Below, piece by piece: positions 1 to 64,000 of a stretch of DNA of 64,000 nt. The stretch is taken from positions 1,984,001-2,048,000 of the forward strand of contig NZ_CP092483.1 in NCBI RefSeq assembly GCF_022429625.1. The letters are read 5' to 3'. Every line of letters begins with the position of its first letter. The first letter of the stretch is position 1. The notes beneath the pieces are model-generated. The model saw nothing but the letters and a program-made list of their open reading frames with translations. It did not search any database and had not been told where the DNA came from. Position numbers and translations under genes: made by a program. This DNA comes from Devosia lacusdianchii (lineage in GTDB: Bacteria; Pseudomonadota; Alphaproteobacteria; Rhizobiales; Devosiaceae).

Positions 1-9
1 TTTGCCGCT

Positions 10-88
<79 letters not shown>

Positions 89-121
89 TCTTCCTAGGAT
101 ATCCGGGAAATGTGGCTTGGA

Positions 122-156
122 AGTTTCAACTTCCGCCCTTTACCAGTTTCAACTTT
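122..156. promoter_or_regulatory. Two putative integrase arm-type sites (left arm)
   Basis: AGTTTCAACTT occurs at 122-132 and AGTTTCAACTTT at 145-156. The same element recurs on the other prophage end (52732-52743, and inverted at 52775-52785). Four copies placed 25-70 bp from the two cores is the layout expected for tyrosine-integrase arm sites. The left pair lies in the last codons and stop of the integrase gene, encoding its KLKL and GS-stop end. Confidence 0.6.
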
Positions 157-1319
157 CTGAACTCGTTCTGTTCCGAGGCCAGTCGGCTGCGGCCAATTTT
201 GCGCGCCTGATCGGCCTCGCGCACGGCAGCGATGTTCACTGGCATATAGGTCTTTTGCAGCTTCCGGTTCTGGTCGATCGAGTTGCCCATTTTGGCCGCG
301 ATCGATTCGACCGATGCGCCGCCGGCATTGGCCTCGACCGCGCCTGTGCGGCGCATGTCCATCAGCTTGCGCTTTTCGTCCTTCCCAAACACCATGCGCC
401 GGATATCGGCGAAGTCGTCGACCAGCGAGTCCTTGGTGTAGGGCGCGGGGTTGCGCGGACGCCCTCCTTTACCGGACGGGGTGAAGCCTCGTGTCCAGAA
501 CATCGGCGCGTCATCATGCAGGGCGAAGGCTAGGCCGGCGATATACCCCTCGACCAGGCGCTGGGTGCGCTTGGACAGGATGCCGAAGGCTGCCTCAGTA
601 GTCTTGGTGCGTTCGATTGCGAATGCCATGTCCGCCCCGCTGGTGACCGCCTGGGCGGGAGTTAGCGTCCGGGTGTCGACCGGCGCGAACTGGGTGTCCC
701 ACGCCACAGCTATGATGCATGCCAAACCGCCATAGCCGGCCCGTAGCGCCCCTTTGACCATCCGCACGACTTCACCCTCGCGCCAAGTCTCCGTGCGCCC
801 AGCGACGCCCTCCTTGCGAATGGCCTGCGACGGGTCGTGGTCAGGCGTGCAGAGCTTCATGCTGGCGAGGACGCGATAGAGCGCGCGCCAAGTCTTGAGA
901 GCACGCCCGGCCTCGCCGGGCCCCTTCAGCCTGAGCAGATGATGATACCACTGGTCGATCTGCTCGAAGGTGGCGAGGCTTGGCGCCGTATCGCCAAACA
1001 CAGGATCGATGTACTTCCACCCGCGCTCCCAGTCCTCGCGGGTGCGAGGGGGTTTCTTTTGCCACTCGTTGGATAGACGGAAACGGGTGAAGCCGTCGCC
1101 CATGCTGCCGGTCGGATAGAAGCGCGCCGGGGTGGGTTCCAAGCCCTTGCGGGCGCGCTGGTAGCGCTCCTCCCATTCGCTGGCGATCTTCCACGCATCT
1201 GGGCCATCGTGGCCGCATGGCACGATCTGAAAACCCATGCGCTTCATGGCAGGCGTCGGCAGCCAATAGCCATGCTTGCCCTTGCGGACGACGTAGTGCT
1301 TGATCTTGATGCTACCCAA
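126..1319 (-). CDS. int: Tyrosine-family phage integrase
   Basis: Catalyses site-specific recombination between attP and the tRNA-Asp attB. The C-terminal catalytic domain shows MRRTGA (box II Arg near residue 324), GNS in place of the usual GHS near 345, and the nucleophile in TYMPVN (Tyr near 358). An N-terminal basic segment probably binds arm sites. I place the start at TTG 1319, overlapping the stop of the upstream small gene, giving 397 aa. The frame stays open to 1493, and the first internal ATG is at 1247. The gene ends 40 bp from attL and its 3' end carries two arm-like repeats. The family is clear; the start is less sure. Confidence 0.92.
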   Translation of the reverse strand: MGSIKIKHYVVRKGKHGYWLPTPAMKRMGFQIVPCGHDGPDAWKIASEWEERYQRARKGLEPTPARFYPTGSMGDGFTRFRLSNEWQKKPPRTREDWERGWKYIDPVFGDTAPSLATFEQIDQWYHHLLRLKGPGEAGRALKTWRALYRVLASMKLCTPDHDPSQAIRKEGVAGRTETWREGEVVRMVKGALRAGYGGLACIIAVAWDTQFAPVDTRTLTPAQAVTSGADMAFAIERTKTTEAAFGILSKRTQRLVEGYIAGLAFALHDDAPMFWTRGFTPSGKGGRPRNPAPYTKDSLVDDFADIRRMVFGKDEKRKLMDMRRTGAVEANAGGASVESIAAKMGNSIDQNRKLQKTYMPVNIAAVREADQARKIGRSRLASEQNEFRKLKLVKGGS

Positions 1320-1575
1320 GGCGAGCCAGTCTTTCCGCGAACCCGTCGGCGGGATCGCCGGCGACCGGCTGATTCTTCGCGAGACCTGAGCGCCGGTCAA
1401 GCCATGCGTCGATGGCCAGTAGATCGTAATTCCCGGTAATCCCATCCGCTGCGGGGAAACCCTGGCGGCGAAGTTCGGCACCAATCTCGACAAACCGCGC
1501 CACGGTCACACCGATCCGGCGCGCGGCAACTGCCGGCGGCACACATCTCGGCTGAACGTGGAAGCGCATCGTCAT
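1312..1575 (-). CDS. Small AlpA/excisionase-like DNA-binding protein
   Basis: An 87-aa protein directly upstream of and overlapping the integrase start. The segment PPAVAARRIGVTVARFVEI followed by NYDLLAIDAWLDRRSG has the shape of a MerR/AlpA-type winged helix that ends in a 'D..AIDAWLDRRSG' tail, common in proteins next to rhizobial phage integrases. It may act as a recombination directionality factor or integrase regulator. The role is inferred from fold and position. The start may be M1 or M3. Confidence 0.65.
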   Translation of the reverse strand: MTMRFHVQPRCVPPAVAARRIGVTVARFVEIGAELRRQGFPAADGITGNYDLLAIDAWLDRRSGLAKNQPVAGDPADGFAERLARLG

Positions 1576-1579
1576 GGCG

Positions 1580-2095
1580 TCAGGACGGCTTGGTGCCGTC
1601 CACCTCCCATAGCCGGGAAGACAATCCGTGCTGCAACGACGTCTGGTTGAACTTGCGGACTATCGCCGCGGCGAGATCGATGCCGGCCTGATTGGCAATG
1701 AGGTCAGCCGTCATCACCGCGTCGGCAAGCTCCTCGGCCAGGTGCTCGACGGTATCGCGTGACCCTCGAATGCCGAGCCGTTCCGGCTCCAGTTTCTTGA
1801 TGACGTTGCAGACCTCACCGGCTTCGCCAGCGAACTCGTTGCCGCGATAGGCAAGCGTCAGTTGATTGTCAGCGTCCCATTCAATCTGGCGGGCCGCATT
1901 GGCCTCGCGCAGCGCGTTGAACGACAGCGAGTGGCCGGCATCGGGCGGGGTGATGCCTGGGCCGACCTCGAACTTATCCGGCGTGTAACCGCAGTCCGAA
2001 CTGTCCCAGAAATAGCCATCCCGCCAATACATGGCGTCCCAATGCGGATTGGTCCCAAAGCGCGTCCAGTAGTACGCCTCTGCGCGCTCGCTCAT
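1580..2095 (-). CDS. MazG-like nucleotide pyrophosphohydrolase domain protein
   Basis: A 171-aa protein. Its C-terminal half has the helical MazG pattern: NEFAGEAGEVCNVIKKLE followed by HLAEELADAVMTADLIAN, giving the paired ExxE and ExxD metal-binding motifs. This family hydrolyses (d)NTPs to monophosphates. In phages it may cleanse the nucleotide pool or lower ppGpp. The N-terminal ~60 residues are rich in Trp and Tyr and I do not recognise them. ATG 2095 overlaps the stop of the upstream gene (ATGA), so translation is probably coupled. Confidence 0.75.
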   Translation of the reverse strand: MSERAEAYYWTRFGTNPHWDAMYWRDGYFWDSSDCGYTPDKFEVGPGITPPDAGHSLSFNALREANAARQIEWDADNQLTLAYRGNEFAGEAGEVCNVIKKLEPERLGIRGSRDTVEHLAEELADAVMTADLIANQAGIDLAAAIVRKFNQTSLQHGLSSRLWEVDGTKPS

Positions 2096-2295
2096 GACGC
2101 CTTGACCCCATCGGCTTCGGCCATGGCCTTCGTGGCGGCCGTCAGCGCCATGCCTGCGATGGCCGACTGGTTCTTCGCCGCATCGGCGCCCTCGGTCAGG
2201 CTGGCCCTGCCATCCTTGAACCGGAACTCTGGACCGTCCTTGGTCATGAATAGGGACAGGTCGCACTGCCATTCGTCGTCGGGAGCGAGCTTCAT
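2092..2295 (-). CDS. Hypothetical 67-aa phage protein
   Basis: A short protein starting MKLAPDDEWQCDLSLFMT with an alanine-rich helical C-terminus. It overlaps both neighbours by the ATGA/TCAT arrangement, which is good evidence that it is translated as part of the early left operon. No family recognised. Confidence 0.6.
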   Translation of the reverse strand: MKLAPDDEWQCDLSLFMTKDGPEFRFKDGRASLTEGADAAKNQSAIAGMALTAATKAMAEADGVKAS

Positions 2296-2585
2296 GAGGC
2301 CTCCTTGGCCGCGAGGCCGGTGGTGATGGTTTGCAGATTGGTGAGTTGGCGGATCGCGTTGGCCGCAGTGCCGGCATGATCCTCGGCCGGGGAAACGACG
2401 ATCTTCCCGTCAAGCCGGTCGTAGAGTTCGATGGCCTGGTTCTGGCGCGGGAGAAGCGTGACCGAATGGATATCGACCCGCTCGTCGGCGAAGGCGACCT
2501 GAACGCCTTCGTCCTGAAATAGCTCGACGCGGCTGTCTTTGTTGACCACGACGAGGACCGTGGGGATAACTGGGCGCTCAATCAT
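2292..2585 (-). CDS. Hypothetical 97-aa phage protein
   Basis: Starts MIERPVIPTVLVVVNKD; an alternative start 12 bases upstream at 2597 is also in frame. A beta-rich first half is followed by a helical tail with TAANAIRQLTNLQTITTGL. It overlaps the next gene at 2292-2295. The upstream start at 2597 would share its CATG with the start of the opposing gene at 2596. Function unknown. Confidence 0.6.
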   Translation of the reverse strand: MIERPVIPTVLVVVNKDSRVELFQDEGVQVAFADERVDIHSVTLLPRQNQAIELYDRLDGKIVVSPAEDHAGTAANAIRQLTNLQTITTGLAAKEAS

Positions 2586-2595
2586 GCGGGCACCC

Positions 2596-2832
2596 ATGAC
2601 ATCCGACGAAGCCGATCAGCGCATCATCCTGTCCCGTCAAACCCTGCGGGACTATCTCTCCCTGGCCGCCATCGGCGAAGGGGCCGGCCCCTTGGACCGG
2701 ACGTTGATCGCCGACGAAATCAGGTTCCTCGAAGCCATCGCCGAGGACTACCCTAGCAAGGCTGAGAAGCTGGCCCGGCTGGTGAGCGAGTGGGTTGCGT
2801 TCTTGGATGGATTGAAGGCGAAGCTGCACTGA
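2596..2832 (+). CDS. Hypothetical 78-aa helical protein on the opposite strand
   Basis: The reading frame MTSDEADQRIILSRQTLRD... has strongly GC-biased third positions and reads as a compact helical protein, while the opposing frame does not. It sits alone on the plus strand inside the minus-strand early operon. No Shine-Dalgarno sequence is seen before ATG 2596. Function unknown; it may be a moron or an antisense-expressed regulator. Confidence 0.6.
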   Translation: MTSDEADQRIILSRQTLRDYLSLAAIGEGAGPLDRTLIADEIRFLEAIAEDYPSKAEKLARLVSEWVAFLDGLKAKLH

Positions 2833-2834
2833 GG

Positions 2835-3299
2835 TCATCGCGCTGGCCCCGGCAACAGCGGCTGCATGTTGCCGGTCTCATAGGCGCGAGCGATTGCGGG
2901 CTTGGTGTACTCCCCGACCGTCAGCCCGTCGGGCATTTGGATATGAGCCAGGAACGATTCCTCGAAGGTCTCGATGCCGCTCTCGACGCTTTCGAGTTTG
3001 GCTTTGATGCACAGGAGCATCGCCCGCCACTTGCCGCGGCACGCCTGTTCCCATGCCTTATAGGCATCGGCTTCCGACCTGGCCCATTTGCCCGAAGGCG
3101 TCTCGGTGAATTCCTTGCTGGTCCGATCGGGCAGCGGGAGCTTCATGGTGACGCGCCGTCCGCGCATCTCGAAGGCGATAATTGCGTGCTCGGCGTTCTC
3201 GAACACGGCCATAGCTGTCGCGCCATAACGGCGGAGCGTGCCCTTGATTTCGCCCTCGGTTCGCTCGACCGAGACGCTAGTGTTGATGGCGTAGGCCAT
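2835..3299 (-). CDS. Conserved phage hypothetical protein
   Basis: A 154-aa protein starting MAYAINTSVSVERTEGEIKG. This opening, followed by a beta-hairpin (EMRGRRVTMKLPLPD) and a helical region with KWRAMLLCIKAKLESVESG, recurs in early regions of many proteobacterial phages as I recall the family. No biochemical role is known to me. It lies 2 bp downstream of the preceding gene in the left operon. Confidence 0.7.
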   Translation of the reverse strand: MAYAINTSVSVERTEGEIKGTLRRYGATAMAVFENAEHAIIAFEMRGRRVTMKLPLPDRTSKEFTETPSGKWARSEADAYKAWEQACRGKWRAMLLCIKAKLESVESGIETFEESFLAHIQMPDGLTVGEYTKPAIARAYETGNMQPLLPGPAR

Positions 3300-3301
3300 G
3301 G

Positions 3302-3628
3302 CTATGCTGCCTCCTGCGCGGCGCGGTAGGCCGCAATGAGCTTGTCGCCGATGAAGGCGATGATGAAGGGCGGATAGGGCGCTAGAAGTTCGTCAGGATC
3401 GTCGCCGTCGCCCATGTCGAAGAGCGATGCCCATTCCTCGACAAACGGCCCTGTGCGGTCACTGCTGGCCTCGCCGACGGTATCCAGCGCCCAGATCTGA
3501 TAGCTCTCGGCATCGTCGAGCATGACGTCGGCAAGCCATTCGCGGATTTCCTCGACGGTTGCCCGGCAGGTGATCGGCGCGCCTTCGAAGTGGATCGAGT
3601 AGACAAATGGTGGGAGTGGGTCCGTCAT
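3302..3628 (-). CDS. Hypothetical 108-aa protein
   Basis: Start ATG 3628 (MTDPLPPFVYSIHFEGAP) is chosen because it overlaps the stop of the upstream gene at 3625 (ATGA). The protein is acidic, with DMGDGDDPDEL in the middle and a hydrophobic stretch APYPPFIIAFIGDKLIAAY. No family recognised. Confidence 0.6.
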   Translation of the reverse strand: MTDPLPPFVYSIHFEGAPITCRATVEEIREWLADVMLDDAESYQIWALDTVGEASSDRTGPFVEEWASLFDMGDGDDPDELLAPYPPFIIAFIGDKLIAAYRAAQEAA

Positions 3629-4080
3629 GGCTTTGACCTCATGGGGCGGGATGGGATTGCCCGGCCCTTTGGCCAGGGATCGACATGGGCAGGGATGGTC
3701 TGGCGGTCGGCCTTGGCCTTGCGAGGGGCAACCGGACGCTCGTGGCTTGCCTTGGGCTTGTCCATCGGCACTTTGACGATGCCGGCGGCGATGAGGCGCA
3801 CCCATGTCGTGGTCACGGCACCCAGCACGGCCCACGCCAGTTCGGCATCGGTCATCAGGGACTTCGTGCCGTGGCCTACGTCGTAGTAGGCGTGGCAGGC
3901 AAAGCAGGCGTGGAAGCCAAGAATGTCATGGGCCTTAATGCCGGCGCCCTTGCCGAAGCGATGTCCATTGAGGTGCGCCCAGACGGTCGTGGCCGGATCG
4001 GCGCAGCAGATGCCGGCGAAGTTGGCCGAGCATGGCTGACCGCGGGAGCTATCGAGCACGGCTTGAGAGCGGATCATCAT
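3625..4080 (-). CDS. YbcO-like DUF1364 putative endonuclease
   Basis: A 151-aa protein. Residues ~15-75 contain GQPCSANFAGICC, TTVWAHLNG, GAGIKAHDILGFHACFACH, the cysteine/histidine pattern of DUF1364 (YbcO of lambdoid prophages), a predicted HNH-like nuclease. The C-terminal Lys/Arg/Pro tail is extra. Its partner NinB is encoded at 5342-5806, as in lambdoid nin regions, so a role in processing recombination intermediates is plausible. ATG 4080 overlaps the previous stop. Confidence 0.75.
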   Translation of the reverse strand: MMIRSQAVLDSSRGQPCSANFAGICCADPATTVWAHLNGHRFGKGAGIKAHDILGFHACFACHAYYDVGHGTKSLMTDAELAWAVLGAVTTTWVRLIAAGIVKVPMDKPKASHERPVAPRKAKADRQTIPAHVDPWPKGRAIPSRPMRSKP

Positions 4081-4307
4081 CGCCCGTCCCTCGGCAGGGT
4101 GGCGGACATATTTTCGACGCCCAGTGCAACGGCCTGTCCAGCAAGTGCCAACCATCGCTGGATCGCGCTGTTGCGCTCCTCTGTAGTCGCGTCGAGTGGA
4201 ACGATGACCTTCGTCTCGAATGAGCCGTCGGACAGGCGAATAGCCAACTCCATAGTGAGCGGGCCAGGAGGCGGCACAGGAACGCGGATTGGACGGCGGC
4301 CCATCAT
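4077..4307 (-). CDS. Hypothetical 76-aa protein
   Basis: Proline-rich start (RPIRVPVPPPGPLTMELAI) followed by one beta/alpha unit. Overlapping start and stop codons with both neighbours support translation. No function recognised. Confidence 0.55.
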   Translation of the reverse strand: MMGRRPIRVPVPPPGPLTMELAIRLSDGSFETKVIVPLDATTEERNSAIQRWLALAGQAVALGVENMSATLPRDGR

Positions 4308-4453
4308 TTCACCCTCCGCTTGCGCAGCACCACGGCAGCGGGACGCTGCTGAGCGAGGTGGGCGAGCGCTTGACGCATCGATACCGAACGGCCCATCGCG
4401 GCCGCTGGTGGGTTATTTCTGGCGCGGGGATTGGGTGTGGAGGCGATGAGCAT
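4304..4453 (-). CDS. Small 49-aa basic protein
   Basis: ATG 4453 (MLIASTPNPRAR...) reads to TGA 4304. Its start overlaps the stop of the upstream gene (TGATG) and its stop overlaps the downstream start (ATGA), so it fills the operon exactly. The C-terminus VVLRKRRVK is strongly basic. Function unknown. Confidence 0.55.
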   Translation of the reverse strand: MLIASTPNPRARNNPPAAAMGRSVSMRQALAHLAQQRPAAVVLRKRRVK

Positions 4454-5121
4454 CACTCGCCCCAACCTTCTTTGACGGGGCACTTACGCCTTGAGCAGGC
4501 TTCGGCAGTTTCGGGCAGGACTGCGCCGCATCGCTCACACCAGTCGTATTCGCCGTGATAGCTCGACGCGAGGAAGTCGCAGCCCTTCGGCACCTCAAGA
4601 CGCAGGTCCTGCGGGTCAAGGTATTGCTCGAAAAGCCGGATCACCGCGCCAGCCTGCTTTGCTGTCAGCGCCTTCTCGTCAAAGCTGATGCCCTCTGCGG
4701 GCCGTCCACGCATTGCCTCGTAGAGTGCTTCCATCCGGGCGCGGTAATAGCCGCCAGTCCAGCGGCGTGCGGGCACATCCAAGGTGCGGAGCCCGTGCCA
4801 AAAGCCCTTGGCGTCGTCCGGGGTGATGACCTCGCCGTCGGCAACTGGAGTTTCGGCCCACTCAGCAAGGCGATCGTATAGCCACCGCACCCACTGGTTG
4901 TGCTCTTCAACTCCGGTGCAAAGCTCCTTGTCGTCTAGATCGGCGGCAGGCCACCCGTGGTGCGACCAGTGCACCGGGTTCTCACCGTACTGGTGGCGTT
5001 CAAGACCTAGGCGCTCCTCGATGTCTTCGACATGCCGAACGATGTTCGCCAGCGTGCCTTTCGGGGCGGTGATGGGCTTCGCAAGGCCAGCCGAGAAATT
5101 GAAGAAGACGTGGTAGCTCAT
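4453..5121 (-). CDS. Hypothetical phage protein with C-terminal zinc-ribbon-like segment
   Basis: A 222-aa protein. The first ~125 residues are Trp/His-rich without a known motif. The last ~40 carry CDF...WCERCGAVLPETAEACSRRKC, cysteine pairs typical of a small zinc-binding knuckle. It may bind nucleic acid or protein; no role is known. It starts 4 bp inside the upstream gene. Confidence 0.65.
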   Translation of the reverse strand: MSYHVFFNFSAGLAKPITAPKGTLANIVRHVEDIEERLGLERHQYGENPVHWSHHGWPAADLDDKELCTGVEEHNQWVRWLYDRLAEWAETPVADGEVITPDDAKGFWHGLRTLDVPARRWTGGYYRARMEALYEAMRGRPAEGISFDEKALTAKQAGAVIRLFEQYLDPQDLRLEVPKGCDFLASSYHGEYDWCERCGAVLPETAEACSRRKCPVKEGWGE

Positions 5122-5345
5122 CGCGCTTTGCTCCTGCGCAGCATGTCGGCGGTGGCATCACGCATCATGGCCATGTCGGACCTGGTCGGACGGTGCTGGC
5201 GCAGATGCTTGTCATGAAGCTCAGCAGCGGCCCTGAGCGTTGGGCTGGCCCTCAGCATCATCTCGCGGCGCTTCTGCCGCTGGCGGGCTTCGCGCCAGTC
5301 GTGCCAGCCCTTCAGGGCGCGGGCGATGTATGGTGGAACGATCAT
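5118..5345 (-). CDS. Hypothetical 75-aa basic protein
   Basis: Start ATG 5345 (MIVPPYIARALKGWHD) overlaps the ninB stop. The protein is rich in Arg and helical (REARQRQKRREMMLRAS), suggesting nucleic-acid contact. No family recognised. Confidence 0.6.
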   Translation of the reverse strand: MIVPPYIARALKGWHDWREARQRQKRREMMLRASPTLRAAAELHDKHLRQHRPTRSDMAMMRDATADMLRRSKAR

Positions 5346-5806
5346 CGGGATTGCTCCTCGTAGGCTTCGATTGGTGGGGTTGGTCGCTTGTCCTTCGGCG
5401 CCGGCTCGGTCCATTCGACGCCGTGCTGATCGCCGAAGGCCCTCGTGATCGTCAGCAAGTCCCGCATTTCGTCGTGGGTCAGGTCGGACGATGAGGTCGG
5501 GCTGATGTTCACGAAGCCGGTGCGGTCGAAGCTCGGCACGATCCGCATTTCATCGCGGCGCTCCCGGCGCAGCGCATCGAGCATCACCAGTTTGAAGTCC
5601 TCGGCGGACATCTGCTGACCACCCCACCGAAGCTGGTCGGCCAAATCGCCAAGCATGGCCCACATGGCTGCGTTCTGATCGTTGGAGCGCTTCGGCCCCT
5701 TAATCTCGACGCGGCTGCCGGGGCGCTTGGCGAAGGCCTCGCGGACCAGAACGATGGCCCGATCCACGAGGCGCTCATTGGCGAGGGTGATGATCTGGCG
5801 GGCCAT
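5342..5806 (-). CDS. ninB: NinB-family recombination protein
   Basis: A 154-aa protein matching the NinB (Orf/YbcN) family in length and pattern. Hallmarks are KRSNDQNAAMWAMLGDLAD and QQMSAEDFKLVMLDALRR. In lambda, NinB (Orf) is a recombination mediator that helps load Bet/RecA past SSB. Here it is encoded in the same operon as SSB and Bet, with a YbcO-like nuclease downstream, forming a coherent Red-type recombination module. Confidence 0.88.
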   Translation of the reverse strand: MARQIITLANERLVDRAIVLVREAFAKRPGSRVEIKGPKRSNDQNAAMWAMLGDLADQLRWGGQQMSAEDFKLVMLDALRRERRDEMRIVPSFDRTGFVNISPTSSSDLTHDEMRDLLTITRAFGDQHGVEWTEPAPKDKRPTPPIEAYEEQSR

Positions 5807-5817
5807 TGCTGCGGTGC

Positions 5818-6204
5818 CTAGAACGGAATGTCGTCATCGGATGGCTGATAGCCACCGGATTGGGACTGGCTTGCGCCGCCGGATGGCCGGCTCTCACCAC
5901 GATCATCGCCGCGCGACTGGCTGCTGCCCTGAAGCGTGATCTCCGAGACATTGATACTCAGGTACGCTTTGCCCTCATGGACGCGCACGGACAGGCGGCC
6001 CATGGCCGTGACCTTGCTGCCCTTGGTGATGTAGCGCTCCAAGGATTCGCCGCGCTTGCCGAACAGAGAACAATCGTACCAGGTCGCGTCTTTGTCCTTA
6101 CCGTTGTCCACTGCGACCGAGAACGACAGAACCTTGTCGCCGTTCTGCAGGGTCTTGATGACGGCGTCCTTGCCAACGTTGCCGGCCACGTGTGCGATCT
6201 GCAT
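5818..6204 (-). CDS. ssb: Single-stranded DNA-binding protein
   Basis: A 128-aa protein with an N-terminal OB-fold (GNVGKDAVIKT, SFSVAVDNGKDKDATWYDC, YITKGSKVTAMGRLSV), a Ser/Gly/Gln-rich linker and the acidic tip DDDIPF that recruits partner proteins. It is a compact phage-type SSB. Located directly downstream of bet, it probably coats ssDNA during phage replication and annealing. Confidence 0.93.
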   Translation of the reverse strand: MQIAHVAGNVGKDAVIKTLQNGDKVLSFSVAVDNGKDKDATWYDCSLFGKRGESLERYITKGSKVTAMGRLSVRVHEGKAYLSINVSEITLQGSSQSRGDDRGESRPSGGASQSQSGGYQPSDDDIPF

Positions 6205-6209
6205 CGGCC

Positions 6210-7085
6210 TTACTCCGCGTCGCCGGGGAAGTCGTCATCGCTGCCGGTGATGGCTGCGAGGCGGTCCGTCTTGGCGGTGTTCAGCTTGGCGCGCCAGTCC
6301 TCCGGCATGTCGGCGAGCGCCTTGACGGTGGCGGGGTGGCTGAAGAGGGCCTCGACCTGATCGGGCGTCGCCTTGTCGGCAAGGGCTCGGGTGATGCGGT
6401 CGAACATTTCGCGCGTCACGATGGTGACGTCACTGACCTTGCCCTCGATCTGGCGGGGCTGCTGGGCCTCCTGCGGAGCCTCAGGAGCGCCATTGCTGGC
6501 CTGGGCCATCTCGTCCCCGGTGTAGAGCCCGGAAAGCTCCTGCGGGAACGCCTTGCGTAGCGCGAGCGCTTCGGCGCACTTGGCAATCATCACGTCGGGC
6601 ATGTTGCCCCACATGCTGGTCAAGCCGCCGTCCTTCTTCCGCTGGGCATAGGATTCGAAGCGGGCGACGCCAAAGCACGGTTCGCTGAAATCCTGACGCA
6701 GCACGCCGACCTTGGCAGCGACCGGTGGGGTGCTGGACAACCATGCATCGACCCACTCGCCATCCTCGCCGCACCAGAACGGCCCGGTCTGACCGGCATA
6801 CTTGCCGCTTCGCTCGGCGATAAGGCGGAAGCCGTCGATGCTGGTCTGCACGGCCATGACTTCGCGGCGCTCGCGACTGTCCCAGCGCTTCACCGCGTAA
6901 ATCTGGCGGGCGAACGGATCGAGACCGGTGCGCTTGCACTGGTTTAGGAAAAGCTGCAGCTCGTCGTCGGTCGAGCCTTTGGCGATCGTGCGCTTGATCA
7001 GGTCGATCTGGTCATTGTCGAACACGGTCGATGGGGACTGCTGGCGGTGATCGTCGATCTTGGCGACGGCGGATGCGCGGGTCAT
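6210..7085 (-). CDS. bet: Phage recombination protein Bet (ssDNA annealing)
   Basis: A 291-aa protein of the Bet/RecT superfamily. The core motif region reads ELQLFLNQCKRTGLDPFARQIYAVKRWD, QTSIDGFRLIAERSGKYAGQ and MIAKCAEALALRKAFPQELSGLYTGDEM. It pairs complementary strands during phage recombination. No Exo or lambda-type nuclease is recognised beside it; the upstream coiled-coil protein (7088-7801) or the zinc protein could partner it. A C-terminal helical extension of about 90 residues follows the core. Confidence 0.92.
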   Translation of the reverse strand: MTRASAVAKIDDHRQQSPSTVFDNDQIDLIKRTIAKGSTDDELQLFLNQCKRTGLDPFARQIYAVKRWDSRERREVMAVQTSIDGFRLIAERSGKYAGQTGPFWCGEDGEWVDAWLSSTPPVAAKVGVLRQDFSEPCFGVARFESYAQRKKDGGLTSMWGNMPDVMIAKCAEALALRKAFPQELSGLYTGDEMAQASNGAPEAPQEAQQPRQIEGKVSDVTIVTREMFDRITRALADKATPDQVEALFSHPATVKALADMPEDWRAKLNTAKTDRLAAITGSDDDFPGDAE

Positions 7086-7087
7086 GG

Positions 7088-7801
7088 TCAGAATGCCTTC
7101 TGTTCGGCGATGACTTTGATGCCCGGCATGTCTGCCTTGACGATGCGGGCCTGCTCGTTGGCGATCTGGAAAACCAGTTCCTCGAAGCGGTGATGGTGCG
7201 GCTGCCAGAAGAACCGGGCAGCAGCGGCGAAGTCGGTGATCTCGGCGCGATAGACCGTCCGCAGGCCAAGGCCGGTGCTAGCCTCCTTCGCCGCGGTCTT
7301 TGCGATGCGGGTGGCCTGCTTTGCCGATGACTCGAGCTGGTCTGCCTGCTCGGCGTCCTCGATCGTCGCTGCCGAGCGCTCGGCTTGAAGCGCAAGGCGC
7401 TTTTCCTCATCGGCCGCTGCCTGGGCCTGACGTGCGACCTCGGCCTTTCGGGCCGCCTCGGCGATGTTCCAGGGCGTCAGAACCTTCTTGCAAAGGTTGG
7501 CGATCACCTCGGCGCCGTCGATCAGCGGCTTCCACTGCTTGTCGACGGCCTTGCCGGCGTCGAGGTGCGGCTTCTTCTCGATCGACCGCTGATCGTCAGC
7601 TGCCTTGCCGGCGGTGCGGGCTAGGTCCAGAAGGTTGTTAAGCGCCTCGGCTTCCTCGGCACTGGTCACGGCTTTCCCGTCGAGCCAGACCTTCGCCTCG
7701 TCGCGGAGGTCGTCGATATTGGCTTTGTGGGCATCGAACGCGGGCGGGTTGTTGCCGCCGTCGACGATGCGATCGTTCGCGGTTACGGATAACGCGCTCA
7801 T
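7088..7801 (-). CDS. Phage coiled-coil protein of unknown function
   Basis: A 237-aa protein, mostly helical, with long Ala/Glu/Lys heptad-like stretches between residues ~85 and 175 and a C-terminal domain with FFWQPHHHRFEELVFQIANEQA. Proteins of this shape sit beside Bet/RecT in several alphaproteobacterial phages, so a recombination role is plausible but unproven. It is 2 bp upstream of bet. Confidence 0.7.
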   Translation of the reverse strand: MSALSVTANDRIVDGGNNPPAFDAHKANIDDLRDEAKVWLDGKAVTSAEEAEALNNLLDLARTAGKAADDQRSIEKKPHLDAGKAVDKQWKPLIDGAEVIANLCKKVLTPWNIAEAARKAEVARQAQAAADEEKRLALQAERSAATIEDAEQADQLESSAKQATRIAKTAAKEASTGLGLRTVYRAEITDFAAAARFFWQPHHHRFEELVFQIANEQARIVKADMPGIKVIAEQKAF

Positions 7802-8190
7802 TCCGCCGCCTCCATCTGGTCGCCTTCGACACGAGAGCGGGCGGCTTCGTCACCGGAGCGGGCTATCGTCTCGGCGTCGTAGCCCATGCGGCCTGCGATC
7901 ATGCCGAAGTGCAGCGACAGCGCAGCCACGGCACCGGCTTGGTCGAATGATCCTTCGCGCAGATCGGCAAGTGCGAACGCAGCGGTCTCGACCTTGGCCG
8001 CGAGCCCGGCGCAGTCCGACCAGCGGGCGGGGCGGGCGGGATCGAGATGCATGTCCATGCCGCGCGCCAATTCGACCAGAGCGGTGCGAGCGGCTTCTTC
8101 GGCTTCGTAGTTGTCTGGCTGACCGCTGCGGGCCTCGCAGGCTATGCGGAGGTGGCGTGAGCGGCTGAGAACGGTGATCAGGTCAAACAT
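7798..8190 (-). CDS. Hypothetical 130-aa helical protein
   Basis: Start ATG 8190 (MFDLITVLSRSRHLRIACEA) overlaps the upstream stop (TGATG). Entirely helical, with no known motif. It ends by overlapping the next gene at 7798-7801. Confidence 0.6.
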   Translation of the reverse strand: MFDLITVLSRSRHLRIACEARSGQPDNYEAEEAARTALVELARGMDMHLDPARPARWSDCAGLAAKVETAAFALADLREGSFDQAGAVAALSLHFGMIAGRMGYDAETIARSGDEAARSRVEGDQMEAAE

Positions 8191-8390
8191 CAGCGGCCCT
8201 CCGCCATTGCAGCGGCACGGTCGCTCTCGCGAACCATCGCCAAGATTTCCTCGGCCCGGATCACGTAGAGCCGGCACATGTCATCGTCGGCCTCGGCAGC
8301 CAGGTATTCGGCTATCTCGGTGGTGAGGGGATCGGTGCGCTCGGTAGAGCGGACATAGGGGCGGGCGGGGTCGTAACCGATGACGGGCAT
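8190..8390 (-). CDS. Hypothetical 66-aa protein
   Basis: MPVIGYDPARPYVRSTERT followed by an acidic helical half. Its start codon at 8390 shares a base with the upstream stop (TGATG). Function unknown. Confidence 0.55.
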   Translation of the reverse strand: MPVIGYDPARPYVRSTERTDPLTTEIAEYLAAEADDDMCRLYVIRAEEILAMVRESDRAAAMAEGR

Positions 8391-8761
8391 CACTTGCCCT
8401 CCGCCCTGGCGATGAAGGCGTTGCCGAAAGCCCTCGCCGCCTCGATCGCGCGGGGACCGCTGTAGATTGCTGAGTGGGTTTTCCCGGTGGTGGGCGACCT
8501 GTACGGGCGCCACTCGACCTTGGGGAACTCGGGCAATTCGCGGATGATCGAAAGCAAGCTCTTCCGATAGTCGGCGCGCTCGCTGTCCACCTCCCGCATC
8601 CACTTGCTGCGGGGCAAGCCTGTGGCGTTCCATGGGGCGTTTACGGTGTCATCGGGCAGGGTGGATTTTATCGCCAGCAGAGCATAGCTCTGCGCCATCG
8701 ATCTGATCATCTGGCGGGCTGCTGCCCCGTGAAGCGTGAGGGTGATTGACTTCATCGCCAT
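8390..8761 (-). CDS. Hypothetical 123-aa protein
   Basis: ATG 8761 (MAMKSITLTLHGAAARQMI) shares its base with the upstream stop. Basic, with RPYRSPTTGKTHSAIYSG in the C-terminal half. No family recognised. Confidence 0.6.
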   Translation of the reverse strand: MAMKSITLTLHGAAARQMIRSMAQSYALLAIKSTLPDDTVNAPWNATGLPRSKWMREVDSERADYRKSLLSIIRELPEFPKVEWRPYRSPTTGKTHSAIYSGPRAIEAARAFGNAFIARAEGK

Positions 8762-9129
8762 CACTCCGCCGCCATGGCAGGGACGCTCAGAGCATCGGCA
8801 ACCACTGCAACAAGCGACCGGTCCAAAGCTTCCATCTGGGCATCGGCCTTGGCCTGCCATTCCTCGAATGTGACGTGCTTGGCATCGCGCAGAACCGGCG
8901 CGTCATCCGACGCCTCTACGGTTTCACCGGCGCAGATGCAGACCAGTTCGCGCCAGCTATTCTCACCGACATAGCGCCAGTCCTGATCGATGACCGTCAG
9001 GTTGTAGTACTGGCCGTCGAACTCGACTTCCTCGACCTGAACCGAGAAGTCGAACCGGGGCAGCTTGATCCACGTGCCGTTGGTGACGAGTTCGATGCTG
9101 ATCTGGTTGGTGGTCATCTGCGGCTCCAT
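8761..9129 (-). CDS. First gene of the pL (left early) operon, hypothetical
   Basis: A 122-aa acidic protein (MTTNQISIELVTNGTWIK after a 4-residue optional start). The N-terminal half is beta-rich, the C-terminal half helical. It is the first gene downstream of the putative pL promoter (9183-9211), the position lambda uses for its antiterminator N. It shows no arginine-rich motif, so an N-like role is not supported. Confidence 0.6.
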   Translation of the reverse strand: MEPQMTTNQISIELVTNGTWIKLPRFDFSVQVEEVEFDGQYYNLTVIDQDWRYVGENSWRELVCICAGETVEASDDAPVLRDAKHVTFEEWQAKADAQMEALDRSLVAVVADALSVPAMAAE

Positions 9130-9182
9130 CTGGGCCCGGAAGATCGGCGCTAAGCGCTTCTTCGTTCCGGTTGATGGAGCTA

Positions 9183-9211
9183 TATTTGCGGCAATCGCAA
9201 AGATTGGTCAA
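9183..9211 (-). promoter_or_regulatory. Putative early left promoter pL
   Basis: Read on the minus strand: -35 TTGACC (9206-9211), 17-bp spacer, -10 CAAATA (9183-9188). The -10 overlaps the operator at 9185-9201, so repressor would block it. It is the mirror of pR at 11347-11375, which has TTGACT, the same 17-bp spacer and an identical CAAATA. Confidence 0.7.
9185..9201. promoter_or_regulatory. Repressor operator, left cluster site 1
   Basis: TTTGCG-GCAAT-CGCAAA, a perfect 6+6 inverted repeat with a 5-bp centre. It matches four other sites in the switch region and overlaps the pL -10. Confidence 0.75.
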
Positions 9212-9218
9212 GTGTGAA

Positions 9219-9235
9219 ATTGCGACAATCGCAAA
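9219..9235. promoter_or_regulatory. Repressor operator, left cluster site 2
   Basis: ATTGCG-ACAAT-CGCAAA, one mismatch from the TTTGCG-N5-CGCAAA consensus. It lies just upstream of the pL -35, 34 bp from site 1. Confidence 0.72.
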
Positions 9236-9460
9236 AATCTTCTTGACGAACCTTTCCTGCGCGCGCTACACGCGGAAACATAATGGGGTGATCAGTGAGG
9301 AGTCGACGCGGTAGCGGCGACGCCGAACGGGTAATGAAACACCCTCTTACGATCTGGTTGGAAGCGCGCCGCTAGGCGCGGCGCTTCACCAGGATCAGTG
9401 ATAGAAAATCACTGAACTCTCAGCAGATTGAGATATCTGGATAGAGTATGCGCGCGAGCG

Positions 9461-9781
9461 CTACTCGCGTTCTAAAATCTCATAAATCTCGTTGCAGTTC
9501 GTCATTTGCTGGTCAAATTCAGCAACGCCCCTGGATTTCTGTTCGACAAGGCACTCTTCAAAGGCGAGCTCGCGAATGCCCTCGCCAATCTCGCGCCAAA
9601 TTCGATCGCAGGACAGGTACATCTGATATGCGTTCAAGGCCGTAGCTGCTTCTGGTGGTGGGCAGGAACCCCTGGGCCATGCGAGGGGGCTGAGCACAAA
9701 GGCTTCGCCGGCCCAAACTGTGTCGAGTGGGGCCGCAAGCATCAGCAGCGGGACGAAGGCAGAAACAAGCTTGACGGTCAT
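9461..9781 (-). CDS. Secreted cysteine-containing protein of the repressor operon
   Basis: A 106-aa protein with a signal peptide (MTVKLVSAFVPLLMLAAPLD, cleavage probably after VWA). The mature part is small, helical and contains four Cys (SCPPP, YLSCDRIW, FEECLV, TNCNEI), suggesting periplasmic disulphides. Its start overlaps the stop of the upstream HTH gene, making it the fourth gene of the lysogenic operon. It would therefore be made in the lysogen. No family recognised. Confidence 0.65.
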   Translation of the reverse strand: MTVKLVSAFVPLLMLAAPLDTVWAGEAFVLSPLAWPRGSCPPPEAATALNAYQMYLSCDRIWREIGEGIRELAFEECLVEQKSRGVAEFDQQMTNCNEIYEILERE

Positions 9782-10224
9782 TGCGGCCTCAAATGCTGCT
9801 CGATTAACTCACGCGCCATCTCTACAACCTGACCGAATGCCGGGTTCTCATCCGCCTTGGCCTGTTGCATCTCCAGCAGCATCAGTGCCTGCTCATACAC
9901 CTCGACCGTCTCTTCGCCATTGAGCAAGCCCTTGTCGTGCAGGGACTGGACCAAGGCGGCGAGGATAGCCGACGACGACAGGGTTACGGCTGCAATGAAG
10001 TCGGACGGGCCATCATGACCCTCGGCATCGCCATAGAGCAGCCAAGCCGCATCAGCACCAAACGCCTCGGCATACTTCTGGGCCTGTGCCGGCGTGAACT
10101 GGTTCTGCCCGTTCTCGTGGGCGCGGTAGGACGATTCTGACATGCCTAGAGAGGCGGCCGCCTTTGCGACTGACTTGTAGCCTGCATTGAGCCGAGCTGC
10201 GCGCAGGCGCTCTCCGGGGGTCAT
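9778..10224 (-). CDS. XRE-family helix-turn-helix regulator
   Basis: A 148-aa protein. Residues ~3-60 form a classical XRE HTH: GERLRAARLNAGYKSVAKAA, SLGMSESSYRAHENGQ, FTPAQAQKYAEAFG, with DAAWLLYG at the end, a phrase common in phage Cro/CI-type repressors. The C-terminal half is helical and lacks a peptidase. It is co-transcribed with the S24 repressor, so the lysogen would carry two regulators. It could tune the repressor or control host genes. Confidence 0.82.
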   Translation of the reverse strand: MTPGERLRAARLNAGYKSVAKAAASLGMSESSYRAHENGQNQFTPAQAQKYAEAFGADAAWLLYGDAEGHDGPSDFIAAVTLSSSAILAALVQSLHDKGLLNGEETVEVYEQALMLLEMQQAKADENPAFGQVVEMARELIEQHLRPQ

Positions 10225-10631
10225 TGTCCCTCAATGATCTTCTGGATTTCGTTTGCCAGAGAATTGCTTGTGCCGTCGGCGTTGTCGGGCATGGTGATGA
10301 GAGGCGCGGCAGGCTTCGGCGCAGCCTGCGGGCCTATCACGACGGTCATGTCGGAGATCCCTGCGAGATAAGGTCCGCACTCATCGATGGCCTCGGCGAC
10401 GGTCCGAGCGTGGCTCCTGCCGGCGTCGGAGTCCGGCTGGTATCGCAGGACGTTTATCGCAGTGGGCTTGCCACCTGCATCGAACGTCACGGCTATTTCT
10501 GCCCACGTCCCAGGGGCGACGCCATCTGTGGAGTAGCACCATGAGACTTGGTTGTTAAAGGCTCCAATATCGTCGGCATTCACCGAGGAACTGACTAACG
10601 TGAACGCCAATGCGAGCGCGCGTTTCATCAT
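10221..10631 (-). CDS. Secreted TolA C-terminal-domain-like protein of the repressor operon
   Basis: A 136-aa protein with a signal peptide (MMKRALALAFTLVSSSVNA). The mature part resembles the C-terminal domain of TolA/TonB: NNQVSWCY, EIAVTFDAGGKPTAINVLRY, TVAEAIDECGPY, then a beta strand MTVVIGP. The spacing of the two Cys and the 'A..AI..CGPY' signature are typical of TolA-III. There is no membrane anchor or long helix, so it would be a free periplasmic domain. It is translationally coupled to the repressor (overlap 10628-10631). The family call is from pattern only. Confidence 0.55.
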   Translation of the reverse strand: MMKRALALAFTLVSSSVNADDIGAFNNQVSWCYSTDGVAPGTWAEIAVTFDAGGKPTAINVLRYQPDSDAGRSHARTVAEAIDECGPYLAGISDMTVVIGPQAAPKPAAPLITMPDNADGTSNSLANEIQKIIEGQ

Positions 10632-11290
10632 CTCGGCACCATGCTCTTGACCTTCGCAGCCCAGACAATCACCTGGTCCGGCAACGGATCCTCGTTGTTG
10701 GACAACAGGTCATAGAGGCCGCGTCCCTTGGATTTCGCGGGGCGAACCTTCTTGACCAGCACCTTGTCGTTCGCCAGGCCGACCACGCAAAGTTGCCCGT
10801 GGAGGTCAGGGGTGATCGGCGAACGCACCTCGTCGTAGTGGACCAGCCAGCGTTCGAAGAGCGGGCCAAGGCTCTCACCGCGGATTTCGACGGCCACGGT
10901 GTCCGAAGTGGCGCCATCGGGCGCGGGAACACGATCGAGCTCGCCATCACTCAGCGCATAGAAATGTGCTTCCGCTCCGGCGCCGACATAGCCAACCACA
11001 GGAACAGTATGCTCCTCGACGTCCTCCGGGTCGGCGGGGTCGGGTCGTCGAGCCAGCCAGCTTGTCATTTCCTCGTAGCCGGGCGGGAGGGCATTGAAGA
11101 ACCGCGCGACCGAGGGGAGATCGTCGTCAGTGATGCGCTGATAGTTCTTGGGCGAGGATGCGTCCAAGTTGCGCATGCGGCTGATCTGAGATGAGGTTAA
11201 GCCCGTCGCATCGCTCAGGGCTTTCTTGGCCCCGTGCGGGTTGGTTAGCTCGCGAAACCAGAGCTTTAGTTGGTGCTGGCGGTCCGTCAT
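10628..11290 (-). CDS. CI-type prophage repressor (HTH + S24 LexA-like peptidase)
   Basis: A 220-aa protein. The N-terminal HTH covers residues ~17-45 (GAKKALSDATGLTSSQISRM). The LexA/CI-type self-cleavage domain runs from ~93: VVGYVGAGAE holds the likely Ala104-Gly105 cleavage bond, Ser140 in RGESLGP is the nucleophile, and Lys180 in VLVKKV the general base. RecA-stimulated autocleavage, and so SOS induction, is expected. It starts 10 bp from operator 11300-11316 and leads a four-gene minus-strand operon. Confidence 0.9.
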   Translation of the reverse strand: MTDRQHQLKLWFRELTNPHGAKKALSDATGLTSSQISRMRNLDASSPKNYQRITDDDLPSVARFFNALPPGYEEMTSWLARRPDPADPEDVEEHTVPVVGYVGAGAEAHFYALSDGELDRVPAPDGATSDTVAVEIRGESLGPLFERWLVHYDEVRSPITPDLHGQLCVVGLANDKVLVKKVRPAKSKGRGLYDLLSNNEDPLPDQVIVWAAKVKSMVPR

Positions 11291-11299
11291 GGCGTCACT

Positions 11300-11316
11300 T
11301 TCGCGATGATCGCAAA
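11300..11316. promoter_or_regulatory. Repressor operator, right cluster site 3
   Basis: TTCGCG-ATGAT-CGCAAA, one mismatch to the TTTGCG-N5-CGCAAA consensus, 10 bp upstream of the repressor start. Binding here should autoregulate the repressor. Confidence 0.7.
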
Positions 11317-11323
11317 GAAAGCT

Positions 11324-11340
11324 ACTGCGATGATCGCAAA
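11324..11340. promoter_or_regulatory. Repressor operator, right cluster site 2
   Basis: ACTGCG-ATGAT-CGCAAA, a perfect right half with a degenerate left half. It lies between the repressor start and the pR -35. Confidence 0.62.
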
Positions 11341-11346
11341 TGTCCC

Positions 11347-11375
11347 TTGACTTATGTTTGCGACTATCGCAAATA
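11347..11375 (+). promoter_or_regulatory. Putative early right promoter pR
   Basis: -35 TTGACT (11347-11352), 17-bp spacer, -10 CAAATA (11370-11375), overlapped by the operator at 11357-11373. The expected transcription start, 6-8 bases on, falls at or next to ATG 11383, so the first message would be leaderless or nearly so. Confidence 0.72.
11357..11373. promoter_or_regulatory. Repressor operator, right cluster site 1
   Basis: TTTGCG-ACTAT-CGCAAA, a perfect inverted repeat covering the pR -10. Confidence 0.75.
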
Positions 11376-11382
11376 TAGCGCC

Positions 11383-11661
11383 ATGAGTGATCGGAATCTT
11401 GAACCCGCCAGCACTGTCCTAGCCCTTGTCGGCGGCGTTGACGTCGCCTCTGAGGTCACCGGGAAGCACGTGTCGCGCATCTACCGTTGGACCTATCCGA
11501 AGGAAAAGGGTGGAACTGGTGGGGTGATCCCGCACGAGGACGCCACGAAGCTGCTGAAGCACGCGAGCGATAACAACATTCCGCTCACGGCCGCTCACTT
11601 CTTCATGGTCGACCAGGGGCCGCCTTCGACTGCCCAGCCGGCAGAGCCTGAAGCAGCCTAA
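11383..11661 (+). CDS. Cro-like regulator
   Basis: A 92-aa protein divergent from the repressor and first in the right early transcript. The segment LALVGGVDVASEVTGKHVSRIYRWTYP contains a Cro/YdaS-type HTH, followed by GGVIPHEDATKLLKHASDNNIPLTAAHFF. It should compete at the operators to favour the lytic path. ATG 11383 is chosen over upstream frame extension because pR lies immediately before it. No Shine-Dalgarno is available. Confidence 0.82.
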   Translation: MSDRNLEPASTVLALVGGVDVASEVTGKHVSRIYRWTYPKEKGGTGGVIPHEDATKLLKHASDNNIPLTAAHFFMVDQGPPSTAQPAEPEAA

Positions 11662-11731
11662 CCACCGATTTCAACATCACCGCCATCTCCCGCGCCTTGA
11701 GCGCCGATGGCTCCTTATTGCCGAAGGATCG

Positions 11732-11956
11732 ATGCACATGTGCGAAAAGACCGAGCAGATATGCGAAGGGCAGGCGCTGCGTACCGACGCGCTGGGGATC
11801 GTCGTCGAGGATCATCCTTATGATCGCGGCTACTGGGCGCGCTTCAACGGTGTCACGCGAGACAACGTGACTTGGGAAGGCGGTCAGGCAGGTTGGGACG
11901 ATTGCGACGATGACGTGCGCCGAGAAGAAGCGGTCGCGGCGGGTGAGGAAGAATGA
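11732..11956 (+). CDS. Hypothetical 74-aa acidic protein
   Basis: MHMCEKTEQICEGQALRTDA then GYWARFNGVTRDNVTWEGG and WDDCDDD; its stop overlaps the next start (ATGA). In another frame, 11660-11730 encodes the protein-like TDFNITAISRALSADGSLLP without a start codon. A longer ancestral gene broken by a frameshift is therefore possible. Function unknown. Confidence 0.55.
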   Translation: MHMCEKTEQICEGQALRTDALGIVVEDHPYDRGYWARFNGVTRDNVTWEGGQAGWDDCDDDVRREEAVAAGEEE

Positions 11957-12246
11957 CCCCGCCTCGCATCGAAATGCGCGCCATGCTTCGCAGCATCGCT
12001 CTCAAGGTCATTCCCCACCTGTCCGACGAGCAGAAAGCATTCTGGTTCGCTCGAAAGATGAGCGCCGAATCGGGTCGAGCGGTTTCGTCCGGCACCATCG
12101 TTCGCTGGTGGAATGCCCAGCACGACGATCTTGGGGGCGTCGATAGCCGCCACATGGATTGGGCTCGGGCTCGCTCGCGCACCATGAGCGCCAACGACAA
12201 CGCCCTGGTGCGCCTTCCATGCCTCTCCGAAGTGAGGGCGGCATGA
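11953..12246 (+). CDS. Hypothetical 97-aa protein
   Basis: Helical and basic, with KAFWFARKMSAESGRAVSSG and IVRWWNAQHDD, which may form an HTH-like unit. Start and stop overlap both neighbours (ATGA), supporting translation in the early right operon. No family recognised. Confidence 0.6.
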   Translation: MTPPRIEMRAMLRSIALKVIPHLSDEQKAFWFARKMSAESGRAVSSGTIVRWWNAQHDDLGGVDSRHMDWARARSRTMSANDNALVRLPCLSEVRAA

Positions 12247-13613
12247 GCACGGCACTCGCAACCCCACGCACTGTCCTGGACCTGATCGACGAGTACGACC
12301 AGAAGTCGGAAGGCGTCGAAACCGCTATCAAGGCCTATGAGGACGCCTGCACTGACATACAGGGCGCCGGCTGCATCATGGGCACCTATGTCGAGCCAGT
12401 GCTGCGGGGCAGGGCCTATGTCCACGCCAGCGACATGCGCAAGAACCTGCTCAAGTCGGGCTGGAAGGCGATCTACAACCGCTTGAACATCGACATGATC
12501 GCGTCGGCCAACGACAAGCGGCTGTTCGAGCGCACCTTGGCCGACCCGCCGCCGCTCACCGTCGATATCGTCCGCTCCACCTTCGCGCACTATTACGCCA
12601 ATCCGCGCATGCACATCCTGCGCGGCCTGGCCGAAGCCTTCGTTGGGCTGGACCCCGCCTACAAGTCTCACGCCAAGGTCAAGATCGGCGTGAAGGGCTT
12701 GCCGAAGCGAGTGATCCTGTCGGGTTGCGGCGACTACGGCAGTTACGGGCGCGACCGTATCCGCGACATACTCAATGCTCTCGCGCTCTACCAGGGCAAA
12801 CCACTGGTCGATTACCGAGACCTCTCGCTGCTCATGAAAGACGGCGATGCGTTGCGCGTCACGCGCGAGGTGCCCAAGGGCGACACCAGGCGAGACCGCG
12901 AGAACGCCACCGAGACGGAAACGATCGTCGGACGCGACATCTGGCTCAAGCGCTACGACAACGGTAACGGCCATCTGTACTTCGGCCCCGACGCGCTGCT
13001 GGACATCAATCGAGGGCTCGCCGAGTTCTATGGCGACGTGCTGCCAGACGTTGATCCCGTCGACCCAGAGCGCTCACCGAGCACCGCCGTTGCCAAGGAC
13101 TTGCAGTTCTACTGGTCACCACCGTCCGTCATTGCCGCCGCTCTGGAGCTGGCTGGTGTCCACGACCTGACCCAATGGAGCCATAACCCGCCGGCACCGA
13201 TCCGCGTGCTGGAGCCATCGTGCGGTGATGGTCGCATTCTCGACGCGATCCGCGCCCGGCGCCAGAACGCTCTGGGCATCGAATACCACCACGGGCGCGC
13301 CGCCCAGGCCAAGGCCAAGGGCCACAACGTCGTCACCGCCAATTTCCTCGAATGCCCGCCGCGCGCCGAGTTCGACGCAGTCGTGATGAACCCGCCGTTC
13401 TACGGTCGGCACTACGTCAAGCATGTCCGCCATGCGCTCAAGTTCCTGAAGCCGGGCGGTACGCTCGTCTCGATCCTGCCGGCGACGGCTCACTACGACC
13501 ATCAGGAGCTTGAAGGCGAATGGCGCGATCTTCCGGTCGGCAGCTTCGCCGAGGCCGGCACGAACGTGCCCACCGGGCTGCTCCGCATCCGTGCACCGAG
13601 GGCGACGGCATGA
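12243..13613 (+). CDS. DUF4942-type DNA methyltransferase (NPPF motif)
   Basis: A 456-aa protein. The N-terminal ~270 residues match the DUF4942 style found fused to methyltransferases. The C-terminal part has an AdoMet-binding motif LEPSCGDGRI near residue 322 and the catalytic VVMNPPFYG near 382, which marks amino-group (N6-adenine or N4-cytosine) methylation. The target is unknown. It may protect phage DNA from host restriction or alter methylation-dependent gene control. ATG 12243 overlaps the previous stop. Confidence 0.82.
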   Translation: MSTALATPRTVLDLIDEYDQKSEGVETAIKAYEDACTDIQGAGCIMGTYVEPVLRGRAYVHASDMRKNLLKSGWKAIYNRLNIDMIASANDKRLFERTLADPPPLTVDIVRSTFAHYYANPRMHILRGLAEAFVGLDPAYKSHAKVKIGVKGLPKRVILSGCGDYGSYGRDRIRDILNALALYQGKPLVDYRDLSLLMKDGDALRVTREVPKGDTRRDRENATETETIVGRDIWLKRYDNGNGHLYFGPDALLDINRGLAEFYGDVLPDVDPVDPERSPSTAVAKDLQFYWSPPSVIAAALELAGVHDLTQWSHNPPAPIRVLEPSCGDGRILDAIRARRQNALGIEYHHGRAAQAKAKGHNVVTANFLECPPRAEFDAVVMNPPFYGRHYVKHVRHALKFLKPGGTLVSILPATAHYDHQELEGEWRDLPVGSFAEAGTNVPTGLLRIRAPRATA

Positions 13614-13978
13614 CCAGCCTCTCCGACTTCCCACCAGATGTGCAGGCAGCGGCATCGAAGGCGCATGCCGAGTTCGCCAGCAGCCAGTGCAGCGACAACC
13701 TTGGGGTCATCATCGCCCGCGCCATCGTGGCCGACCGCTGCCAGCGCATCAACGTCACGGGCCTGACGACCCAGCAGGCGGCATGCCTCAAGGCCATTGC
13801 CGAGCACCAGGCCCGCACCGGGCTATCCCCAACCCACGACGAATTGCGCGTCGCCTTGGGGCTCGCCAGCAAGAGCGGCGTGTCCCGCCTGCTGCACTGG
13901 CTGGAAAGCCGAGGCCGCATCCTGCGACCGGCCAACCAGTCCCGCGCCATCACCATCATCTCAACCCCGTCATCGTGA
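13610..13978 (+). CDS. LexA-type winged-helix DNA-binding protein
   Basis: A 122-aa protein. Residues ~45-110 (LTTQQAACLKAIAEHQARTG, LSPTHDELRVALGLASKSGV, LLHWLESRGRI) match the LexA N-terminal DNA-binding domain, but no peptidase domain follows. It could bind LexA-like sites or regulate phage genes. ATG 13610 overlaps the methyltransferase stop. Confidence 0.75.
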   Translation: MTSLSDFPPDVQAAASKAHAEFASSQCSDNLGVIIARAIVADRCQRINVTGLTTQQAACLKAIAEHQARTGLSPTHDELRVALGLASKSGVSRLLHWLESRGRILRPANQSRAITIISTPSS

Positions 13979-13992
13979 AGGAGCCGAAGACT

Positions 13993-14139
13993 ATGGACCC
14001 ACGCACACCCATCAACCTGCCTGATGACTTCGGCATCGACGAGACCCGCGCCGATCTGCGCATGGCGTCATGGGCCGCAGCCACGCTGGCCATCGTCTTC
14101 GGCATTGCCGCACTCATCATCTTCGGAGCGTTCGCATGA
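13993..14139 (+). CDS. Small single-span membrane protein (48 aa)
   Basis: MDPRTPINLPDDFGIDETRA followed by one membrane helix (WAAATLAIVFGIAALIIFGAF). A purine-rich GAAGGAG lies ~10 bases upstream, and the stop overlaps the next start. Function unknown. Confidence 0.6.
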   Translation: MDPRTPINLPDDFGIDETRADLRMASWAAATLAIVFGIAALIIFGAFA

Positions 14140-14588
14140 CCAAGCGCCCACCAGAGCAGCGCCGCAACAGCTACGAAGACTCCGACTTCGCTCAAGTCCT
14201 CGCCGAAATCGAGGAGATGGACGAGGAGATCGCCACCATCCAGGCCACAGCCGCCGGCAAGATCGGCGGGGTGAAGACCCGCAAGGCGAACCGCATCAAG
14301 ATCGCCAAACAGGAGCTCGGCATCCCGACCGACGTGCTCAAGACAGTGTTGAAACAGCGCGGCCTCGAGCGCCAAATCGCCAAGCTCACCGCAGGCGTGC
14401 CCGACGATCTGGTCGAGGTCTATGTCGATGCTGCGGGCCAGTTCTCGTTCCTGAAGCCGGACGAGGCGCACCCACAGGACAATGCCGCGCAGGTCGCGGC
14501 CCGCCAGCGCCAGGCCGAAATCGACAAGGTCACCGAAGCAGAGAAGCAGCAGGGCGCGGAAGTGCTCGACGAGCTGACGAAGCACTGA
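14136..14588 (+). CDS. Hypothetical 150-aa helical phage protein
   Basis: Start ATG 14136 overlaps the preceding stop. Charged helices (VLAEIEEMDEEIATIQATAA, KTRKANRIKIAKQELGIPTD) suggest a coiled-coil nucleic-acid-associated protein. It lies directly upstream of the RuvC-like gene; no family is recognised with confidence. Confidence 0.6.
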   Translation: MTKRPPEQRRNSYEDSDFAQVLAEIEEMDEEIATIQATAAGKIGGVKTRKANRIKIAKQELGIPTDVLKTVLKQRGLERQIAKLTAGVPDDLVEVYVDAAGQFSFLKPDEAHPQDNAAQVAARQRQAEIDKVTEAEKQQGAEVLDELTKH

Positions 14589-14591
14589 CCC

Positions 14592-15125
14592 ATGCTGATC
14601 CTCGCCCTCGATCTCAGCAAGTCCAGCACCGGTTTTGCCTACGGGCGTCCTGATGAAGTGCCGCGCTCTGGCTCCGTCCAGTTCGGCACCGCCCAGCACA
14701 CCGACGCCGATGTCGGTGCGAAGGCGATCGTCTGGCTCAGCAAGGACATGCCGATCATCTTGGGCGGGGTTCCCGACGTCGTGGCGATCGAGGCGGCGTG
14801 GGAAGGCAACGGCGGGCATTCGGCCCAGACCTCAGCCCTGCTGCTCGGGCTGCAATTCACGGTCGCGGCCGCTGCGCTGCTGCGCACCAAGCGCCAGCCC
14901 GAGTTGATCAAGGTTGGCGACGCCCGCCGCACGTTCACGGGCAGGGCAGGGTACGCCAAGGGCGAGGCCAAGCCCGCCGTCCAGCGTCGGTGCCTAGAAG
15001 TCGGCTGGCTCGACCTCGAAACGCTTCAGGCTGACCGGGCCGATGCCCTGTGCGTCTGGGCGCATATCGCCGCCCGCACCAATCCCGAACTCGCATTCCA
15101 TCAACCCCGCAAGGCGAGGGCGTAG
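14592..15125 (+). CDS. RuvC-like Holliday junction resolvase
   Basis: A 177-aa RNase-H-fold protein. Asp7 in LILALDLSKSSTGFA, Glu67 in VVAIEAAW and Asp151 in DRADALCVWAH supply the acidic residues of the RuvC active site. It would resolve recombination or replication intermediates before packaging. Phage RuvC-like enzymes of this length are common. The lambda-type Rap/RusA resolvases are not seen elsewhere in the prophage. Confidence 0.85.
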   Translation: MLILALDLSKSSTGFAYGRPDEVPRSGSVQFGTAQHTDADVGAKAIVWLSKDMPIILGGVPDVVAIEAAWEGNGGHSAQTSALLLGLQFTVAAAALLRTKRQPELIKVGDARRTFTGRAGYAKGEAKPAVQRRCLEVGWLDLETLQADRADALCVWAHIAARTNPELAFHQPRKARA

Positions 15126-15127
15126 CG

Positions 15128-15328
15128 ATGAATATCAGTCTCTTGATCCACTGCGACCTCGAACCAGTTCCCATGAAGCAGATGCCGAATGGATGGAGCG
15201 AACCCGCGATTGATGCCGCTGTGGCCGTCGCCGCAGGGCTCTCAGTCGAGATTCTGCACGAGTCACCGCCGTGCATCTCCTACTCGCGCCCCGCTCGTCG
15301 CCCCACCGCATTGGAAGTCGCCAAATGA
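15128..15328 (+). CDS. Hypothetical 66-aa protein
   Basis: MNISLLIHCDLEPVPMKQMP then AAVAVAAGLSVEILHESPP. Its stop overlaps the start of the C5 methyltransferase at 15325, indicating coupling. Function unknown. Confidence 0.5.
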   Translation: MNISLLIHCDLEPVPMKQMPNGWSEPAIDAAVAVAAGLSVEILHESPPCISYSRPARRPTALEVAK

Positions 15329-17364
15329 ACGCGATCCTCCACGACTCCTTCTTGTCTTTCGCCGATGCCCACGGCTTCGACACGACGCACGAGCTGGTGA
15401 TCGACTGCTTTGCCGGTGGTGGCGGAGCGAGCGAAGGCATGGAGATGGCCATGCGCGACATGCGCTTGGCTGGCCAGCTACCGGAAGATCATCGGTGCGC
15501 CGTCGATATCGCGATCAACCATGATCCGAAGGCGATAGCGATGCACGCTGCGAACCACCCGCGGACGATGCACCTCACGGCCGACATCTGGACCGCCGAT
15601 CCGCTCACGGTCACTGGCGGCATTGCGGTTGGGGCTCTCTGGGCATCGCCGGACTGCCGCGGCTTCAGCAAGGCCAAGGGTGGAGCTCCAGTCAGCAAGT
15701 CCGTTCGATCCCTCGCATGGGTTGTCGCCCATTGGGCCGACCAGGTGCGGCCGCGCGAAATCTACATGGAGAACGTCGAGGAGTTTCAGGACTGGTGCGA
15801 CCTCGATCCGACCAGCCGCCCCGACAAGAACCTGAAGGGCAAGGAATTTAAACGCTGGGTCGCTCGGTTCCGTCGCCTCGGCTACCGCGTGGAGTGGCGC
15901 GTGCTGCGGGCGAACTTCTTCGGTGCTCCGACCATTCGCAAGCGCCTCTACATCATGATGCGATGCGACGGCGAGCCGATCTTCTGGCCTGCTGAGACCC
16001 ATGCCGATCCGAAGTCCGAAGCCGTGGCGAACGGCTCGAAGCAAGCATGGCCCGTCGCTGCCGATATCCTCGACTTCGACCGTCCGTGCCCGTCGATCCT
16101 GATGACCAAGGAAGAGGCCAAGGCCTACACCAAGGCCACCGGCATCAAGATCATTCGCCCGCTGGCATTCAACAGCGAAGAGCGGATCGCCAAGGGCACC
16201 AAGCGCTATGTGATCGACAAGGGCGACGATGCCTTTGTCGTGCTCTGCAACCACAGCGGGACAGGCTTCAGAGGGCAGGGTATCGGCGAGAGCTTCGACA
16301 CCGTCACCAGGGCGCGTGACGCCCACGGCCTGGTCGTGCCGCATCTGATGACCATGCGGAACGCCGCCAAGCCCTTCACCGGAGCGGACGAGCCGACGCA
16401 CACCATAACGGCGGGAGGGGCAGGGCTGAGCGAGGTCGAGGCGACCATCGCGCCCTTCCTTTCTCATGGCCAGCAGGGCGGACGCAGCCGCCCGGCAACT
16501 GAGCCAGCGCACACCATTGCAGCGAGCACCAAGGACACCAACCAGGTCGCAGCGGTCTACATCGCCCAGCACAACGGCGGCTCCCGCGCACCGATCGGCC
16601 GCGCCGCTGATGAGCCGCTTTCCACCCTCACGGTCGAAGGTTCGCAACAGCAGGCAGTGTCGGTCTACCTGGGCCGCCAGTTCGGCAAGTCGGTCGGTCA
16701 CGACGCGACCGAATCCAACGGCACAGTGACGGCAGGCGGAGGCGGGAAATCGCAAGTCGTCTCGGCTCACATGATTTCGATGAAGGGTAGCGATCGCCGC
16801 GCCTCGTCAGTCGAAGTCCCGGCAACCGCCGCGACGGCCCAAGGCCAGCACACAGGCGTCGTGATGCCGTTCCTCCAAGCCTACTATGGCGTCGACCAGG
16901 ACACGCCGGTCACCGACTCGGTCCACACCGTGACCACGAAGGATCGGTTCTCGCATGTCGAGGCGGAGGCAGGGGCGCTACCGCTGACCGACGCCCAACT
17001 CGACAGCGCTCGCAAGGTCGCCGCCTTCCTTCGCAAATACGATTGTTGGGATGACCGCGAGTTCGTGACGCTGACCATTCGTGGCGTCCAATACATCATC
17101 ATCGATATTGGCATGCGGATGCTGACGCCCCGCGAGCTCGCCCGCGCCCAAGGCTTCCGCGAAACCTACATCCTGGCCGCGCCCTACAATGGCGGCTTTC
17201 TGACCGAGACCGACCAGCGCCACAAGATCGGCAATTCGGTCTGCCCCGACATGGCCTACGCGCTGTTCCGCCAGAACTATCGGCCGAAGCCCCGCCTGGT
17301 CGTCAACAATGACCAAGGCTGGCTATTCGCTTCTTCGGCACCATCCGAGAGGGCCGCAGCATGA
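15325..17364 (+). CDS. Large C5 cytosine DNA methyltransferase with repeated modules
   Basis: A 679-aa enzyme. Motif I is DCFAGGGGASEG (~28-39), the catalytic Cys111 lies in SPDCRGFSKAKGG (motif IV, PDC instead of the usual PPC), and motif VI is YMENVEEF (~148). The C-terminal motifs ELARAQGF and HKIGNSVCPDM are present. Between ~350 and 560 there are about six degenerate modules of ~35-45 residues, each with a 'P.HTIT' or 'PLSTLTV' phrase. These probably form an enlarged target-recognition region. It is much longer than a minimal C5 enzyme (~330 aa). Confidence 0.9.
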   Translation: MNAILHDSFLSFADAHGFDTTHELVIDCFAGGGGASEGMEMAMRDMRLAGQLPEDHRCAVDIAINHDPKAIAMHAANHPRTMHLTADIWTADPLTVTGGIAVGALWASPDCRGFSKAKGGAPVSKSVRSLAWVVAHWADQVRPREIYMENVEEFQDWCDLDPTSRPDKNLKGKEFKRWVARFRRLGYRVEWRVLRANFFGAPTIRKRLYIMMRCDGEPIFWPAETHADPKSEAVANGSKQAWPVAADILDFDRPCPSILMTKEEAKAYTKATGIKIIRPLAFNSEERIAKGTKRYVIDKGDDAFVVLCNHSGTGFRGQGIGESFDTVTRARDAHGLVVPHLMTMRNAAKPFTGADEPTHTITAGGAGLSEVEATIAPFLSHGQQGGRSRPATEPAHTIAASTKDTNQVAAVYIAQHNGGSRAPIGRAADEPLSTLTVEGSQQQAVSVYLGRQFGKSVGHDATESNGTVTAGGGGKSQVVSAHMISMKGSDRRASSVEVPATAATAQGQHTGVVMPFLQAYYGVDQDTPVTDSVHTVTTKDRFSHVEAEAGALPLTDAQLDSARKVAAFLRKYDCWDDREFVTLTIRGVQYIIIDIGMRMLTPRELARAQGFRETYILAAPYNGGFLTETDQRHKIGNSVCPDMAYALFRQNYRPKPRLVVNNDQGWLFASSAPSERAAA

Positions 17365-18170
17365 CCATCCTTTCTACCACCCACTCCAGCCGCATCCGCA
17401 ACCGCTCCATGGGCGTGCTGCACCTGATTGCGGCAGACGAATCCTGCGAGGTCTCCGACATCCTCGCTCTACTCATTCCAGAACCACGGCCGACCTCAAC
17501 ACCGGCTGTGCAGGCGCACATCGTTGCCGACGCCTCCGACGTCGCCGACGAACGTCCCACATCGCTGCCCGGTGCCGATGGCGCCGTAGACCGGGCCCCA
17601 CATCCTCAGGCTGCCGTCGATGCCGATCTTGAAGAGGCGGAGAAGGCGATCATCGTTGAAACGGGTAAGTCGGTGGGCGAGCAATCGCCTGCCGCTCCGG
17701 CATCCTTCCGCGATCAGCTGCGCTCGCTCCATCAATCCGAGCCAGAACTCACCAGGCCCGAACTCGCCGCGCGCCTCGGCAAGTCGCACAGCTATGTCAC
17801 CGCGGCAGTCCGCGAGATGGACCTTGACGTACCGACCACGCGCGTCATGCCAGATCCACCAAGGGAGAAGGCGAAAGCCAAGCCGCTGCCGGCGCCATCC
17901 GGGTTCACCCTGAAAGAGCGCATCCGGACACGATATCGGCAGCACCCAACACACACCGCGCGAATGATCGCCAATGAGCTCGGCGCAAACCCCGGCATTG
18001 TCAGCGCGGTACTCGCTACCGTCCGCAAGGAAGAGGCAGGGCAGGACGTTGAGTCGGTTCCAGCGCCCACACCAGCCAACATCCTCCCAAACCAGCCAGC
18101 GGGCTCCATCGAAGCCCGGCTGAAGGCTGATGCAGCTGCGCGCAAGGCACGGCTGGGAGGTAAGGCATGA
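17361..18170 (+). CDS. Protein with two predicted helix-turn-helix units
   Basis: A 269-aa protein. A low-complexity Ala/Pro/Asp linker (~40-115) precedes HTH 1 (TRPELAARLGKSHSYVTAAV, ~130-155) and HTH 2 (TARMIANELGANPGIVSAVL, ~205-230). It is probably a phage DNA-binding regulator or replication accessory factor. Start and stop overlap the two methyltransferase genes on either side. Confidence 0.65.
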   Translation: MTILSTTHSSRIRNRSMGVLHLIAADESCEVSDILALLIPEPRPTSTPAVQAHIVADASDVADERPTSLPGADGAVDRAPHPQAAVDADLEEAEKAIIVETGKSVGEQSPAAPASFRDQLRSLHQSEPELTRPELAARLGKSHSYVTAAVREMDLDVPTTRVMPDPPREKAKAKPLPAPSGFTLKERIRTRYRQHPTHTARMIANELGANPGIVSAVLATVRKEEAGQDVESVPAPTPANILPNQPAGSIEARLKADAAARKARLGGKA

Positions 18171-18853
18171 CCGCACCATCTGCACGCGGCCTGTTCCGCG
18201 CCACAGGGAAAACCAGCAAACCGACGGTCGTGCAACTGCTCGACGGAACGCTCGCCAAATCAGGCGACGGTCTGGAGCGGGAGAAGGACGACTTCTACCC
18301 CACGCCGGCCGAACCCATCCGCGCCCTGCTGCACGCAGAAGGCAAACGTCTTCGTGACTTTGATGCGATCTGGGAGCCATCAGCCGGCGATGGCGCGCTC
18401 GTCCGCGAAATGGAGGCGGTCGGCTTCAAGGTGATCCCCTCGGATCTCGTTGACCGTGGCGTAGGCCTTCCCGTCTCAGACTATTACGGCTTCCGCCGCG
18501 CGCCATCGCTCGCAACCGTTCAGAACCCACCCTTCAGTGAATGCGGCTGGGGCAATGGCAAGGCCTGCTGGCTGAAGCACGGCCTCGACGTGCTGGGCCT
18601 CGAGTATATGGCATTGCTGATGAATTGGGGCTGGCCCGGTGCTGGTGGTCTTGCGCCATTCTGGGCGGAGTATCCGCCGGCACGTGTCTACCTGATGAGG
18701 TGGAAGATCGACTTCACCGGGCAGGGCGCCCCTCCGATGCTCAATGCCTGGTTCGTTTGGGACAAGCAGTACCAGGGCGAAACCGTCCTGCGAATGCTGG
18801 ACCGGAAGGACGCTCGCCAGCACGAGTTGTTTGCGGAGGCGGCCAATGCCTGA
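18167..18853 (+). CDS. Second amino-methyltransferase-like protein (NPPF)
   Basis: A 228-aa protein with DFYPTPAEPI, the AdoMet-site phrase IWEPSAGDGALVREM (~68-82) and VQNPPFSEC (Asn120-Phe123). Compact phage enzymes of this type are N6-adenine methyltransferase-like. The C-terminal half is Trp-rich, and no target-recognition domain is obvious. With the DUF4942 and C5 enzymes, this makes three methyltransferases in 6.6 kb. Confidence 0.8.
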   Translation: MTAPSARGLFRATGKTSKPTVVQLLDGTLAKSGDGLEREKDDFYPTPAEPIRALLHAEGKRLRDFDAIWEPSAGDGALVREMEAVGFKVIPSDLVDRGVGLPVSDYYGFRRAPSLATVQNPPFSECGWGNGKACWLKHGLDVLGLEYMALLMNWGWPGAGGLAPFWAEYPPARVYLMRWKIDFTGQGAPPMLNAWFVWDKQYQGETVLRMLDRKDARQHELFAEAANA

Positions 18854-19034
18854 CCTTCAGATCACTTCCCGCGCCGACCATGACCGCCTCCGTCAGCGCA
18901 CGGCCGGAAAGCACAAGCGCAACGAGGCCATCGCCAACACCACCGTTCAGGTCGTGGCTGAATACCTGCGCGGACGGCCGGCGTCTGCCTGCATGGCCGA
19001 CCTCGTCCAGAAAGCAAAGGAGATGGGCCAATGA
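18846..19034 (+). CDS. Hypothetical 62-aa basic protein
   Basis: MPDLQITSRADHDRLRQRTA with a basic helix and a second helical half. It overlaps the methyltransferase end (8 bp) and the gcrA-like start (ATGA). No function recognised. Confidence 0.55.
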   Translation: MPDLQITSRADHDRLRQRTAGKHKRNEAIANTTVQVVAEYLRGRPASACMADLVQKAKEMGQ

Positions 19035-19576
19035 CCGCAGCACAGCAGACCAGACTATTTGACTGGACCGATGATGCAGTGAGCCTGCTCCGCAATCGGT
19101 GGGCAGAGGGTGCGTCCTGTTCGGAGATCGCCAGAGAACTCGGTGGAGGGCTGTCCCGATCGGCGGTCATTGGCAAGGTGACGCGACTGAAGCTCCCCGC
19201 ACGCGCTTCCACTACGGGGTCAACGCGTCCTCACGGCAACAAGGGCCGGCCCAAGGCGAACTTCATCGCCGCGAAGCGCAAGGCCGCAAATGAAAATGGC
19301 GGCCTTGCTTTCAAACTGGCCCAGGCCCGCAAGGACGGCCTTTCGGTCGAAGAGGGCATGGCAGCGGTGCTTGGCCAACCGCGCGTCGACGGTCTCGGCG
19401 ATGCCGTCCCCACCGACCGCCAGTTGATCGGTCTGCTCGACCTGACAGATCGCACGTGCCGCTGGCCGTTCGGCGACCCTGGCGAGCCGGGATTCGGCTT
19501 CTGCGGATGCCGGAAGAGCCGTCATGCCGGTCCATACTGCCCAGAACACACCGCCAAGTCGGAGGTGCGTCGGTGA
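19031..19576 (+). CDS. Phage-encoded GcrA-family cell-cycle regulator
   Basis: A 181-aa protein. The N-terminal DNA-binding domain has DWTDDAVSLLRNRWAEGASC, SEIARELGG and SRSAVIGKVTRLKL, the GcrA signature. The C-terminal sigma70-binding part retains LLDLTDRTCRWPFGDPGE and FCGCRKSRHAGPYCPEH. Chromosomal GcrA binds sigma70-RNA polymerase and activates promoters carrying methylated GANTC. A phage copy could redirect this circuit to phage promoters or alter the cell cycle. It sits between methyltransferase and primase genes. Confidence 0.9.
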   Translation: MTAAQQTRLFDWTDDAVSLLRNRWAEGASCSEIARELGGGLSRSAVIGKVTRLKLPARASTTGSTRPHGNKGRPKANFIAAKRKAANENGGLAFKLAQARKDGLSVEEGMAAVLGQPRVDGLGDAVPTDRQLIGLLDLTDRTCRWPFGDPGEPGFGFCGCRKSRHAGPYCPEHTAKSEVRR

Positions 19577-19890
19577 CCCCACGCCAAGCCAAGTTGGTCC
19601 GCGCCTCTGAAGCCGTCGATCGCTGCAAGCGTGAGATCGAATCCGACTGGCCACGGTCGAAGATGGACGATCCCATGCTCCATCCCGACAAGAGGGCGAT
19701 CTTCGCATCGAAGCAGGATGATGTTGCCGCACTCGACCTGGCCAGCAAGGCGGTCATGGCCGTTGCGGCGGACCCAGATCAGTTTGGCAAGGTCATGGAA
19801 TTGAGGCGCAAGGATCGGTCGGCTTTCGACGCCATCATGGTGCTGGTCGACATCGAGCTCGCGCGGAAGCCGGAGGCGGTTGCAGCGTGA
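19573..19890 (+). CDS. Hypothetical 105-aa helical protein (GTG start)
   Basis: GTG 19573 overlaps the gcrA-like stop, and its own stop overlaps the primase GTG start at 19887. All-helical, with KFRE-free low-aromatic composition and SDWPRSKMDDPMLHPDKRA in the middle. Function unknown. Confidence 0.6.
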   Translation: MTPRQAKLVRASEAVDRCKREIESDWPRSKMDDPMLHPDKRAIFASKQDDVAALDLASKAVMAVAADPDQFGKVMELRRKDRSAFDAIMVLVDIELARKPEAVAA

Positions 19891-22274
19891 GCGATCTACG
19901 TTTCCCCGACGCTCTCCTTGACCGTATCCGCGACGCTGTGCCGATCTCGGAGGTGGTGAGCCAATATGTGAGCTGGGATAATGGCAAGTCGCAGCCAGGT
20001 CGTGGTGACCTCTGGGCCTGCTGCCCATTCCATGCTGAGCGCGACCCGAGCTTCCACGTTCTGGATCAGGAAGGCATCTACAAGTGTTTCGTCTGCTCGG
20101 ATTCGGCCGGCGATGTGTTCGACTTTCTCGTCCAGATCAGCGGCATCTCGTTCGTTGAGGCCGTGAAGGTCGTGGCCGGAATGGCGGGCATCGACACCGA
20201 CCAGCCAAATGCCCAGCAAACCGCCGGCGCGCCTCGTCCAGCGCTTCCGCCCGCAAAGGCGAGCCAACGCCCAGCCAAGGAGCCGAAGGGGCCCAAGCGC
20301 AAGCGCGAGGGGCAATGGACGATATTCAAGGCCTATGACTATGAGATCGACGGGGTGGTGCAATACCAGAACGTCCGCATCCAGTTCAAAATGCCGGACG
20401 GGTCATGGGAGTTGGACCCGGACTCTGGAAAGCCGGACAAGGACTTTCGCCAGCGCCGACCATCGGGCCTCCCGGATGGTTCGTGGGTATGGGGGCTCAA
20501 GGCCGGCACCTTCATGCGCCGCAGGGCGGGGGAAGACTGGCGCAAGCTCGACGAAACCGTCCTAGCCGAATGGGGCAGCGGCGAGCGCCTGACACTCAAG
20601 GATGATGTCCCGCACGGCATCTACCGCCGGACGGAGGTCGAACTTGCCATTGAGCAGGGCCGGACCATCCTATTTCTGGAAGGCGAGAAGGCCGTTGACG
20701 CGTCATGGGCGCTCGGCCAGCCGGCGACCTGCAACAGCGGCGGCGGGGAAAACTTCGATGAGAGCATAATTGCGATATTTCGCGGTGCCCGCGTCGTGGC
20801 TTCTCCGGACAATGACCCGCAGCGCCGGGACAATGACGGCGAGCTCGTGTTCCACCCCGACGGGCGGCCCTCGTTCAAGGGCAAGGATCATGCCGAGCAA
20901 TTCTGTGCAATGGCGCGGAAGAAGGCCGCCTTCGTGGGCCTGCTCGAACTGCCGGGCCTGCCGCTGAAAGGCGATATTTTTGAGTGGATCGCTGCGGGCG
21001 GGACCATTGAGCAGTTACAGGCGCTGATCGACCATTGCCCGCCATGGCGACCACGACCACCACAGTCCAAATTTGGCGCGATCGGCCTCGACCAGCTTCA
21101 CCAGCCACACCTGAAGCATGAGTTCCTGATCGACGGCTTTCTCGATCGCCGCGGCGTCGCAATGATGCCCGGCGCCTCCGGATCCGCAAAGACTTTCCTC
21201 ACTCTCGAAATGGGCATGTGCATCGCCCTGAACCGCGACTTCTGGGGAATGCAGGTGAAGCCGGGGCTCGTGCTGTACCAGGCAGGCGAGGGCAAGGAGG
21301 GTGTGACCAAGCGCATCGACGGCTGGCTGCTCGACCGGGACGTGCCACCATCGGCCGAAGTGCCATTCAAGGTTCTACCGCGAAAGGTCAACCTGTTCGT
21401 CGACGACAAGGACACCGACGACCTGATCGAAGAGGGTAAGGCCTGGTCCGAGTACTACGAGCAGCCCGTCCGGTTGATGATCATCGACACCTTCAACAAG
21501 GCAATCACCGGCGCCAACGAGAACGCCGGCCAGGACATGGGTCGCGTGCTCTCTCGCCTCGAGCGGATATCGGAAGCGCTGGACTGCGCCGTGCTGGTAC
21601 CAATGCACAAGTCAAAGCAGGGCGACATGCGGGGGCATACATCGCTCATGGGCGACGCATCCAACGTCCTCAACGTGACCAAGCTCGAAATCAGGGACGG
21701 CAACGGCCGACAGATACGCACCGTCTCGCTGGACAAAAACAAGGACGGGGAGGGCGGTCACCCGATGCGCTTCGTCCTGCGCCAGATCGTGCTGGGTGAG
21801 GAAGAGAACGGCAAGCCGCGCACCACCTGCGTGGTCGACCGACCCAATGGTGACGACGAGGCCCTGGTCGCAGAGGGCAAGCTGTCCCTCAACCAAACGC
21901 TGTTCCTACAGACGCTGCGCGACTCCATCGACATCGAGGGCGAGGACGCCCCGTTGGGCGTGACAGGCGTCCCGCGCGGCAAACGTGTCGTCCAGTACAA
22001 GGCCTTTGCCGCCCGGCTATGGAACAAATGGCCCTTCACCGCGCCCGAGCACGAGGTCGAGAAGCGGAAGAAGGAATTCAGCACTCAGGTCGGTGCCGCT
22101 GGCAAGCGCCTGGTCGCCCACGGCTATGTCGAGCGCCACAACGACACCGGGTTGATTTGGTGGACCGGCAAGAGCGATCGACCACCGCGCCAGCCAAAGC
22201 CGGTCGAGAAACCCGGCGCCGGCATATCACCAGCCGTCATGAAGGAACTCAAGGAAGAGGACGTGCCGTTTTGA
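19887..22274 (+). CDS. Primase-helicase (CHC2 zinc finger, Toprim-like, RecA-like ATPase)
   Basis: A 795-aa replication protein. An N-terminal DnaG-type zinc finger uses Cys46-His49 and Cys67-Cys70 (CCPFH, YKCFVC). A Toprim-like region has FLEGEKAVDA (~263-272) and VASPDNDPQ (Asp308/Asp310). A RepA/AAA_25-type ATPase follows with Walker A PGASGSAKT (428-436), VRLMIIDTFN as Walker B, and VLVPMHKSKQGDMRGHTSLM as motif H3-like. It should prime and unwind phage DNA. GTG start overlaps the previous stop. Confidence 0.9.
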   Translation: MSDLRFPDALLDRIRDAVPISEVVSQYVSWDNGKSQPGRGDLWACCPFHAERDPSFHVLDQEGIYKCFVCSDSAGDVFDFLVQISGISFVEAVKVVAGMAGIDTDQPNAQQTAGAPRPALPPAKASQRPAKEPKGPKRKREGQWTIFKAYDYEIDGVVQYQNVRIQFKMPDGSWELDPDSGKPDKDFRQRRPSGLPDGSWVWGLKAGTFMRRRAGEDWRKLDETVLAEWGSGERLTLKDDVPHGIYRRTEVELAIEQGRTILFLEGEKAVDASWALGQPATCNSGGGENFDESIIAIFRGARVVASPDNDPQRRDNDGELVFHPDGRPSFKGKDHAEQFCAMARKKAAFVGLLELPGLPLKGDIFEWIAAGGTIEQLQALIDHCPPWRPRPPQSKFGAIGLDQLHQPHLKHEFLIDGFLDRRGVAMMPGASGSAKTFLTLEMGMCIALNRDFWGMQVKPGLVLYQAGEGKEGVTKRIDGWLLDRDVPPSAEVPFKVLPRKVNLFVDDKDTDDLIEEGKAWSEYYEQPVRLMIIDTFNKAITGANENAGQDMGRVLSRLERISEALDCAVLVPMHKSKQGDMRGHTSLMGDASNVLNVTKLEIRDGNGRQIRTVSLDKNKDGEGGHPMRFVLRQIVLGEEENGKPRTTCVVDRPNGDDEALVAEGKLSLNQTLFLQTLRDSIDIEGEDAPLGVTGVPRGKRVVQYKAFAARLWNKWPFTAPEHEVEKRKKEFSTQVGAAGKRLVAHGYVERHNDTGLIWWTGKSDRPPRQPKPVEKPGAGISPAVMKELKEEDVPF

Positions 22275-22624
22275 GCTTCATTCGCCAGCCACACATGTTC
22301 GAACCGCGTCGCACCGCTACATGGAATATCCGTCTCGGCTTCCATCACGGACAGGGCCTGTCCTCGGTCAAGATCGCCGAGCTGCTGGGCGACGGCACTG
22401 GCCCGGCGACGGTTCGCACCATGATCCAAGGCGCCGATCTGCCCAGCCCCGGTGCACGCATGACTGTGGTGCCGGTGAGCTTCGAATATTGGCAGCGGGA
22501 CATTCTGCAGCGCCACGCCGACGAGCGCGGGCTGACGGTTCACCAATTGCTCTACCGCATGATCGCCTCGGGCCTGGTGCTCGATGACCTCTACGACGCC
22601 GTGACAGACGGAAGGTACGACTGA
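22271..22624 (+). CDS. Hypothetical DNA-binding protein (TTG start)
   Basis: TTG 22271 overlaps the primase stop (TTGA); ATG 22295 is an alternative. GQGLSSVKIAELLGDGTGPA resembles an HTH, and DERGLTVHQLLYRMIASGL is a ribbon- or helix-like tail. It ends on the start of the next gene. Function unknown. Confidence 0.6.
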   Translation: MSFIRQPHMFEPRRTATWNIRLGFHHGQGLSSVKIAELLGDGTGPATVRTMIQGADLPSPGARMTVVPVSFEYWQRDILQRHADERGLTVHQLLYRMIASGLVLDDLYDAVTDGRYD

Positions 22625-23184
22625 TGGCCGTTGTTGAAGCCGCTTCCAATGTTGAGTTATGGACGCCTGAAGCCGTCAAAGCTGCCTACGTCGAGGCGCT
22701 GATCGTCATCGAGCGCACCGTACCTGGTGATGGCCCTGCGTTGGCAAGATCGAACTATGGGGCCATCTATACAGCCGACGACATCGCCGGTCAGGCGGAT
22801 CGTTACGGCTTGGACAGCAGGGTCAAGGACCGACGAGGCCGTGCGCAGCACATCATCATGCCGCAGCGGGGTAACAAGGTCCGGGTAAGGTACACGCCGG
22901 AGCAGATCGAATGGGCGACGTTCGTCCTATGCGGCGGCTCGTTCCACGGCAGCGCCAAGGTTGGGCCATGGACATCGGGTATCATCGCCAACAGTGTCAC
23001 GCGAGAGAGCTTCGAGGCATGGGGCAGGCAGGTGGCGGGACGCCGCCTAGGCTCGGAGAAGCGGACCATGAAAGAGATTGCGGCATCGGCGGGATTGCCG
23101 CCGCGGACGTTCCATCGCTACGTGCTGGGGGCCGCCGAGCAGATCGCCAAGTCTTTGAATGCGGCAAGGGTGGATCGGGTCTGA
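22624..23184 (+). CDS. DUF6362-like protein at the end of the early right operon
   Basis: A 186-aa protein ending in an HTH-like segment: KRTMKEIAASAGLPPRTFHRYV then GAAEQIAKSLN, similar to the DUF6362/sigma-like tail of rhizobial phage proteins. Its position, last early gene before the late region, is where lambdoid phages place the late activator Q, so a late-gene regulator is a reasonable guess. No direct evidence for that is visible. Confidence 0.6.
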   Translation: MAVVEAASNVELWTPEAVKAAYVEALIVIERTVPGDGPALARSNYGAIYTADDIAGQADRYGLDSRVKDRRGRAQHIIMPQRGNKVRVRYTPEQIEWATFVLCGGSFHGSAKVGPWTSGIIANSVTRESFEAWGRQVAGRRLGSEKRTMKEIAASAGLPPRTFHRYVLGAAEQIAKSLNAARVDRV

Positions 23185-23282
23185 TTCTGCAGGGCAGTGC
23201 GAGAATCTGTGGTCGGTCGGCCACATCCGTGCGACTCGGTGATTCTGAGGTAGAATGGTGGTAGCCACACGCGGAGGCCATA

Positions 23283-23981
23283 TTGCTACCCGATGGAACT
23301 CGAAGCTTCACCATGGAGGTGAAGCATTACCTGAGCTGCTATCGAGCTTGGGGAGATGCGGACCGAGCGATCGCAACGCTTGGCGAGCAGAAGATTTCGC
23401 TCTCAAACTGGAAGATCCAGTGGGCGGGCATTTGCGCAGTCATGAAGACGTCAATTCACCTGATGAGGGTAGATGCAAAAAGTTGCTTTTCGACGGAACT
23501 TCGCGACGCTCTTAAGTCGCGATATGACCATCTCGGGAAGACAAAAGCGGATCACCCCATATTTTGGTACTTTATCGACCGAGAGCGCCACAATGTCCTC
23601 AAGGAATACCAGTTCTCGGCGTATGAAGCGATGATCCAAGACCCGTCCAATGAGGGCAAGGACCTGCCATCGCTGCTTTCTGCAATGATGGCTGACAAAG
23701 AGCTGCGACTGCAGGGAGGCCCATACGACGGGCGTTTGGCCATAGAGGTCGCCAAAGAGGCATCGGCATGGCTGCAGGCATATATCGAAGAGACCATTCG
23801 AATTGGCGGCTTTGAGCCGGAAGAACGCATTCAGTGGGAGGGCTTCTTGTGGAAGCGAATGCCGAAGCCAGACCCCAACGCACCGAAATGGTGGGAAGAG
23901 GCTCTGCGTGGCACCGATAGCGCTACTCGAGAAGACGACGTTCAGCCTCTTCCCGGGCCGCCTCAAGAACGCTCGGTATAG
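23283..23981 (+). CDS. Unrecognised 232-aa protein
   Basis: A GGAGG five bases before TTG 23283 favours that start; ATG 23313 is the alternative. Contains PIFWYFIDRERHNVLKEYQF, KDLPSLLSAMMADKELRL and a Trp-rich C-terminus (WKRMP, PKWWEEAL). I do not recognise the family. It is the first gene after the early operon, is convergent with the HTH gene at 23923 and overlaps it by 59 bp. Confidence 0.65.
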   Translation: MLPDGTRSFTMEVKHYLSCYRAWGDADRAIATLGEQKISLSNWKIQWAGICAVMKTSIHLMRVDAKSCFSTELRDALKSRYDHLGKTKADHPIFWYFIDRERHNVLKEYQFSAYEAMIQDPSNEGKDLPSLLSAMMADKELRLQGGPYDGRLAIEVAKEASAWLQAYIEETIRIGGFEPEERIQWEGFLWKRMPKPDPNAPKWWEEALRGTDSATREDDVQPLPGPPQERSV

Positions 23982-24210
23982 ACCAGGTCGCGACAACAGC
24001 CGCGACCCATGGTGGTATATCCTCGACCCCATCTAGCCACTTTGCCACCGTGGCGCTTCCTGGCCCATAAATTCGCCGAAACTGGTTCGGCGAAAGCTGG
24101 TGGGTCTCTAGAGCGGCGGAGAACTCCGCCGGCGTCAGTCTCGTAAACCGATAAGTGTTCCCGCCGACTGGTGGCAAGGCGATCTCCTTCGCATGGTGGC
24201 CCACGCGCAT
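23923..24210 (-). CDS. Small HTH protein, convergent and overlapping
   Basis: A 95-aa protein with YRFTRLTPAEFSAALETHQL, SPNQFRRIYGPGSATVAKWL and DIPPWVAAVVATW, the pattern of a one-domain XRE-like HTH in which 'LTP.EF...L....LS..QF.R..G....TV..WL.G...IPP' is typical. It ends inside the opposing gene. A regulator of that gene or an antitoxin-like partner are both possible. Confidence 0.7.
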   Translation of the reverse strand: MRVGHHAKEIALPPVGGNTYRFTRLTPAEFSAALETHQLSPNQFRRIYGPGSATVAKWLDGVEDIPPWVAAVVATWSIPSVLEAAREEAERRLLE

Positions 24211-24242
24211 GCGTCCACATGGTCATAGTCTCGGTCCCGCGG

Positions 24243-24449
24243 CTAGTCGAGGGAGAGGATCAAGCAACCGATGGCATCCGGCGCGCTTCCACAGCGCTGC
24301 ACAGATGGTGGTGGCTCGATCAATAGGCCGAGGAGAAGCCCGGCCGTGAATGTCGCTGTCATGGCAAGGGAGGCCATGCCGGCAAGCCGTGGTGGGAGAC
24401 TGAGGATGTGGGGATGATGCGCCGAGGCGCGGGCTGGCACTGGGGCCAT
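24243..24449 (-). CDS. Small membrane protein (68 aa)
   Basis: A membrane helix GMASLAMTATFTAGLLLGLL is followed by a short tail with two Cys (VQRCGSAPDAIGCLI). It may start at ATG 24449 or at the internal MASLAMTA. It lies on the minus strand next to the HTH gene. Function unknown; a moron is possible. Confidence 0.45.
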   Translation of the reverse strand: MAPVPARASAHHPHILSLPPRLAGMASLAMTATFTAGLLLGLLIEPPPSVQRCGSAPDAIGCLILSLD

Positions 24450-24789
24450 TGGTGACTACTCCTGTCGTGGGCGGCACAATCGCCTGGCGGTCTAGGACCG
24501 TTGACGAGATAGATGCGTCAGGAGAGATCGGCAGTCAACACGATTTATGCGGATTTGGTGTTGGCGAGGATCGAGCAGATAATCACGGTGCGAATTTCGG
24601 ATGACTTCGCATAGACTTGTCAGGGGTTCTTCATCTCGAAAATAGTTTGGCCCGAGACGGACTCTAGCCCCCGTTTGCTGCTTGGCAGCAAATCGGCGAA
24701 TAGTGCCCCTGCGATTGATAGCCTGAGATTGCTGTCACTGAACGGGGCCAGATGGCCCAAGCTCTCCACCATCCTGAAAGGACTGCCCC
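24450..24789. other. 340-bp non-coding stretch before a secreted-protein gene
   Basis: No convincing gene on either strand. A perfect 8-bp hairpin TTTGCTGC/GCAGCAAA with loop TTG lies at 24674-24692, without a T tract. AAAGGA precedes ATG 24790 as a ribosome binding site. The stretch probably holds the promoter of the 24790 gene; no clear -35/-10 pair stands out. Confidence 0.4.
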
Positions 24790-25098
24790 ATGCACATTCG
24801 TGCGTTTGTGGGTGCCGCTCTGCTCGCCCTTGGCATGCTGGCCTTCGCGCCTGTAGCCATGGCCGATCCGGCGCCCAACATCTGTGTCCTCGACCTCTCC
24901 CAGCCAGCGACCGCCGACTATGGCCTCGATATCGCCGCGCCTTCCTGCGCTGCGATGGCCGTCGACGTTGCCTCTGCCGTGCATATTATGGGCGGCGACC
25001 AGGACGTTGCCGCTTGGTCCTGCGAGAATTCCATTTCGTCTGTCCTCGACTTTGCCGGCCATCGCCAGCACGAAGACCCCGGCCGCTGCCTGACCTAA
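24790..25098 (+). CDS. Small secreted protein (102 aa)
   Basis: Signal peptide MHIRAFVGAALLALGMLAFA with cleavage likely after VAMA. The mature ~75 residues contain four Cys (NICVLD, APSCAAM, SCENSI, GRCLT), suggesting two disulphides. AAAGGA lies 9 bases upstream. It stands alone between replication and packaging modules, the usual place for lysogenic-conversion genes. No family recognised. Confidence 0.6.
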   Translation: MHIRAFVGAALLALGMLAFAPVAMADPAPNICVLDLSQPATADYGLDIAAPSCAAMAVDVASAVHIMGGDQDVAAWSCENSISSVLDFAGHRQHEDPGRCLT

Positions 25099-25142
25099 CC
25101 CATTTATTGATCCTCGGTCGGGCGCTTACGCGCTCGGCCTGT

Positions 25143-25172
25143 TGATCCGGACCGCTGAGGCGGTCTCGATCA
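25143..25172. terminator. Imperfect hairpin downstream of the secreted-protein gene
   Basis: TGATC-cg-GACCGC-TGAG-GCGGTC-tc-GATCA: a 6-bp inner and 5-bp outer stem with a 2-nt internal loop. There is no T tract, so it may be a Rho-assisted terminator or a processed 3' end. Confidence 0.4.
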
Positions 25173-25282
25173 GCAGGCATCATTGGCGGTTTGCCTCTGC
25201 CGAACGGCAGCAACCCAGCAGTCGGGCAGATGGGCGCCCGGCCCGCCTCAGAATATCATAATGCGGCGTTGAAGGCTGCGGC

Positions 25283-25978
25283 CTAATCCGCATCGGCGCC
25301 CTTGGCCTCTACTATCCCGCGCTCGATTCGAGCTGTCAGAACGAACATGAAATTGCCTAGGGCTTCTGCAAAGTCCACCGCCTGTTGCGCTTCGGCTGGC
25401 GAGACGTGCGGGTTCTCGGCGTCCGAATGGCGTGGGCGGTTAGACCCGAGGCGCACCTCATGCGCCCAGTCTGCCATCCCTTGGGTGAGAATGTTGGCCT
25501 TGAGGGCTTGGTCGATGCGCTTGTACAAGCTCCCGTCCTCGAGACCCCGTTCCTTTAGCATCGCGTCCACTGCGCTCCCGGCCATCACTGCCGCCGCGTC
25601 GGGTGAATGCAGGGTATCGTACGCCTGCTGCAGGTAGGTTCGCACCCGCAGGGGGAGATCATCGTGCGCGGATTTTGCATGAGGAAACAGTTCAAGCACA
25701 CTGAACTTTTCATTGGAGATAGGCTTGGCCTTCACGGCGGTTATCGAACCGCATGTCGCGCACCTATAGGCCGCCCAATAGAACGATTGCTTGCCATCGG
25801 CTCGTATTGTGGGAGATGAGCTGGACCACTCAAGTTCCATCCGCGGGTCTTTTACACCGCAATGTGGGCACCGCCCAACGCCAGCAAGCTCCGGTCCCAA
25901 GATAGTCTGGTGGTTGCGGTTTTTATCGATCTTTGCGGTGATACCAGTCAAATGCCCGTCCTCCCAAACCCTGGTCAT
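25283..25978 (-). CDS. DUF4145-type protein with zinc ribbon
   Basis: A 231-aa protein from ATG 25978 (MTRVWEDGHLTGITA), with GGCGAAGG upstream as a weak binding site; ATG 26047 is an alternative. A zinc ribbon (GRCPHCGVKD ... YRCATCGSIT) precedes a helical C-terminal half with LQQAYDTLHSPDAAAVMAGS and HEVRLGSNRPRHSD, typical of DUF4145. That family often accompanies nuclease or restriction genes, but here it stands alone on the minus strand before the terminase. Accessory (moron) gene likely. Confidence 0.7.
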   Translation of the reverse strand: MTRVWEDGHLTGITAKIDKNRNHQTILGPELAGVGRCPHCGVKDPRMELEWSSSSPTIRADGKQSFYWAAYRCATCGSITAVKAKPISNEKFSVLELFPHAKSAHDDLPLRVRTYLQQAYDTLHSPDAAAVMAGSAVDAMLKERGLEDGSLYKRIDQALKANILTQGMADWAHEVRLGSNRPRHSDAENPHVSPAEAQQAVDFAEALGNFMFVLTARIERGIVEAKGADAD

Positions 25979-26025
25979 GAAGCCTTCGCCTAGGCGCTGG
26001 CAAAGGGCAAGAGCGCGACATTGGG

Positions 26026-26130
26026 CTAGAGATAGCCCAGCTCCCAAGAGCCTCCGCTGGTCAACGCGGAAATCAAGATGAATAGGGCCACCGCCGCGGC
26101 GACGTAGATGACAATTGACTTCGGGCTCAT
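26026..26130 (-). CDS. 34-aa membrane peptide
   Basis: ATG 26130 reads MSPKSIVIYVAAAVALFILI then SALTSGGSWELGYL and stops at 26026. One clear membrane helix with a short polar tail. It is upstream of and probably co-transcribed with the DUF4145 gene. Function unknown. Confidence 0.45.
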   Translation of the reverse strand: MSPKSIVIYVAAAVALFILISALTSGGSWELGYL

Positions 26131-26156
26131 ACCCTTAATTATCAATCGGAAATCAA

Positions 26157-26555
26157 ATGAAATCAAACCGGGGCGGGATACGTCCGGGGGCGGGTAGACC
26201 GCAAGGCGGTAAGTCTCGCGCGACCAAGCAAGCGAAGGCTACACTGAGCGAGCTGGCCCGTGCCTACACGACCACGGCGCTCAACGTGCTCGTCTCCGTC
26301 GCCCAGAAAGGCGAGAGCGAAAGCGCCCGTGTCGCAGCTGCAAACGCCATCCTCGATCGGGGGTATGGCAAGCCGAAGCAGTCTCATGAAGTGGCTGGCC
26401 CTGGTGGCGGCCCGATACCAACCGTCGACCTGACCAACATGAGCGACGATGACCTCAACCGCCTCGAAGCTCTCTTCGGTCCGCTTGCCGGTGCCGCCGG
26501 CGACGATGCTGAAGCAGATCAGGGCGGAGAAGGAGAGGCGGGCGAAGGAGGCTGA
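26157..26555 (+). CDS. terS: Terminase small-subunit-like protein
   Basis: A 132-aa protein. The start GGIRPGAGRPQGGKSRATKQ is the usual opening of small terminase subunits and related packaging proteins. The helical core includes VAAANAILDRGYGKPKQS, and the tail is acidic. It overlaps the large terminase by 50 bp. It would recognise phage DNA for packaging. Confidence 0.75.
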   Translation: MKSNRGGIRPGAGRPQGGKSRATKQAKATLSELARAYTTTALNVLVSVAQKGESESARVAAANAILDRGYGKPKQSHEVAGPGGGPIPTVDLTNMSDDDLNRLEALFGPLAGAAGDDAEADQGGEGEAGEGG

Positions 26556-28008
26556 GCGGCAGCGCATCGCGGTCGATGCCGAACGCATCAAGGCCCGGTG
26601 CCAGACCCTGGATGGCTTCATCGAAGAATTCTGGTCCATCCTCGAGCCGAAGCGCGAGCTGAAGTTCGGATGGGCATTGCTGGCCATGTGCCGGCATCTC
26701 ACAGCGGTGAGCGAGGGGCTGATCCAGTTCCTGTTGATGACCGTGCCGCCGGGGATGATGAAATCCCTGCTGCTGGTCTTCTGGACCGCATGGGAGTGGG
26801 GGCCGCTGGGGCGCTCGGACATTCAGGTGCTGGCCACTTCGTATAGCCAGCCCAACGTGCTGCGCGACAACGTCAAGCTGCGCCGGCTGATCGAGAGCGA
26901 CAAGTACCAGGCCCTCTGGCCGCTCAAACTGCGCGACGACCAAAACGCCAAGGGCAAGTTCGAGAACACCGGCAACGGGTTCAGCGAGGCCCGGCCGTTC
27001 AGTTCTATGACCGGCGGGCGTGGCGACCGGGTAAAGATAGACGATCCGCACTCGACCGAGACAGCGGAGAGCGACACCGAGCGCGATACTGCGGTCCGCA
27101 TCTTCCGAGAGGGTATCTCGGATCGACTGAACGACGTCACGACGTCGGCGATTGTAATCATCATGCAGCGCCTGCACGAGCAGGACATCGCTGCCGTGGC
27201 CATGCAATTGGACATCGGGTTCACTCATCTGAACCTGCCCATGGAGTTCGAGCCCGACAGGGCGTGCCGAACCTATGTGAAGGGCGAACTGTTCTTCGAG
27301 GATCCGCGCACGGTCGAGGGCGAATTGCTCTTTCCCGAGCGTTTCCCGGCCCAGGAGATCGATCGGCTCAAGAAGGCCAAGGGCTCATACGCCTATTCAG
27401 GGCAGTACCAGCAGCGGCCGGCGCCCCGATCGGGGGGCATGTTCCAGCGCGGCGACTTCGAGATCGTCGATGCCGTGCCAGCAGGCGGGCAGGAATGCAG
27501 GGCGTGGGACTTCGCGGCATCGAAGGCAGTGCCTGGTCGGTCGCCTGACTGGACTGTCGGCCTGCGGATGAAATACGTCGATGGCATTTTCTATGTCAGG
27601 GACGTGAAGCGCGACCGGTGGTCGCCCGGCGATGTCGAGAAGAATCTGAAGAACACGGCAACGCAGGATGGGCAGGACGTGCGCATCCGATTGCCTGAAG
27701 ACCCTGGCGCCGCCGGCAAGGCCGATGCAGCGACAAAGATCAAGCTGCTGGCTGGTTATGCGGTCACGACAGAGCGTCCTACGGGTGACAAGGCCACCCG
27801 CGCCAAGCCTGCATCAGCGCAGGCGGAAGCTGGCAACGTGAAGCTGGTCAAAGGGCCTTGGAACGACACCTTCCTCGAGGAGGTGTGCTCGTTCCCCAAT
27901 GCTCAGTTCGACGACCAGGTCGATGCCTTCGCCGATGCCCTGAATGAGCTCGCATTGGTCGAGCCGCCACAGGTGATGATGTTCATGACCACCAGAAACC
28001 GGAGTTGA
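26506..28008 (+). CDS. terL: Terminase large subunit
   Basis: A 500-aa packaging ATPase/nuclease. Walker A-like TVPPGMMKSLL (~82-92), Walker B-like VKIDDPHS, and a C-terminal RNase-H nuclease with WDFAASKA ... DWTVGLRM and FDDQVDAFADALNELA. The start at ATG 26506 (MLKQIRAEKERRAKEAERQ) is chosen over 26449 because the latter would overlap terS by over 100 bp. Confidence 0.93.
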   Translation: MLKQIRAEKERRAKEAERQRIAVDAERIKARCQTLDGFIEEFWSILEPKRELKFGWALLAMCRHLTAVSEGLIQFLLMTVPPGMMKSLLLVFWTAWEWGPLGRSDIQVLATSYSQPNVLRDNVKLRRLIESDKYQALWPLKLRDDQNAKGKFENTGNGFSEARPFSSMTGGRGDRVKIDDPHSTETAESDTERDTAVRIFREGISDRLNDVTTSAIVIIMQRLHEQDIAAVAMQLDIGFTHLNLPMEFEPDRACRTYVKGELFFEDPRTVEGELLFPERFPAQEIDRLKKAKGSYAYSGQYQQRPAPRSGGMFQRGDFEIVDAVPAGGQECRAWDFAASKAVPGRSPDWTVGLRMKYVDGIFYVRDVKRDRWSPGDVEKNLKNTATQDGQDVRIRLPEDPGAAGKADAATKIKLLAGYAVTTERPTGDKATRAKPASAQAEAGNVKLVKGPWNDTFLEEVCSFPNAQFDDQVDAFADALNELALVEPPQVMMFMTTRNRS

Positions 28009-28009
28009 C

Positions 28010-29416
28010 ATGAACAATCCGCTCCGGCTGGTGGCGAACAATGCCACACGCAGCCTGTCGTCCATGTTCCCCGGTTTCTTTCCGGGCTGGTTCGGTGGTG
28101 CCAAGCACAATCACTACGCTGACTACGGCTTTCCCGTCGTCCTGGATTTCACCCAGCTCCACGGTACCTATCGACGCAACGGCATCGCCCGTGCGGCGAT
28201 CAAGAAAACCGTGGCGAAGACTTGGCAGGATAACCCGTTCCTCCTCGAAAAGGAGCGCGACGGCAGCCAAGGCGGCACTACGGACGAGACGACGCTCGAA
28301 GAGCAAATCCGCATCCACTTCGACAAGCTCCGCCTCTGGCAGAACCTGGCCAAGGCAGACGGTCGCAGCATGGTCGGCAAGTATGCCGCGGTGATCCTGC
28401 GCCTGGCCGACAGCAAGAAGTTTGCAGAGCCCGTCGATCGCGTGCCCGGCGGCCTTGAAGGGCTGGTCGAAATCATCCCTGCATGGGAAGGCCAGCTAAC
28501 GGTCTCCCAGTGGGACGATGACGAGACTTCGGAGACCTATGGTCAGCCGAAGATGTTCCAGTTCAACGAGGCCAATGTAGCCACCGGGAAGGCCAACCAC
28601 AGGGCCTTCTCGGTCCATCCTGACCGTGTTGTCATCTGGTCCGAAGATGGCACCGTGCACGGCGAGAGTGCGCTGGAGCCGGGCTACAACGACCTCCTGA
28701 CCATGGAGAAGATCGTCGGTGCCGGGGGCGAGGGGTTCTGGAAGAACGCCAAGTCTGCGCCGGTCTTCGAGATCGACAAGGACGCCAAGCTCGACCAGAT
28801 GATGAAGGCCATGGGCGCCGCCAACGGCGAGGAACTGGCCAACAAGATGGACGAGCAGGTGGAAGCCTATCAAAAGGGCTTCGACCAGATGCTGATGGTC
28901 ATGGGCATGCAGGCAAAGACGCTCGGCGTCACGTTGCCCAGTCCGGAGCATTTCTTCGGCATTACCCTGCAGTCGTTTGCGGCCTCGGTGTCGATGCCTC
29001 TCAAGGTGCTGGTGGGCAACCAGACCGGTGAGCGCGCCTCGTCGGAGGACAATGAGGACTGGGCGCTCTTCAACATGTCCCGCCGCAAGAACATCGCCGT
29101 GCCCAACATCATGGTGCTGGTGGGGCGCCTCGTGACCTTCGGCATGCTGCCCAAGAAGGACTGGTTTGTGGACTGGGCAAGCCTGGTCAATCCCGGCCCT
29201 AACGAGGTGCTGGAGCGCGTCGAGCGCATGGCCAACGTCAACGACAAGATGAAGGACACTGGGGAACTGGTGTTCACGCCGGAAGAGATGCGCAAGGAAA
29301 CTGGGCGCGAGCCGCTGAGCCCGTCTGAGGCTGTCCGCGACCATATCTCGGATGAAGACGAAGACGCCGCCCATGGGCTCCCCAAGCCCGGCAATGAGCC
29401 TGCGGGCGAGGAATAA
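28010..29416 (+). CDS. Phage portal protein (DUF1073 type)
   Basis: A 468-aa portal following terL by 1 bp. DUF1073 traits: GTYRRNGIARAAIKKTVAKT near the N-terminus, EIIPAWEGQLT, HPDRVVIWSEDGTVHGESAL, and the C-terminal SVSMPLKVLVGNQTGERASS segment. It forms the dodecameric DNA channel at the capsid vertex. No Acb1-like anti-CBASS domain is attached. Confidence 0.9.
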   Translation: MNNPLRLVANNATRSLSSMFPGFFPGWFGGAKHNHYADYGFPVVLDFTQLHGTYRRNGIARAAIKKTVAKTWQDNPFLLEKERDGSQGGTTDETTLEEQIRIHFDKLRLWQNLAKADGRSMVGKYAAVILRLADSKKFAEPVDRVPGGLEGLVEIIPAWEGQLTVSQWDDDETSETYGQPKMFQFNEANVATGKANHRAFSVHPDRVVIWSEDGTVHGESALEPGYNDLLTMEKIVGAGGEGFWKNAKSAPVFEIDKDAKLDQMMKAMGAANGEELANKMDEQVEAYQKGFDQMLMVMGMQAKTLGVTLPSPEHFFGITLQSFAASVSMPLKVLVGNQTGERASSEDNEDWALFNMSRRKNIAVPNIMVLVGRLVTFGMLPKKDWFVDWASLVNPGPNEVLERVERMANVNDKMKDTGELVFTPEEMRKETGREPLSPSEAVRDHISDEDEDAAHGLPKPGNEPAGEE

Positions 29417-29427
29417 AGGAAACCCTT

Positions 29428-29814
29428 ATGGCTTGGTTCGTGCAGCCCCTTCAACGCAAGGATACGTGTGGCAACCCCTCTGGTCTTTGGCGCCTGTGTG
29501 CGGAAAGCGACGAAGGTGGCGGCTTCTACGCCGGATGCGAACATGACCACGCAAGCCCGGAAGAGGCGCAGGACTGCCTTGATGCGCAGCGGTTTCTCGG
29601 TGGTATCACCGGATTCCCGCACATGGAGCTGTCTTGTGAAGCCCCGTTGCCTCTGACTTTCGACTTCACGGATGAGGAGGTCGCCGCGATCAATGACCTT
29701 TCGCGCCGGCAGGACTTGAGTGCCATCGGCGTGATGCGTCAGGCGCTGCGCATGTATCAGATCAGCGTACTCGGTGCGCCTGATCTTGGGCAGATGCTGC
29801 CCCCTGCCGAATAA
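29428..29814 (+). CDS. Hypothetical 128-aa protein between portal and protease genes
   Basis: Starts MAWFVQPLQRKDTCGNPSGL. The N-terminal ~60 residues have several Cys and His (CGNPSG, RLCAES, GCEHDH, CLDAQ). The C-terminal part LSRRQDLSAIGVMRQALRMY resembles a ribbon-helix-helix tail. GGAAACC precedes the ATG. Role unknown. Confidence 0.6.
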   Translation: MAWFVQPLQRKDTCGNPSGLWRLCAESDEGGGFYAGCEHDHASPEEAQDCLDAQRFLGGITGFPHMELSCEAPLPLTFDFTDEEVAAINDLSRRQDLSAIGVMRQALRMYQISVLGAPDLGQMLPPAE

Positions 29815-29827
29815 CCGGAGCAATCCA

Positions 29828-30976
29828 GTGACAAAGACAATTCGTGTCAACGTGACCTCGGTCGCGAACGCTAAGGCTGTGCGCAAAGAGAAGCGCAATG
29901 GCCGTGACGTGATCATTGTGCCGAGCGCCACGCTGCCCGACGACATCGTCATGAACGGCAGTCTCGGCCCGATCCTGTACCCGGCCGATGAGATCAAGAA
30001 GTCGTTCAAGGGACTGGAACGCACGCCTGCGCCACTCGGGCACCCGACCATCAATGGCAAGTTTGTCAGCGCCAGCGATCCCGAGGGCATCAATATCGGC
30101 CACATTGGGGCGTGGAACGAGAACGTTCGTCAGGAAGGCGGGCGTGTCCTGCTGGACAAAGTCATAGACGTCGAGGTGGCGAACCGCAGCGCAGGCGGTA
30201 AGGCCGTTCTGGCTGCCATCGAGGCCGGCGGCCCAATCCACACCTCTACGGGCCTGCTGTGCACGCTGGAAGCGGTCAATGACGCGTCGTCGAAGCACAA
30301 GCACGTCGCCCGCTCCATGATCTTCGACCACGACGCCATCCTCCTGAACGAGCAAGGCGCTGCTAGCCCAGAGAAGGGCGTCGGCATGCTGGTCAACTCC
30401 TCCGGTCAGGAGGAAGAAATCGAGGTCGTCAACTCCACGCTCGTGGAAGAGGCTGACCGCGAGATCGACTGGGCGGGCACCCGCCTAGTCGAAGCGCTCC
30501 GCCGTCGCGAAAGCATCGGGACATGGGATCGCATCAAAGCCGCATTGCTTGAGGCCGTCGGCCTCTCCGAGCGGGCAACCCCCACCAACACCATGAAGGA
30601 CGACGATATGGACCAGGTCCAGTTCGACGCGCTTTCCAAGAAGGTTGACGCCCTCTCGGAAGCGATGAAGCCCGATGCGCTGGCTACGGCCATCGGGAAT
30701 GCCATCACCACGGCCATCAGGCCGCTGGTCGATGCCAATGCAACGGCTGTCGCCAATGCCAAGGCGACCGAGGATGCCGAGCACGCTGGCCTGGTCGAGA
30801 AGGTGGTTAAGGCCAACCTGCTCGATGAAGCCACGGCGAAGGCAACCCCGCTCAACACCCTGCGCGCCCTGGCGCCCAAGACCGTGCCGGGCAAGGCCGC
30901 GCCGCTCAACGCCGCGGTCGGCAAAACCGCTGAAGGCGGTGGCTTCAAGCTGCCTGCCGGCGACAAGAAGGAGTAA
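29828..30976 (+). CDS. Putative prohead protease/scaffold (DUF2213-like)
   Basis: GTG 29828 with CCGGAG upstream gives 382 aa. The N-terminal ~170 residues contain PLGHPTINGKFVSASD, RVLLDKVIDVEVANRS and GGPIHTSTGLLC, resembling DUF2213/head-maturation proteases that accompany DUF1073 portals. The C-terminal ~150 residues are Ala-rich helices typical of a scaffold. It lies upstream of the decoration and capsid genes. Family assignment is moderate. Confidence 0.65.
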   Translation: MTKTIRVNVTSVANAKAVRKEKRNGRDVIIVPSATLPDDIVMNGSLGPILYPADEIKKSFKGLERTPAPLGHPTINGKFVSASDPEGINIGHIGAWNENVRQEGGRVLLDKVIDVEVANRSAGGKAVLAAIEAGGPIHTSTGLLCTLEAVNDASSKHKHVARSMIFDHDAILLNEQGAASPEKGVGMLVNSSGQEEEIEVVNSTLVEEADREIDWAGTRLVEALRRRESIGTWDRIKAALLEAVGLSERATPTNTMKDDDMDQVQFDALSKKVDALSEAMKPDALATAIGNAITTAIRPLVDANATAVANAKATEDAEHAGLVEKVVKANLLDEATAKATPLNTLRALAPKTVPGKAAPLNAAVGKTAEGGGFKLPAGDKKE

Positions 30977-30982
30977 CCCACC

Positions 30983-31471
30983 ATGGGCCGCTATTCCCGC
31001 ATTCACCTCGGGCCTGCTCGTCGCAATGACCCTCAGGCTCGCGAAGCAGAAGCCGGCGCCGCTATCAAGCCCGGCACACTCATCGTCCTGTCGTCTGGCC
31101 GCTTCGTGCCGGCAGGAGCAACCACCGTCGGTAAGGTCTGGCTGGCCGAGGAGAACTACCTGGCTCAGAAGGGCGTCGATACGTCCTATGCTGCCTATGC
31201 CGCTGGCCCGCCCGAAGTTCGTGGCGATCGTGTCCTCGGCCTCGAGCTTGAGGACGATACCCACTACGCCGCCCGCATCGCCACTGGCGTGAACATCACC
31301 GCCGTCGGCACGCCTCTCACCCCCGCAGCCAATGGCATGCTGGGTATCGCGGCAACCTCCGACCTGATCGTCGCCTACAGCGACGAGATCTACAACAACA
31401 ACACCGGCACTGATCAGCTTCTCCGTATCCGCCCCGCGGCCTCGGCGAGCTATCTGTCGGCCGCATCGTAA
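30983..31471 (+). CDS. Putative head decoration/stabilisation protein
   Basis: A 162-aa beta-rich protein directly before the major capsid gene. AAIKPGTLIVLSSGRFVPAG and GVDTSYAAYAAGPPEVRGDR fit small capsid-surface proteins. A binding site GAAGGAG lies 9-15 bases upstream. Assigned from position, size and composition. Confidence 0.65.
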   Translation: MGRYSRIHLGPARRNDPQAREAEAGAAIKPGTLIVLSSGRFVPAGATTVGKVWLAEENYLAQKGVDTSYAAYAAGPPEVRGDRVLGLELEDDTHYAARIATGVNITAVGTPLTPAANGMLGIAATSDLIVAYSDEIYNNNTGTDQLLRIRPAASASYLSAAS

Positions 31472-31483
31472 GGGGGCGACCAG

Positions 31484-32575
31484 ATGCGCTACTTTGATAC
31501 CCAACTGGTGGGTAATTCCCGCCCTCACGCCTCCTGGTGGGGCGAAGTCGGCATGCAGCGTGAAACCTTCCACCTCGCGGAAGATGCCCTGATCGGCAAT
31601 CACCGTGAGGCGATGGCCGCCGCACTCGGCTCGACGATGCTGGCCAACTCGGCGGCGGTCCTTCCGCGTGATGCCTGGCTGGAAATGGACACCATCACCC
31701 GCCGCGTTATGCGCGACGACGAAGGCCAGGCCTATATGGCTGACCTGATGGCGCTCGCTCGACCGGTCAATATCGGCAAGATCGCCTTTGGCTACCGCGT
31801 GTCCAGCGATGCCGGCACGGTACGTCGTTCGCTCTCCGGCCAGGTGCCGGAAGTGCTCGGCAAGACCGACTACGACTATCGCCAGACCCTCGTGCCGATC
31901 TTCAACACTGGCTACGGCCGTTCTTGGCGTGAATGGAACACGCTGCAGAGTGAGAACTTCGACGCTCTGTCGGACGATCAGGAATCGCACACCGCCGCGA
32001 TCCGCGAGGACATGGCCAGTTATGCCCTTGATGGTGACACCACCATCACCTTCCAGGGCTCTGTCGGCTACGGCATCCGCAACCATCCGGCGTCCAAGGC
32101 CATCAATCTGGGCTCGGCCGGCGGCGGTGCTAACATCGATCTGTCCTCGTCCTCGACCACGGCCGACCAGATCGATGCGTTCTTCACCGGTGCCTTCGGC
32201 GCCATGCTGGACGCCAACCTGATCACCGAGGCGGTGAACCTCTACATCTCGCCCGAGATCGCCCGCAACTGGGATCGCCAGTATTCCGGCTCTGCCGGCT
32301 TCAAGGGCGGCCGCATTATGGACTTCCTCCTGACCAACCGTCGCATCAAGTCGATCAAGGTCACCTGGAAGCTCTCCGGCAACCAGTTCTTCGGCTTCGT
32401 GCCGAACTCGAACTACATCCGCCCGCTCGTCGGCATGGCGGTCAACACCACTGCTGCCGTCCGCCTCAACCCGGTGGACGACTACAACTTCCTCGTCATG
32501 GGCGCGATGGGCCTCGATATTCGCTCCGACTGGAACGGCAAGGCCGGCGTGTTCTACTCGACCGACGTCGACTAA
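31484..32575 (+). CDS. Major capsid protein (DUF6260-like)
   Basis: A 363-aa HK97-fold-type capsid protein. Position (after protease and decoration, before connectors), length and features such as LPRDAWLEMDTITRRVMRDD, GYGRSWREWNTLQSE, NLYISPEIARNWDRQYSGS and DFLLTNRRIKSIKVTW fit the DUF6260 capsid group. It is followed by a strong terminator at 32597-32623. Confidence 0.87.
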   Translation: MRYFDTQLVGNSRPHASWWGEVGMQRETFHLAEDALIGNHREAMAAALGSTMLANSAAVLPRDAWLEMDTITRRVMRDDEGQAYMADLMALARPVNIGKIAFGYRVSSDAGTVRRSLSGQVPEVLGKTDYDYRQTLVPIFNTGYGRSWREWNTLQSENFDALSDDQESHTAAIREDMASYALDGDTTITFQGSVGYGIRNHPASKAINLGSAGGGANIDLSSSSTTADQIDAFFTGAFGAMLDANLITEAVNLYISPEIARNWDRQYSGSAGFKGGRIMDFLLTNRRIKSIKVTWKLSGNQFFGFVPNSNYIRPLVGMAVNTTAAVRLNPVDDYNFLVMGAMGLDIRSDWNGKAGVFYSTDVD

Positions 32576-32596
32576 TCGGCCGGTGGTCGCTTTGAA

Positions 32597-32623
32597 GGGC
32601 TGGGAGCAATCCCAGCCCTTTTT
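32597..32623 (+). terminator. Rho-independent terminator after the capsid gene
   Basis: GGGCTGGGA / TCCCAGCCC, perfect 9-bp stem with tetraloop GCAA, followed by five T. It lies inside the late operon, so it may serve to make capsid mRNA more abundant than downstream connector mRNA. Confidence 0.9.
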
Positions 32624-32655
32624 ATGTGCCCATCTCCAACCCAAAGGAGCGCTCC

Positions 32656-33000
32656 ATGCGCATTGAGATCACACAGCCCGGCATCTTCAACGCTGAGGGC
32701 AAGGCTATCGCTGTCGGCACCGAACTGACCGTGAAAAGCGAGCCCACCGCCTGGGCCGGGCGCTATCGGGTCCTCGCCGATGGCAAGGATAAGACGCCGG
32801 TCAACAACACCGTGACCGAACCCTCGACGGCCAAGGAAGCGCTCGCGCTGTTCTCCGCCGAGGGCGTTCATCCGAACAAGGCCAAGGCCATGGCCGCCAA
32901 ATTCCTGGGCGACAAGGTACCGACTGACGCCAACAAGGAAGCCATCGTCGCCAAGCTGACCGAGCTTGCCGCTGCTGAAGACGCCGCTGGCGCTCAGTAA
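32656..33000 (+). CDS. Small structural-region protein (114 aa)
   Basis: Start ATG 32656 (MRIEITQPGIFNAEGKAIAV) has AAAGGAG 9 bases upstream. The N-terminal part is beta-rich and the C-terminal part helical with a Lys/Ala-rich tail. It is possibly a head-tail joining accessory. No family recognised. Confidence 0.65.
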   Translation: MRIEITQPGIFNAEGKAIAVGTELTVKSEPTAWAGRYRVLADGKDKTPVNNTVTEPSTAKEALALFSAEGVHPNKAKAMAAKFLGDKVPTDANKEAIVAKLTELAAAEDAAGAQ

Positions 33001-33023
33001 GTCCCCAAGCCCCAGAGAAAGTC

Positions 33024-33479
33024 ATGTACGGATCACTTGCAGGCTTCCGCGCCTACGCCCTGGCGCGGGGCGATAGCGCCCCCACGGACGCCACCAATGA
33101 GGCTGCGACGGCTGCGCTGGTGCGTGGGTCGGACATGATCCGGCTCCGCTACGTGCCGAACTTCCTGCCTGGCTATGGCATCGACTTCGTGCCGCCCGGT
33201 TCGGATATGCCTCTGGTCGAGGAGGCTGCCTATATCGCCGCCTCGATCGAACTCAAGACGCCCGGCTTCTTCAGCAAGACCTATACCGCGGCAGAACAGA
33301 AGGTCTTGACCGAAGTGAAGGGCATCAAGTGGACCGTCGTCGGGGAATCCTCCGGCGTCTACGCCTCGATGCCCGTCTCGACGCTGATCGACGCGCTGTT
33401 CTGGCCGTATGTCAGCGATCCTGATGCCGCGGGCTTCATGTTCCGATCGGTGGGCCCGAGGTCGTGCGATGTTGCCTGA
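33024..33479 (+). CDS. Head-tail connector (DnaT-like/gp6 adaptor family)
   Basis: A 151-aa protein, MYGSLAGFRAYALARGDSAP, AALVRGSDMIRLRYVPNFLP, VEEAAYIAASIELKTPGFFS, matching the family annotated 'putative DnaT-like ssDNA binding protein' in phages but placed as a neck adaptor. It overlaps the next gene by 11 bp. Confidence 0.75.
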   Translation: MYGSLAGFRAYALARGDSAPTDATNEAATAALVRGSDMIRLRYVPNFLPGYGIDFVPPGSDMPLVEEAAYIAASIELKTPGFFSKTYTAAEQKVLTEVKGIKWTVVGESSGVYASMPVSTLIDALFWPYVSDPDAAGFMFRSVGPRSCDVA

Positions 33480-33876
33480 GGACTGGTCCAGTATCGCAGC
33501 CGAGGTCACTGATGCTCTGCGCTCTGTTGCCGACACAAGTCAGCCAGGCGGATATCCGGCAACGCTGCGCATCCCGCCAGGTGGACCGCCGGCCAACCCA
33601 TGGGAGCCGCCAAGCGACTTGCCGACCTATGCCGAGCTCGTTGTCGTTCAGGACACCCGCGAATTGAAGGACGTCAACGGCACGCTGATCGGGCAGACCG
33701 TGCGGACGTTGATGTGCTCGGCAACTGGTGTTGTGCCCAGTGATGACTGGACCATCGCGGTTGGCGTTGGGGTTGCCGACGTGACAGACGACACGGTGTT
33801 CGAAGAGATCATGGCCGTGAGGCCGTTGGCGCCGGCTGGGATCGCCATCCTCTATGAGATCGACCTGGCCGGCTAA
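33469..33876 (+). CDS. Putative head-closure/neck protein
   Basis: A 135-aa protein from ATG 33469. Beta-rich (TYAELVVVQDTRELKDVNGT, TVRTLMCSATGVVPSDDW), the size and position of head-completion proteins. It ends just before a minus-strand gene. Confidence 0.6.
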   Translation: MLPEDWSSIAAEVTDALRSVADTSQPGGYPATLRIPPGGPPANPWEPPSDLPTYAELVVVQDTRELKDVNGTLIGQTVRTLMCSATGVVPSDDWTIAVGVGVADVTDDTVFEEIMAVRPLAPAGIAILYEIDLAG

Positions 33877-33887
33877 GCGCAGACTCC

Positions 33888-34103
33888 TTAGAGCGCGGCG
33901 GCCAAATCCTTAAGCATCTGGATTGCCTTCGCCGTCACCCGGGCATTCTCGGAAGCGTTGGTTTCATCCGGATTCGGAGGATCGTCGAAGCTGACTACCA
34001 ACCTAGCGTCAGCAGGGCGGGTGTTGTCGCGAAACATGACGCTGGCTGAGCGCTTACCGACGATCTGATTGAAGGTGACCTGAGGCGTTACGGATAGCGC
34101 CAT
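33888..34103 (-). CDS. Minus-strand 71-aa protein inside the late operon
   Basis: ATG 34103 (MALSVTPQVTFNQIVGKRSA) has a strong AGGAGA 8-13 bases upstream and coding-like third positions. The protein has a small beta part and a helical C-terminus. Being antisense to the late transcript with its own ribosome site, it is a candidate moron. Function unknown. Confidence 0.65.
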   Translation of the reverse strand: MALSVTPQVTFNQIVGKRSASVMFRDNTRPADARLVVSFDDPPNPDETNASENARVTAKAIQMLKDLAAAL

Positions 34104-34160
34104 GCTTGATTCTCCTGAGACTGAACAGCGGCAAGGTCGCATAGAGATTGGCGGAAACCA

Positions 34161-35192
34161 ATGGCATCGAACCGCACTCCATTCGACCAGTTGCTCGACA
34201 AATACGAGCCGATCCTGAAGGCCGCATTCCTCGACGCCATTGTCGATATCCGCAGCCAGGTGACGCTGAAGCTGCTGATCGAGCGCTTGGAGCGCGGCGA
34301 CGTGGCCGGCGCAATTGAGGTACTGGGCATCGAGCGCGAGGCGTTCGGCGCTTTCGAGCTCGCATTCGCCGAGGCTTACAATGCCGGCGGCGTTGACTTG
34401 GCGAACGGACTGAAGCTGTGCGATCCGCAAGGCCAGCGCATCGTGTTCCGGTTCGGTGTGCGCAATCCTGAAGCCGAGGCATGGCTGGCCGAGCACTCGG
34501 CTACGATGGTCACGCGGATCGTCGGGGATCAGCAGCAGAGCATCCGCTTGGCGCTGAGCGAGGGGCTGGCGCGCGGCGATAACCCGCGCCGCACTGCTCT
34601 GGATGTCGTGGGCCGCGTGTCGCGTGTCACAGGCAAACGCGAGGGCGGCATTATTGGGCTGACTGGGCCACAGGAGCGCTTCGTCGCTTCCGCCCGTCAG
34701 GAGCTTGTTTCTGGCAATCTGCGGGCCTATCTGGCGCGCGAGCGTCGGGATCGTCGGTTCGACCGGACCATCCTTGCCGCGATCAAGTCGGGTAAGGGCC
34801 TAGACCGGGCCATGATCGATCGCATCATCGGGCGCTACAGCGACCGGCTGCTCGATCTGCGCGGGGAAATGCTGTCGCGTTCCGAAACCATGGCGGCCAT
34901 CGGCAAAGCTCGCGATGACGCCATGCGTCAGGCGATCCTGTCGGGCAAGGTGGATGCGTCCTTCGTGACCAAGACCTGGCGCACGGCCGGCGATAGCCGG
35001 GTGCGGCATACGCATCGGGCGCTGAACGGTCGGGCTGCGGGCTACTATGAGGGCTTCCAGAGCCCATCGGGCGTGACGTTGCAGTATCCGGGCGATCCGT
35101 CGGCGCCGATCGGCGAGACATCGGGCTGCAGGTGCCACACCGAGTACCGCGTCGACTATACCGGCCAATTCATAGCCCGACGCGCGGCTTGA
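34161..35192 (+). CDS. Minor head/head morphogenesis protein (SPP1 gp7 / Mu gpF family)
   Basis: A 343-aa protein. The C-terminal domain shows the family signature: SRSETMAAIGKARDDAMRQA, TWRTAGDSRVRHTHRALNGR, and IGETSGCRCHTEYRVDYTG with the CRC motif. These proteins join capsid and portal assembly or enter with DNA. Its location after the connectors, rather than next to the portal, is slightly unusual. Confidence 0.85.
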   Translation: MASNRTPFDQLLDKYEPILKAAFLDAIVDIRSQVTLKLLIERLERGDVAGAIEVLGIEREAFGAFELAFAEAYNAGGVDLANGLKLCDPQGQRIVFRFGVRNPEAEAWLAEHSATMVTRIVGDQQQSIRLALSEGLARGDNPRRTALDVVGRVSRVTGKREGGIIGLTGPQERFVASARQELVSGNLRAYLARERRDRRFDRTILAAIKSGKGLDRAMIDRIIGRYSDRLLDLRGEMLSRSETMAAIGKARDDAMRQAILSGKVDASFVTKTWRTAGDSRVRHTHRALNGRAAGYYEGFQSPSGVTLQYPGDPSAPIGETSGCRCHTEYRVDYTGQFIARRAA

Positions 35193-35246
35193 CGCTCCTC
35201 ACAGACTGGCCTCCACATAGAGCCAGCAAAGTGGAGGACGTCCGAT

Positions 35247-35483
35247 ATGAGCGACAAAATTGTACCTGCAAGTGACGAGATAGTGGAGCGTGCCAAGAGC
35301 TTGGTGCGGTTGAAGCCAGAGTTCAAATGGTCGGACGATATTCAGGTTCTGACCATCAAGGAAAATGGCGGTCGAGCGCTATACTATGACGAGGTGAATG
35401 GTTGCTTCTACGAATTCATAACACCTTCGGGGCAGATGGAACTGATCTATTGCTATCCCGAGTGGAAAGGTTCCGCTGGCTAA
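35247..35483 (+). CDS. Hypothetical 78-aa acidic protein
   Basis: MSDKIVPASDEIVERAKSLV, GRALYYDEVNGCFYEFITPS; GGAGGAC lies 9 bases upstream. Slightly lower GC than its neighbours, consistent with an inserted gene. Function unknown. Confidence 0.6.
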   Translation: MSDKIVPASDEIVERAKSLVRLKPEFKWSDDIQVLTIKENGGRALYYDEVNGCFYEFITPSGQMELIYCYPEWKGSAG

Positions 35484-35495
35484 ACGACAAGCGCC

Positions 35496-35912
35496 ATGGC
35501 CACCTTTGAAGCAGAGGTGGCCGAATGGGCTCGCAAGGTCCAGGGCGCCGAGCTGCTGATCTTTCAAGAGTCCGCTCAGGAGCTCGTTTCTCAACTGACG
35601 GCGCTCACTCCTGTCGATACCGGCTTCTTGCGATCCAGCCTTCGGGCTTCGACTGCGGCCATGCCGGTCATGTCGCTGGACAATCCAGGGGCAGGGGCTT
35701 TCAACGTTGACGTCGGGGAAATTTCGCTGGTGATCGCAGGCGCCGATATCGGCGACACAATCTACCTCGGCTACACGGCCAACTATGGTGCCTACATCCA
35801 CTATGGGGCAAACGGTCGGGCGGGGCGTCCATGGGTGGCCATGGTGGCGCAGCGCTGGCAACAGATCGTCAATGAGCAGGCGTCCGAGGTCAGGTCTCGT
35901 CTTGGCCCATGA
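35496..35912 (+). CDS. Neck/tail-completion protein (HK97 gp10-like)
   Basis: A 138-aa protein with the HK97 gp10 pattern: LVSQLTALTPVDTGFLRSSL, GDTIYLGYTANYGAYIHYG and a helical C-terminus. It links neck and tail. Its 3' end overlaps a minus-strand gene by 23 bp. Confidence 0.8.
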   Translation: MATFEAEVAEWARKVQGAELLIFQESAQELVSQLTALTPVDTGFLRSSLRASTAAMPVMSLDNPGAGAFNVDVGEISLVIAGADIGDTIYLGYTANYGAYIHYGANGRAGRPWVAMVAQRWQQIVNEQASEVRSRLGP

Positions 35913-36090
35913 ACGGCTCCTGCTCGGCTTCCTGAGACTTCAGGACGGCCATTTGCAGCAGGATCAGGGTTCGGCGGGCTGATCGGATAGCCGTACCGCC
36001 GGCCGTGGTCAGGCCATCATCCTCGCCAAGCGCTTCGAGCGCGGCGTGCAGGCGGTCCCACACTTCGGTGTCGTTCAGTTTCTTGGCCAT
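35890..36090 (-). CDS. Minus-strand 66-aa helical protein in the late operon
   Basis: ATG 36090 (MAKKLNDTEVWDRLHAALEA) reads with coding-like third positions and forms a helical, acidic protein. It is convergent with the gp10-like gene and 18 bp from the divergent tail terminator. Second antisense-orientation small gene in the structural region. Function unknown. Confidence 0.55.
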   Translation of the reverse strand: MAKKLNDTEVWDRLHAALEALGEDDGLTTAGGTAIRSARRTLILLQMAVLKSQEAEQEPFMGQDET

Positions 36091-36108
36091 TGGCCGAAAG
36101 GTATCAGC

Positions 36109-36540
36109 ATGGCCACAACCGTGGAAGGGGCGATCAAAGAAGCCTTGTTTGCCCGGCTGGCAACGCTGGTGCTTGCTCCGGTCCATCCCGTGGCTTGGCC
36201 GAACCTGTCGTTTACGCCGCCGGCTGGAAACCGATATCTCGAGCCGAAGGTCGTGCCGAACACCGTCGGCCGCGTGTTCATCGGCAGCAACGAGCCGCAT
36301 CAGCGTCTCGGCTTCCTGCAGGTCAATGTCCGTGACGCCCTGAACCAGGGCACGCGCATCGACGACATTGCAGGCGCGGTCGCTGCACATTTCCCAGCTG
36401 ACCTGAAGCTGTCCAACGCATTCGGTGGCGGGATTGTGGTCCGCATCACTTCCGACCCGTCACCGGGTTCGGCGCTTATCGAAACCACGCCGCCCGGCGT
36501 GGTCGTGCCTCTGCTCATCCCCTTCGAGTGCTGGGCCTAA
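36109..36540 (+). CDS. Tail terminator-like protein (DUF4128-like)
   Basis: A 143-aa protein from ATG 36109, MATTVEGAIKEALFARLATL, with GRVFIGSNEPHQRLGFLQV and FGGGIVVRITSDP. The fold order and position fit gpU-like tail terminators of siphophages. Confidence 0.72.
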   Translation: MATTVEGAIKEALFARLATLVLAPVHPVAWPNLSFTPPAGNRYLEPKVVPNTVGRVFIGSNEPHQRLGFLQVNVRDALNQGTRIDDIAGAVAAHFPADLKLSNAFGGGIVVRITSDPSPGSALIETTPPGVVVPLLIPFECWA

Positions 36541-36560
36541 AACCTCAACAGGAGCTTCCA

Positions 36561-37082
36561 ATGAGCCAGTCCTTCCCGGTCGCGGGCCGGAAAATCTATA
36601 TGCACGCCGATGTGCTCGTGCCGCCAGTCGATGGTCTGTTCGACGCTGCGGACTTTCCAGCAATCACCGACGAAGATTGGGGAGCCATTGGCAAGTGGAG
36701 CACCATGGGGTCGTTGGGCGGGGACCAGGCAACGATCACACAGGCCTTTCTCAACGAGGAATACGACGACGTTCAGATGGGAACAAAGAACCCTGGGGTC
36801 ATGTCGAATACCTTCGGGGTGCTGCCGGCTGATCCCGGCCAGATCGCGCTGTATGCAGCGGCCGGGGATAAGAAGCTCCGCGCGTTCCTGATCGAGTTCC
36901 CAGATGCGCCCACCGGTGCCACTCCCCACGGCAGCATCCGTCTCTTCGCGGCGTACGTGAAAGAGCCTGTGGAACAGGGCGGCGAGGCCAACACCATGGG
37001 CATGATGACCGTCGACCTGGTCAAGTTCAAGAACAGCGTCCGCGTGCCCGCCGCTGGCACTGGCGGCCCGGTTGGAGGCTAA
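36561..37082 (+). CDS. Major tail tube protein
   Basis: A 173-aa protein with CAGGAG 8 bases upstream. It lies between the tail terminator and the tail assembly chaperones, and is beta-rich (GQIALYAAAGDKKLRAFLIE, SIRLFAAYVKEPVEQGGEA). Its size and order match siphophage tube proteins. Confidence 0.8.
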   Translation: MSQSFPVAGRKIYMHADVLVPPVDGLFDAADFPAITDEDWGAIGKWSTMGSLGGDQATITQAFLNEEYDDVQMGTKNPGVMSNTFGVLPADPGQIALYAAAGDKKLRAFLIEFPDAPTGATPHGSIRLFAAYVKEPVEQGGEANTMGMMTVDLVKFKNSVRVPAAGTGGPVGG

Positions 37083-37085
37083 CGC

Positions 37086-37469
37086 ATGGAAATCTCCGGC
37101 CTTGTCTCCACCGAGCAGCTTTTCGAGCTCGATGTCGAGCACCCCGCCACGGGAAAGCCGATGGGCATCACGATCAAGGTGCGCTCAGCCGGCTCTGATG
37201 CGGCCATGGAGGTCGTGCGCAAGCAGACCGACGACATCCTGGTCAAGCAGCAAAAGCGCAAGCTTATCCATGCCGAGGCAGTCGAGGCCAATGAGATCGA
37301 CCAGGCCGTCTCTTATGTCGCTTCATGGGATTGGGGCGCCAACACCTATGACGGCAAGGTGCCCGACAGCGATCCGGCGACAATCAAGGCCATCCTGACC
37401 AAGGAAGGCTGGCTCTATGCTCAGATCGCGGGGGCTGCGCGCAACATCGCAAATTTTACGCGGAGCTGA
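37086..37469 (+). CDS. Tail assembly chaperone, gpG-like
   Basis: A 127-aa protein 3 bp after the tube gene. The helical region AAMEVVRKQTDDILVKQQKR and its position before the tape measure mark it as the short product of a gpG/gpGT pair. Its last codons contain the slippery site A AAT TTT at 37451-37457, 10 bases before its TGA stop. It would coat the tape measure during tail assembly. Confidence 0.82.
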   Translation: MEISGLVSTEQLFELDVEHPATGKPMGITIKVRSAGSDAAMEVVRKQTDDILVKQQKRKLIHAEAVEANEIDQAVSYVASWDWGANTYDGKVPDSDPATIKAILTKEGWLYAQIAGAARNIANFTRS

Positions 37470-37804
37470 CGGACGAACTTTGCGGCGTTGTTCGATCTGC
37501 CGTCCTTGCCCCGAGTTTCGATCCAATCGTGCCATGGGGGCAGGAATACCTCTGGCGCTGGTTCGTGGAATTGTCGCAGGGGCGTCAGGACGGGCTTAAC
37601 GGCCCCATGGCGCTGTCATGGCGGGATATGGCCGAATGGGCGTCCCTGACCCGCTGTGCGCCCCGTAGCGATGAATGGCGGGTGCTCCGAGCCATGGACG
37701 CGGCGTTCCTCGCTGCTGTTCGTGACAAGGGCAATGCTCCGCCCCCCGACGCAGCGACATCCGGACGTCTGCTCACCCCTGAACTATTCGACGCCCTGTT
37801 TTGA
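37086..37804 (+). CDS. gpG-gpT frameshift fusion tail chaperone
   Basis: A -1 shift at 37451-37457 yields a product of about 239 aa. It is the gpG part (to NF) followed by YAELTDELCGVV, VPWGQEYLWRWFVELS, SWRDMAEWASLT and LLTPELFDALF. The gpT-like part has GTG 37529 but no binding site, so expression by frameshift is favoured. In lambda the GT fusion recruits tube protein to the tape measure. The tape measure gene starts 13 bp downstream. Confidence 0.8.
37451..37457 (+). promoter_or_regulatory. Programmed -1 frameshift slippery heptamer
   Basis: In the gpG frame the bases read gcA AAT TTT acg, a perfect X XXY YYZ heptamer (A AAU UUU). The -1 frame is open from upstream of the site and continues YAELTDELCGVVRSAVLAP into the gpT-like frame, with no stop until 37804. 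Confidence 0.85.
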
Positions 37805-37816
37805 CGAGGTACAGCA

Positions 37817-39481
37817 ATGGTCGATGTCGCGCGTCTCGGCCTCGCGGTCGACTCTTCACAGGTCGAGAAGGGCACGGTCACCCTTCACCAGTTGACTGGC
37901 GCTGCCGGCCAAGCATCTGCTGCTGCTCAGCGTCTCGCTGGGGCCACGAATGTAGAGGCTGCGGGCCACAGGGCCGCCGCTGCGGCTGCTCAAGTCCACA
38001 ATGCTGCCCTGATGGCTCAGAACACCGTCATCCGGTCGAGCATGCAGCAGCGGACCATGATGATCTACCAGTTGAACGACGTTGCTGTGTCGCTCGCTTC
38101 AGGCATGAACCCGGCCATGGTGGCCATGCAGCAGGGTTCGCAGATACTGCAGGGCGGTTTCGCGCCAGCCCTCAAGACGATTAGCGATCTGACGGTCGGG
38201 CTGGTAACGAAGTTCTGGCCCCTTGCAGTCGTGATCGGCGTTGTTTCCGCTGCCCTGCAAGCCATGACGGACGAGATCAACGCCGTCGACGGCGCCAATG
38301 TGTCGATGCTCGATACTGCTCTGGCCGTGTTCCAGTCCATGGCGGACGGCATTAGGACTCTGCTCGGCCCTGCTTTCGATTGGCTTGGAGGAATATGGAG
38401 TTGGCTCAGCCCCATGCTGCTGAGCGGCCTGGAGATCACGGTCAACGCGATCATTGGTGGCTTCCACCTCGGCTTCAAGAACATCATTTCCATCTGGTCG
38501 ATGTTGCCGGCAGCGATGGGCGACGTGATGATTACGACGGCCAATGTCATCGTCAAAGGTGTCGAGTGGTCGATCAACAAGGCCGCCGAGTTCCTGAACG
38601 GCTTCATCAACAAGTACAATGAGGGGCTGGCCGCAATGGGCCAGAGGACGTTGCCGACGTTCGGTGGGGTCGAGTTTGGCGGACTGGCAAACCCGTATGC
38701 CGGCAGCCTCGGCGGGTTCGCAGATGCCGCGACGCGGAACCAGCAAGAGGTCGCGGGTACTAACTACTTCGGCAACTGGATGAGCGATATTGGACAGCGC
38801 GCACAGGCGATAGCTGCCGCTCGCAAGGAAACCGAGGAACTTGGGGGCGCAGCGGCGGCGGCAAACGACAATTTCGGCAAGCTGGTTGATCAGGGGCTGG
38901 GCGGTCTCGTTCACTGGACGGAATCGTTTGGCGAGGCTGCCAAGTCCGCATTCTCCAATCTCGGTACCGGCATAGTCGATGCGTTTCAGAAGGGCGGAGA
39001 CATCGCCTCGAATGTGCTCGACATGCTCATGGACAAGGTGGGGCAGTTCGGCGAGACCCTGTTGAACAACGGCCTTAACGGCCTGTTGAATGCCGGGCTC
39101 GGTGCACTCGGCGGCATGTTCGGGGGCGGCACTTGGGGCGTTGCCGGTGGGTTCTCGGGCTTCAGCGGCATCTTCGGCATACCCGGCATGGCCTCGGGTG
39201 GCACCGTGGGCCGGGCAGGGCTGTCTTGGGTTGGTGAGAAGGGCCCAGAGCTGCTTCGGCTGCCCACCGGCGCGCAGGTCATTCCGAATGGCCCATCCAC
39301 GGCCATGGCGGCAAACCAGAACGGTGGCGACCTGATCATCAACAACGTGATCAACGTCCCGGGCGGCACCAGTCCTGAGACCGCCCCGGCAATCGCACGG
39401 GAAGTAACGAAGGAGCTGCGCCGGCAGCTTCCCGACGCGATCGAGCGTCATAACCGCAATCCGCTCCGGAGGACTGGCTGA
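37817..39481 (+). CDS. Tail tape measure protein
   Basis: A 554-aa protein. The N-terminal ~95 residues are Ala/Gln-rich helices, then QLNDVAVSLASGMNPAMVAM, a typical tape-measure phrase. Hydrophobic segments follow (FWPLAVVIGVVSAALQAM, WLSPMLLSGLEITVNAIIGG), with a Gly-rich C-terminal region and GLSWVGEKGPELLRLPTGAQ near the end. It sets tail length and probably helps DNA cross the membrane. Its stop overlaps the next start. Confidence 0.9.
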   Translation: MVDVARLGLAVDSSQVEKGTVTLHQLTGAAGQASAAAQRLAGATNVEAAGHRAAAAAAQVHNAALMAQNTVIRSSMQQRTMMIYQLNDVAVSLASGMNPAMVAMQQGSQILQGGFAPALKTISDLTVGLVTKFWPLAVVIGVVSAALQAMTDEINAVDGANVSMLDTALAVFQSMADGIRTLLGPAFDWLGGIWSWLSPMLLSGLEITVNAIIGGFHLGFKNIISIWSMLPAAMGDVMITTANVIVKGVEWSINKAAEFLNGFINKYNEGLAAMGQRTLPTFGGVEFGGLANPYAGSLGGFADAATRNQQEVAGTNYFGNWMSDIGQRAQAIAAARKETEELGGAAAAANDNFGKLVDQGLGGLVHWTESFGEAAKSAFSNLGTGIVDAFQKGGDIASNVLDMLMDKVGQFGETLLNNGLNGLLNAGLGALGGMFGGGTWGVAGGFSGFSGIFGIPGMASGGTVGRAGLSWVGEKGPELLRLPTGAQVIPNGPSTAMAANQNGGDLIINNVINVPGGTSPETAPAIAREVTKELRRQLPDAIERHNRNPLRRTG

Positions 39482-40131
39482 TGGCTTTAGCCAACCCTCT
39501 GGCGATCGCGGACTTTTACGACCGGTTCCGGGTGCAGGATGTGACCTTTGTGCAGGGACCCCAGCAACAGCGCTCGGCCACTGGTGGCGGCGAAACCCGC
39601 TATGCAGATCGCGCGCCGTCGTTGTGGAAGGCAGACGTCACCACTCAGCCACTGCTTAATGCCGAGGCCGAAGGCATCATGGCGTTGATCAACTCGCGTG
39701 GTGGCGGGCTCAAGACGGTGCTGCTGTACAATAGCCGGTTGCCCTATCCATCCAGCGACCCCAAGGGCCAGATCATCGGCGCTACCGTGCCGAAGCTCGG
39801 GGTTATCACGGATCGCCTGCATGTGGCCTTCACCGGCTTCCCTGCGGGCTATTTGATCCCGCTGGGCACCTACTTTTCTATCCAGTTCGACACCAGTCGG
39901 TTTTATCTGGGCCAGTTCGCCGAAGCTCGCACCGCCAACCCGATCACCGGCACGGTCGGGGCGACGGAGGTATGGCCGCCGCTTCCGGCGTCGATCTCAG
40001 GCACGCCTGACGTCGTAATCGTCAAACCGCCCGCCAAGTTCAGGATCGAGCCTGGCTCCGCCTTCCTGTCCAAGGAGGGAGGGCTGCACTCGACCATCAA
40101 GTTCAGCGCCGAACAGACCTACTCCCGGTAA
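39481..40131 (+). CDS. Distal tail-type protein
   Basis: A 216-aa beta-rich protein starting inside the tape measure stop. TTQPLLNAEAEGIMALINSR and AEQTYSR at the end fit a baseplate/distal-tail component. Identified by position; no exact family. Confidence 0.65.
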   Translation: MALANPLAIADFYDRFRVQDVTFVQGPQQQRSATGGGETRYADRAPSLWKADVTTQPLLNAEAEGIMALINSRGGGLKTVLLYNSRLPYPSSDPKGQIIGATVPKLGVITDRLHVAFTGFPAGYLIPLGTYFSIQFDTSRFYLGQFAEARTANPITGTVGATEVWPPLPASISGTPDVVIVKPPAKFRIEPGSAFLSKEGGLHSTIKFSAEQTYSR

Positions 40132-40137
40132 TCATCC

Positions 40138-40764
40138 ATGTCCTATGACGTCGATACGGTCGCCGCTCTGGAGAGCGGGGCGATAGTCGTGCGCGACTTG
40201 CTGACCGTTCAGGGCAAGACCCTTGGCGGGTCGGCGGCGACGTTCGCTTATTGGACCGGCGAAGATAACGTCGCGATCAATGTCGTGCCGGCCGGCGCCA
40301 TGTCGCCGGTCAGCCGTAACTTCGTCGGCGGCGGCACGCTGCTCGATGTGCCGGCCATTGTAGACGCGATCGGCCTTGAAGCCCGGTCTGTCGCCTTCGG
40401 TCTCGATCACATCAGCGATGTCGTCGGCTCACCAATGGACATGGTCTACGGCAATAATGTCCGCGTTGCGCGCGTCGAGCTGCATCGTGCGCTTTTCGAC
40501 CCTGCTACGTGGAACCTCGTCTCCACCCCTCACATCCTGTTCGCGGGCCGCGTTGACGGCGCTTCAGTTGATGACGCGGCGGCAGGCGGGGAGGGCGGTC
40601 TGTCCCTCGATGCGATTAGCAGTGCGATCGACCTGACGAAGACCAATCCGGCCATGGAATCGGACGAGCAGCAGCGGCGCCGTTCTGGCGATCGCTTCCG
40701 CCGTTATGGCGATACTGCCGGCCAGGTTGAGACCTGGTGGGGCCAAGCAAAGAGCGCCAGCTGA
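40138..40764 (+). CDS. Tail hub-type protein (DUF2163-like)
   Basis: A 208-aa protein. MSYDVDTVAALESGAIVVRD, VAFGLDHISDVV and VARVELHRALFDPATWNLV with LFAGRVDGASV resemble the hub proteins placed between distal tail and tip attachment genes in siphophages. Its stop shares a base with the next start (TGATG). Confidence 0.65.
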   Translation: MSYDVDTVAALESGAIVVRDLLTVQGKTLGGSAATFAYWTGEDNVAINVVPAGAMSPVSRNFVGGGTLLDVPAIVDAIGLEARSVAFGLDHISDVVGSPMDMVYGNNVRVARVELHRALFDPATWNLVSTPHILFAGRVDGASVDDAAAGGEGGLSLDAISSAIDLTKTNPAMESDEQQRRRSGDRFRRYGDTAGQVETWWGQAKSAS

Positions 40765-43346
40765 TGGGCTTCTTGATCAACATCGTCCTGGGGCTGGTTC
40801 TTTCACTTGCCTCGACGTTGCTGCAGCAGGCTTTCGCGCCGAAACCAGCAGAGCAGCAGCGTCAGACCGGCACTCGCGGTTCCGCTCAGATCGGCGGCAA
40901 GGTCCCGCAGTACTTCCTGGTGGGCACCGTAGGCGAGCCGGGGAAGCTCGAATATCAGAACGCCTGGGGCAATGACGGCCAAGTTCCGAATGCCTATCTG
41001 ACCAGCGTCCGGTCCTTCGGAGACCTGCCGATCGCCGACATGGTCGGGCTCTTTGTCAACGGCGTACGCGTCACACTCTCGGAAGCCGGTGTCGTCGCGC
41101 AGGGTTACCCTGTACCGGAGTACAGCGGCAATCTGTGGTGGAAGTTCTTCGACGGAAGCCAGACGGCCGCCGACAGCTACCTAATCGACAAGTTTGGCGG
41201 AGATGCTGATCGGGCCTGGGCGTCCGACATGGTTGGCCGTGGCGTTCCGTACCTGATCACCACGGCTCTATGGTCGGAGACGCTCTGGACGGGCTTCCCG
41301 AGCTTCGTAGGCGAGTTTCAGGGCATCCGGCTCTATGACCCCCGCCAGGACAGCACGGTAGGCGGTAGCGGCTCACAGCGTTGGGCAGACACGTCGACTT
41401 GGGCTTTCTCCGACAACAACATGGTCATCATCTACAACATCGAGCGCGGCATCCATTACGGTGGCGCGCGGGTGTGGGGTGGGTCGGCTACGGCTGCGCA
41501 GTTGCCATATGACGTGTGGGCTGCGGCAATGGATGCCTGCGATGAACTGGTGTCGCTCGATGCGGGCGGGACGGAGAAGCGTTTCCGCGCCGGCCGTCGT
41601 ATCAGCCTCAATGAGCGCCCGGCCGATGTGATCAAGGAACTGCTGATCGGCTGCAATGGCCGCATCGCTCATGCTAGCGACGGCACGATCTATGTGCTGG
41701 TCGGTCTGCCGGCTGCGCCCGACTTTGCCTTTACCGATGCCGATGTGCTGGCCAGCGAGCCGCTCGGCTCAATCCCGTTCCCGAACCTTGACGGTATCAT
41801 TAACGGCGCCACGGCGACGTATCGCGAGCCGTCGCAGGCGTGGGAAGACAAGGAAACCGCTCCATACCTGCGCAGCGACCTTGAGGCCGAGGACGATGGC
41901 CGCCAGCAGCTTGAAGGCCTGGACCTGGGTACCACCTTTTCCGGGACGCAGGCGCAGCGTGTCATCAAAGCCGTCATTGATGAGGGACGGCGGTTCCGCA
42001 CCCACGTACCTGCTTTGCCGCCAGAGTATTCGCAGTTCCGGCCTCTGCATGTAGGGGCGTGGACCTCGGAGCGATATGGATACGAGGCTAAGTGGTTCCT
42101 GATCACTGCTCGCACCCGCTCGTTCGGATTTGTTGTGTTCGGCCTGCAGGAGATCAACCCTGCCGACCATAATTGGACCCCAGGTACCGACGAACAGCCG
42201 CTGAGCTTTGCGCCAGTGGTGACCAATCGGCCGGCGCCGCAGGAGGTATCCGGGTTCTTCGTGGAGCCAGCGATCGCGCTGGACAACGAGGGCAATGAGC
42301 GTCGTCCGGCATTTGACGTGTTTTGGTCTTCAGCATCGGTCGCGATCGACACGCGAGCTGTTCGGATCACGATGTGGGTCAACGCAGCGGCCGATCCGGA
42401 GGTGGATGATCCGGTTGTGGGAGAACTGGCGTGGCAAGGCGATGTTCCGCCCTCCCTAGGCTCGGCACGCCTTACCCAGGCCGTGATCCCGAATGTCTAT
42501 TACATCATCCAAATCCAGTACCTGTCAGAATCTGGTCGCGCTACGGTGGCCAGCGATTTGTTTGCGGTGAGGGCCCCGAACGTCAGGCTCGGCCCCCTCG
42601 ATGTCGTCTACGGCGATATCGATCTGGATGAACTCGGCGGCCAGATTGAAGGCTACTTCGACTGGATTGGTGGCAATATCCGCGATGTCATCGAGAAGGC
42701 GCAAGAACAGGACCTAGCGGGCGCTGACCAAGAACTCGCGAACGCGATGCAGTTCGATGAAATGCGTCGCAGCCTGTCTGTGGTAACCGGCGACCTCTCC
42801 GCTTCGTTCTCGGAGACAATCACTGTCGCCATAGTCCCGATGCAGGGGCAACTGGTGGCGCTCGCTGACGCGCTGACGGAGCTTTCGGCGGCTAACGAAG
42901 GGGATGTAAACACTGCGCGTATTCGCTTCACGGCGATGAGCGGCCCGTCTGGCTATAGCCGCATTGGCATCGAAACCCGGTTCGATCCTCTCGATAGTGG
43001 CGACTACCGCCTAGCCGGCAGCTATTGGGACACACCAAATAACGCATCGTTGCCAACGCGTCGTGTGGAAATCGCTCAGCAGTTCGTAATCGCCGAGAGC
43101 GCGGCAGCTGCCGTTTTTCAGCCCTTCATTTTCGAGAGCGGCAACCTCCGGGTGGCCAACGCCTTCATTGCCAACTTGACCGCGGCAAACATACAGGCGG
43201 GTTCGATCACGGCCGATCGGCTCAATGTCACGGCGCTATCGGCGGTCTCTGCCAATCTCGGCACGGTGACCGCTGGCACGATCTCTCTCGGCTCCGGTGC
43301 TCTGCTGATCGACGGGCCAAATGTCCGCATTCTGGTAAGCGACTAA
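40764..43346 (+). CDS. Tip attachment/central fibre protein (J-like)
   Basis: An 860-aa protein from ATG 40764 with an N-terminal hydrophobic segment (FLINIVLGLVLSLASTLLQQ). The body resembles gpJ-type tip proteins. The C-terminal ~60 residues have the trimerisation-type repeat FIANLTAANIQAGSITADRL then NVTALSAVSANLGTVTAGT, usual in gpJ. It should contact the host receptor or support the tip proteins encoded just downstream. Confidence 0.82.
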   Translation: MGFLINIVLGLVLSLASTLLQQAFAPKPAEQQRQTGTRGSAQIGGKVPQYFLVGTVGEPGKLEYQNAWGNDGQVPNAYLTSVRSFGDLPIADMVGLFVNGVRVTLSEAGVVAQGYPVPEYSGNLWWKFFDGSQTAADSYLIDKFGGDADRAWASDMVGRGVPYLITTALWSETLWTGFPSFVGEFQGIRLYDPRQDSTVGGSGSQRWADTSTWAFSDNNMVIIYNIERGIHYGGARVWGGSATAAQLPYDVWAAAMDACDELVSLDAGGTEKRFRAGRRISLNERPADVIKELLIGCNGRIAHASDGTIYVLVGLPAAPDFAFTDADVLASEPLGSIPFPNLDGIINGATATYREPSQAWEDKETAPYLRSDLEAEDDGRQQLEGLDLGTTFSGTQAQRVIKAVIDEGRRFRTHVPALPPEYSQFRPLHVGAWTSERYGYEAKWFLITARTRSFGFVVFGLQEINPADHNWTPGTDEQPLSFAPVVTNRPAPQEVSGFFVEPAIALDNEGNERRPAFDVFWSSASVAIDTRAVRITMWVNAAADPEVDDPVVGELAWQGDVPPSLGSARLTQAVIPNVYYIIQIQYLSESGRATVASDLFAVRAPNVRLGPLDVVYGDIDLDELGGQIEGYFDWIGGNIRDVIEKAQEQDLAGADQELANAMQFDEMRRSLSVVTGDLSASFSETITVAIVPMQGQLVALADALTELSAANEGDVNTARIRFTAMSGPSGYSRIGIETRFDPLDSGDYRLAGSYWDTPNNASLPTRRVEIAQQFVIAESAAAAVFQPFIFESGNLRVANAFIANLTAANIQAGSITADRLNVTALSAVSANLGTVTAGTISLGSGALLIDGPNVRILVSD

Positions 43347-43769
43347 ATGACCAATCGCGTAATTGTGGGGGCGCTGCCCGGGGGCGGGCGCGGCCTGCGC
43401 GTTTCTCGCCCGGGGTATGACGTCACCAGTACCGGGCTAACTGGGCGGCAGCTTGCATTTGACAGTAGATGGCCGGCAACGGCCCGCATGTTTCTCAATG
43501 GCACCGTGACCATTGGTGTCGTTTTCCCGCTGGCATATTACACGGTGAGCTTCGGAACGACCTTCGCGTCTGTGCCGCCTGTCATTATCATTCAACGCAG
43601 CACGGCAGGATCGGACTGGCAGCCAGTCGACGGATCGCGCAACGATTCCTGGCTCCCGTCTGGTGGTATTTTCGAGCCGGCGAGGATCTACACCGATCGC
43701 ATCGAACTGGCCCACCCCACCTTCGGCGGCAGCCGGGAATATTGCTATCTCGTGATGAGGCCGGGCTGA
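43347..43769 (+). CDS. Tail-tip protein, first of three tandem paralogues
   Basis: A 140-aa protein starting right after the J-like stop. The N-terminus MTNRVIVGALPGGGRGLRVS RPGYDV matches the pattern of the next two genes: (N/G)RV(I/L)...G...VS+PG.DV followed by a Thr/Ser-rich turn. The C-terminal two thirds are beta-rich and differ. A minor tip or receptor-contact protein is likely. Confidence 0.65.
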   Translation: MTNRVIVGALPGGGRGLRVSRPGYDVTSTGLTGRQLAFDSRWPATARMFLNGTVTIGVVFPLAYYTVSFGTTFASVPPVIIIQRSTAGSDWQPVDGSRNDSWLPSGGIFEPARIYTDRIELAHPTFGGSREYCYLVMRPG

Positions 43770-44146
43770 TGGTGAACCGGGTCATCATGGGGCGGCGCGG
43801 CGGCGTCTACGGCGCGTGGGTCTCAAAGCCAGGCATTGACGTGGTTTCGGCAAGCGCCGAGCAACTGATGATGTCGACTGACATCGGGAACGTCCATGCC
43901 ATTGCTTCCGGCGTGGTTTCGTCCCCCGGGAGCAGCTTCGGCATAAGCTGGACCGATCTAGGCTATTACCCCTGGGTCATTCTCGGCTCTGAACGCTATC
44001 GGTCGAGTTTCACCTATACGTCGACGTCTTCCATCAGCGTGACGCGAGGCGCGACAAACCCGCTGGTCACGTCATGGAACGTCGGCACGCCGCCGACGAT
44101 CCCAGACGAAATCCGCTATATCATCCTCAACATCCCGAGGCCCTAA
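43769..44146 (+). CDS. Tail-tip protein, second tandem paralogue
   Basis: A 125-aa protein; ATG 43769 shares its base with the previous stop. MVNRVIMGRRGGVYGAWVSK PGIDVV aligns with its neighbours at the N-terminus. The later region (GISWTDLGYYPWVILG) has diverged. Confidence 0.65.
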   Translation: MVNRVIMGRRGGVYGAWVSKPGIDVVSASAEQLMMSTDIGNVHAIASGVVSSPGSSFGISWTDLGYYPWVILGSERYRSSFTYTSTSSISVTRGATNPLVTSWNVGTPPTIPDEIRYIILNIPRP

Positions 44147-44599
44147 GTGACCGGACGTGTTCTTCTCAACGCATCCGGACTCAAGGTTTCAAAGCCGGGA
44201 GTTGAGGTGACAACAACGGGGCCCGGTGGTCTCCAGTTCTCGTCAGATTGGTCGGCTTTTGGGGAGTATTCCAGCGGCTCCTACGGGGTCGGATGGACGC
44301 CTGGATCCGGTGAAACTGGTCGGCACGACGGCTCGATCTCATTCGGCAAGACATTCGCCACCAAACCTGCAGTCTGGTTTTATCTGCAGTCGAGTGGGGG
44401 CCTCGTCCCCATCGGCAACGCGGCCGGCTTCTCTCTTTCTGGCTCAGACGGCACAGGAACGCCGCCGCGGACTTTTGGCGTCATCGCGCAGGTGACCACT
44501 ACCGGCATCATCGTCACGGGATACTACGACAAGAAAACGTCTGGCTGGCCGGCACCGAGTATCACGTTCAACTACCGGGTATTTGAGTACAACATCTAG
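44147..44599 (+). CDS. Tail-tip protein, third tandem paralogue (GTG start)
   Basis: A 150-aa protein; GTG 44147 follows the previous stop directly. MTGRVLLNASGLKVSKPGVE V aligns with the other two, then SFGKTFATKPAVWFYLQSSG is similar to SFGTTFASVPPVIIIQRS in the first copy. Its 3' end overlaps the convergent lipoprotein gene by 4 bp. Confidence 0.65.
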   Translation: MTGRVLLNASGLKVSKPGVEVTTTGPGGLQFSSDWSAFGEYSSGSYGVGWTPGSGETGRHDGSISFGKTFATKPAVWFYLQSSGGLVPIGNAAGFSLSGSDGTGTPPRTFGVIAQVTTTGIIVTGYYDKKTSGWPAPSITFNYRVFEYNI

Positions 44600-45093
44600 T
44601 TGGCAGTCAGCACATGCGTTGGGAACTGAGCGAAGATCGCGAGACGCAGGGATTCAGCGACAGCCTTCGCTGCGCGTTCTTGAGCGTCGATGGCTGCTGA
44701 GTTGTCGGCCAGGACCTGACCAGAGGCGGTGTAATCGGCTGACGCTGAACGGCGCGCCTCGAAGATCACCTTGCCCTCGTAAGTTGCGGTGGCCGTCGCA
44801 GTCACAGTCGCGCGGTACGGGTCGGAAACCGGTCCGTTCGTGGCCATTGCGATGGTCCGAGACGTGGTCGAGGCGATGACCGTCAGTTTAGGTGTCTTCG
44901 GTGCCGTCGAAGTAGCGAAGCGGAACGACAGGTCCTCGTAGATGATCTGCTCGATTCTGGAGCTTGGCGAACCGAGGTTGAAGGCCAAGCTCATCGCATT
45001 GATCGGGCTGCCGTCACTGTAGACGGGCGAGAACGAACACCCTGCTCCCAGCAGGGATGCGAGCAATGCGGCTGCAATCGTCTGTCGGATCAT
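44596..45093 (-). CDS. LptE-like outer membrane lipoprotein
   Basis: A 165-aa protein with signal peptide and lipobox LLGAGC (Cys19), then SFSPVYSDGS. The mature part follows the LptE pattern: a conserved short opening, a strand RIEQIIYEDLSFRF, LTVIASTTSRTIAMATN, YRATVTATATATYEGKVIFE, SADYTASGQVLADNSAAIDA, QERAAKAVAESLRLAIFAQF. LptE plugs LptD for LPS export. Here it stands alone on the minus strand among tail genes, without the leuS/holA neighbours of chromosomal lptE. A moron that alters LPS assembly or blocks an LptDE-related receptor is possible. Confidence 0.65.
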   Translation of the reverse strand: MIRQTIAAALLASLLGAGCSFSPVYSDGSPINAMSLAFNLGSPSSRIEQIIYEDLSFRFATSTAPKTPKLTVIASTTSRTIAMATNGPVSDPYRATVTATATATYEGKVIFEARRSASADYTASGQVLADNSAAIDAQERAAKAVAESLRLAIFAQFPTHVLTAN

Positions 45094-45167
45094 CTTCTAC
45101 TACCACCAAAACTGAGCGCCGCACCTTGTAGGCGGTCAGATGCCCTTGTCAACGCAGACCACAACGC

Positions 45168-45190
45168 ACCCGGCCATGAGCCGGGTTTTT
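45168..45190 (+). terminator. Rho-independent terminator before the tail spike gene
   Basis: CCCGGC / GCCGGG with 5-base loop CATGA, followed by five T, on the plus strand. It would end transcripts of the tip genes that read through the lipoprotein gene. Confidence 0.8.
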
Positions 45191-45203
45191 CTTTGGAGCA
45201 TCC

Positions 45204-47306
45204 ATGCCCGCGCTTTCCGACTATGTGAACGGCACAATCAGCCTGACGAACGGTGCTGTCGAGTTCACCGGCACGTCCACTGGCTGGCTGCTGGCCGGCT
45301 TCAAAGAGGGCGATACGATCATCGATATCACCGGGGCCACTGAGTTCATGGGCGTCGTGGCGACGATCGATGCCAATGGTGCAGGCACGCTCACCAAGCC
45401 GTGGGAAGGCCCGACTTTGATCGATGTGGCCTACCGTATGCGTTATCAGCCTGACGGCGCCCGAGTGTCGGCCCAGGCGCGCAATCTGATCGAGCTGCTG
45501 GGTAATGGCAACGTCTTAGCCCTGGCTGGGCTTTCGGGCTCTGCGAACCAAGTGCCGATGTTCACGGGCCCCGGCGCAATGACTTTGGTGCCGAAGACCG
45601 AGTTGGTAACCGGCGTTGCCTATGATGTGCAGGTGGACAACCTCGCTGATCGGGATGCGTATGATGGGCAAGCGGAGGGGTTCAGCGTCCTGGTGGCGGA
45701 CGTCGGTGATGGGCGCGCTGCCGTCTATACGAAGGATTCGGCAACGTCGGGCGATTGGACCGATCCTGCCTATGTGACCGGTCCGGTTGGCCCTATCGTC
45801 ACCATTGAAGCCGGGACCGTCACGACCCTTGATCCGGGGTCAGCGGCAACCGCAGCGCTCAACCCTGTCGCGGGCGGCTATGACTTGGACTTAGGGATTC
45901 CCGCCGGCGAAGGCTTCGTGTTCCGTGGGGCCTATAGTGGCGCCGCCGACTACGTGCTGGGCGACGTTACTCAGGACGCCGGATCATCTTGGATACTCAC
46001 CGTCGCAACATCGACTGGCAATGCCCCGCCGACGCTTCCAACGACCAGCAATGCCTATTGGCAACTTCTAGCTCGACAGGGAACCGATGGCGCGGGGACC
46101 GTGACGACTCTTACCGAGGGGCCGGGTATATCGATCGACCTCACGGACCCGACAAACCCGGTTATCGCTGCCACCGGAAGGGAGCGGCTCGCTGCCGACC
46201 GGGCCATTTTCATCCGGTCGGACGGCAACGACTCCAATGACGGGCTAGCCAATACGGCGGGCGGCGCCTTCCTCACTCTGCAAGGTGCTTGGAACAAGGT
46301 GGCGAACGGCCTCGACCTTTCCGGCTATACCGTTAGTTTCTTTCTTGGCGCCGGCTCATTTGCAGGCGTCCGAGACGCTGGAAAGCCGCTGGTTGGAGGC
46401 AAAGGGATTATTCGAGGGGCGGGTTCGGCTAGCACGACTATCGCCATGGCGGGCAACGACTGCATCGAAATCAGTCAGAGCGAAGTCACGATCGCCCATT
46501 TTAAGATGACCAACTCCAACGGGTCGGCAGTTCATGCTTATCGGGGCGGCGTTGTGACTCTAGGTGAGGACATAGACTTTGGGGCGTGCTCGGAAGCGCA
46601 CCACTTCTGTGACAATGAAGGACAGATCGTCTGCACGGACGGCTACAAAATTTCTGGGGCGGCTCCCTTCCATTTCCTAGCTCATACGGGCGGTTTTATT
46701 GCTGCTAGCGGGCGCACAGTCACCATAACCGGCACACCAGCCTTCTCCTCCGCATTTGCATGTGCCACCCGCGGCGGCATTCTAGAGGCCGCTGAAATGA
46801 CCTTTACCGGGTCGGCCACAGGTAGGCGGTTCCTGGTGGACAACGGCGGCGTCCTTTGGGCCAACAATCTGTCGCCAACATACTTTCCGGGCAGCACGGC
46901 GGGCGAGTTGATGAGTGGCGCTTACGATGATCGGAGCAAGATCGTCGGAACGGTCTCGCAATCGGCTGGCCTGCCGACGGGCGCGATAATCGAGCGCGGC
47001 TCCAATTCCAACGGGTCCTATGTGCGATTTGCCGATGGGACGCAAATCTGTTGGGGCACAATCAACTATTCGAACATCACCACTGCGGCGGGTGCGATCT
47101 TCCTCGCGGCTGCTGTGACGTGGACTTATCCGATCGCGTTCGTTAACGCGACCGAGACCGTGTGCCAGGCCAGCGACACGGGTTCGACCGTCGTGTGGGT
47201 GGGATGTGTCGCCTCAGCTACAACGGCCAGTTTGCAGGCGTTCTCGTACGCGAGCGCGTCTGGAACACGAGCGTTTAGGGCAATGGCGATTGGGCGGTGG
47301 TTCTAA
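45204..47306 (+). CDS. Tail spike/fibre with beta-helix
   Basis: A 700-aa protein with TTGGAG upstream. N-terminal ~330 residues: virion-anchoring repeats (ISLTNGAVEFTGTSTGWLLA and GPVGP-type turns). From ~335 (IFIRSDGNDSNDGLANTAGG AFLTLQGAWN) a right-handed beta-helix of the pectate-lyase type, as in K-antigen-degrading spikes. The C-terminal ~90 residues hold YVRFADGTQICWGTINYS, a common fibre-tip domain. It probably binds or cleaves a surface polysaccharide. Confidence 0.82.
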   Translation: MPALSDYVNGTISLTNGAVEFTGTSTGWLLAGFKEGDTIIDITGATEFMGVVATIDANGAGTLTKPWEGPTLIDVAYRMRYQPDGARVSAQARNLIELLGNGNVLALAGLSGSANQVPMFTGPGAMTLVPKTELVTGVAYDVQVDNLADRDAYDGQAEGFSVLVADVGDGRAAVYTKDSATSGDWTDPAYVTGPVGPIVTIEAGTVTTLDPGSAATAALNPVAGGYDLDLGIPAGEGFVFRGAYSGAADYVLGDVTQDAGSSWILTVATSTGNAPPTLPTTSNAYWQLLARQGTDGAGTVTTLTEGPGISIDLTDPTNPVIAATGRERLAADRAIFIRSDGNDSNDGLANTAGGAFLTLQGAWNKVANGLDLSGYTVSFFLGAGSFAGVRDAGKPLVGGKGIIRGAGSASTTIAMAGNDCIEISQSEVTIAHFKMTNSNGSAVHAYRGGVVTLGEDIDFGACSEAHHFCDNEGQIVCTDGYKISGAAPFHFLAHTGGFIAASGRTVTITGTPAFSSAFACATRGGILEAAEMTFTGSATGRRFLVDNGGVLWANNLSPTYFPGSTAGELMSGAYDDRSKIVGTVSQSAGLPTGAIIERGSNSNGSYVRFADGTQICWGTINYSNITTAAGAIFLAAAVTWTYPIAFVNATETVCQASDTGSTVVWVGCVASATTASLQAFSYASASGTRAFRAMAIGRWF

Positions 47307-47394
47307 TGGGAGCGCCTCTATCTCTCCGCGTGACCGCTGGGTAACAAGGAAATATGGTCGAACCTCTATCCCCAGTCGCAGGGCGGCGGCGGGT

Positions 47395-47601
47395 TTAGTC
47401 CATCAGGTCCAATGCGGTCTGACCGATCTCCTGGCGTTCGTCCTTGGTGTACTTGCCGGCCAGCTTGCGCCTGATGTCGGCGAGGTTCGCTCTCTTAGCC
47501 TCCGTCGCCGGGAAGTGATCGCCCTGGTGGGTGTGCAGCCATAGCTCGGTCATTTCGATCACGAACTCGGCTTCGCTATCTGTGGTCAGCAACAGGGTCA
47601 T
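47395..47601 (-). CDS. Hypothetical 68-aa protein
   Basis: ATG 47601 with GGGAG upstream; MTLLLTTDSEAEFVIEMTEL, HQGDHFPATEAKRANLADIR. Helical and acidic. On the minus strand after the spike gene. Function unknown. Confidence 0.6.
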   Translation of the reverse strand: MTLLLTTDSEAEFVIEMTELWLHTHQGDHFPATEAKRANLADIRRKLAGKYTKDERQEIGQTALDLMD

Positions 47602-47652
47602 GATGCATCTCCCGACCGTGCGGGAAAACGGATGCCCGCGAAAGCCCCAACG

Positions 47653-47880
47653 TTATGGGCTCGCGACTTTCGCGTATAGCCGGACCATCGAAACGGGCTG
47701 GCCAGGATGCTGGAAATAAACGCGGGCTTGAAGCTCTGCCCCGCGCCCGCTGCGAACCACGTCTATGCCGAGTGTCTGTCTGACAGCGTCCTCGGGTGAA
47801 CTGGCCTCTACGATCGTTTCGCCACTCGCGACGGATGTCGTTCGAAGGTCGATCACGCGATAGCTTGTAGGCATAGGCAT
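47653..47880 (-). CDS. Hypothetical 75-aa protein
   Basis: ATG 47880 (MPMPTSYRVIDLRTTSVASG); TTG 47886 is also in frame. Strand-helix-strand composition, with ASSPEDAVRQTLGIDVVRSG. Minus strand, 51 bp upstream of the 47601 start, probably co-transcribed. Function unknown. Confidence 0.55.
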   Translation of the reverse strand: MPMPTSYRVIDLRTTSVASGETIVEASSPEDAVRQTLGIDVVRSGRGAELQARVYFQHPGQPVSMVRLYAKVASP

Positions 47881-48010
47881 TCTCAAGAAAGGGCCCAGGT
47901 CGGGGCGAAGCCTGGGCCAGTTGGACGGTCAAATCCGGCCCCCTCAGACCGGACAGAGTCGATAACCTTTTTACCCGTGCTGGCGGTTCCAAAGATGTGG
48001 TTGGGGCGCA

Positions 48011-48050
48011 GAAAAAGCCGCCTGTCCTGACCTCTATTGGGGCAGGCGGC
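48011..48050 (-). terminator. Minus-strand Rho-independent terminator
   Basis: Read on the minus strand: GCCGCCTG, a loop with two extra CC/GG pairs, CAGGCGGC, then TTTTTC. No minus-strand gene lies directly upstream until 50976, so the terminated transcript is unidentified. Confidence 0.6.
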
Positions 48051-48154
48051 GGCTTGTGGTGAGCACCCAGCACGGGACAGCGTCAGAAACCCGCGCCAGG
48101 CGCTCGGGCCTATGAACGATCAAATCTGAATGCGGTTCCCTGACCGCTGATCCC

Positions 48155-48183
48155 GGCCCCGCTTTTTGCGGTGCCTTTTCTTT
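48155..48183 (+). terminator. Rho-independent terminator upstream of the lysis cassette
   Basis: GGCCCCGC / GCGGTGCC (8 bp, one mismatch) with loop TTTTT, followed by TTTTCTTT. It would separate tail-spike transcription from the lysis genes unless antitermination acts. Confidence 0.7.
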
Positions 48184-48204
48184 CCAACATCGATGGAGAC
48201 TATC

Positions 48205-48855
48205 ATGGCAAACGCGGAAGCCACCTTCCGCGCGAAGGCGCCTGGCATTATGGCTCAGCTTCTTCGCGACTTCCCAATCACGCCCACCGACGCCGCTGCG
48301 ATCGTCGGCAATGCAGGCCATGAGAGCCTAGGCTTCACTGCGCTGCAAGAGTTCAAGCCGACTGTAGCGGGCTCGCGCGGCGGCTGGGGCTGGATGCAAT
48401 GGACGGGGCCGCGCAGGAAAGCGTTTGAGGCTTATTGCGCACGCACCGGCAAGAACCCAGCCAGCGACGACGCGAACTACGCCTGGCTCTTCCTCGAGCT
48501 CAAAGGCGTCGAGGGCACTGAGGGCAGGGCCATCGGCAAGACCACAGCCGCGGCTGATCTGAATGCCAAGGTCATCGCTTTCGAGAAGGCGTTCCTCCGC
48601 GCGGGCGTGAAGCATTACCCGAGCCGCCAGCAGTGGGCAAAGATCGCGCTGGACGAGTGGCGCAAGGTGCTTCCGCAGGGCGTGCCAATCCCGTCGCCGA
48701 CTGAGCCGGAGCCGGGGAAGGCCCCACCTGCGCCCCAAGGCAAGGGCGAGGGCAAACGCCCGTCCAAGGGCCCCGCTGCCGCTGCCCTCGCCATAATCAT
48801 CGCCGTGCTCGGTGCGGCATACACCTTCCTCAAAAGCCAAGGGCTCGTGCCATGA
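48205..48855 (+). CDS. Endolysin (phage lysozyme-type) with C-terminal membrane segment
   Basis: A 216-aa protein. Residues ~1-150 resemble the tail-lysozyme/Phage_lysozyme2 domain: LLRDFPITPTDAAAIVGNAG, HESLGFTALQEFKP, GWGWMQWTGPRRKAFEAYC, NYAWLFLELKG. A Pro/Lys-rich linker leads to a membrane helix AAAALAIIIAVLGAAYTFLK at the C-terminus. That tail is unusual for an endolysin and suggests membrane tethering until holin action. ATG 48205 is followed by an ATGA overlap with the next gene. Confidence 0.78.
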   Translation: MANAEATFRAKAPGIMAQLLRDFPITPTDAAAIVGNAGHESLGFTALQEFKPTVAGSRGGWGWMQWTGPRRKAFEAYCARTGKNPASDDANYAWLFLELKGVEGTEGRAIGKTTAAADLNAKVIAFEKAFLRAGVKHYPSRQQWAKIALDEWRKVLPQGVPIPSPTEPEPGKAPPAPQGKGEGKRPSKGPAAAALAIIIAVLGAAYTFLKSQGLVP

Positions 48856-49175
48856 ACCGCATCTGGGATTTCCTCATCCGTCTCCGCACGTGGATTATCG
48901 GTGGTATGGGCATCATCCTCGTGATGCTGCCTGACCTGCTAGTGATCGCGGCCGAACTGCTCAACTCTCCCGATCTCGTGGCCGTCTTGCCGGAGTCGTG
49001 GAAGAGCTACGCTGCAGTCGCTGCGCTGATCTTCACCGTCTGGTCCCGCTGGCGGCCCGCAACGCGCGCCGCCGACCCTGAGGTTCAGGTGAAGAAGGCG
49101 ATTGAGGAAACCGCCGATCCCTCAACGATTAAGGTCATCGAGAACGGGAAGACCAAGGCGGTGATCCATGGGTAG
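48852..49175 (+). CDS. Putative holin or lysis membrane protein 1
   Basis: A 107-aa protein with two membrane helices (TWIIGGMGIILVMLPDLLVI, SYAAVAALIFTVW) and a charged C-terminal tail. It overlaps the endolysin stop (ATGA). The lysis-cassette position and size fit a holin. Confidence 0.65.
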   Translation: MNRIWDFLIRLRTWIIGGMGIILVMLPDLLVIAAELLNSPDLVAVLPESWKSYAAVAALIFTVWSRWRPATRAADPEVQVKKAIEETADPSTIKVIENGKTKAVIHG

Positions 49176-49587
49176 CCTTGCGCGCGCTGTGCTCAACTGG
49201 GTTAGCGGCGGACTTCTCGACAAGCTGCTCGGCTTTGTCGAGCGTCGGGAGGCTCAGAAACTGGCTGCGCTGAACAGCGAACAACAGCGCGCCCACGAGG
49301 ACAGGCTGTCGGCCAGGGCCGCGGCCAAAGATATCCGGCTGGCCACGGCGGGCTTCTGGGAAATGCGACTGCTCACCTTCCTCATCGCCCTGCCGTTCCT
49401 GGTCCACCTCTGGCTGGTGGCCTGGGACACCTATTGGCCACAGCCATGGACGGTCGAAAAGCTGCCCCCACCGTTCGACGAATGGGAGGGAGCAATCCTC
49501 CTCTCGTTCTTCGGAGTCAGCGTAGTCGGCTCCGGCATCAAGGCCGTGGCCGGGGCCATTGCTTATCGCGACGTTGGGAGGCGCTGA
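49168..49587 (+). CDS. Holin-type 3TM-family protein
   Basis: A 139-aa protein starting inside the previous gene. An N-terminal amphipathic region with VLNWVSGGLLDKLLGFVERR, a charged helix, then LLTFLIALPFLVHLWLVAW and AILLSFFGVSVVGSGIKAVA. This resembles the Holin_3TM group found near lysozymes in rhizobial phages and gene transfer agents. Confidence 0.7.
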   Translation: MGSLARAVLNWVSGGLLDKLLGFVERREAQKLAALNSEQQRAHEDRLSARAAAKDIRLATAGFWEMRLLTFLIALPFLVHLWLVAWDTYWPQPWTVEKLPPPFDEWEGAILLSFFGVSVVGSGIKAVAGAIAYRDVGRR

Positions 49588-50051
49588 TGCTTTTCGACCC
49601 ATCTACCTCGCACGCCGGCCCCGGCCTCTGGATTCGCATCCAGCACCGGTTCGGGCCTCGCATGATGGAATGGTTCATGGCCTTCCACACCACGCTGTTC
49701 GGGCTCGTCCTTGTGATGGTTCCGGACATATTCGACCAACCGTCATGGGCCGGGTTTAGGAGCCTAGGCGTCACCGAGGCAATGCTTGGCTGGTTGATGC
49801 TCGTGCTCGGCAGTGCCCGCATCGGCGGGCTGGTCGTCAACGGCGCGCGGAAGCACGTCACGCCTCTCATCCGGCAGGTCTCGGCCGCCATCGGCTGCAT
49901 GATCTGGTTCGGTATCGTTTATGGGTTTGCATCCTCAGGCGTCGTCAGCACCTGGTTGGCCATCTACCCGCTTTTTGGAATAGGCGAGTTGGTCAACATC
50001 CATCGGGCCGCTCACGATCAAGGGGAAACGCGGAATGGAAAAGCTGCTTGA
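49587..50051 (+). CDS. Four-helix membrane protein of the lysis cassette
   Basis: A 154-aa protein with four membrane segments (TLFGLVLVMVPDIFD, GVTEAMLGWLMLVLGSARIG, VSAAIGCMIWFGIVYGFA, STWLAIYPLFGIGELV). ATG 49587 shares its base with the previous stop. It may be an antiholin or second holin. Confidence 0.6.
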   Translation: MLFDPSTSHAGPGLWIRIQHRFGPRMMEWFMAFHTTLFGLVLVMVPDIFDQPSWAGFRSLGVTEAMLGWLMLVLGSARIGGLVVNGARKHVTPLIRQVSAAIGCMIWFGIVYGFASSGVVSTWLAIYPLFGIGELVNIHRAAHDQGETRNGKAA

Positions 50052-50379
50052 ACTGCCGCCGTTGGCGATTATCACCTTCGGCGCGGTTTTGGCGCTGATC
50101 TTCGGCGTTCGCTACCTCGGCCTGTGGCAGGGGCAGAATGCCAGCCCAGGCGCGTCCGCTGGCTCGGCACAGGTCGCCGCGGTCATCGTTGATCCGACTG
50201 CGCTGAACGCCGCTGCGGCAGCCGTTGAGGGACTGACGCTTGCGGTCACTGAGGCCAATGTCATTGGCAGGGCGCATACGGAGGCCACCGACCAGCTCGC
50301 CGACAACGTCGATGATCTCGCCAAGCGCATCGACCGGCTCACCGACAAGGTGATCGACGCTGCCGCGAAGCTGAAGTGA
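50035..50379 (+). CDS. Single-span membrane protein, possible spanin-like
   Basis: A 114-aa protein with an N-terminal membrane helix (LAIITFGAVLALIFGVRYLG) and a C-terminal helix-rich, coiled-coil-like part (ATDQLADNVDDLAKRIDRLT). The topology matches an inner-membrane spanin, but no matching lipoprotein partner is seen beside it. It overlaps the previous gene by 17 bp. Confidence 0.55.
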   Translation: MEKLLELPPLAIITFGAVLALIFGVRYLGLWQGQNASPGASAGSAQVAAVIVDPTALNAAAAAVEGLTLAVTEANVIGRAHTEATDQLADNVDDLAKRIDRLTDKVIDAAAKLK

Positions 50380-50491
50380 GGGAGATCGGTCGCGCCACTC
50401 TTACATCCCGATCTTCGTTGCCGCGTGGTCTTAACAGTGGCTTGGCCAGGCCCTCGGCGACATGGGTAGCCGGGTAGGGCTGCTGTCGTCA

Positions 50492-50510
50492 CCCCCTCAA
50501 AATGAGGGGG
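50492..50510. terminator. Perfect hairpin between lysis and SOS cassettes
   Basis: CCCCCTCA / TGAGGGGG with loop AAA, 8 bp. No T tract on either side, so it is a possible weak terminator or RNA end between two convergent transcripts. Confidence 0.45.
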
Positions 50511-50541
50511 GCGCTACGGACGCACCAGCTCATGGGGCGTT

Positions 50542-50976
50542 CTAAGGCCAGGTAAAACTATCGCCCGACCTGCTGGAAAAAAGACCGTATGGGACGATCA
50601 GATCGAGCTCGCTCGGCGCCCACAGGCCAAGGTTGCAATCACCCATCTCCAATGGATAGCCAGCAGCAAAGGCCTGCAGCTTCATGCGCAGCAGATCGTT
50701 CTCCACCCAGTCTGGCGCCGCCATGTCCTGCCATTCAGCGCTTTCGGCAAGCCGCCCGGCGATCACCATTGCCCGATCGAGTGGAGCGTGTATCTCGACA
50801 AGATCGAGACCCGACGACAGGTGCCAGATCGCCCATTGGTCATCGAGGCATCCGCCTTCTTCCACCGTGACTGCCGGCAACAATAGCAACCCCCGATAAA
50901 CAAACCCATCCTCCTGGCCAGGCCAGAGGTTGAGACCTTCGTAACGCACGGTGGTCGGCTTCCACTCTCCGCTCAT
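50542..50976 (-). CDS. Hypothetical protein of the LexA-controlled cassette (144 aa)
   Basis: ATG 50976 (MSGEWKPTTVRYEGLNLWPG). An acidic protein, with LLLLPAVTVEEGGCLDDQWA, LDRAMVIAGRLAESAEWQDM, NDLLRMKLQAFAAGYPL. No family recognised. It is divergent from 51054 across a LexA box, so DNA-damage induction is expected. Confidence 0.65.
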   Translation of the reverse strand: MSGEWKPTTVRYEGLNLWPGQEDGFVYRGLLLLPAVTVEEGGCLDDQWAIWHLSSGLDLVEIHAPLDRAMVIAGRLAESAEWQDMAAPDWVENDLLRMKLQAFAAGYPLEMGDCNLGLWAPSELDLIVPYGLFSSRSGDSFTWP

Positions 50977-51018
50977 TTGATCACTCTCCGTATTGACTTC
51001 GACTGTCGCTCGGCATGA

Positions 51019-51033
51019 GAACAGAATGAGAAC
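51019..51033. promoter_or_regulatory. LexA box (alphaproteobacterial GAAC-N7-GAAC)
   Basis: GAAC-AGAATGA-GAAC; on the other strand GTTC-N7-GTTC, the alphaproteobacterial SOS operator. It lies in the 77-bp divergent region. TTGACT boxes face both ways (plus 50993-50998; minus 51046-51051), placing the LexA box over the -10 regions of both. Confidence 0.82.
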
Positions 51034-51053
51034 AAACGGAGCGAGAGTCAACC

Positions 51054-51251
51054 ATGCTGAGCCACACCACCAAGCTCGCCGGGCGCCAAAGCAAGGGCCT
51101 CAACCTCACGCCTGAGGAAGGTGAGGCCATGTATGCGAAAGGGTTTCGCTTCTCGATTTACCGGCCAGAGGAAGGCGAACTTCAGCTATCGCGACCTTAT
51201 CAGGTGCTGATCATGCCGCTGCGGGACGAACTGACAATTACCCAGCCATGA
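51054..51251 (+). CDS. Small SOS-cassette protein (65 aa)
   Basis: MLSHTTKLAGRQSKGLNLTP, EEGEAMYAKGFRFSIYRPEE; basic and beta-rich. First gene on the plus side of the LexA box, 20 bp after it. No family recognised. Confidence 0.6.
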   Translation: MLSHTTKLAGRQSKGLNLTPEEGEAMYAKGFRFSIYRPEEGELQLSRPYQVLIMPLRDELTITQP

Positions 51252-51254
51252 GCC

Positions 51255-51734
51255 ATGTCGACCCTGGGGGAGATGAAGGAGCACGGGCATGGGATCATCC
51301 TGTATTGCGAGAACATTGTCGGCCTTCGCTGGTGCCTGCATAGCCAGACGCCGAACATTGACCAGCTGATTCAGTATTTCGGCGTCGACTATGAGATCAG
51401 CGCGCATCGCGCCGAGTTCCTGGCGCGTTTCGTTTGCGAGGCCTGCGGCGGTCGGCTAGCGACCGTTCGGCTTACCCTAGGACGGGGCGTTCTGGGCGTC
51501 GACAAAGGGCAGGGACACAGTTCGGCGGCAGCATACGTCTCGATCGAGGAAGCCACGCGCCGGCATCATGCGTTCGAAGCAGAGCAGAAACGGCTGGGCA
51601 TCAAGTCGAATGCCGAGATGAATGCCGAGTCCAACGCCAGGCGCAAAGCTCAGAAGCGCGCTGAGAAAGCTGGGACCGACTTTATTGGGCCTCCTAATCC
51701 ATGGGCGCATCGCAAGCGTGGGCGATGGCTCTAG
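51255..51734 (+). CDS. Hypothetical SOS-cassette protein (159 aa)
   Basis: Follows the small gene by 3 bp. MSTLGEMKEHGHGIILYCEN, FLARFVCEACGGRLATVRL and a strongly basic C-terminal tail (NARRKAQKRAEKAG, HRKRGRWL). A CxxC pair and the basic tail suggest nucleic-acid binding. Function unknown; convergent with the SRAP gene. Confidence 0.6.
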   Translation: MSTLGEMKEHGHGIILYCENIVGLRWCLHSQTPNIDQLIQYFGVDYEISAHRAEFLARFVCEACGGRLATVRLTLGRGVLGVDKGQGHSSAAAYVSIEEATRRHHAFEAEQKRLGIKSNAEMNAESNARRKAQKRAEKAGTDFIGPPNPWAHRKRGRWL

Positions 51735-51739
51735 TCGAC

Positions 51740-52423
51740 CTAGAGCGAGTTGATCAGGGGCTTCTTGGTGTCGGTGCCTTCGTAGCGACTGTTGTTCACG
51801 TCGCGAGCAACGCGGTGATAGGTCAGCAGGGAATCGATCTGGCTGCCCAGCAAGAGGGTTTTGGCGTCATCGCCCTTCAGGTTCGTATCGAGCCAGGCGC
51901 CATAGACTTCCGGGTTCAGAATGACCGGCATACGCTCATGGATGTGGGCGATCTCAGGCACGGCCGGCGCGGTGATGATGGTGCAGCTCGTTACGCCCAG
52001 ATTGTCATTGTGTGCCCACAGGCCCGCGAAGCTGAAGCCGGCGCCATCCGGCATCTGCAAGAGCCAAGGATCCTTCTTGCCGTCCTCGGCCGAGACGGTC
52101 CACTCGAAATAGCCATCGGCAGGGATGAGGCAGCGGCGATACCGCCAGGCGTCGCGGAATGCCGCGGTAGTGTCGGCGGTTTCGATGCGAGCGTTGAACA
52201 TGGCGGCCTTCGGCAATTCTTTTGCCCAGTGGGGCACCAGCCACCACCGTCCCGAGTTCAACTCGATGTTGCCCGCTCGGTCGAGGTGGGCGAACGGCAC
52301 TTCCTGAGTTGGCGCGATATTGAAGCCCGGCCGCATGTTCGAAGTTGGTGGGCCCTCATCGTTGATGCTGTAGAGCGCGTGAAGCTCTGACCAGGTCATC
52401 TCGTTGGTGAAGCGTCCGCACAT
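51740..52423 (-). CDS. SOS response-associated peptidase (SRAP/HMCES/YedK family)
   Basis: A 227-aa protein. Catalytic Cys2 (MCGRF), FNIAPTQEVPFA, WWLVPHWAKELP, FNARIETADTTAAFRDAWRY, CLIPADGYFEW with the active-site Glu, and IAHIHERMPVIL with the active-site His. The family crosslinks to abasic sites in ssDNA and shields them. The phage may use it to protect its DNA during SOS-linked induction. Length and all key residues are normal. Confidence 0.93.
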   Translation of the reverse strand: MCGRFTNEMTWSELHALYSINDEGPPTSNMRPGFNIAPTQEVPFAHLDRAGNIELNSGRWWLVPHWAKELPKAAMFNARIETADTTAAFRDAWRYRRCLIPADGYFEWTVSAEDGKKDPWLLQMPDGAGFSFAGLWAHNDNLGVTSCTIITAPAVPEIAHIHERMPVILNPEVYGAWLDTNLKGDDAKTLLLGSQIDSLLTYHRVARDVNNSRYEGTDTKKPLINSL

Positions 52424-52435
52424 CCTTGGTCCCTC

Positions 52436-52717
52436 TCATCCTTTCTCGATCAGCGCTTCGATCTTTGCACGCTTCTCAATGGGCGATATCGCCAGAAGGT
52501 TTCTCAAGACTGCCTTCACGTCGTCGATTGCCACCAAAGCGGTCTCCGCCGTGTCCACGTTGCGGGAAAGGCTATCGCGCCTGTGGCTGGCGATGGCGCG
52601 ACGGCATTTGATGATGAGCCGATCGATCTCGGCTTCGGACAGGTCGGCATAGGTCGGCGCCTGGATATCGCCACCAAACAGGAAGGCGAGTGATTCGGTG
52701 TTCGGTACCCGGCTCAT
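52436..52717 (-). CDS. Hypothetical 93-aa protein at the prophage right end
   Basis: MSRVPNTESLAFLFGGDIQA, YADLSEAEIDRLIIKCRRAI; all-helical C-terminus. Last gene before attR, 12 bp upstream of SRAP on the same strand and likely co-transcribed with it. Function unknown. Confidence 0.6.
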   Translation of the reverse strand: MSRVPNTESLAFLFGGDIQAPTYADLSEAEIDRLIIKCRRAIASHRRDSLSRNVDTAETALVAIDDVKAVLRNLLAISPIEKRAKIEALIEKG

Positions 52718-52731
52718 GTCGATGTCCGTGC

Positions 52732-52785
52732 AGTTTCAACTTTCGTCGATCTTGCACACCATACCGACCTGAGCAAAGTTGAAAC
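52732..52785. promoter_or_regulatory. Two putative integrase arm-type sites (right arm)
   Basis: AGTTTCAACTTT at 52732-52743 and the inverted copy AAAGTTGAAAC at 52775-52785. They lie 69 and 27 bp from the attR core and match the two copies at 122-156. Confidence 0.6.
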
Positions 52786-52811
52786 GCTCGCTGGCCGGAA
52801 TTGCATATTTC

Positions 52812-52863
52812 CCGGCCTGTCACGCCGGAGGTCGCGGGTTCGAGCCCCGTCTCTCGCGCCACC
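52812..52863 (+). repeat. attR core (tRNA-Asp 3' remnant)
   Basis: A 52-bp copy identical to 37-88. It lacks the tRNA 5' half (acceptor 5' strand and D-arm), so it is not a functional tRNA. Confidence 0.95.
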
Positions 52864-52971
52864 CTTTCCTCAGGGTTTGCGCACCTCTCCCCAGAATTTG
52901 AGCCTGCCTCCGGAGGATTGACTAATCCGCCCGCGGCCGTACGAGTCTTCCCTGCGGGAACAGGTTGGGCG

Positions 52972-53643
52972 ATGCGCATCCTCTTGGTCGAAGACGACAT
53001 TGAGCTGGCGGAGTGGACAGGCAAGGCGCTCACCCATCGGTATGGCTTTGTCGTCGAATGGGCAGAGGACGGCGACGCGGGCGAGCGCCTTCTGCGCCAA
53101 GATGATTTCGACGCCGTTGTTCTTGATCTCGGACTGCCCGAACTCGATGGCCGCTCGCTGCTCGCGAAGGTCAGGGCGCGCGGCGACGTAACCCCGACCC
53201 TTATCCTCACCGCCCGCGACTCGCTGACCGACCGGATCGAAACGCTCCATGCCGGCGCAGATGACTTTCTCTCCAAGCCCTTCGCGATCGAGGAGCTGGA
53301 GGCGAGGCTAACCGCTCTCGTTCGAAGAGCCCATGGACGGAATGCGGGGAGCTTCTCCTGCGGAGCGCTGACCTACCATTCCGTCGAGCAGTCCTTCACG
53401 ATCAACGGCGAGCGTCTGGAACTGACGCCGCGCGAGCACACGATGCTCCGCATCCTGATCCAGCATGCCGGCCAACCCATGTCCAAGCAGAAGATCATGG
53501 ACCGTATGTTCGCCTATGATGCCGATATCCAGCTGGAAGCGATCGAGGTCATCGCGCATCGTCTCCGCAAGAAGGTAACGGAGGGCGTCAGCATCCGCAC
53601 CCTGCGCGGACTGGGCTATGTGCTCGAGCTCGTATCCACGTGA
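52972..53643 (+). CDS. tctD: TctD-like response regulator
   Basis: A 223-aa OmpR-type regulator. Receiver domain with acidic Asp8-Asp9, phosphoacceptor Asp52 (VVLDLGLPELDG) and Lys in FLSKPF (~103). The winged-helix C-terminal domain ends RTLRGLGYVLEL. ATG 52972 is taken as start; the longer frame runs back into attR. It should control the adjacent tctCBA transporter. The prophage right end now lies 108 bp upstream of it. Confidence 0.92.
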   Translation: MRILLVEDDIELAEWTGKALTHRYGFVVEWAEDGDAGERLLRQDDFDAVVLDLGLPELDGRSLLAKVRARGDVTPTLILTARDSLTDRIETLHAGADDFLSKPFAIEELEARLTALVRRAHGRNAGSFSCGALTYHSVEQSFTINGERLELTPREHTMLRILIQHAGQPMSKQKIMDRMFAYDADIQLEAIEVIAHRLRKKVTEGVSIRTLRGLGYVLELVST

Positions 53644-55055
53644 CGAGCAGCGTCAGCGCGCCTCGCGGCAGGCGGCTCGCGGTGATCCTGGCACTGTGGA
53701 TTCTGCCGGCTGTCGCGGTGACCATGGCGACCAGCCTATGGATGAGCGCGACGTCGATCATCGAGCTATCCGACAGCGCCTATGACCGCTCGCTGGCCGG
53801 CGCCATCCGCGCCATCGATTCCAATATCTCGACCGAAAGTGGCGGCGTTGGCGTCGAGCTGCCCTACAATCTCTTCGAATTCTTCGAGCTGACGGCGCAA
53901 GGGCGGGTCTATTTCAACGTTTCCACCGATGACGGGCTGGTGCAGATCGGCGATGTACTGCTGCCGCCAACCGAAAACCTGGAACTGGAGGAATTGCGGT
54001 TTGAGGACGCAACCTATCTGGGCGACCCCGTTCGGATTGGGGCGCTCAAGCGGCTACTGCATGCCAATGATGAGGATGGTCCGAGTGTCACGATACAAGT
54101 GGCCGAGACCAAGGGGTCGCGCAACGCCTTCCAGAACACCTTGCTCGAGCGGTCGATCACTCGAGATGTGGCGGTTGTGCTGGCCATGGCCGCCATGCTG
54201 GCGATCGGTGTCTATTTTGCCGTGCGGCCGCTTCGCCGGCTGCGGGATGCGATCGACCGCCGGGAGTCGGATGACTTGACCCCGATCAACGGCGAGGGCC
54301 TGCCGGCCGAAGTGCGCCCGCTCGTGGAGGCCGTGAACCGGCTGATGCAGCGAAACCTGTCGCGAGCCGACCAGCAGCGTCGCTTCCTCGACGACGCGTC
54401 CCATCAATTGCGCACGCCGATGGCTGTCCTCAGGACGCAAATCGACGTGGCGCTGCATGAGACAGATGTCGAAACGATCCACGAAACGTTGCGCTCGTCG
54501 CGCGGCGTGCTCGACCGATCCAGTCGTACAATCAATCAATTGCTGACATTGGCCCGGGCGCAGACGTCTGAGGGCACCGATATCTATCCGCAATCGCTCA
54601 TCGATCTGCGGGAACTGGTTGCTGAAGCGATCCGCGCCCACTGGTCGCAATTGCGGCGGCGCAAGATGGATTGCACGCTCGAGGGAAGCGAGGATGTGTT
54701 GCCGGTCCGAGCCAATGAGGCGCTTCTGGGTGAGGCGATCAACAATATCCTCGACAACGCCATCAGCTATGCGCGGGCGGGCACGCTGATCTCGGTCCAT
54801 GCCGAAAGAGACGGGAGCATGGCGCAGGTCTCGATCTCGGACGAAGGCCCCGGCATGTCGGATGAGGATATCGCCCAGTCTGGCATCCGCTTCCGCCGCG
54901 GCGCTGCCGCCGAGGGCAAGCTTGGTTCCGGCCTGGGCATGGCGATCGCCGTGGCCGCAGCCAAATCCAGCGGAGGGCAGGTGACGGTGAGCAATCGTGT
55001 GGATAGATCGGGGCTTGTCGTGACCTTCTCGATCCCCTTGGCCGTTGAAAGCTAG
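53640..55055 (+). CDS. tctE: TctE-like sensor histidine kinase
   Basis: A 471-aa membrane kinase (GTG start overlapping tctD). N-terminal helix (~12-38), periplasmic TctE-type sensor region (~39-172), second helix (DVAVVLAMAAMLAIGVYFAV, ~176-195), HAMP-like linker, and HisKA with His255 in DDASHQLRTP. The ATPase has NNILDNA, DEGPGMS and GSGLGMAI. It should sense an extracytoplasmic carboxylate and phosphorylate TctD. Confidence 0.92.
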   Translation: MTSSVSAPRGRRLAVILALWILPAVAVTMATSLWMSATSIIELSDSAYDRSLAGAIRAIDSNISTESGGVGVELPYNLFEFFELTAQGRVYFNVSTDDGLVQIGDVLLPPTENLELEELRFEDATYLGDPVRIGALKRLLHANDEDGPSVTIQVAETKGSRNAFQNTLLERSITRDVAVVLAMAAMLAIGVYFAVRPLRRLRDAIDRRESDDLTPINGEGLPAEVRPLVEAVNRLMQRNLSRADQQRRFLDDASHQLRTPMAVLRTQIDVALHETDVETIHETLRSSRGVLDRSSRTINQLLTLARAQTSEGTDIYPQSLIDLRELVAEAIRAHWSQLRRRKMDCTLEGSEDVLPVRANEALLGEAINNILDNAISYARAGTLISVHAERDGSMAQVSISDEGPGMSDEDIAQSGIRFRRGAAAEGKLGSGLGMAIAVAAAKSSGGQVTVSNRVDRSGLVVTFSIPLAVES

Positions 55056-55131
55056 ATGAAAGCTAGAGGGCGATAAGTCATGTGGACGCGGGTTGGAGGA
55101 CCCGCCCACAAAACCACATGGGAGGAACCAC

Positions 55132-56124
55132 ATGAAGAGCTTGCTCTGTACGCTCGCTGTCGGCGCGGCCATATCCGCGGCCAGTCTGTCGCTGCCGTCA
55201 ACCGCTTTCGCCGAGCCCGCAAATCCCGAATGCATCGCGCCGGCCCAGCCGGGCGGCGGCTTCGATATCACCTGCAAGCTGGCCCAGGCGACCCTGGCCG
55301 GTTCTGGCGCGGTTTCGGCGCCCGTTCGCGTATCCTACATGCCCGGTGGCATCGGCGCAGTGGCCTACAACGCCATTGTCGGCCAGCGACGCGCCGAGCC
55401 GGGCACCATCGTGGCCTTCTCGGCCGGTTCCCTACTCAACCTCGCGCAGCGCAAGTTCGGCGAGTATACCGAGGCCGATGTGCGCTGGGTCGCCGTCGTC
55501 GGCGCGGACTATGGCGCGGTGGTCGTCCAACAAGAGGGAAAATACTCGACCCTCGAAGAACTCGTCACCGCCATCAAGGCTGATCCTACCTCGGTCATCA
55601 TCGGCGCTGGTGGCACCATCGGCAGCCAGGACTGGATGAAGGCAGCAATGCTCGCCCGGGTAGCCGGCATCGACTACAAGACGATGCGCTTCGTAGCGTT
55701 CGAAGGCGGCGGTGATTGTGCGACGGCACTACAGGGCGGTCACGTTCATGTTTGCATGAACGACGTCGGCGACAGCCAGGCTGCCATCGATGGCGGCGCA
55801 CCGCTCAAATTGCTGGCCGTGCTCTCGGAAAACCGCCTGCCGGGCAAGCTAAGCGACATTCCCACTGCTGCTGAGGAGGGTTACGACATCCGCTGGTCGA
55901 TCGCGCGCGGGTTCTATGTCGGCCCCGATGTCAGCGACGCCGACTATCAATGGTGGGTAGACGCGTTCCGTACGACGATGGAGTGGCCGGGCTACCAAGA
56001 CGCTTTGGCCGAACGCAATCTGTACCTGATGCCGATGGTCGGCGAGGAAACAGAGGCATTCGTCGCCGAACAGGTCGAGTTCTATAAGGCGCTCGCCACC
56101 GAATTCGGTCTGGCAACGCAGTAG
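55132..56124 (+). CDS. tctC: TctC-type tripartite tricarboxylate transporter substrate-binding protein
   Basis: A 330-aa periplasmic protein. ATG 55132 with GGGAGG upstream. Signal peptide MKSLLCTLAVGAAISAASLS, cleavage likely after AFA. APAQPGGGFDITCKLAQATL, YMPGGIGAVAYNAIV and FEGGGDCATALQGGHVHVCM are family features. The two-Cys pattern (PECIAPAQ, DITCKL) may give a disulphide. It delivers substrate, likely a citrate-type carboxylate, to TctAB. Confidence 0.92.
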   Translation: MKSLLCTLAVGAAISAASLSLPSTAFAEPANPECIAPAQPGGGFDITCKLAQATLAGSGAVSAPVRVSYMPGGIGAVAYNAIVGQRRAEPGTIVAFSAGSLLNLAQRKFGEYTEADVRWVAVVGADYGAVVVQQEGKYSTLEELVTAIKADPTSVIIGAGGTIGSQDWMKAAMLARVAGIDYKTMRFVAFEGGGDCATALQGGHVHVCMNDVGDSQAAIDGGAPLKLLAVLSENRLPGKLSDIPTAAEEGYDIRWSIARGFYVGPDVSDADYQWWVDAFRTTMEWPGYQDALAERNLYLMPMVGEETEAFVAEQVEFYKALATEFGLATQ

Positions 56125-56133
56125 GCCGAACAC

Positions 56134-56574
56134 ATGTCTAATGATCGCACCCTCGGGGTGGCTGCGCTGATCCTTGCGGCCATCATGCTGGCCTTTGGCT
56201 ACGGTCTTGAAGCGCCGTTCGCCTATGAACCCGTTGGCCCGAAGACCTTTCCCCTTATCGCCGCCGCAATCATTGCCCTGTGCGGCGCCATTCTAGTGAT
56301 CAGGGGCGGGGGTGCGGTCGTTCCCGCAGGACCCGGTGTGAACCGGGCCCTGCTGTCCCTCGCGGCAAGCCTTCTTGCTTACGCGCTACTGTTTCAACCA
56401 CTTGGCTTCCTCGTCAGCACCACTCTGGTGATGGTGCCGATCGCCGCGATCTTCGGTGCGCGGTGGTGGCAGGGGCTGCTCGCGGGCGGATCCATCGCCA
56501 TGGGCTCCTACCTTCTATTCGAGCGCGCACTGGCCGTTGTGCTGCCGGCCGGCGTGCTCGCGGGGATAATCTGA
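56134..56574 (+). CDS. tctB: TctB-type small membrane subunit
   Basis: A 146-aa protein with four membrane segments (GVAALILAAIMLAFGYGL, FPLIAAAIIALCGAILVI, ALLSLAASLLAYALLFQ, LVSTTLVMVPIAAIFGARW). Length and order fit TctB. Its stop shares a base with the tctA start (TGATG). Confidence 0.9.
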   Translation: MSNDRTLGVAALILAAIMLAFGYGLEAPFAYEPVGPKTFPLIAAAIIALCGAILVIRGGGAVVPAGPGVNRALLSLAASLLAYALLFQPLGFLVSTTLVMVPIAAIFGARWWQGLLAGGSIAMGSYLLFERALAVVLPAGVLAGII

Positions 56575-58103
56575 TGGAAACTCTATCCTACCTCGCCACC
56601 GGCTTTGGCGTTGCGCTCAATCCAACCAATCTGCTCCTGGCGGCGCTCGGCTCGGTGATCGGAACCATGGTCGGCGTGTTGCCGGGCCTGGGCCCCATCA
56701 ATGCCGTCGCCATGCTGGTGCCGGTTGTCTTCGCCCTGGGATTGCCACCTGAATCCTCGCTGATCCTGATGGCGGCGATCTATATCGGCTCCGAGTATGG
56801 CGGCCGCATCAGCGCCATTCTTCTCAACGTGCCCGGCGAAGCCTCAGCGGTGATGACAGCGCTCGAAGGCTATCCGCTGGCGCGCGAAGGCCGGGCAGGT
56901 ATCGCCCTGTCGCTTTCGGCCTGGACCTCGTTTGTCGGATCGGCGATTGCCACCATCGGCATCGTCATCGCCGCGCCGCTGCTGGCCAAATGGGCACTGG
57001 CTTTCGGCCCGACCGAATATGTCGGCCTCATGGTCTTTGCCTTTGCGTGTCTCACCGGCCTACTGACCGATAGCCCCGTCAAGGCGCTGCTGGCGATCAT
57101 GATCGGGCTCGGCATTTCCACCATAGGGATCGACGCTAATTCCGGCGTCTACAGATACACCTTCGGCTCGCCCAATCTTGTCGACGGCGTCCAGTTCGCC
57201 ACGGTGGTGATCGGCCTCTTCGCCATCAGCGAATTGCTGATCATGCTGGAAGGCATCCGAGGCGGAGCGGCGTCGCGCATCGAGCAGATGGGCAAGCCGC
57301 TGTTCAGTTGGGCCGACCTGACATTCACCAATATGGCGACCCTGCGCGGTTCCATCATCGGCTTTCTGGTTGGCATCCTGCCCGGCGCGGGCGGCACGGT
57401 TGCCTCAGCGCTGGCCTATACCACCGAGAAGCGCGTTGTCGAACGCCGCGGCACGGCCGACAGCCGTTTCGGCCGGGGCGATTTGCGCGGCCTGGCCTCG
57501 GTGGAGGCGGCGAACAACAGCGCCTCGAACAGCAACTTCATTCCAATGCTGACCCTCGGCATTCCCAGTTCCGGCACCACGGCCGTCATGCTGGGGGTGC
57601 TGACGCTCTACAATCTCACGCCGGGTCCGGCCTTATTCAACTCGCAACCCACACTGGTCTGGGGTCTCATCGCCTCGCTTTTCATCGGCAACGTGATCCT
57701 GCTCGCCATCAACATTCCACTGGTGGGCATTTTCGCCCGGCTACTGTCCGTTCCGGCATGGTTCCTCGTACCCTTCATTGTCGTCGTTAGCGCCATCGGC
57801 GTCTATTCGGGCAAGTCCACCACCTTTGACCTCGTGCTCATGGTCGCGCTCGGGGTGGGCGCCTATCTGCTTCGGCGACAAGGCGTACCGATGGCGCCCC
57901 TCATACTGGGCCTGGTGCTGGGCAAGATATTGGAGCAGAACCTGCGGCGCTCACTCTCGCTCTCGGGCGGCGATATCACGGTACTCTGGTGGAGCCCGAT
58001 TTCGGTAACCCTGTGGACCCTGGCGATCGTGGTGCTCTTGGTTCCGCTGATTGTCCCACGCATCGCGCGCCGGCGAAATGCGAATGCGATTGAGGCGGAC
58101 TGA
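56574..58103 (+). CDS. tctA: TctA-type large membrane subunit
   Basis: A 509-aa protein with about 11-12 membrane segments. METLSYLATGFGVALNPTNL, TMVGVLPGLGPINAVAML, YIGSEYGGRISAILLNVPGE, SIIGFLVGILPGAGGTVASA and FIPMLTLGIPSSGTTAVML are the paired, conserved motifs of this family. It is the translocating subunit of the TTT carboxylate importer. Confidence 0.94.
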   Translation: METLSYLATGFGVALNPTNLLLAALGSVIGTMVGVLPGLGPINAVAMLVPVVFALGLPPESSLILMAAIYIGSEYGGRISAILLNVPGEASAVMTALEGYPLAREGRAGIALSLSAWTSFVGSAIATIGIVIAAPLLAKWALAFGPTEYVGLMVFAFACLTGLLTDSPVKALLAIMIGLGISTIGIDANSGVYRYTFGSPNLVDGVQFATVVIGLFAISELLIMLEGIRGGAASRIEQMGKPLFSWADLTFTNMATLRGSIIGFLVGILPGAGGTVASALAYTTEKRVVERRGTADSRFGRGDLRGLASVEAANNSASNSNFIPMLTLGIPSSGTTAVMLGVLTLYNLTPGPALFNSQPTLVWGLIASLFIGNVILLAINIPLVGIFARLLSVPAWFLVPFIVVVSAIGVYSGKSTTFDLVLMVALGVGAYLLRRQGVPMAPLILGLVLGKILEQNLRRSLSLSGGDITVLWWSPISVTLWTLAIVVLLVPLIVPRIARRRNANAIEAD

Positions 58104-58134
58104 CCCAGCAGAGGATAGGGCGGATGCGGGACCG

Positions 58135-58689
58135 TCAGCGATCGCGCTCGCCCAAGAAGTCGAGCAACCCCAGGGTCGTGCTCCAGCTTCGTATGGTCAT
58201 CGACTTGTAAAGCGGCGATGTCATCATCTTGTTCAGGCGTGTCTTTGTCCGCATGGCGCTAAGGCGTTGCGAGTAAATGACGCCGTCTCCCGGCCAGATC
58301 GTGTCAACGCCCTCCCTCGGATCAAAAGCGGTCAGGGCTTGGTCAATGTCGATCCCCATCAGGAAGATGGCATCGCTGTGGTACTTCTGGGGCTGATCGC
58401 CGAAACCCTTGGGGCGGTCGTCGACAACGGCCCGAAGCTTAGCCTGCGACAGGGCGATGACCTTGACGACGGTGCTGCCCAGCTGGAATGCGGCGGGCAA
58501 CAGCTGTTCGATGCTTTCTGCAACCGCCTCGGCACTGAGCTCCGATCGCAAAATCACGTTGCCACTCTGAGCATACGTCGCGACGGCGTCAAAACCGTGC
58601 GCGTCGAGACGCTTCTTCAGCTCCCCCATCAGCACCTTGTTCTTACCGCCGACATTGATGCCCCGCAAAAGCACTGCGTATGCCGTCAT
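58135..58689 (-). CDS. DUF1697 domain protein
   Basis: A 184-aa protein, MTAYAVLLRGINVGGKNKVL, TYAQSGNVILRSELS, DAIFLMGIDI and GVIYSQRLSAMRTKTRLNKM, a full DUF1697 (PF08002) pattern. Cytosolic, function unknown. Convergent with tctA and separate from that operon. Confidence 0.88.
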   Translation of the reverse strand: MTAYAVLLRGINVGGKNKVLMGELKKRLDAHGFDAVATYAQSGNVILRSELSAEAVAESIEQLLPAAFQLGSTVVKVIALSQAKLRAVVDDRPKGFGDQPQKYHSDAIFLMGIDIDQALTAFDPREGVDTIWPGDGVIYSQRLSAMRTKTRLNKMMTSPLYKSMTIRSWSTTLGLLDFLGERDR

Positions 58690-59019
58690 CGCCGTTCACC
58701 TCCTCCAGCGGCGCAGCAAGGCGGACCGCAACCATCGGCGCTCATAAATATACTGAATTTATAGACATTATGAATTTGCAGGATTTCTTTCTAACCAGGT
58801 GACCTGCCGCATAGAAATTTGTCACACGCTTCGGAGCATTCGCAAAGCCCGCTCTCGCCGCCCGCCCGCCGGTTATGATGCTATTGCGTCATGACCAACC
58901 AGCCGCTTTTTCGCCATTCTATCGCAGCTCGCCCAGCCGCAAGCGCTGACGTGGCTGCCGGCGTAAAACAGCGTTGGTCGCCCCCTATCGCCGTTGCCGA
59001 GAATCGAGAGGTCGAGCCA
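58690..59019. other. Divergent intergenic region
   Basis: About 330 bp between the DUF1697 start (minus) and the flavin reductase start (plus). The first half is AT-rich (58740-58790), likely holding the DUF1697 promoter. A frame upstream of 59020 stays open back to ATG 58891, so a longer flavin-reductase N-terminus is possible but less typical. Confidence 0.45.
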
Positions 59020-59562
59020 ATGACTGTACTGGATTTTGCCAGTTTCGCACCCAAGGAAGAACTGGCCGTGGATACGCATCACTTCAGGGATTCGATGCGC
59101 CACCTCGCCGGCGCGGTCAGCGTCATCACCGTCGGGCGGGGCGATGACCGCACCGGCTTTACCGCGACGTCGGTATCGTCACTGTCGGTCGAGCCACCCT
59201 CGGTTGTGGTCAACCTCAATCGCAGCTCGTCATCCTGGCCGGTGCTGCAGCGATATGGCAGCTTTGCCGTCAATGTTCTCGCCGATGACCAGCAACACAT
59301 AGCCGACCGCTTTGCGGGGCGAGGGGGCATCAAGGGGGTGCACCGCTATGACGGGGCCGACTGGTCCGAACTGGTGACCGGCACTCCGTCCTTGTCGGGC
59401 GCCCTTACCGTGCTGGATTGCGAGTTGGACGAGGCGATCGAGCGTCACTCTCATTCGATCCTGATCGGTCGGGTCAGGGCCATCACCGTCCGGGGGGAGG
59501 CGCAGCCGCTGCTTTATTGGCACGGCGCCTATCGCCACATCAGCGCGCCGCTCGGGGGCTAG
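59020..59562 (+). CDS. Flavin reductase-like FMN-binding protein
   Basis: A 180-aa protein starting at ATG 59020 (MTVLDFASFAPKEELAVDTH), with GAGAGG 8-13 bases upstream. DSMRHLAGAVSVITVGRGDD, RTGFTATSVSSLSVEPPSVV, FAVNVLADDQQHIADRFAGR and HSILIGRVRAI are family motifs of FMN-split-barrel reductases that supply reduced flavin to two-component monooxygenases. No partner oxygenase is in the window. Confidence 0.9.
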   Translation: MTVLDFASFAPKEELAVDTHHFRDSMRHLAGAVSVITVGRGDDRTGFTATSVSSLSVEPPSVVVNLNRSSSSWPVLQRYGSFAVNVLADDQQHIADRFAGRGGIKGVHRYDGADWSELVTGTPSLSGALTVLDCELDEAIERHSHSILIGRVRAITVRGEAQPLLYWHGAYRHISAPLGG

Positions 59563-59675
59563 GCGCGCCGCATCGGCAGCTGAGTTCATTTCGGCGTGAA
59601 CCGGCTGCTCCGGCGTAACCGGGAGCGCATACTGAGCGAATTGTTGGGCAGATAGCTCCAACCAAGGTTCGCAAC

Positions 59676-60404
59676 ATGTCCAGTTCTGCCATTTCTGCTG
59701 CTCACCCCCACGCCTGGCGCGCCGCCATCGCTTGCATTCTGCTGCTACCGGCCCTGGCCGTTGGCCTGTGGAGTCATCCGACGCTGGGGCAGGAGGCTCC
59801 GGTGGTCATTCCGGCGCCGGCCTCGGACCTGACTGAGACAGGCGCAACGGCCACGGCGGTTTTCGCCGGCGGTTGCTTCTGGGGCGTGCAGGGGGTGTTC
59901 CAGCACGTCAAGGGCGTCACCATGGCCGTGTCAGGCTATTCGGGCGGCGCTGCCGAGACCGCAACCTACGAGCAGACCGGCAGCGGCACCACCGGCCACG
60001 CCGAGAGCGTGCAGGTGACTTACGATCCGTCCGTGGTCAGCTACGGCGACCTGTTGCAGATCTACTTCTCGGTGGCGCACAACCCGACCCAGCTGAATTA
60101 CCAGGGCCCGGATCGTGGCACGCAGTATCGCTCCACCATCTTCCCGATGAGCGAGCAACAGGCCGAAACCGCCAGGGCGTATATTGCCCAGCTCGACGAA
60201 ACCGATCTGTTTGAAGGCCCCATCGCAACCACGATCGAGCCCTTCAAGGCTTTCTACCCGGCCGAGCAGTACCACCAGGATTTCCTGACGCTCAACCCGA
60301 CCTGGCCATACATCGTCATGCATGATCTGCCCAAGATCGCGGCGCTCAAGAGCATCTTTCCCGAGGCCTATCGTGAGGAGCCGGTTCTAGTCGGCACGCT
60401 GTGA
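59676..60404 (+). CDS. msrA: Exported peptide-methionine (S)-S-oxide reductase MsrA
   Basis: A 242-aa protein. N-terminal membrane/signal segment (AWRAAIACILLLPALAVGLW), then the MsrA domain with catalytic Cys67 in FAGGCFWGVQGVF, MAVSGYSGG, GTTGHAESVQVTYDPS, NYQGPDRGTQYRS and EQYHQDFL. It repairs oxidised methionine, here in the envelope or periplasm. Resolving Cys in the C-terminus is not seen, so recycling may rely on another thiol. Confidence 0.93.
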   Translation: MSSSAISAAHPHAWRAAIACILLLPALAVGLWSHPTLGQEAPVVIPAPASDLTETGATATAVFAGGCFWGVQGVFQHVKGVTMAVSGYSGGAAETATYEQTGSGTTGHAESVQVTYDPSVVSYGDLLQIYFSVAHNPTQLNYQGPDRGTQYRSTIFPMSEQQAETARAYIAQLDETDLFEGPIATTIEPFKAFYPAEQYHQDFLTLNPTWPYIVMHDLPKIAALKSIFPEAYREEPVLVGTL

Positions 60405-60600
60405 CACATTCGCAACGTCTGGGCATGCCCTATTTTCGCCGGCCGAAGGACCGGTTTTCGCCAGCTAAGGCCCGCACAAGCAAACTCGTAGGTTGCTTTC
60501 GTTGTCCCTATATATGGACGCAGCCCCACGACCCTCGACGGAACCGGCGCAACTCGGCGGCGTTTCCAACGTCGAAGGTCCAGTAGCAAGGAGAACAGCC

Positions 60601-61149
60601 ATGAGCTTGTTCAAAAAGTTGGCGCTTGCGGCGCTCGCCACCACCCTGCCGATGGGCGCCGCCTTTGCGGCCGATCTGATTACGGTTCCCACCAGCACCC
60701 CGGTTGAGGTGCCTGTCTATGAGGAACCGGGTTTCGACTGGAATGGCTTTTATGCCGGTGTCTATGGCGGTGCGCAGAATGGCAGCGTGAGCGGCACGCA
60801 ATATGGCCTGGGCGTACAGGCCGGTGTGAACGCCCAATTCGACTTCTACCTTTTGGGCGCGGAAGTCTCCGTGCACGGTTTGACCGGCGGCAATGTCGGC
60901 AACACCACTTATGGCCAGATCCTGGGCCGCGCCGGCCTCGTCGTGACCGACAATGTCCTGGTCTATGCGGCCGGCGGTTACGGCATCGACCTCGGGGCGC
61001 CTGAGGAAGACGATGCCCTACTTGGTGGCGGTGTCGAGTTCGCGGTGACCGACAACATCTCTGTCGAAGCGCAGTATCTGCACGGCTTCCCGATCAGCGG
61101 CGGCAACGGCAAGGATCAGGTAACGGTGGGCGCCAACTTCCACTTCTAG
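60601..61149 (+). CDS. Small outer membrane beta-barrel protein (diverged copy)
   Basis: A 182-aa protein with AAGGAGA upstream. Signal peptide MSLFKKLALAALATTLPMGA ending AFA, mature ADLITVPTSTP, then FDWNGFYAGVYGG and alternating strands, ending VGANFHF with the C-terminal aromatic typical of outer membrane barrels. Related to the next two genes in architecture (GLVVTDNVLVYAAGGYGIDL). Probably an Omp25/RopB-like small porin. Confidence 0.82.
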   Translation: MSLFKKLALAALATTLPMGAAFAADLITVPTSTPVEVPVYEEPGFDWNGFYAGVYGGAQNGSVSGTQYGLGVQAGVNAQFDFYLLGAEVSVHGLTGGNVGNTTYGQILGRAGLVVTDNVLVYAAGGYGIDLGAPEEDDALLGGGVEFAVTDNISVEAQYLHGFPISGGNGKDQVTVGANFHF

Positions 61150-61461
61150 TTTCGCCTCGATCGCGACTCACGCATGGCAAGCAGCTCCGCCCATGGCGGG
61201 GCTGCTTCTGCATTCCGCCCAGCTTGACGAAGCGACTCACACCTGCGCAGATTGCGACACCCCGTCGCCCTATTGCGGCCGTCGATAGATCGCATTTGTG
61301 TCAAATTGGGCCAATTTCGCTGCTTTGGCGCAACACCTGCCCGCAAATGGTCATCGAATTTTATCCGCACCACCCAATTTCGGCGACCAAAGGGTTGTCA
61401 CGCGCGTTCGGCTGATGCATCTAATCGCTCGACTACGGTTAACTCTATGGGAGTGCAAGAT
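61150..61461. other. Intergenic region between outer membrane protein genes
   Basis: 312 bp. Holds the terminator hairpin 61179-61207 and the promoter and leader of the next gene. The GGGAG before ATG 61462 is the likely ribosome site. No small gene is convincing. Confidence 0.5.
61179..61207 (+). terminator. Terminator hairpin after first outer membrane protein gene
   Basis: AAGCAGCTCCGCC / GGCGGGGCTGCTT, 13 bp including one wobble pair, loop CAT; short T-rich 3' side. Confidence 0.7.
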
Positions 61462-62031
61462 ATGTTTGTACGTTCGCTTTCTCTCGGTGTGGCTGCTGCC
61501 GCGCTGCTCGTTGGTGGTGCTCAGGCCGCCGATCTCATCATCCCGACCACTCCGGTCGCGATCTATGAGCCTGCTGGTTTCGACTGGGAAGGTCTCTATG
61601 CTGGCGTGAATGTCGGTGGCGTGTTCTCCGGTAACGGCGTGAACAACCTCCAGCCCGGCACCAGCCAGTTCTCGATCGGCGGCGCCGTCGGCGTGAACTT
61701 TATCGTTGCTGACCCGATCCTGCTCGGCCTGGAAGTCCAGGGCGACTACGTGTTCCAGGACGGCGATGACGCCGGTCTCTTCCTGGCTCTGGCTCGCGTT
61801 GGTGCCGTCGTGACCGACCAGGTCCTCGTCTATGCCGCTGGCGGTGTTGGCGTTTCGTCCCGTTCGGGCGCTGCTAGCTCGGGCATCTATGCCCTCGGCG
61901 GTGGCGTTGAGTTCGCCGTGACCGACTCCGTGTCGGTTCGTGGTGAAGTGCTCGGCCTCGGTGACTTCGACGGCGGCGACGACTTCTTCGAAAACGCCAA
62001 GGCAACCGTCGGCGTTTTCTACCACTTCTAA
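61462..62031 (+). CDS. Small outer membrane protein, tandem copy A
   Basis: A 189-aa protein with signal peptide MFVRSLSLGVAAAALLVGGA. Mature ADLIIPTTPVAIYEPAGFDW EGLYAGVNVGG, ending GVFYHF. The mature region is almost identical to copy B at 62281-62847 (one residue, Ile to Val, near the N-terminus), while the signal peptides and leaders differ. ATG 61462 is preferred over 61447 because of GGGAG 8-12 bases upstream. Confidence 0.85.
   Translation: MFVRSLSLGVAAAALLVGGAQAADLIIPTTPVAIYEPAGFDWEGLYAGVNVGGVFSGNGVNNLQPGTSQFSIGGAVGVNFIVADPILLGLEVQGDYVFQDGDDAGLFLALARVGAVVTDQVLVYAAGGVGVSSRSGAASSGIYALGGGVEFAVTDSVSVRGEVLGLGDFDGGDDFFENAKATVGVFYHF
61519..62031 (+). repeat. 513-bp direct repeat (partner 62335-62847)
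   Basis: The region encoding the end of the signal peptide and the mature outer membrane protein recurs 816 bp downstream at 62335-62847. I count about a dozen base differences, all but one synonymous and clustered at the two ends. The central ~200 bp appears identical. Confidence 0.9.
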
Positions 62032-62092
62032 GATTTGCAATCGGGCAGGGCGGTCACCGCCCTCCCGACCTAGCGTCTTGCAAAACCCAATT

Positions 62093-62123
62093 CGGCGAAC
62101 CGGTCCTCCCGGTTCGCCGTTTT
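62093..62123 (+). terminator. Rho-independent terminator after copy A
   Basis: CGGCGAACCGG / CCGGTTCGCCG, perfect 11-bp stem, loop TCCTC, followed by TTTT and a second GGTTTT. Confidence 0.9.
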
Positions 62124-62280
62124 GGTTTTCGGGTGCCACTGCAGTTTTTGCAGGGCTGCTATGCGGGGTGACGCAAATAAGTCACGCTCGCCCATTGAGG
62201 CCACGTTCAGTCAAGATTTAACTTGGCTAGCGCCGCCGGATCAGCCAAAAGGCGTGCAGTTTCAAACCAAGGGGGCTTCA

Positions 62281-62847
62281 ATGCTTCGTTCTATTCTCCT
62301 CGGCGCAACCGCCGTTGCTGTTCTCGGTGGCGCTGCTCAGGCCGCTGACCTCATCGTCCCGACCACTCCGGTCGCGATTTATGAGCCTGCTGGTTTCGAC
62401 TGGGAAGGCCTCTATGCTGGCGTGAACGTCGGTGGCGTGTTCTCCGGTAACGGCGTGAACAACCTCCAGCCCGGCACCAGCCAGTTCTCGATCGGCGGTG
62501 CCGTCGGCGTGAACTTCATCGTTGCTGACCCGATCCTGCTCGGCCTCGAAGTCCAGGGCGACTACGTGTTCCAGGACGGCGATGACGCCGGTCTCTTCCT
62601 GGCTCTGGCTCGCGTTGGTGCCGTCGTGACCGACCAGGTCCTCGTCTATGCCGCTGGCGGTGTTGGCGTTTCGTCCCGTTCGGGCGCTGCTAGCTCGGGC
62701 ATCTATGCCCTCGGCGGTGGCGTTGAGTTCGCCGTGACCGACTCCGTGTCGGTTCGTGGTGAAGTGCTCGGCCTCGGTGACTTCGATGGCGGCGACGACT
62801 TCTTCGAGAACGCCAAGGCAACCGTTGGCGTCTTCTACCACTTCTAA
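62281..62847 (+). CDS. Small outer membrane protein, tandem copy B
   Basis: A 188-aa protein with signal peptide MLRSILLGATAVAVLGGAAQ. The mature part duplicates copy A. A short AAGGGGG lies upstream. Probably an abundant surface porin-like protein. Confidence 0.85.
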   Translation: MLRSILLGATAVAVLGGAAQAADLIVPTTPVAIYEPAGFDWEGLYAGVNVGGVFSGNGVNNLQPGTSQFSIGGAVGVNFIVADPILLGLEVQGDYVFQDGDDAGLFLALARVGAVVTDQVLVYAAGGVGVSSRSGAASSGIYALGGGVEFAVTDSVSVRGEVLGLGDFDGGDDFFENAKATVGVFYHF

Positions 62848-62892
62848 GATCGCCAGCCGGACGTTCTCGTTCGGCAGTGATTCTCTGAGTTC

Positions 62893-62930
62893 AGAAACGG
62901 CGGATCGACATATGTCGGTCCGCCGTTTCT
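62893..62930 (+). terminator. Long hairpin terminator after copy B
   Basis: AGAAACGGCGGA-T-CGACA.../...TGTCG-G-TCCGCCGTTTCT, 12 bp outer stem continued by the CGACATATGTCG palindrome through one G-T wobble; then GGTTTGTG. Confidence 0.75.
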
Positions 62931-62953
62931 GGTTTGTGTCTCGCTCGCCTTCT

Positions 62954-62979
62954 ACCATTGCGCCAATTAGCGCAATGGT
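62954..62979. promoter_or_regulatory. Perfect 10-bp inverted repeat upstream of nuo
   Basis: ACCATTGCGC / GCGCAATGGT with 6-bp centre CAATTA. No T tract. It could be a regulator binding site or an RNA hairpin. Confidence 0.4.
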
Positions 62980-63190
62980 CTCGCGTCTGTTCGGTCGTCG
63001 GCGCACACCTGTTGCCGCTGGCGCGCAAACCGATATATGATTATTCTGATCATATTTTCTTTCCCTTGAAACGCGATAGGCAAAGGTCTAAGCCCAAGCC
63101 ATCAACTGTCGCGTTGGTTCGCTCGCCCAAATTGCCTGCGTTGCTCTCGTGACACCGGTCGCCCGACCGGCCTAGAACACAGGCTGCCGC

Positions 63191-63556
63191 ATGACTGATT
63201 TGCTCAGCGACTATCTTCCGATCGTCCTCTTCATTGGCCTTGCCGCGGTTATTGGGCTGGCCCTGCTGGTTGCACCTTTCCTGATCGCCGTGAGGCGTCC
63301 CGACCCCGAGAAGGTTTCCGCCTTCGAGGCCGGCTTCGACGCCTTTGACGATGCGCGCATGAAGTTCGACGTCCGATTCTACCTCGTGTCGATTTTGTTC
63401 ATCATCTTCGATCTGGAAGTGGCGTTTCTCTTCCCCTGGGCCGTGGCTTTCCGTGAAGTCGGCTGGTTCGGCTTCTGGTCGGTAATGATCTTCCTCGGCG
63501 TTTTGACCGTCGGCTTTATCTACGAATGGCGGAAAGGGGCTCTCGAATGGGATTGA
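63191..63556 (+). CDS. nuoA: NADH-quinone oxidoreductase subunit A
   Basis: A 121-aa membrane subunit of complex I with three helices. [60 protein letters not shown] and FPWAVAF are signature NuoA segments. First gene of the nuo operon. It overlaps nuoB by 10 bp. Confidence 0.97.
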
Positions 63557-64000
63557 GCGAACCAACCGGCACCCTGGTCGCGCCGCGCCCAACTGGCCTG
63601 ATCGATCCACGGACCAACAAACCAGCGGGCGCCACTGACCCGTTCTTCACGGATGTGACGGACGAGCTGGCCGACAAGGGCTTCCTGGTGTCGACCGCCG
63701 CACAGCTGATCAACTGGGCCCGGACGGGCTCACTGATGTGGATGCAGACTGGTCTCGCCTGCTGCGCCGTCGAAATGATGCAGATGTCGATGCCACGCTA
63801 CGACATCGAGCGTTTCGGCACCGCGCCGCGCGCGTCCCCGCGCCAGTCGGACGTGCTGATCGTTGCGGGTACGCTGACCAACAAGATGGCGCCGGCGCTG
63901 CGCAAGGTCTACGACCAGATGCCCGAGCCGCGCTACGTCATCTCGATGGGTAGCTGCGCCAATGGCGGCGGCTATTACCACTACTCATATTCGGTGGTCC
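63547..64000 (+). CDS. nuoB: NADH-quinone oxidoreductase subunit B (partial, cut by window end)
   Basis: ATG 63547 ([13 protein letters not shown]). 151 codons are visible. [13 protein letters not shown] supplies the tandem Cys and [14 protein letters not shown] a further Cys of the N2 4Fe-4S cluster; the last ligand would lie beyond the window. [20 protein letters not shown] is conserved. Truncated only by the window edge. Confidence 0.97.

Follow-up and report, generated by a model that had tools for sequence, protein, structure and literature searches.

A phage-type lptE gene in the tail region of a Devosia prophage and its possible part in superinfection exclusion

The prophage and its lptE gene

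Devosia is a soil bacterium, and the window (the whole stretch of 64,000 nucleotides of Devosia lacusdianchii that was analysed, from a genome of 4,355,240 bp in a single contig) was found to hold a 52.8-kb siphovirus prophage, inserted in tRNA-Asp and bounded by perfect 52-bp att repeats. Its genes encode a methyltransferase, a primase-helicase, a RecT-like protein, terminase, portal and a virion structural protein, with tape measure, distal tail, J-like fibre and tail fibre among the tail genes; no integrase was recognised among the near-att ORFs tested (window 126-1493 and neighbours), despite the clear att repeats. An earlier note on this DNA had placed an LptE-like gene in a prophage tail region, and this placement was borne out by the att boundaries and by the tail genes found on both sides of the gene. 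The features of the locus are as follows.

37..88, + strand, attL, 52-bp repeat, mostly within tRNA-Asp (10-86)
40737..43346, + strand, J-like central tail fibre gene
44147..44599, + strand, small gene of 150 aa, left neighbour of the insertion
44596..44599, CTAG, common to the stop codons of lptE (- strand) and the 150-aa gene (+ strand)
44596..45093, - strand, phage-type lptE (protein P0001), 165-aa lipoprotein, PF04390 LptE
45037..45093, - strand, signal peptide and lipobox LLGAGC with lipidated Cys19, read from the translation
45125..45152, - strand, promoter-like site TTGACA-N16-TACAAG before lptE, sigma-70-like, 10/12 matches
45168..45186, + strand, terminator-like hairpin ahead of the tail fibre gene; the relative without lptE has a comparable hairpin followed by a T run
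45204..47306, + strand, tail fibre gene, right neighbour of the insertion
52812..52863, + strand, attR, perfect 52-bp copy of attL

The description of the product as an LptE-like lipoprotein, and the PF04390 search proposed for checking it, both came out in favour of LptE, with P0001 scoring 29.5 bits in the Pfam profile search against a curated cut-off of 23 (phage-type relatives P0008, P0007 and P0003 scored 29.9, 23.6 and, just below the cut-off, 22.1) and with LptE or LptDE chains, judged by title, making up 26 of the 35 fold matches of its predicted model at E <= 0.001; the model was accordingly assigned the LptE fold. A phmmer search of P0001 against PDB sequences gave nothing relevant, whereas the fold comparison gave LptE. 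Cys19 is the sole cysteine in the translated protein and is invariant in all 47 host LptE rows and all nine phage-type rows. When host-conserved columns were defined as those conserved in at least 90% of the 47 non-E2 host LptEs (34 columns), P0001 was found to retain 27, including C19, P43, R46, Q49, R58, R115, E139, E147 and R150; the other phage-type rows retain 28-30 and the hosts a median of 33 (minimum 26). No NCBIfam match was obtained for P0001, nor for the host's own LptE, and PADLOC gave none for P0001; PHROGs returned a single weak match, phrog_16707 (E 0.055), to which no function is assigned. The GC content of the phage-type gene is unremarkable, at 0.604 against 0.623 for window positions 1-50000 (host lptE 0.686).

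Within the phages of IMG/VR the nearest relative by J (82% identical), L159, has the same gene order as the window, running from J through genes of 140, about 125 and 150 aa to the tail fibre. There the 150-aa gene is separated from the fibre by 65 bp, comprising the hairpin with its T run and the fibre start region, against 604 bp in the window, which carry lptE on the strand opposite to the tail genes (the 65-bp figure was taken from ORF ends and sequence, since a MAFFT DNA alignment of the insertion misplaces bases in the gap). Eight J-relatives were found in IMG/VR in all, and the seven that extend at least 5.9 kb beyond the J match contain no LptE-profile match. On this sequence comparison the phage-type lptE is a moron, a discrete insertion missing from a collinear relative. 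Elsewhere in these phages, the window has two small minus-strand ORFs without PHROGs or Pfam match (47395-47601 and 47653-47886) in the interval after the tail fibre, ahead of the gene that follows, and a different small lipoprotein-like gene without Pfam match lies on the minus strand past the tail fibre of a related phage (L160:15535-15918).

By a criterion of our own (spacer of 16-18, A at position 2 of the -10 box), the site before lptE is the sole predicted consensus match of at least 10/12 on both strands of the 52.8-kb prophage. A stricter promoter scan of the region, which requires a T in the final position of the -10 box and therefore omits this site, found none before lptE. No terminator on the lptE strand was found in the downstream stretch scanned (44400-44599); a terminator-like hairpin on that strand lies within the 5' coding part of lptE itself (45040-45056) and may be due to chance. 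The promoter-like site and the opposite orientation would fit a gene expressed in the lysogen better than a late virion gene; expression solely of the latter kind is what the earlier note had named as counting against its proposal.

Phage relatives and the family tree

A homology search with P0001 gave 209 homologs and, among the best 120 listed, the named source organisms are Devosia. The nearest of these listed matches are P0002-P0007, with 49-66% identity, on contigs of the source 'lgn'. P0003 and P0124, the latter a homolog of the 150-aa left neighbour with 83% identity, lie on contigs of equal length (2923 bp), and so do P0007 and P0234, the latter a homolog of the right-hand tail fibre with 58% identity (25335 bp). 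Such an equal-sized contig with a tail-gene homolog was found for two of the six phage-type rows and, as a control, for 0 of the 112 other listed LptE rows; the remaining four phage-type rows have no such match, the fibre homologs compared being the best 120 of 229. This is good but indirect evidence tying P0003 and P0007 to phages with homologs of the window's tail-gene neighbours.

For the trees, five loci (L017, L019, L027, L028 and L030) holding the same genes as L212-L216 were removed and identical LptEs were kept once. The groups distinguished were canonical Devosia LptE (E1), other Devosiaceae, E2, in which lptE lies directly downstream of lptD, and the phage-type proteins; the careful tree included 20 of 39 canonical, 5 of 15 E2, 7 of 8 outgroup, all nine phage-type and 1 of 5 other rows. 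The nine phage-type rows (P0001-P0008 and P0025), two of which (P0008 and P0025) are chromosomal, formed one clade with support of 99/99, the bootstrap being not fully settled, and with support of 97 in a larger quick tree. Constraining P0008 and P0025 to E1 was rejected (p-AU 0.034), and constraining the whole phage-type clade to E1 was not (p-AU 0.265); nor was P0001-P0007 as a clade of its own (p-AU 0.443). The trees give no firm branching order within the phage-type clade. An origin of the phage gene from E2 was also considered and was dropped because E2 forms a separate clade (100/100) outside the phage-type one. The E2 arrangement is itself a second relocation of lptE in Devosia, seen at 15 loci (L212-L224, L229 and L230) where the gene lies directly downstream of an lptD homolog and not between leuS and holA.

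Single-sequence and alignment scans of IMG/VR found no relatives of P0001, and tblastn found none in the phage collection (queries P0001, P0006 and P0076) or among plasmids (query P0001). A profile scan of 121 loci brought in through phage genes (L072-L180 and L237-L248, many of which stop short of the lptE site) gave two matches, the window's own gene (L167) and L238. The latter is a contig of IMG/VR; its J has 32% identity and is followed by two small genes, a homolog of the 150-aa gene and then the fibre. The L238 match, detected only by this profile scan of loci obtained through the 150-aa neighbour, is a remnant covering the C-terminal part of LptE alone (31 profile positions, 27.9 bits), which bears the FP ending of the phage-type proteins. 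It lies on the minus strand, immediately follows the 150-aa homolog and ends at the stop of that neighbour, just as the window's gene does. TTGACA and the leader GGTGCGGC-CTCAGTTTT are retained upstream of the remnant, and the -10 box is lost. A short start-like stretch fuses the leader directly to the 3'-terminal remnant, and most of lptE is therefore missing there. From the remnant, the -35 box and the leader together, we infer that a phage-type lptE formerly occupied the corresponding site of a markedly different phage. Beside the remnant (region L238:6438-7025) there is a different minus-strand ORF of 87 aa (6679-6942). From these sequences, the lptE site in these phages seems to swap small minus-strand genes.

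Host lptE genes and a natural replacement

The earlier note had supposed that the phage copy stands alongside a copy of the host, and a second lptE is indeed present in the genome (G000:C1:4217274-4217783), flanked by leuS and by holA, the latter confirmed by TIGR01128. P0001 and this host LptE share about 46% identity over 162 columns. The three genes leuS, lptE and holA were found together at 52 of the 62 loci examined (some genomes counted twice); the other ten comprise two of the prophage gene, two of the gene in genome G007, five with lptE elsewhere, linked to lptD, and one empty junction in G007.

This G007 (99% complete, one contig, source name Devosia sp. RR2S18) is the genome that holds the chromosomal clade member P0008. 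In a set of 136 genomes from the family, that of the window among them, 126 gave matches to P0008 at E <= 1e-5, with one match in each of 124 genomes, two in that of the window and three in G007. The best match outside G007 is the window's prophage gene at 119.7 bits, the next best scoring 80.8, and the other two matches within G007 are fragments of a degraded second phage-type lptE (G007:C1:2781919-2782405), which lies about 4.5 kb from the intact one, with flgE and IS-like genes around it as judged by eye. At the leuS-holA junction of G007 only 36 bp are left; no LptE was found in this gap, nor any intact match elsewhere in G007 besides the phage-type copy, and lptD has one match in the genome. 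A member of the phage-type clade thus appears, from the genome sequence, to be the sole LptE of G007. The leuS-holA gap being empty and no intact lptE other than the phage-type one having been found in G007, the family probably still works as LptE.

The possibility that the G007 copy lies within a related prophage was dropped because, of the ORFs of the window, only lptE matched its 40-kb surroundings, where flgE, peptidase and IS-type genes were recognised by eye.

Possible function and known systems

The simplest reading is that a prophage gene expressed in the lysogen supplies an alternative LptE. We propose, with a probability of roughly 60%, that it is a moron of lysogenic conversion encoding a true LptE that pairs with host LptD, with superinfection exclusion as the favoured but less certain benefit. 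The protein would be expressed from its own promoter in the lysogen, would go to the outer membrane and would there serve host LptD as plug and assembly partner, replacing host LptE or mixed with it. An LptD partnered by the phage LptE, or the LPS exported by it, might then serve competing phages less well as a receptor, with LPS export persisting; this step is the weaker one, although a change of receptor or LPS directed against rival phages is the benefit we favour. More tentatively still, and on balance doubtfully, LptD with the phage LptE could export LPS yet be closed to rivals, with the native gene displaced in some hosts and the cell made dependent on the phage-type one; a prophage would then be remodelling an essential surface machine through a subunit of its own, giving superinfection exclusion by subunit swapping.

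Several other explanations have to be weighed against the proposed conversion. The gene might be a back-up or dosage copy, supporting LPS export and an intact outer membrane, whether in the lysogen or during phage production, with receptors unchanged; its 27 retained host-conserved positions are what a fully competent LptE would show and G007 has no other intact lptE, but the present host already possesses an intact gene, and the phage-type clade is diverging separately from the host copies, which pure dosage does not require. We consider this unlikely, if a serious contender. Accidental capture of a host gene, as a recombination passenger without function for the phage, is a good deal less probable: homology to the resident copy and the decayed copy in L238, which shows that loss is possible, would agree with it, but a recent passenger would be expected inside the host clade rather than in a separate, well-supported clade of full-length members, two of them on contigs equal in size to those with homologs of the neighbouring tail genes, and neither the keeping of conserved residues nor that of the -35 box and leader in so distant a phage as L238 is readily explained by it. 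Position between tail genes is what speaks for a late virion or lysis protein of LptE-like fold, such as a tail component or outer spanin; we give this very little credence, since the gene opposes the late operon from its own promoter-like site, is absent from the collinear L159, and has LptE as both its Pfam family and its best-supported fold.

LptDE is the gateway of LPS, a known phage receptor and a drug-discovery target. With the phage LptE and G007 it becomes possible to ask, as a natural test, how much divergence of LptE is compatible with service to LptD, and whether the LPS translocon is edited by phages as a means of excluding rivals.

The E. coli LptE is described in PMC3944529 as the plug of LptD, required for its folding and able to bind LPS, and mutations that impair the plug function disturb the barrier; a dominant-negative lptE mutation is cited in the reference list of that paper. 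LptDE is a known phage receptor, and the phage lipoprotein Rtp45 blocks it by binding LptD between LptE and LptM and displacing loop EL4, preventing binding of the receptor-binding protein (PMC12685063). The interpretation given in the earlier note is partly supported, the competition with host LptE, changed LPS display and blocked phage adsorption that it suggested being hypothetical effects. Its claim that the gene represents a new type of lysogenic conversion was overstated, because superinfection-exclusion lipoproteins acting on LptDE are already known from that work; what does look new is the use by a phage of a homolog of the LptE subunit itself, of which no report was seen in the titles and abstract openings of the papers that searches of the open PMC library brought up.

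Like chromosomal LptE, P0001 has an above-cut-off profile match, a lipobox, the fold and most host-conserved residues, but its gene is prophage-borne in a genome that also has a resident copy, belongs to a clade of its own and is outside the leuS-lptE-holA arrangement. It shares with the Rtp45/Oekolampad superinfection-exclusion lipoproteins that it is a phage-encoded lipoprotein with the LptDE translocon as its likely target (PMC12685063). Rtp45, however, is described there as a protein of about 6 kDa with a disulfide that binds LptD beside LptE, whereas P0001, a 165-aa LptE homolog whose only cysteine is the lipidated one, has neither that size nor an internal disulfide and would occupy LptE's own place. 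The Llp of T5 is likewise a phage lipoprotein acting on an outer-membrane barrel from the periplasmic side, but its target is FhuA and the abstract claims no likeness to a host subunit (PMC9586334). With prophage moron and accessory loci the gene has in common that it is an extra gene with its own promoter-like site, on the opposite strand and missing from relatives; it differs from them in its cargo, a protein homologous to one of the LPS-translocon subunits.
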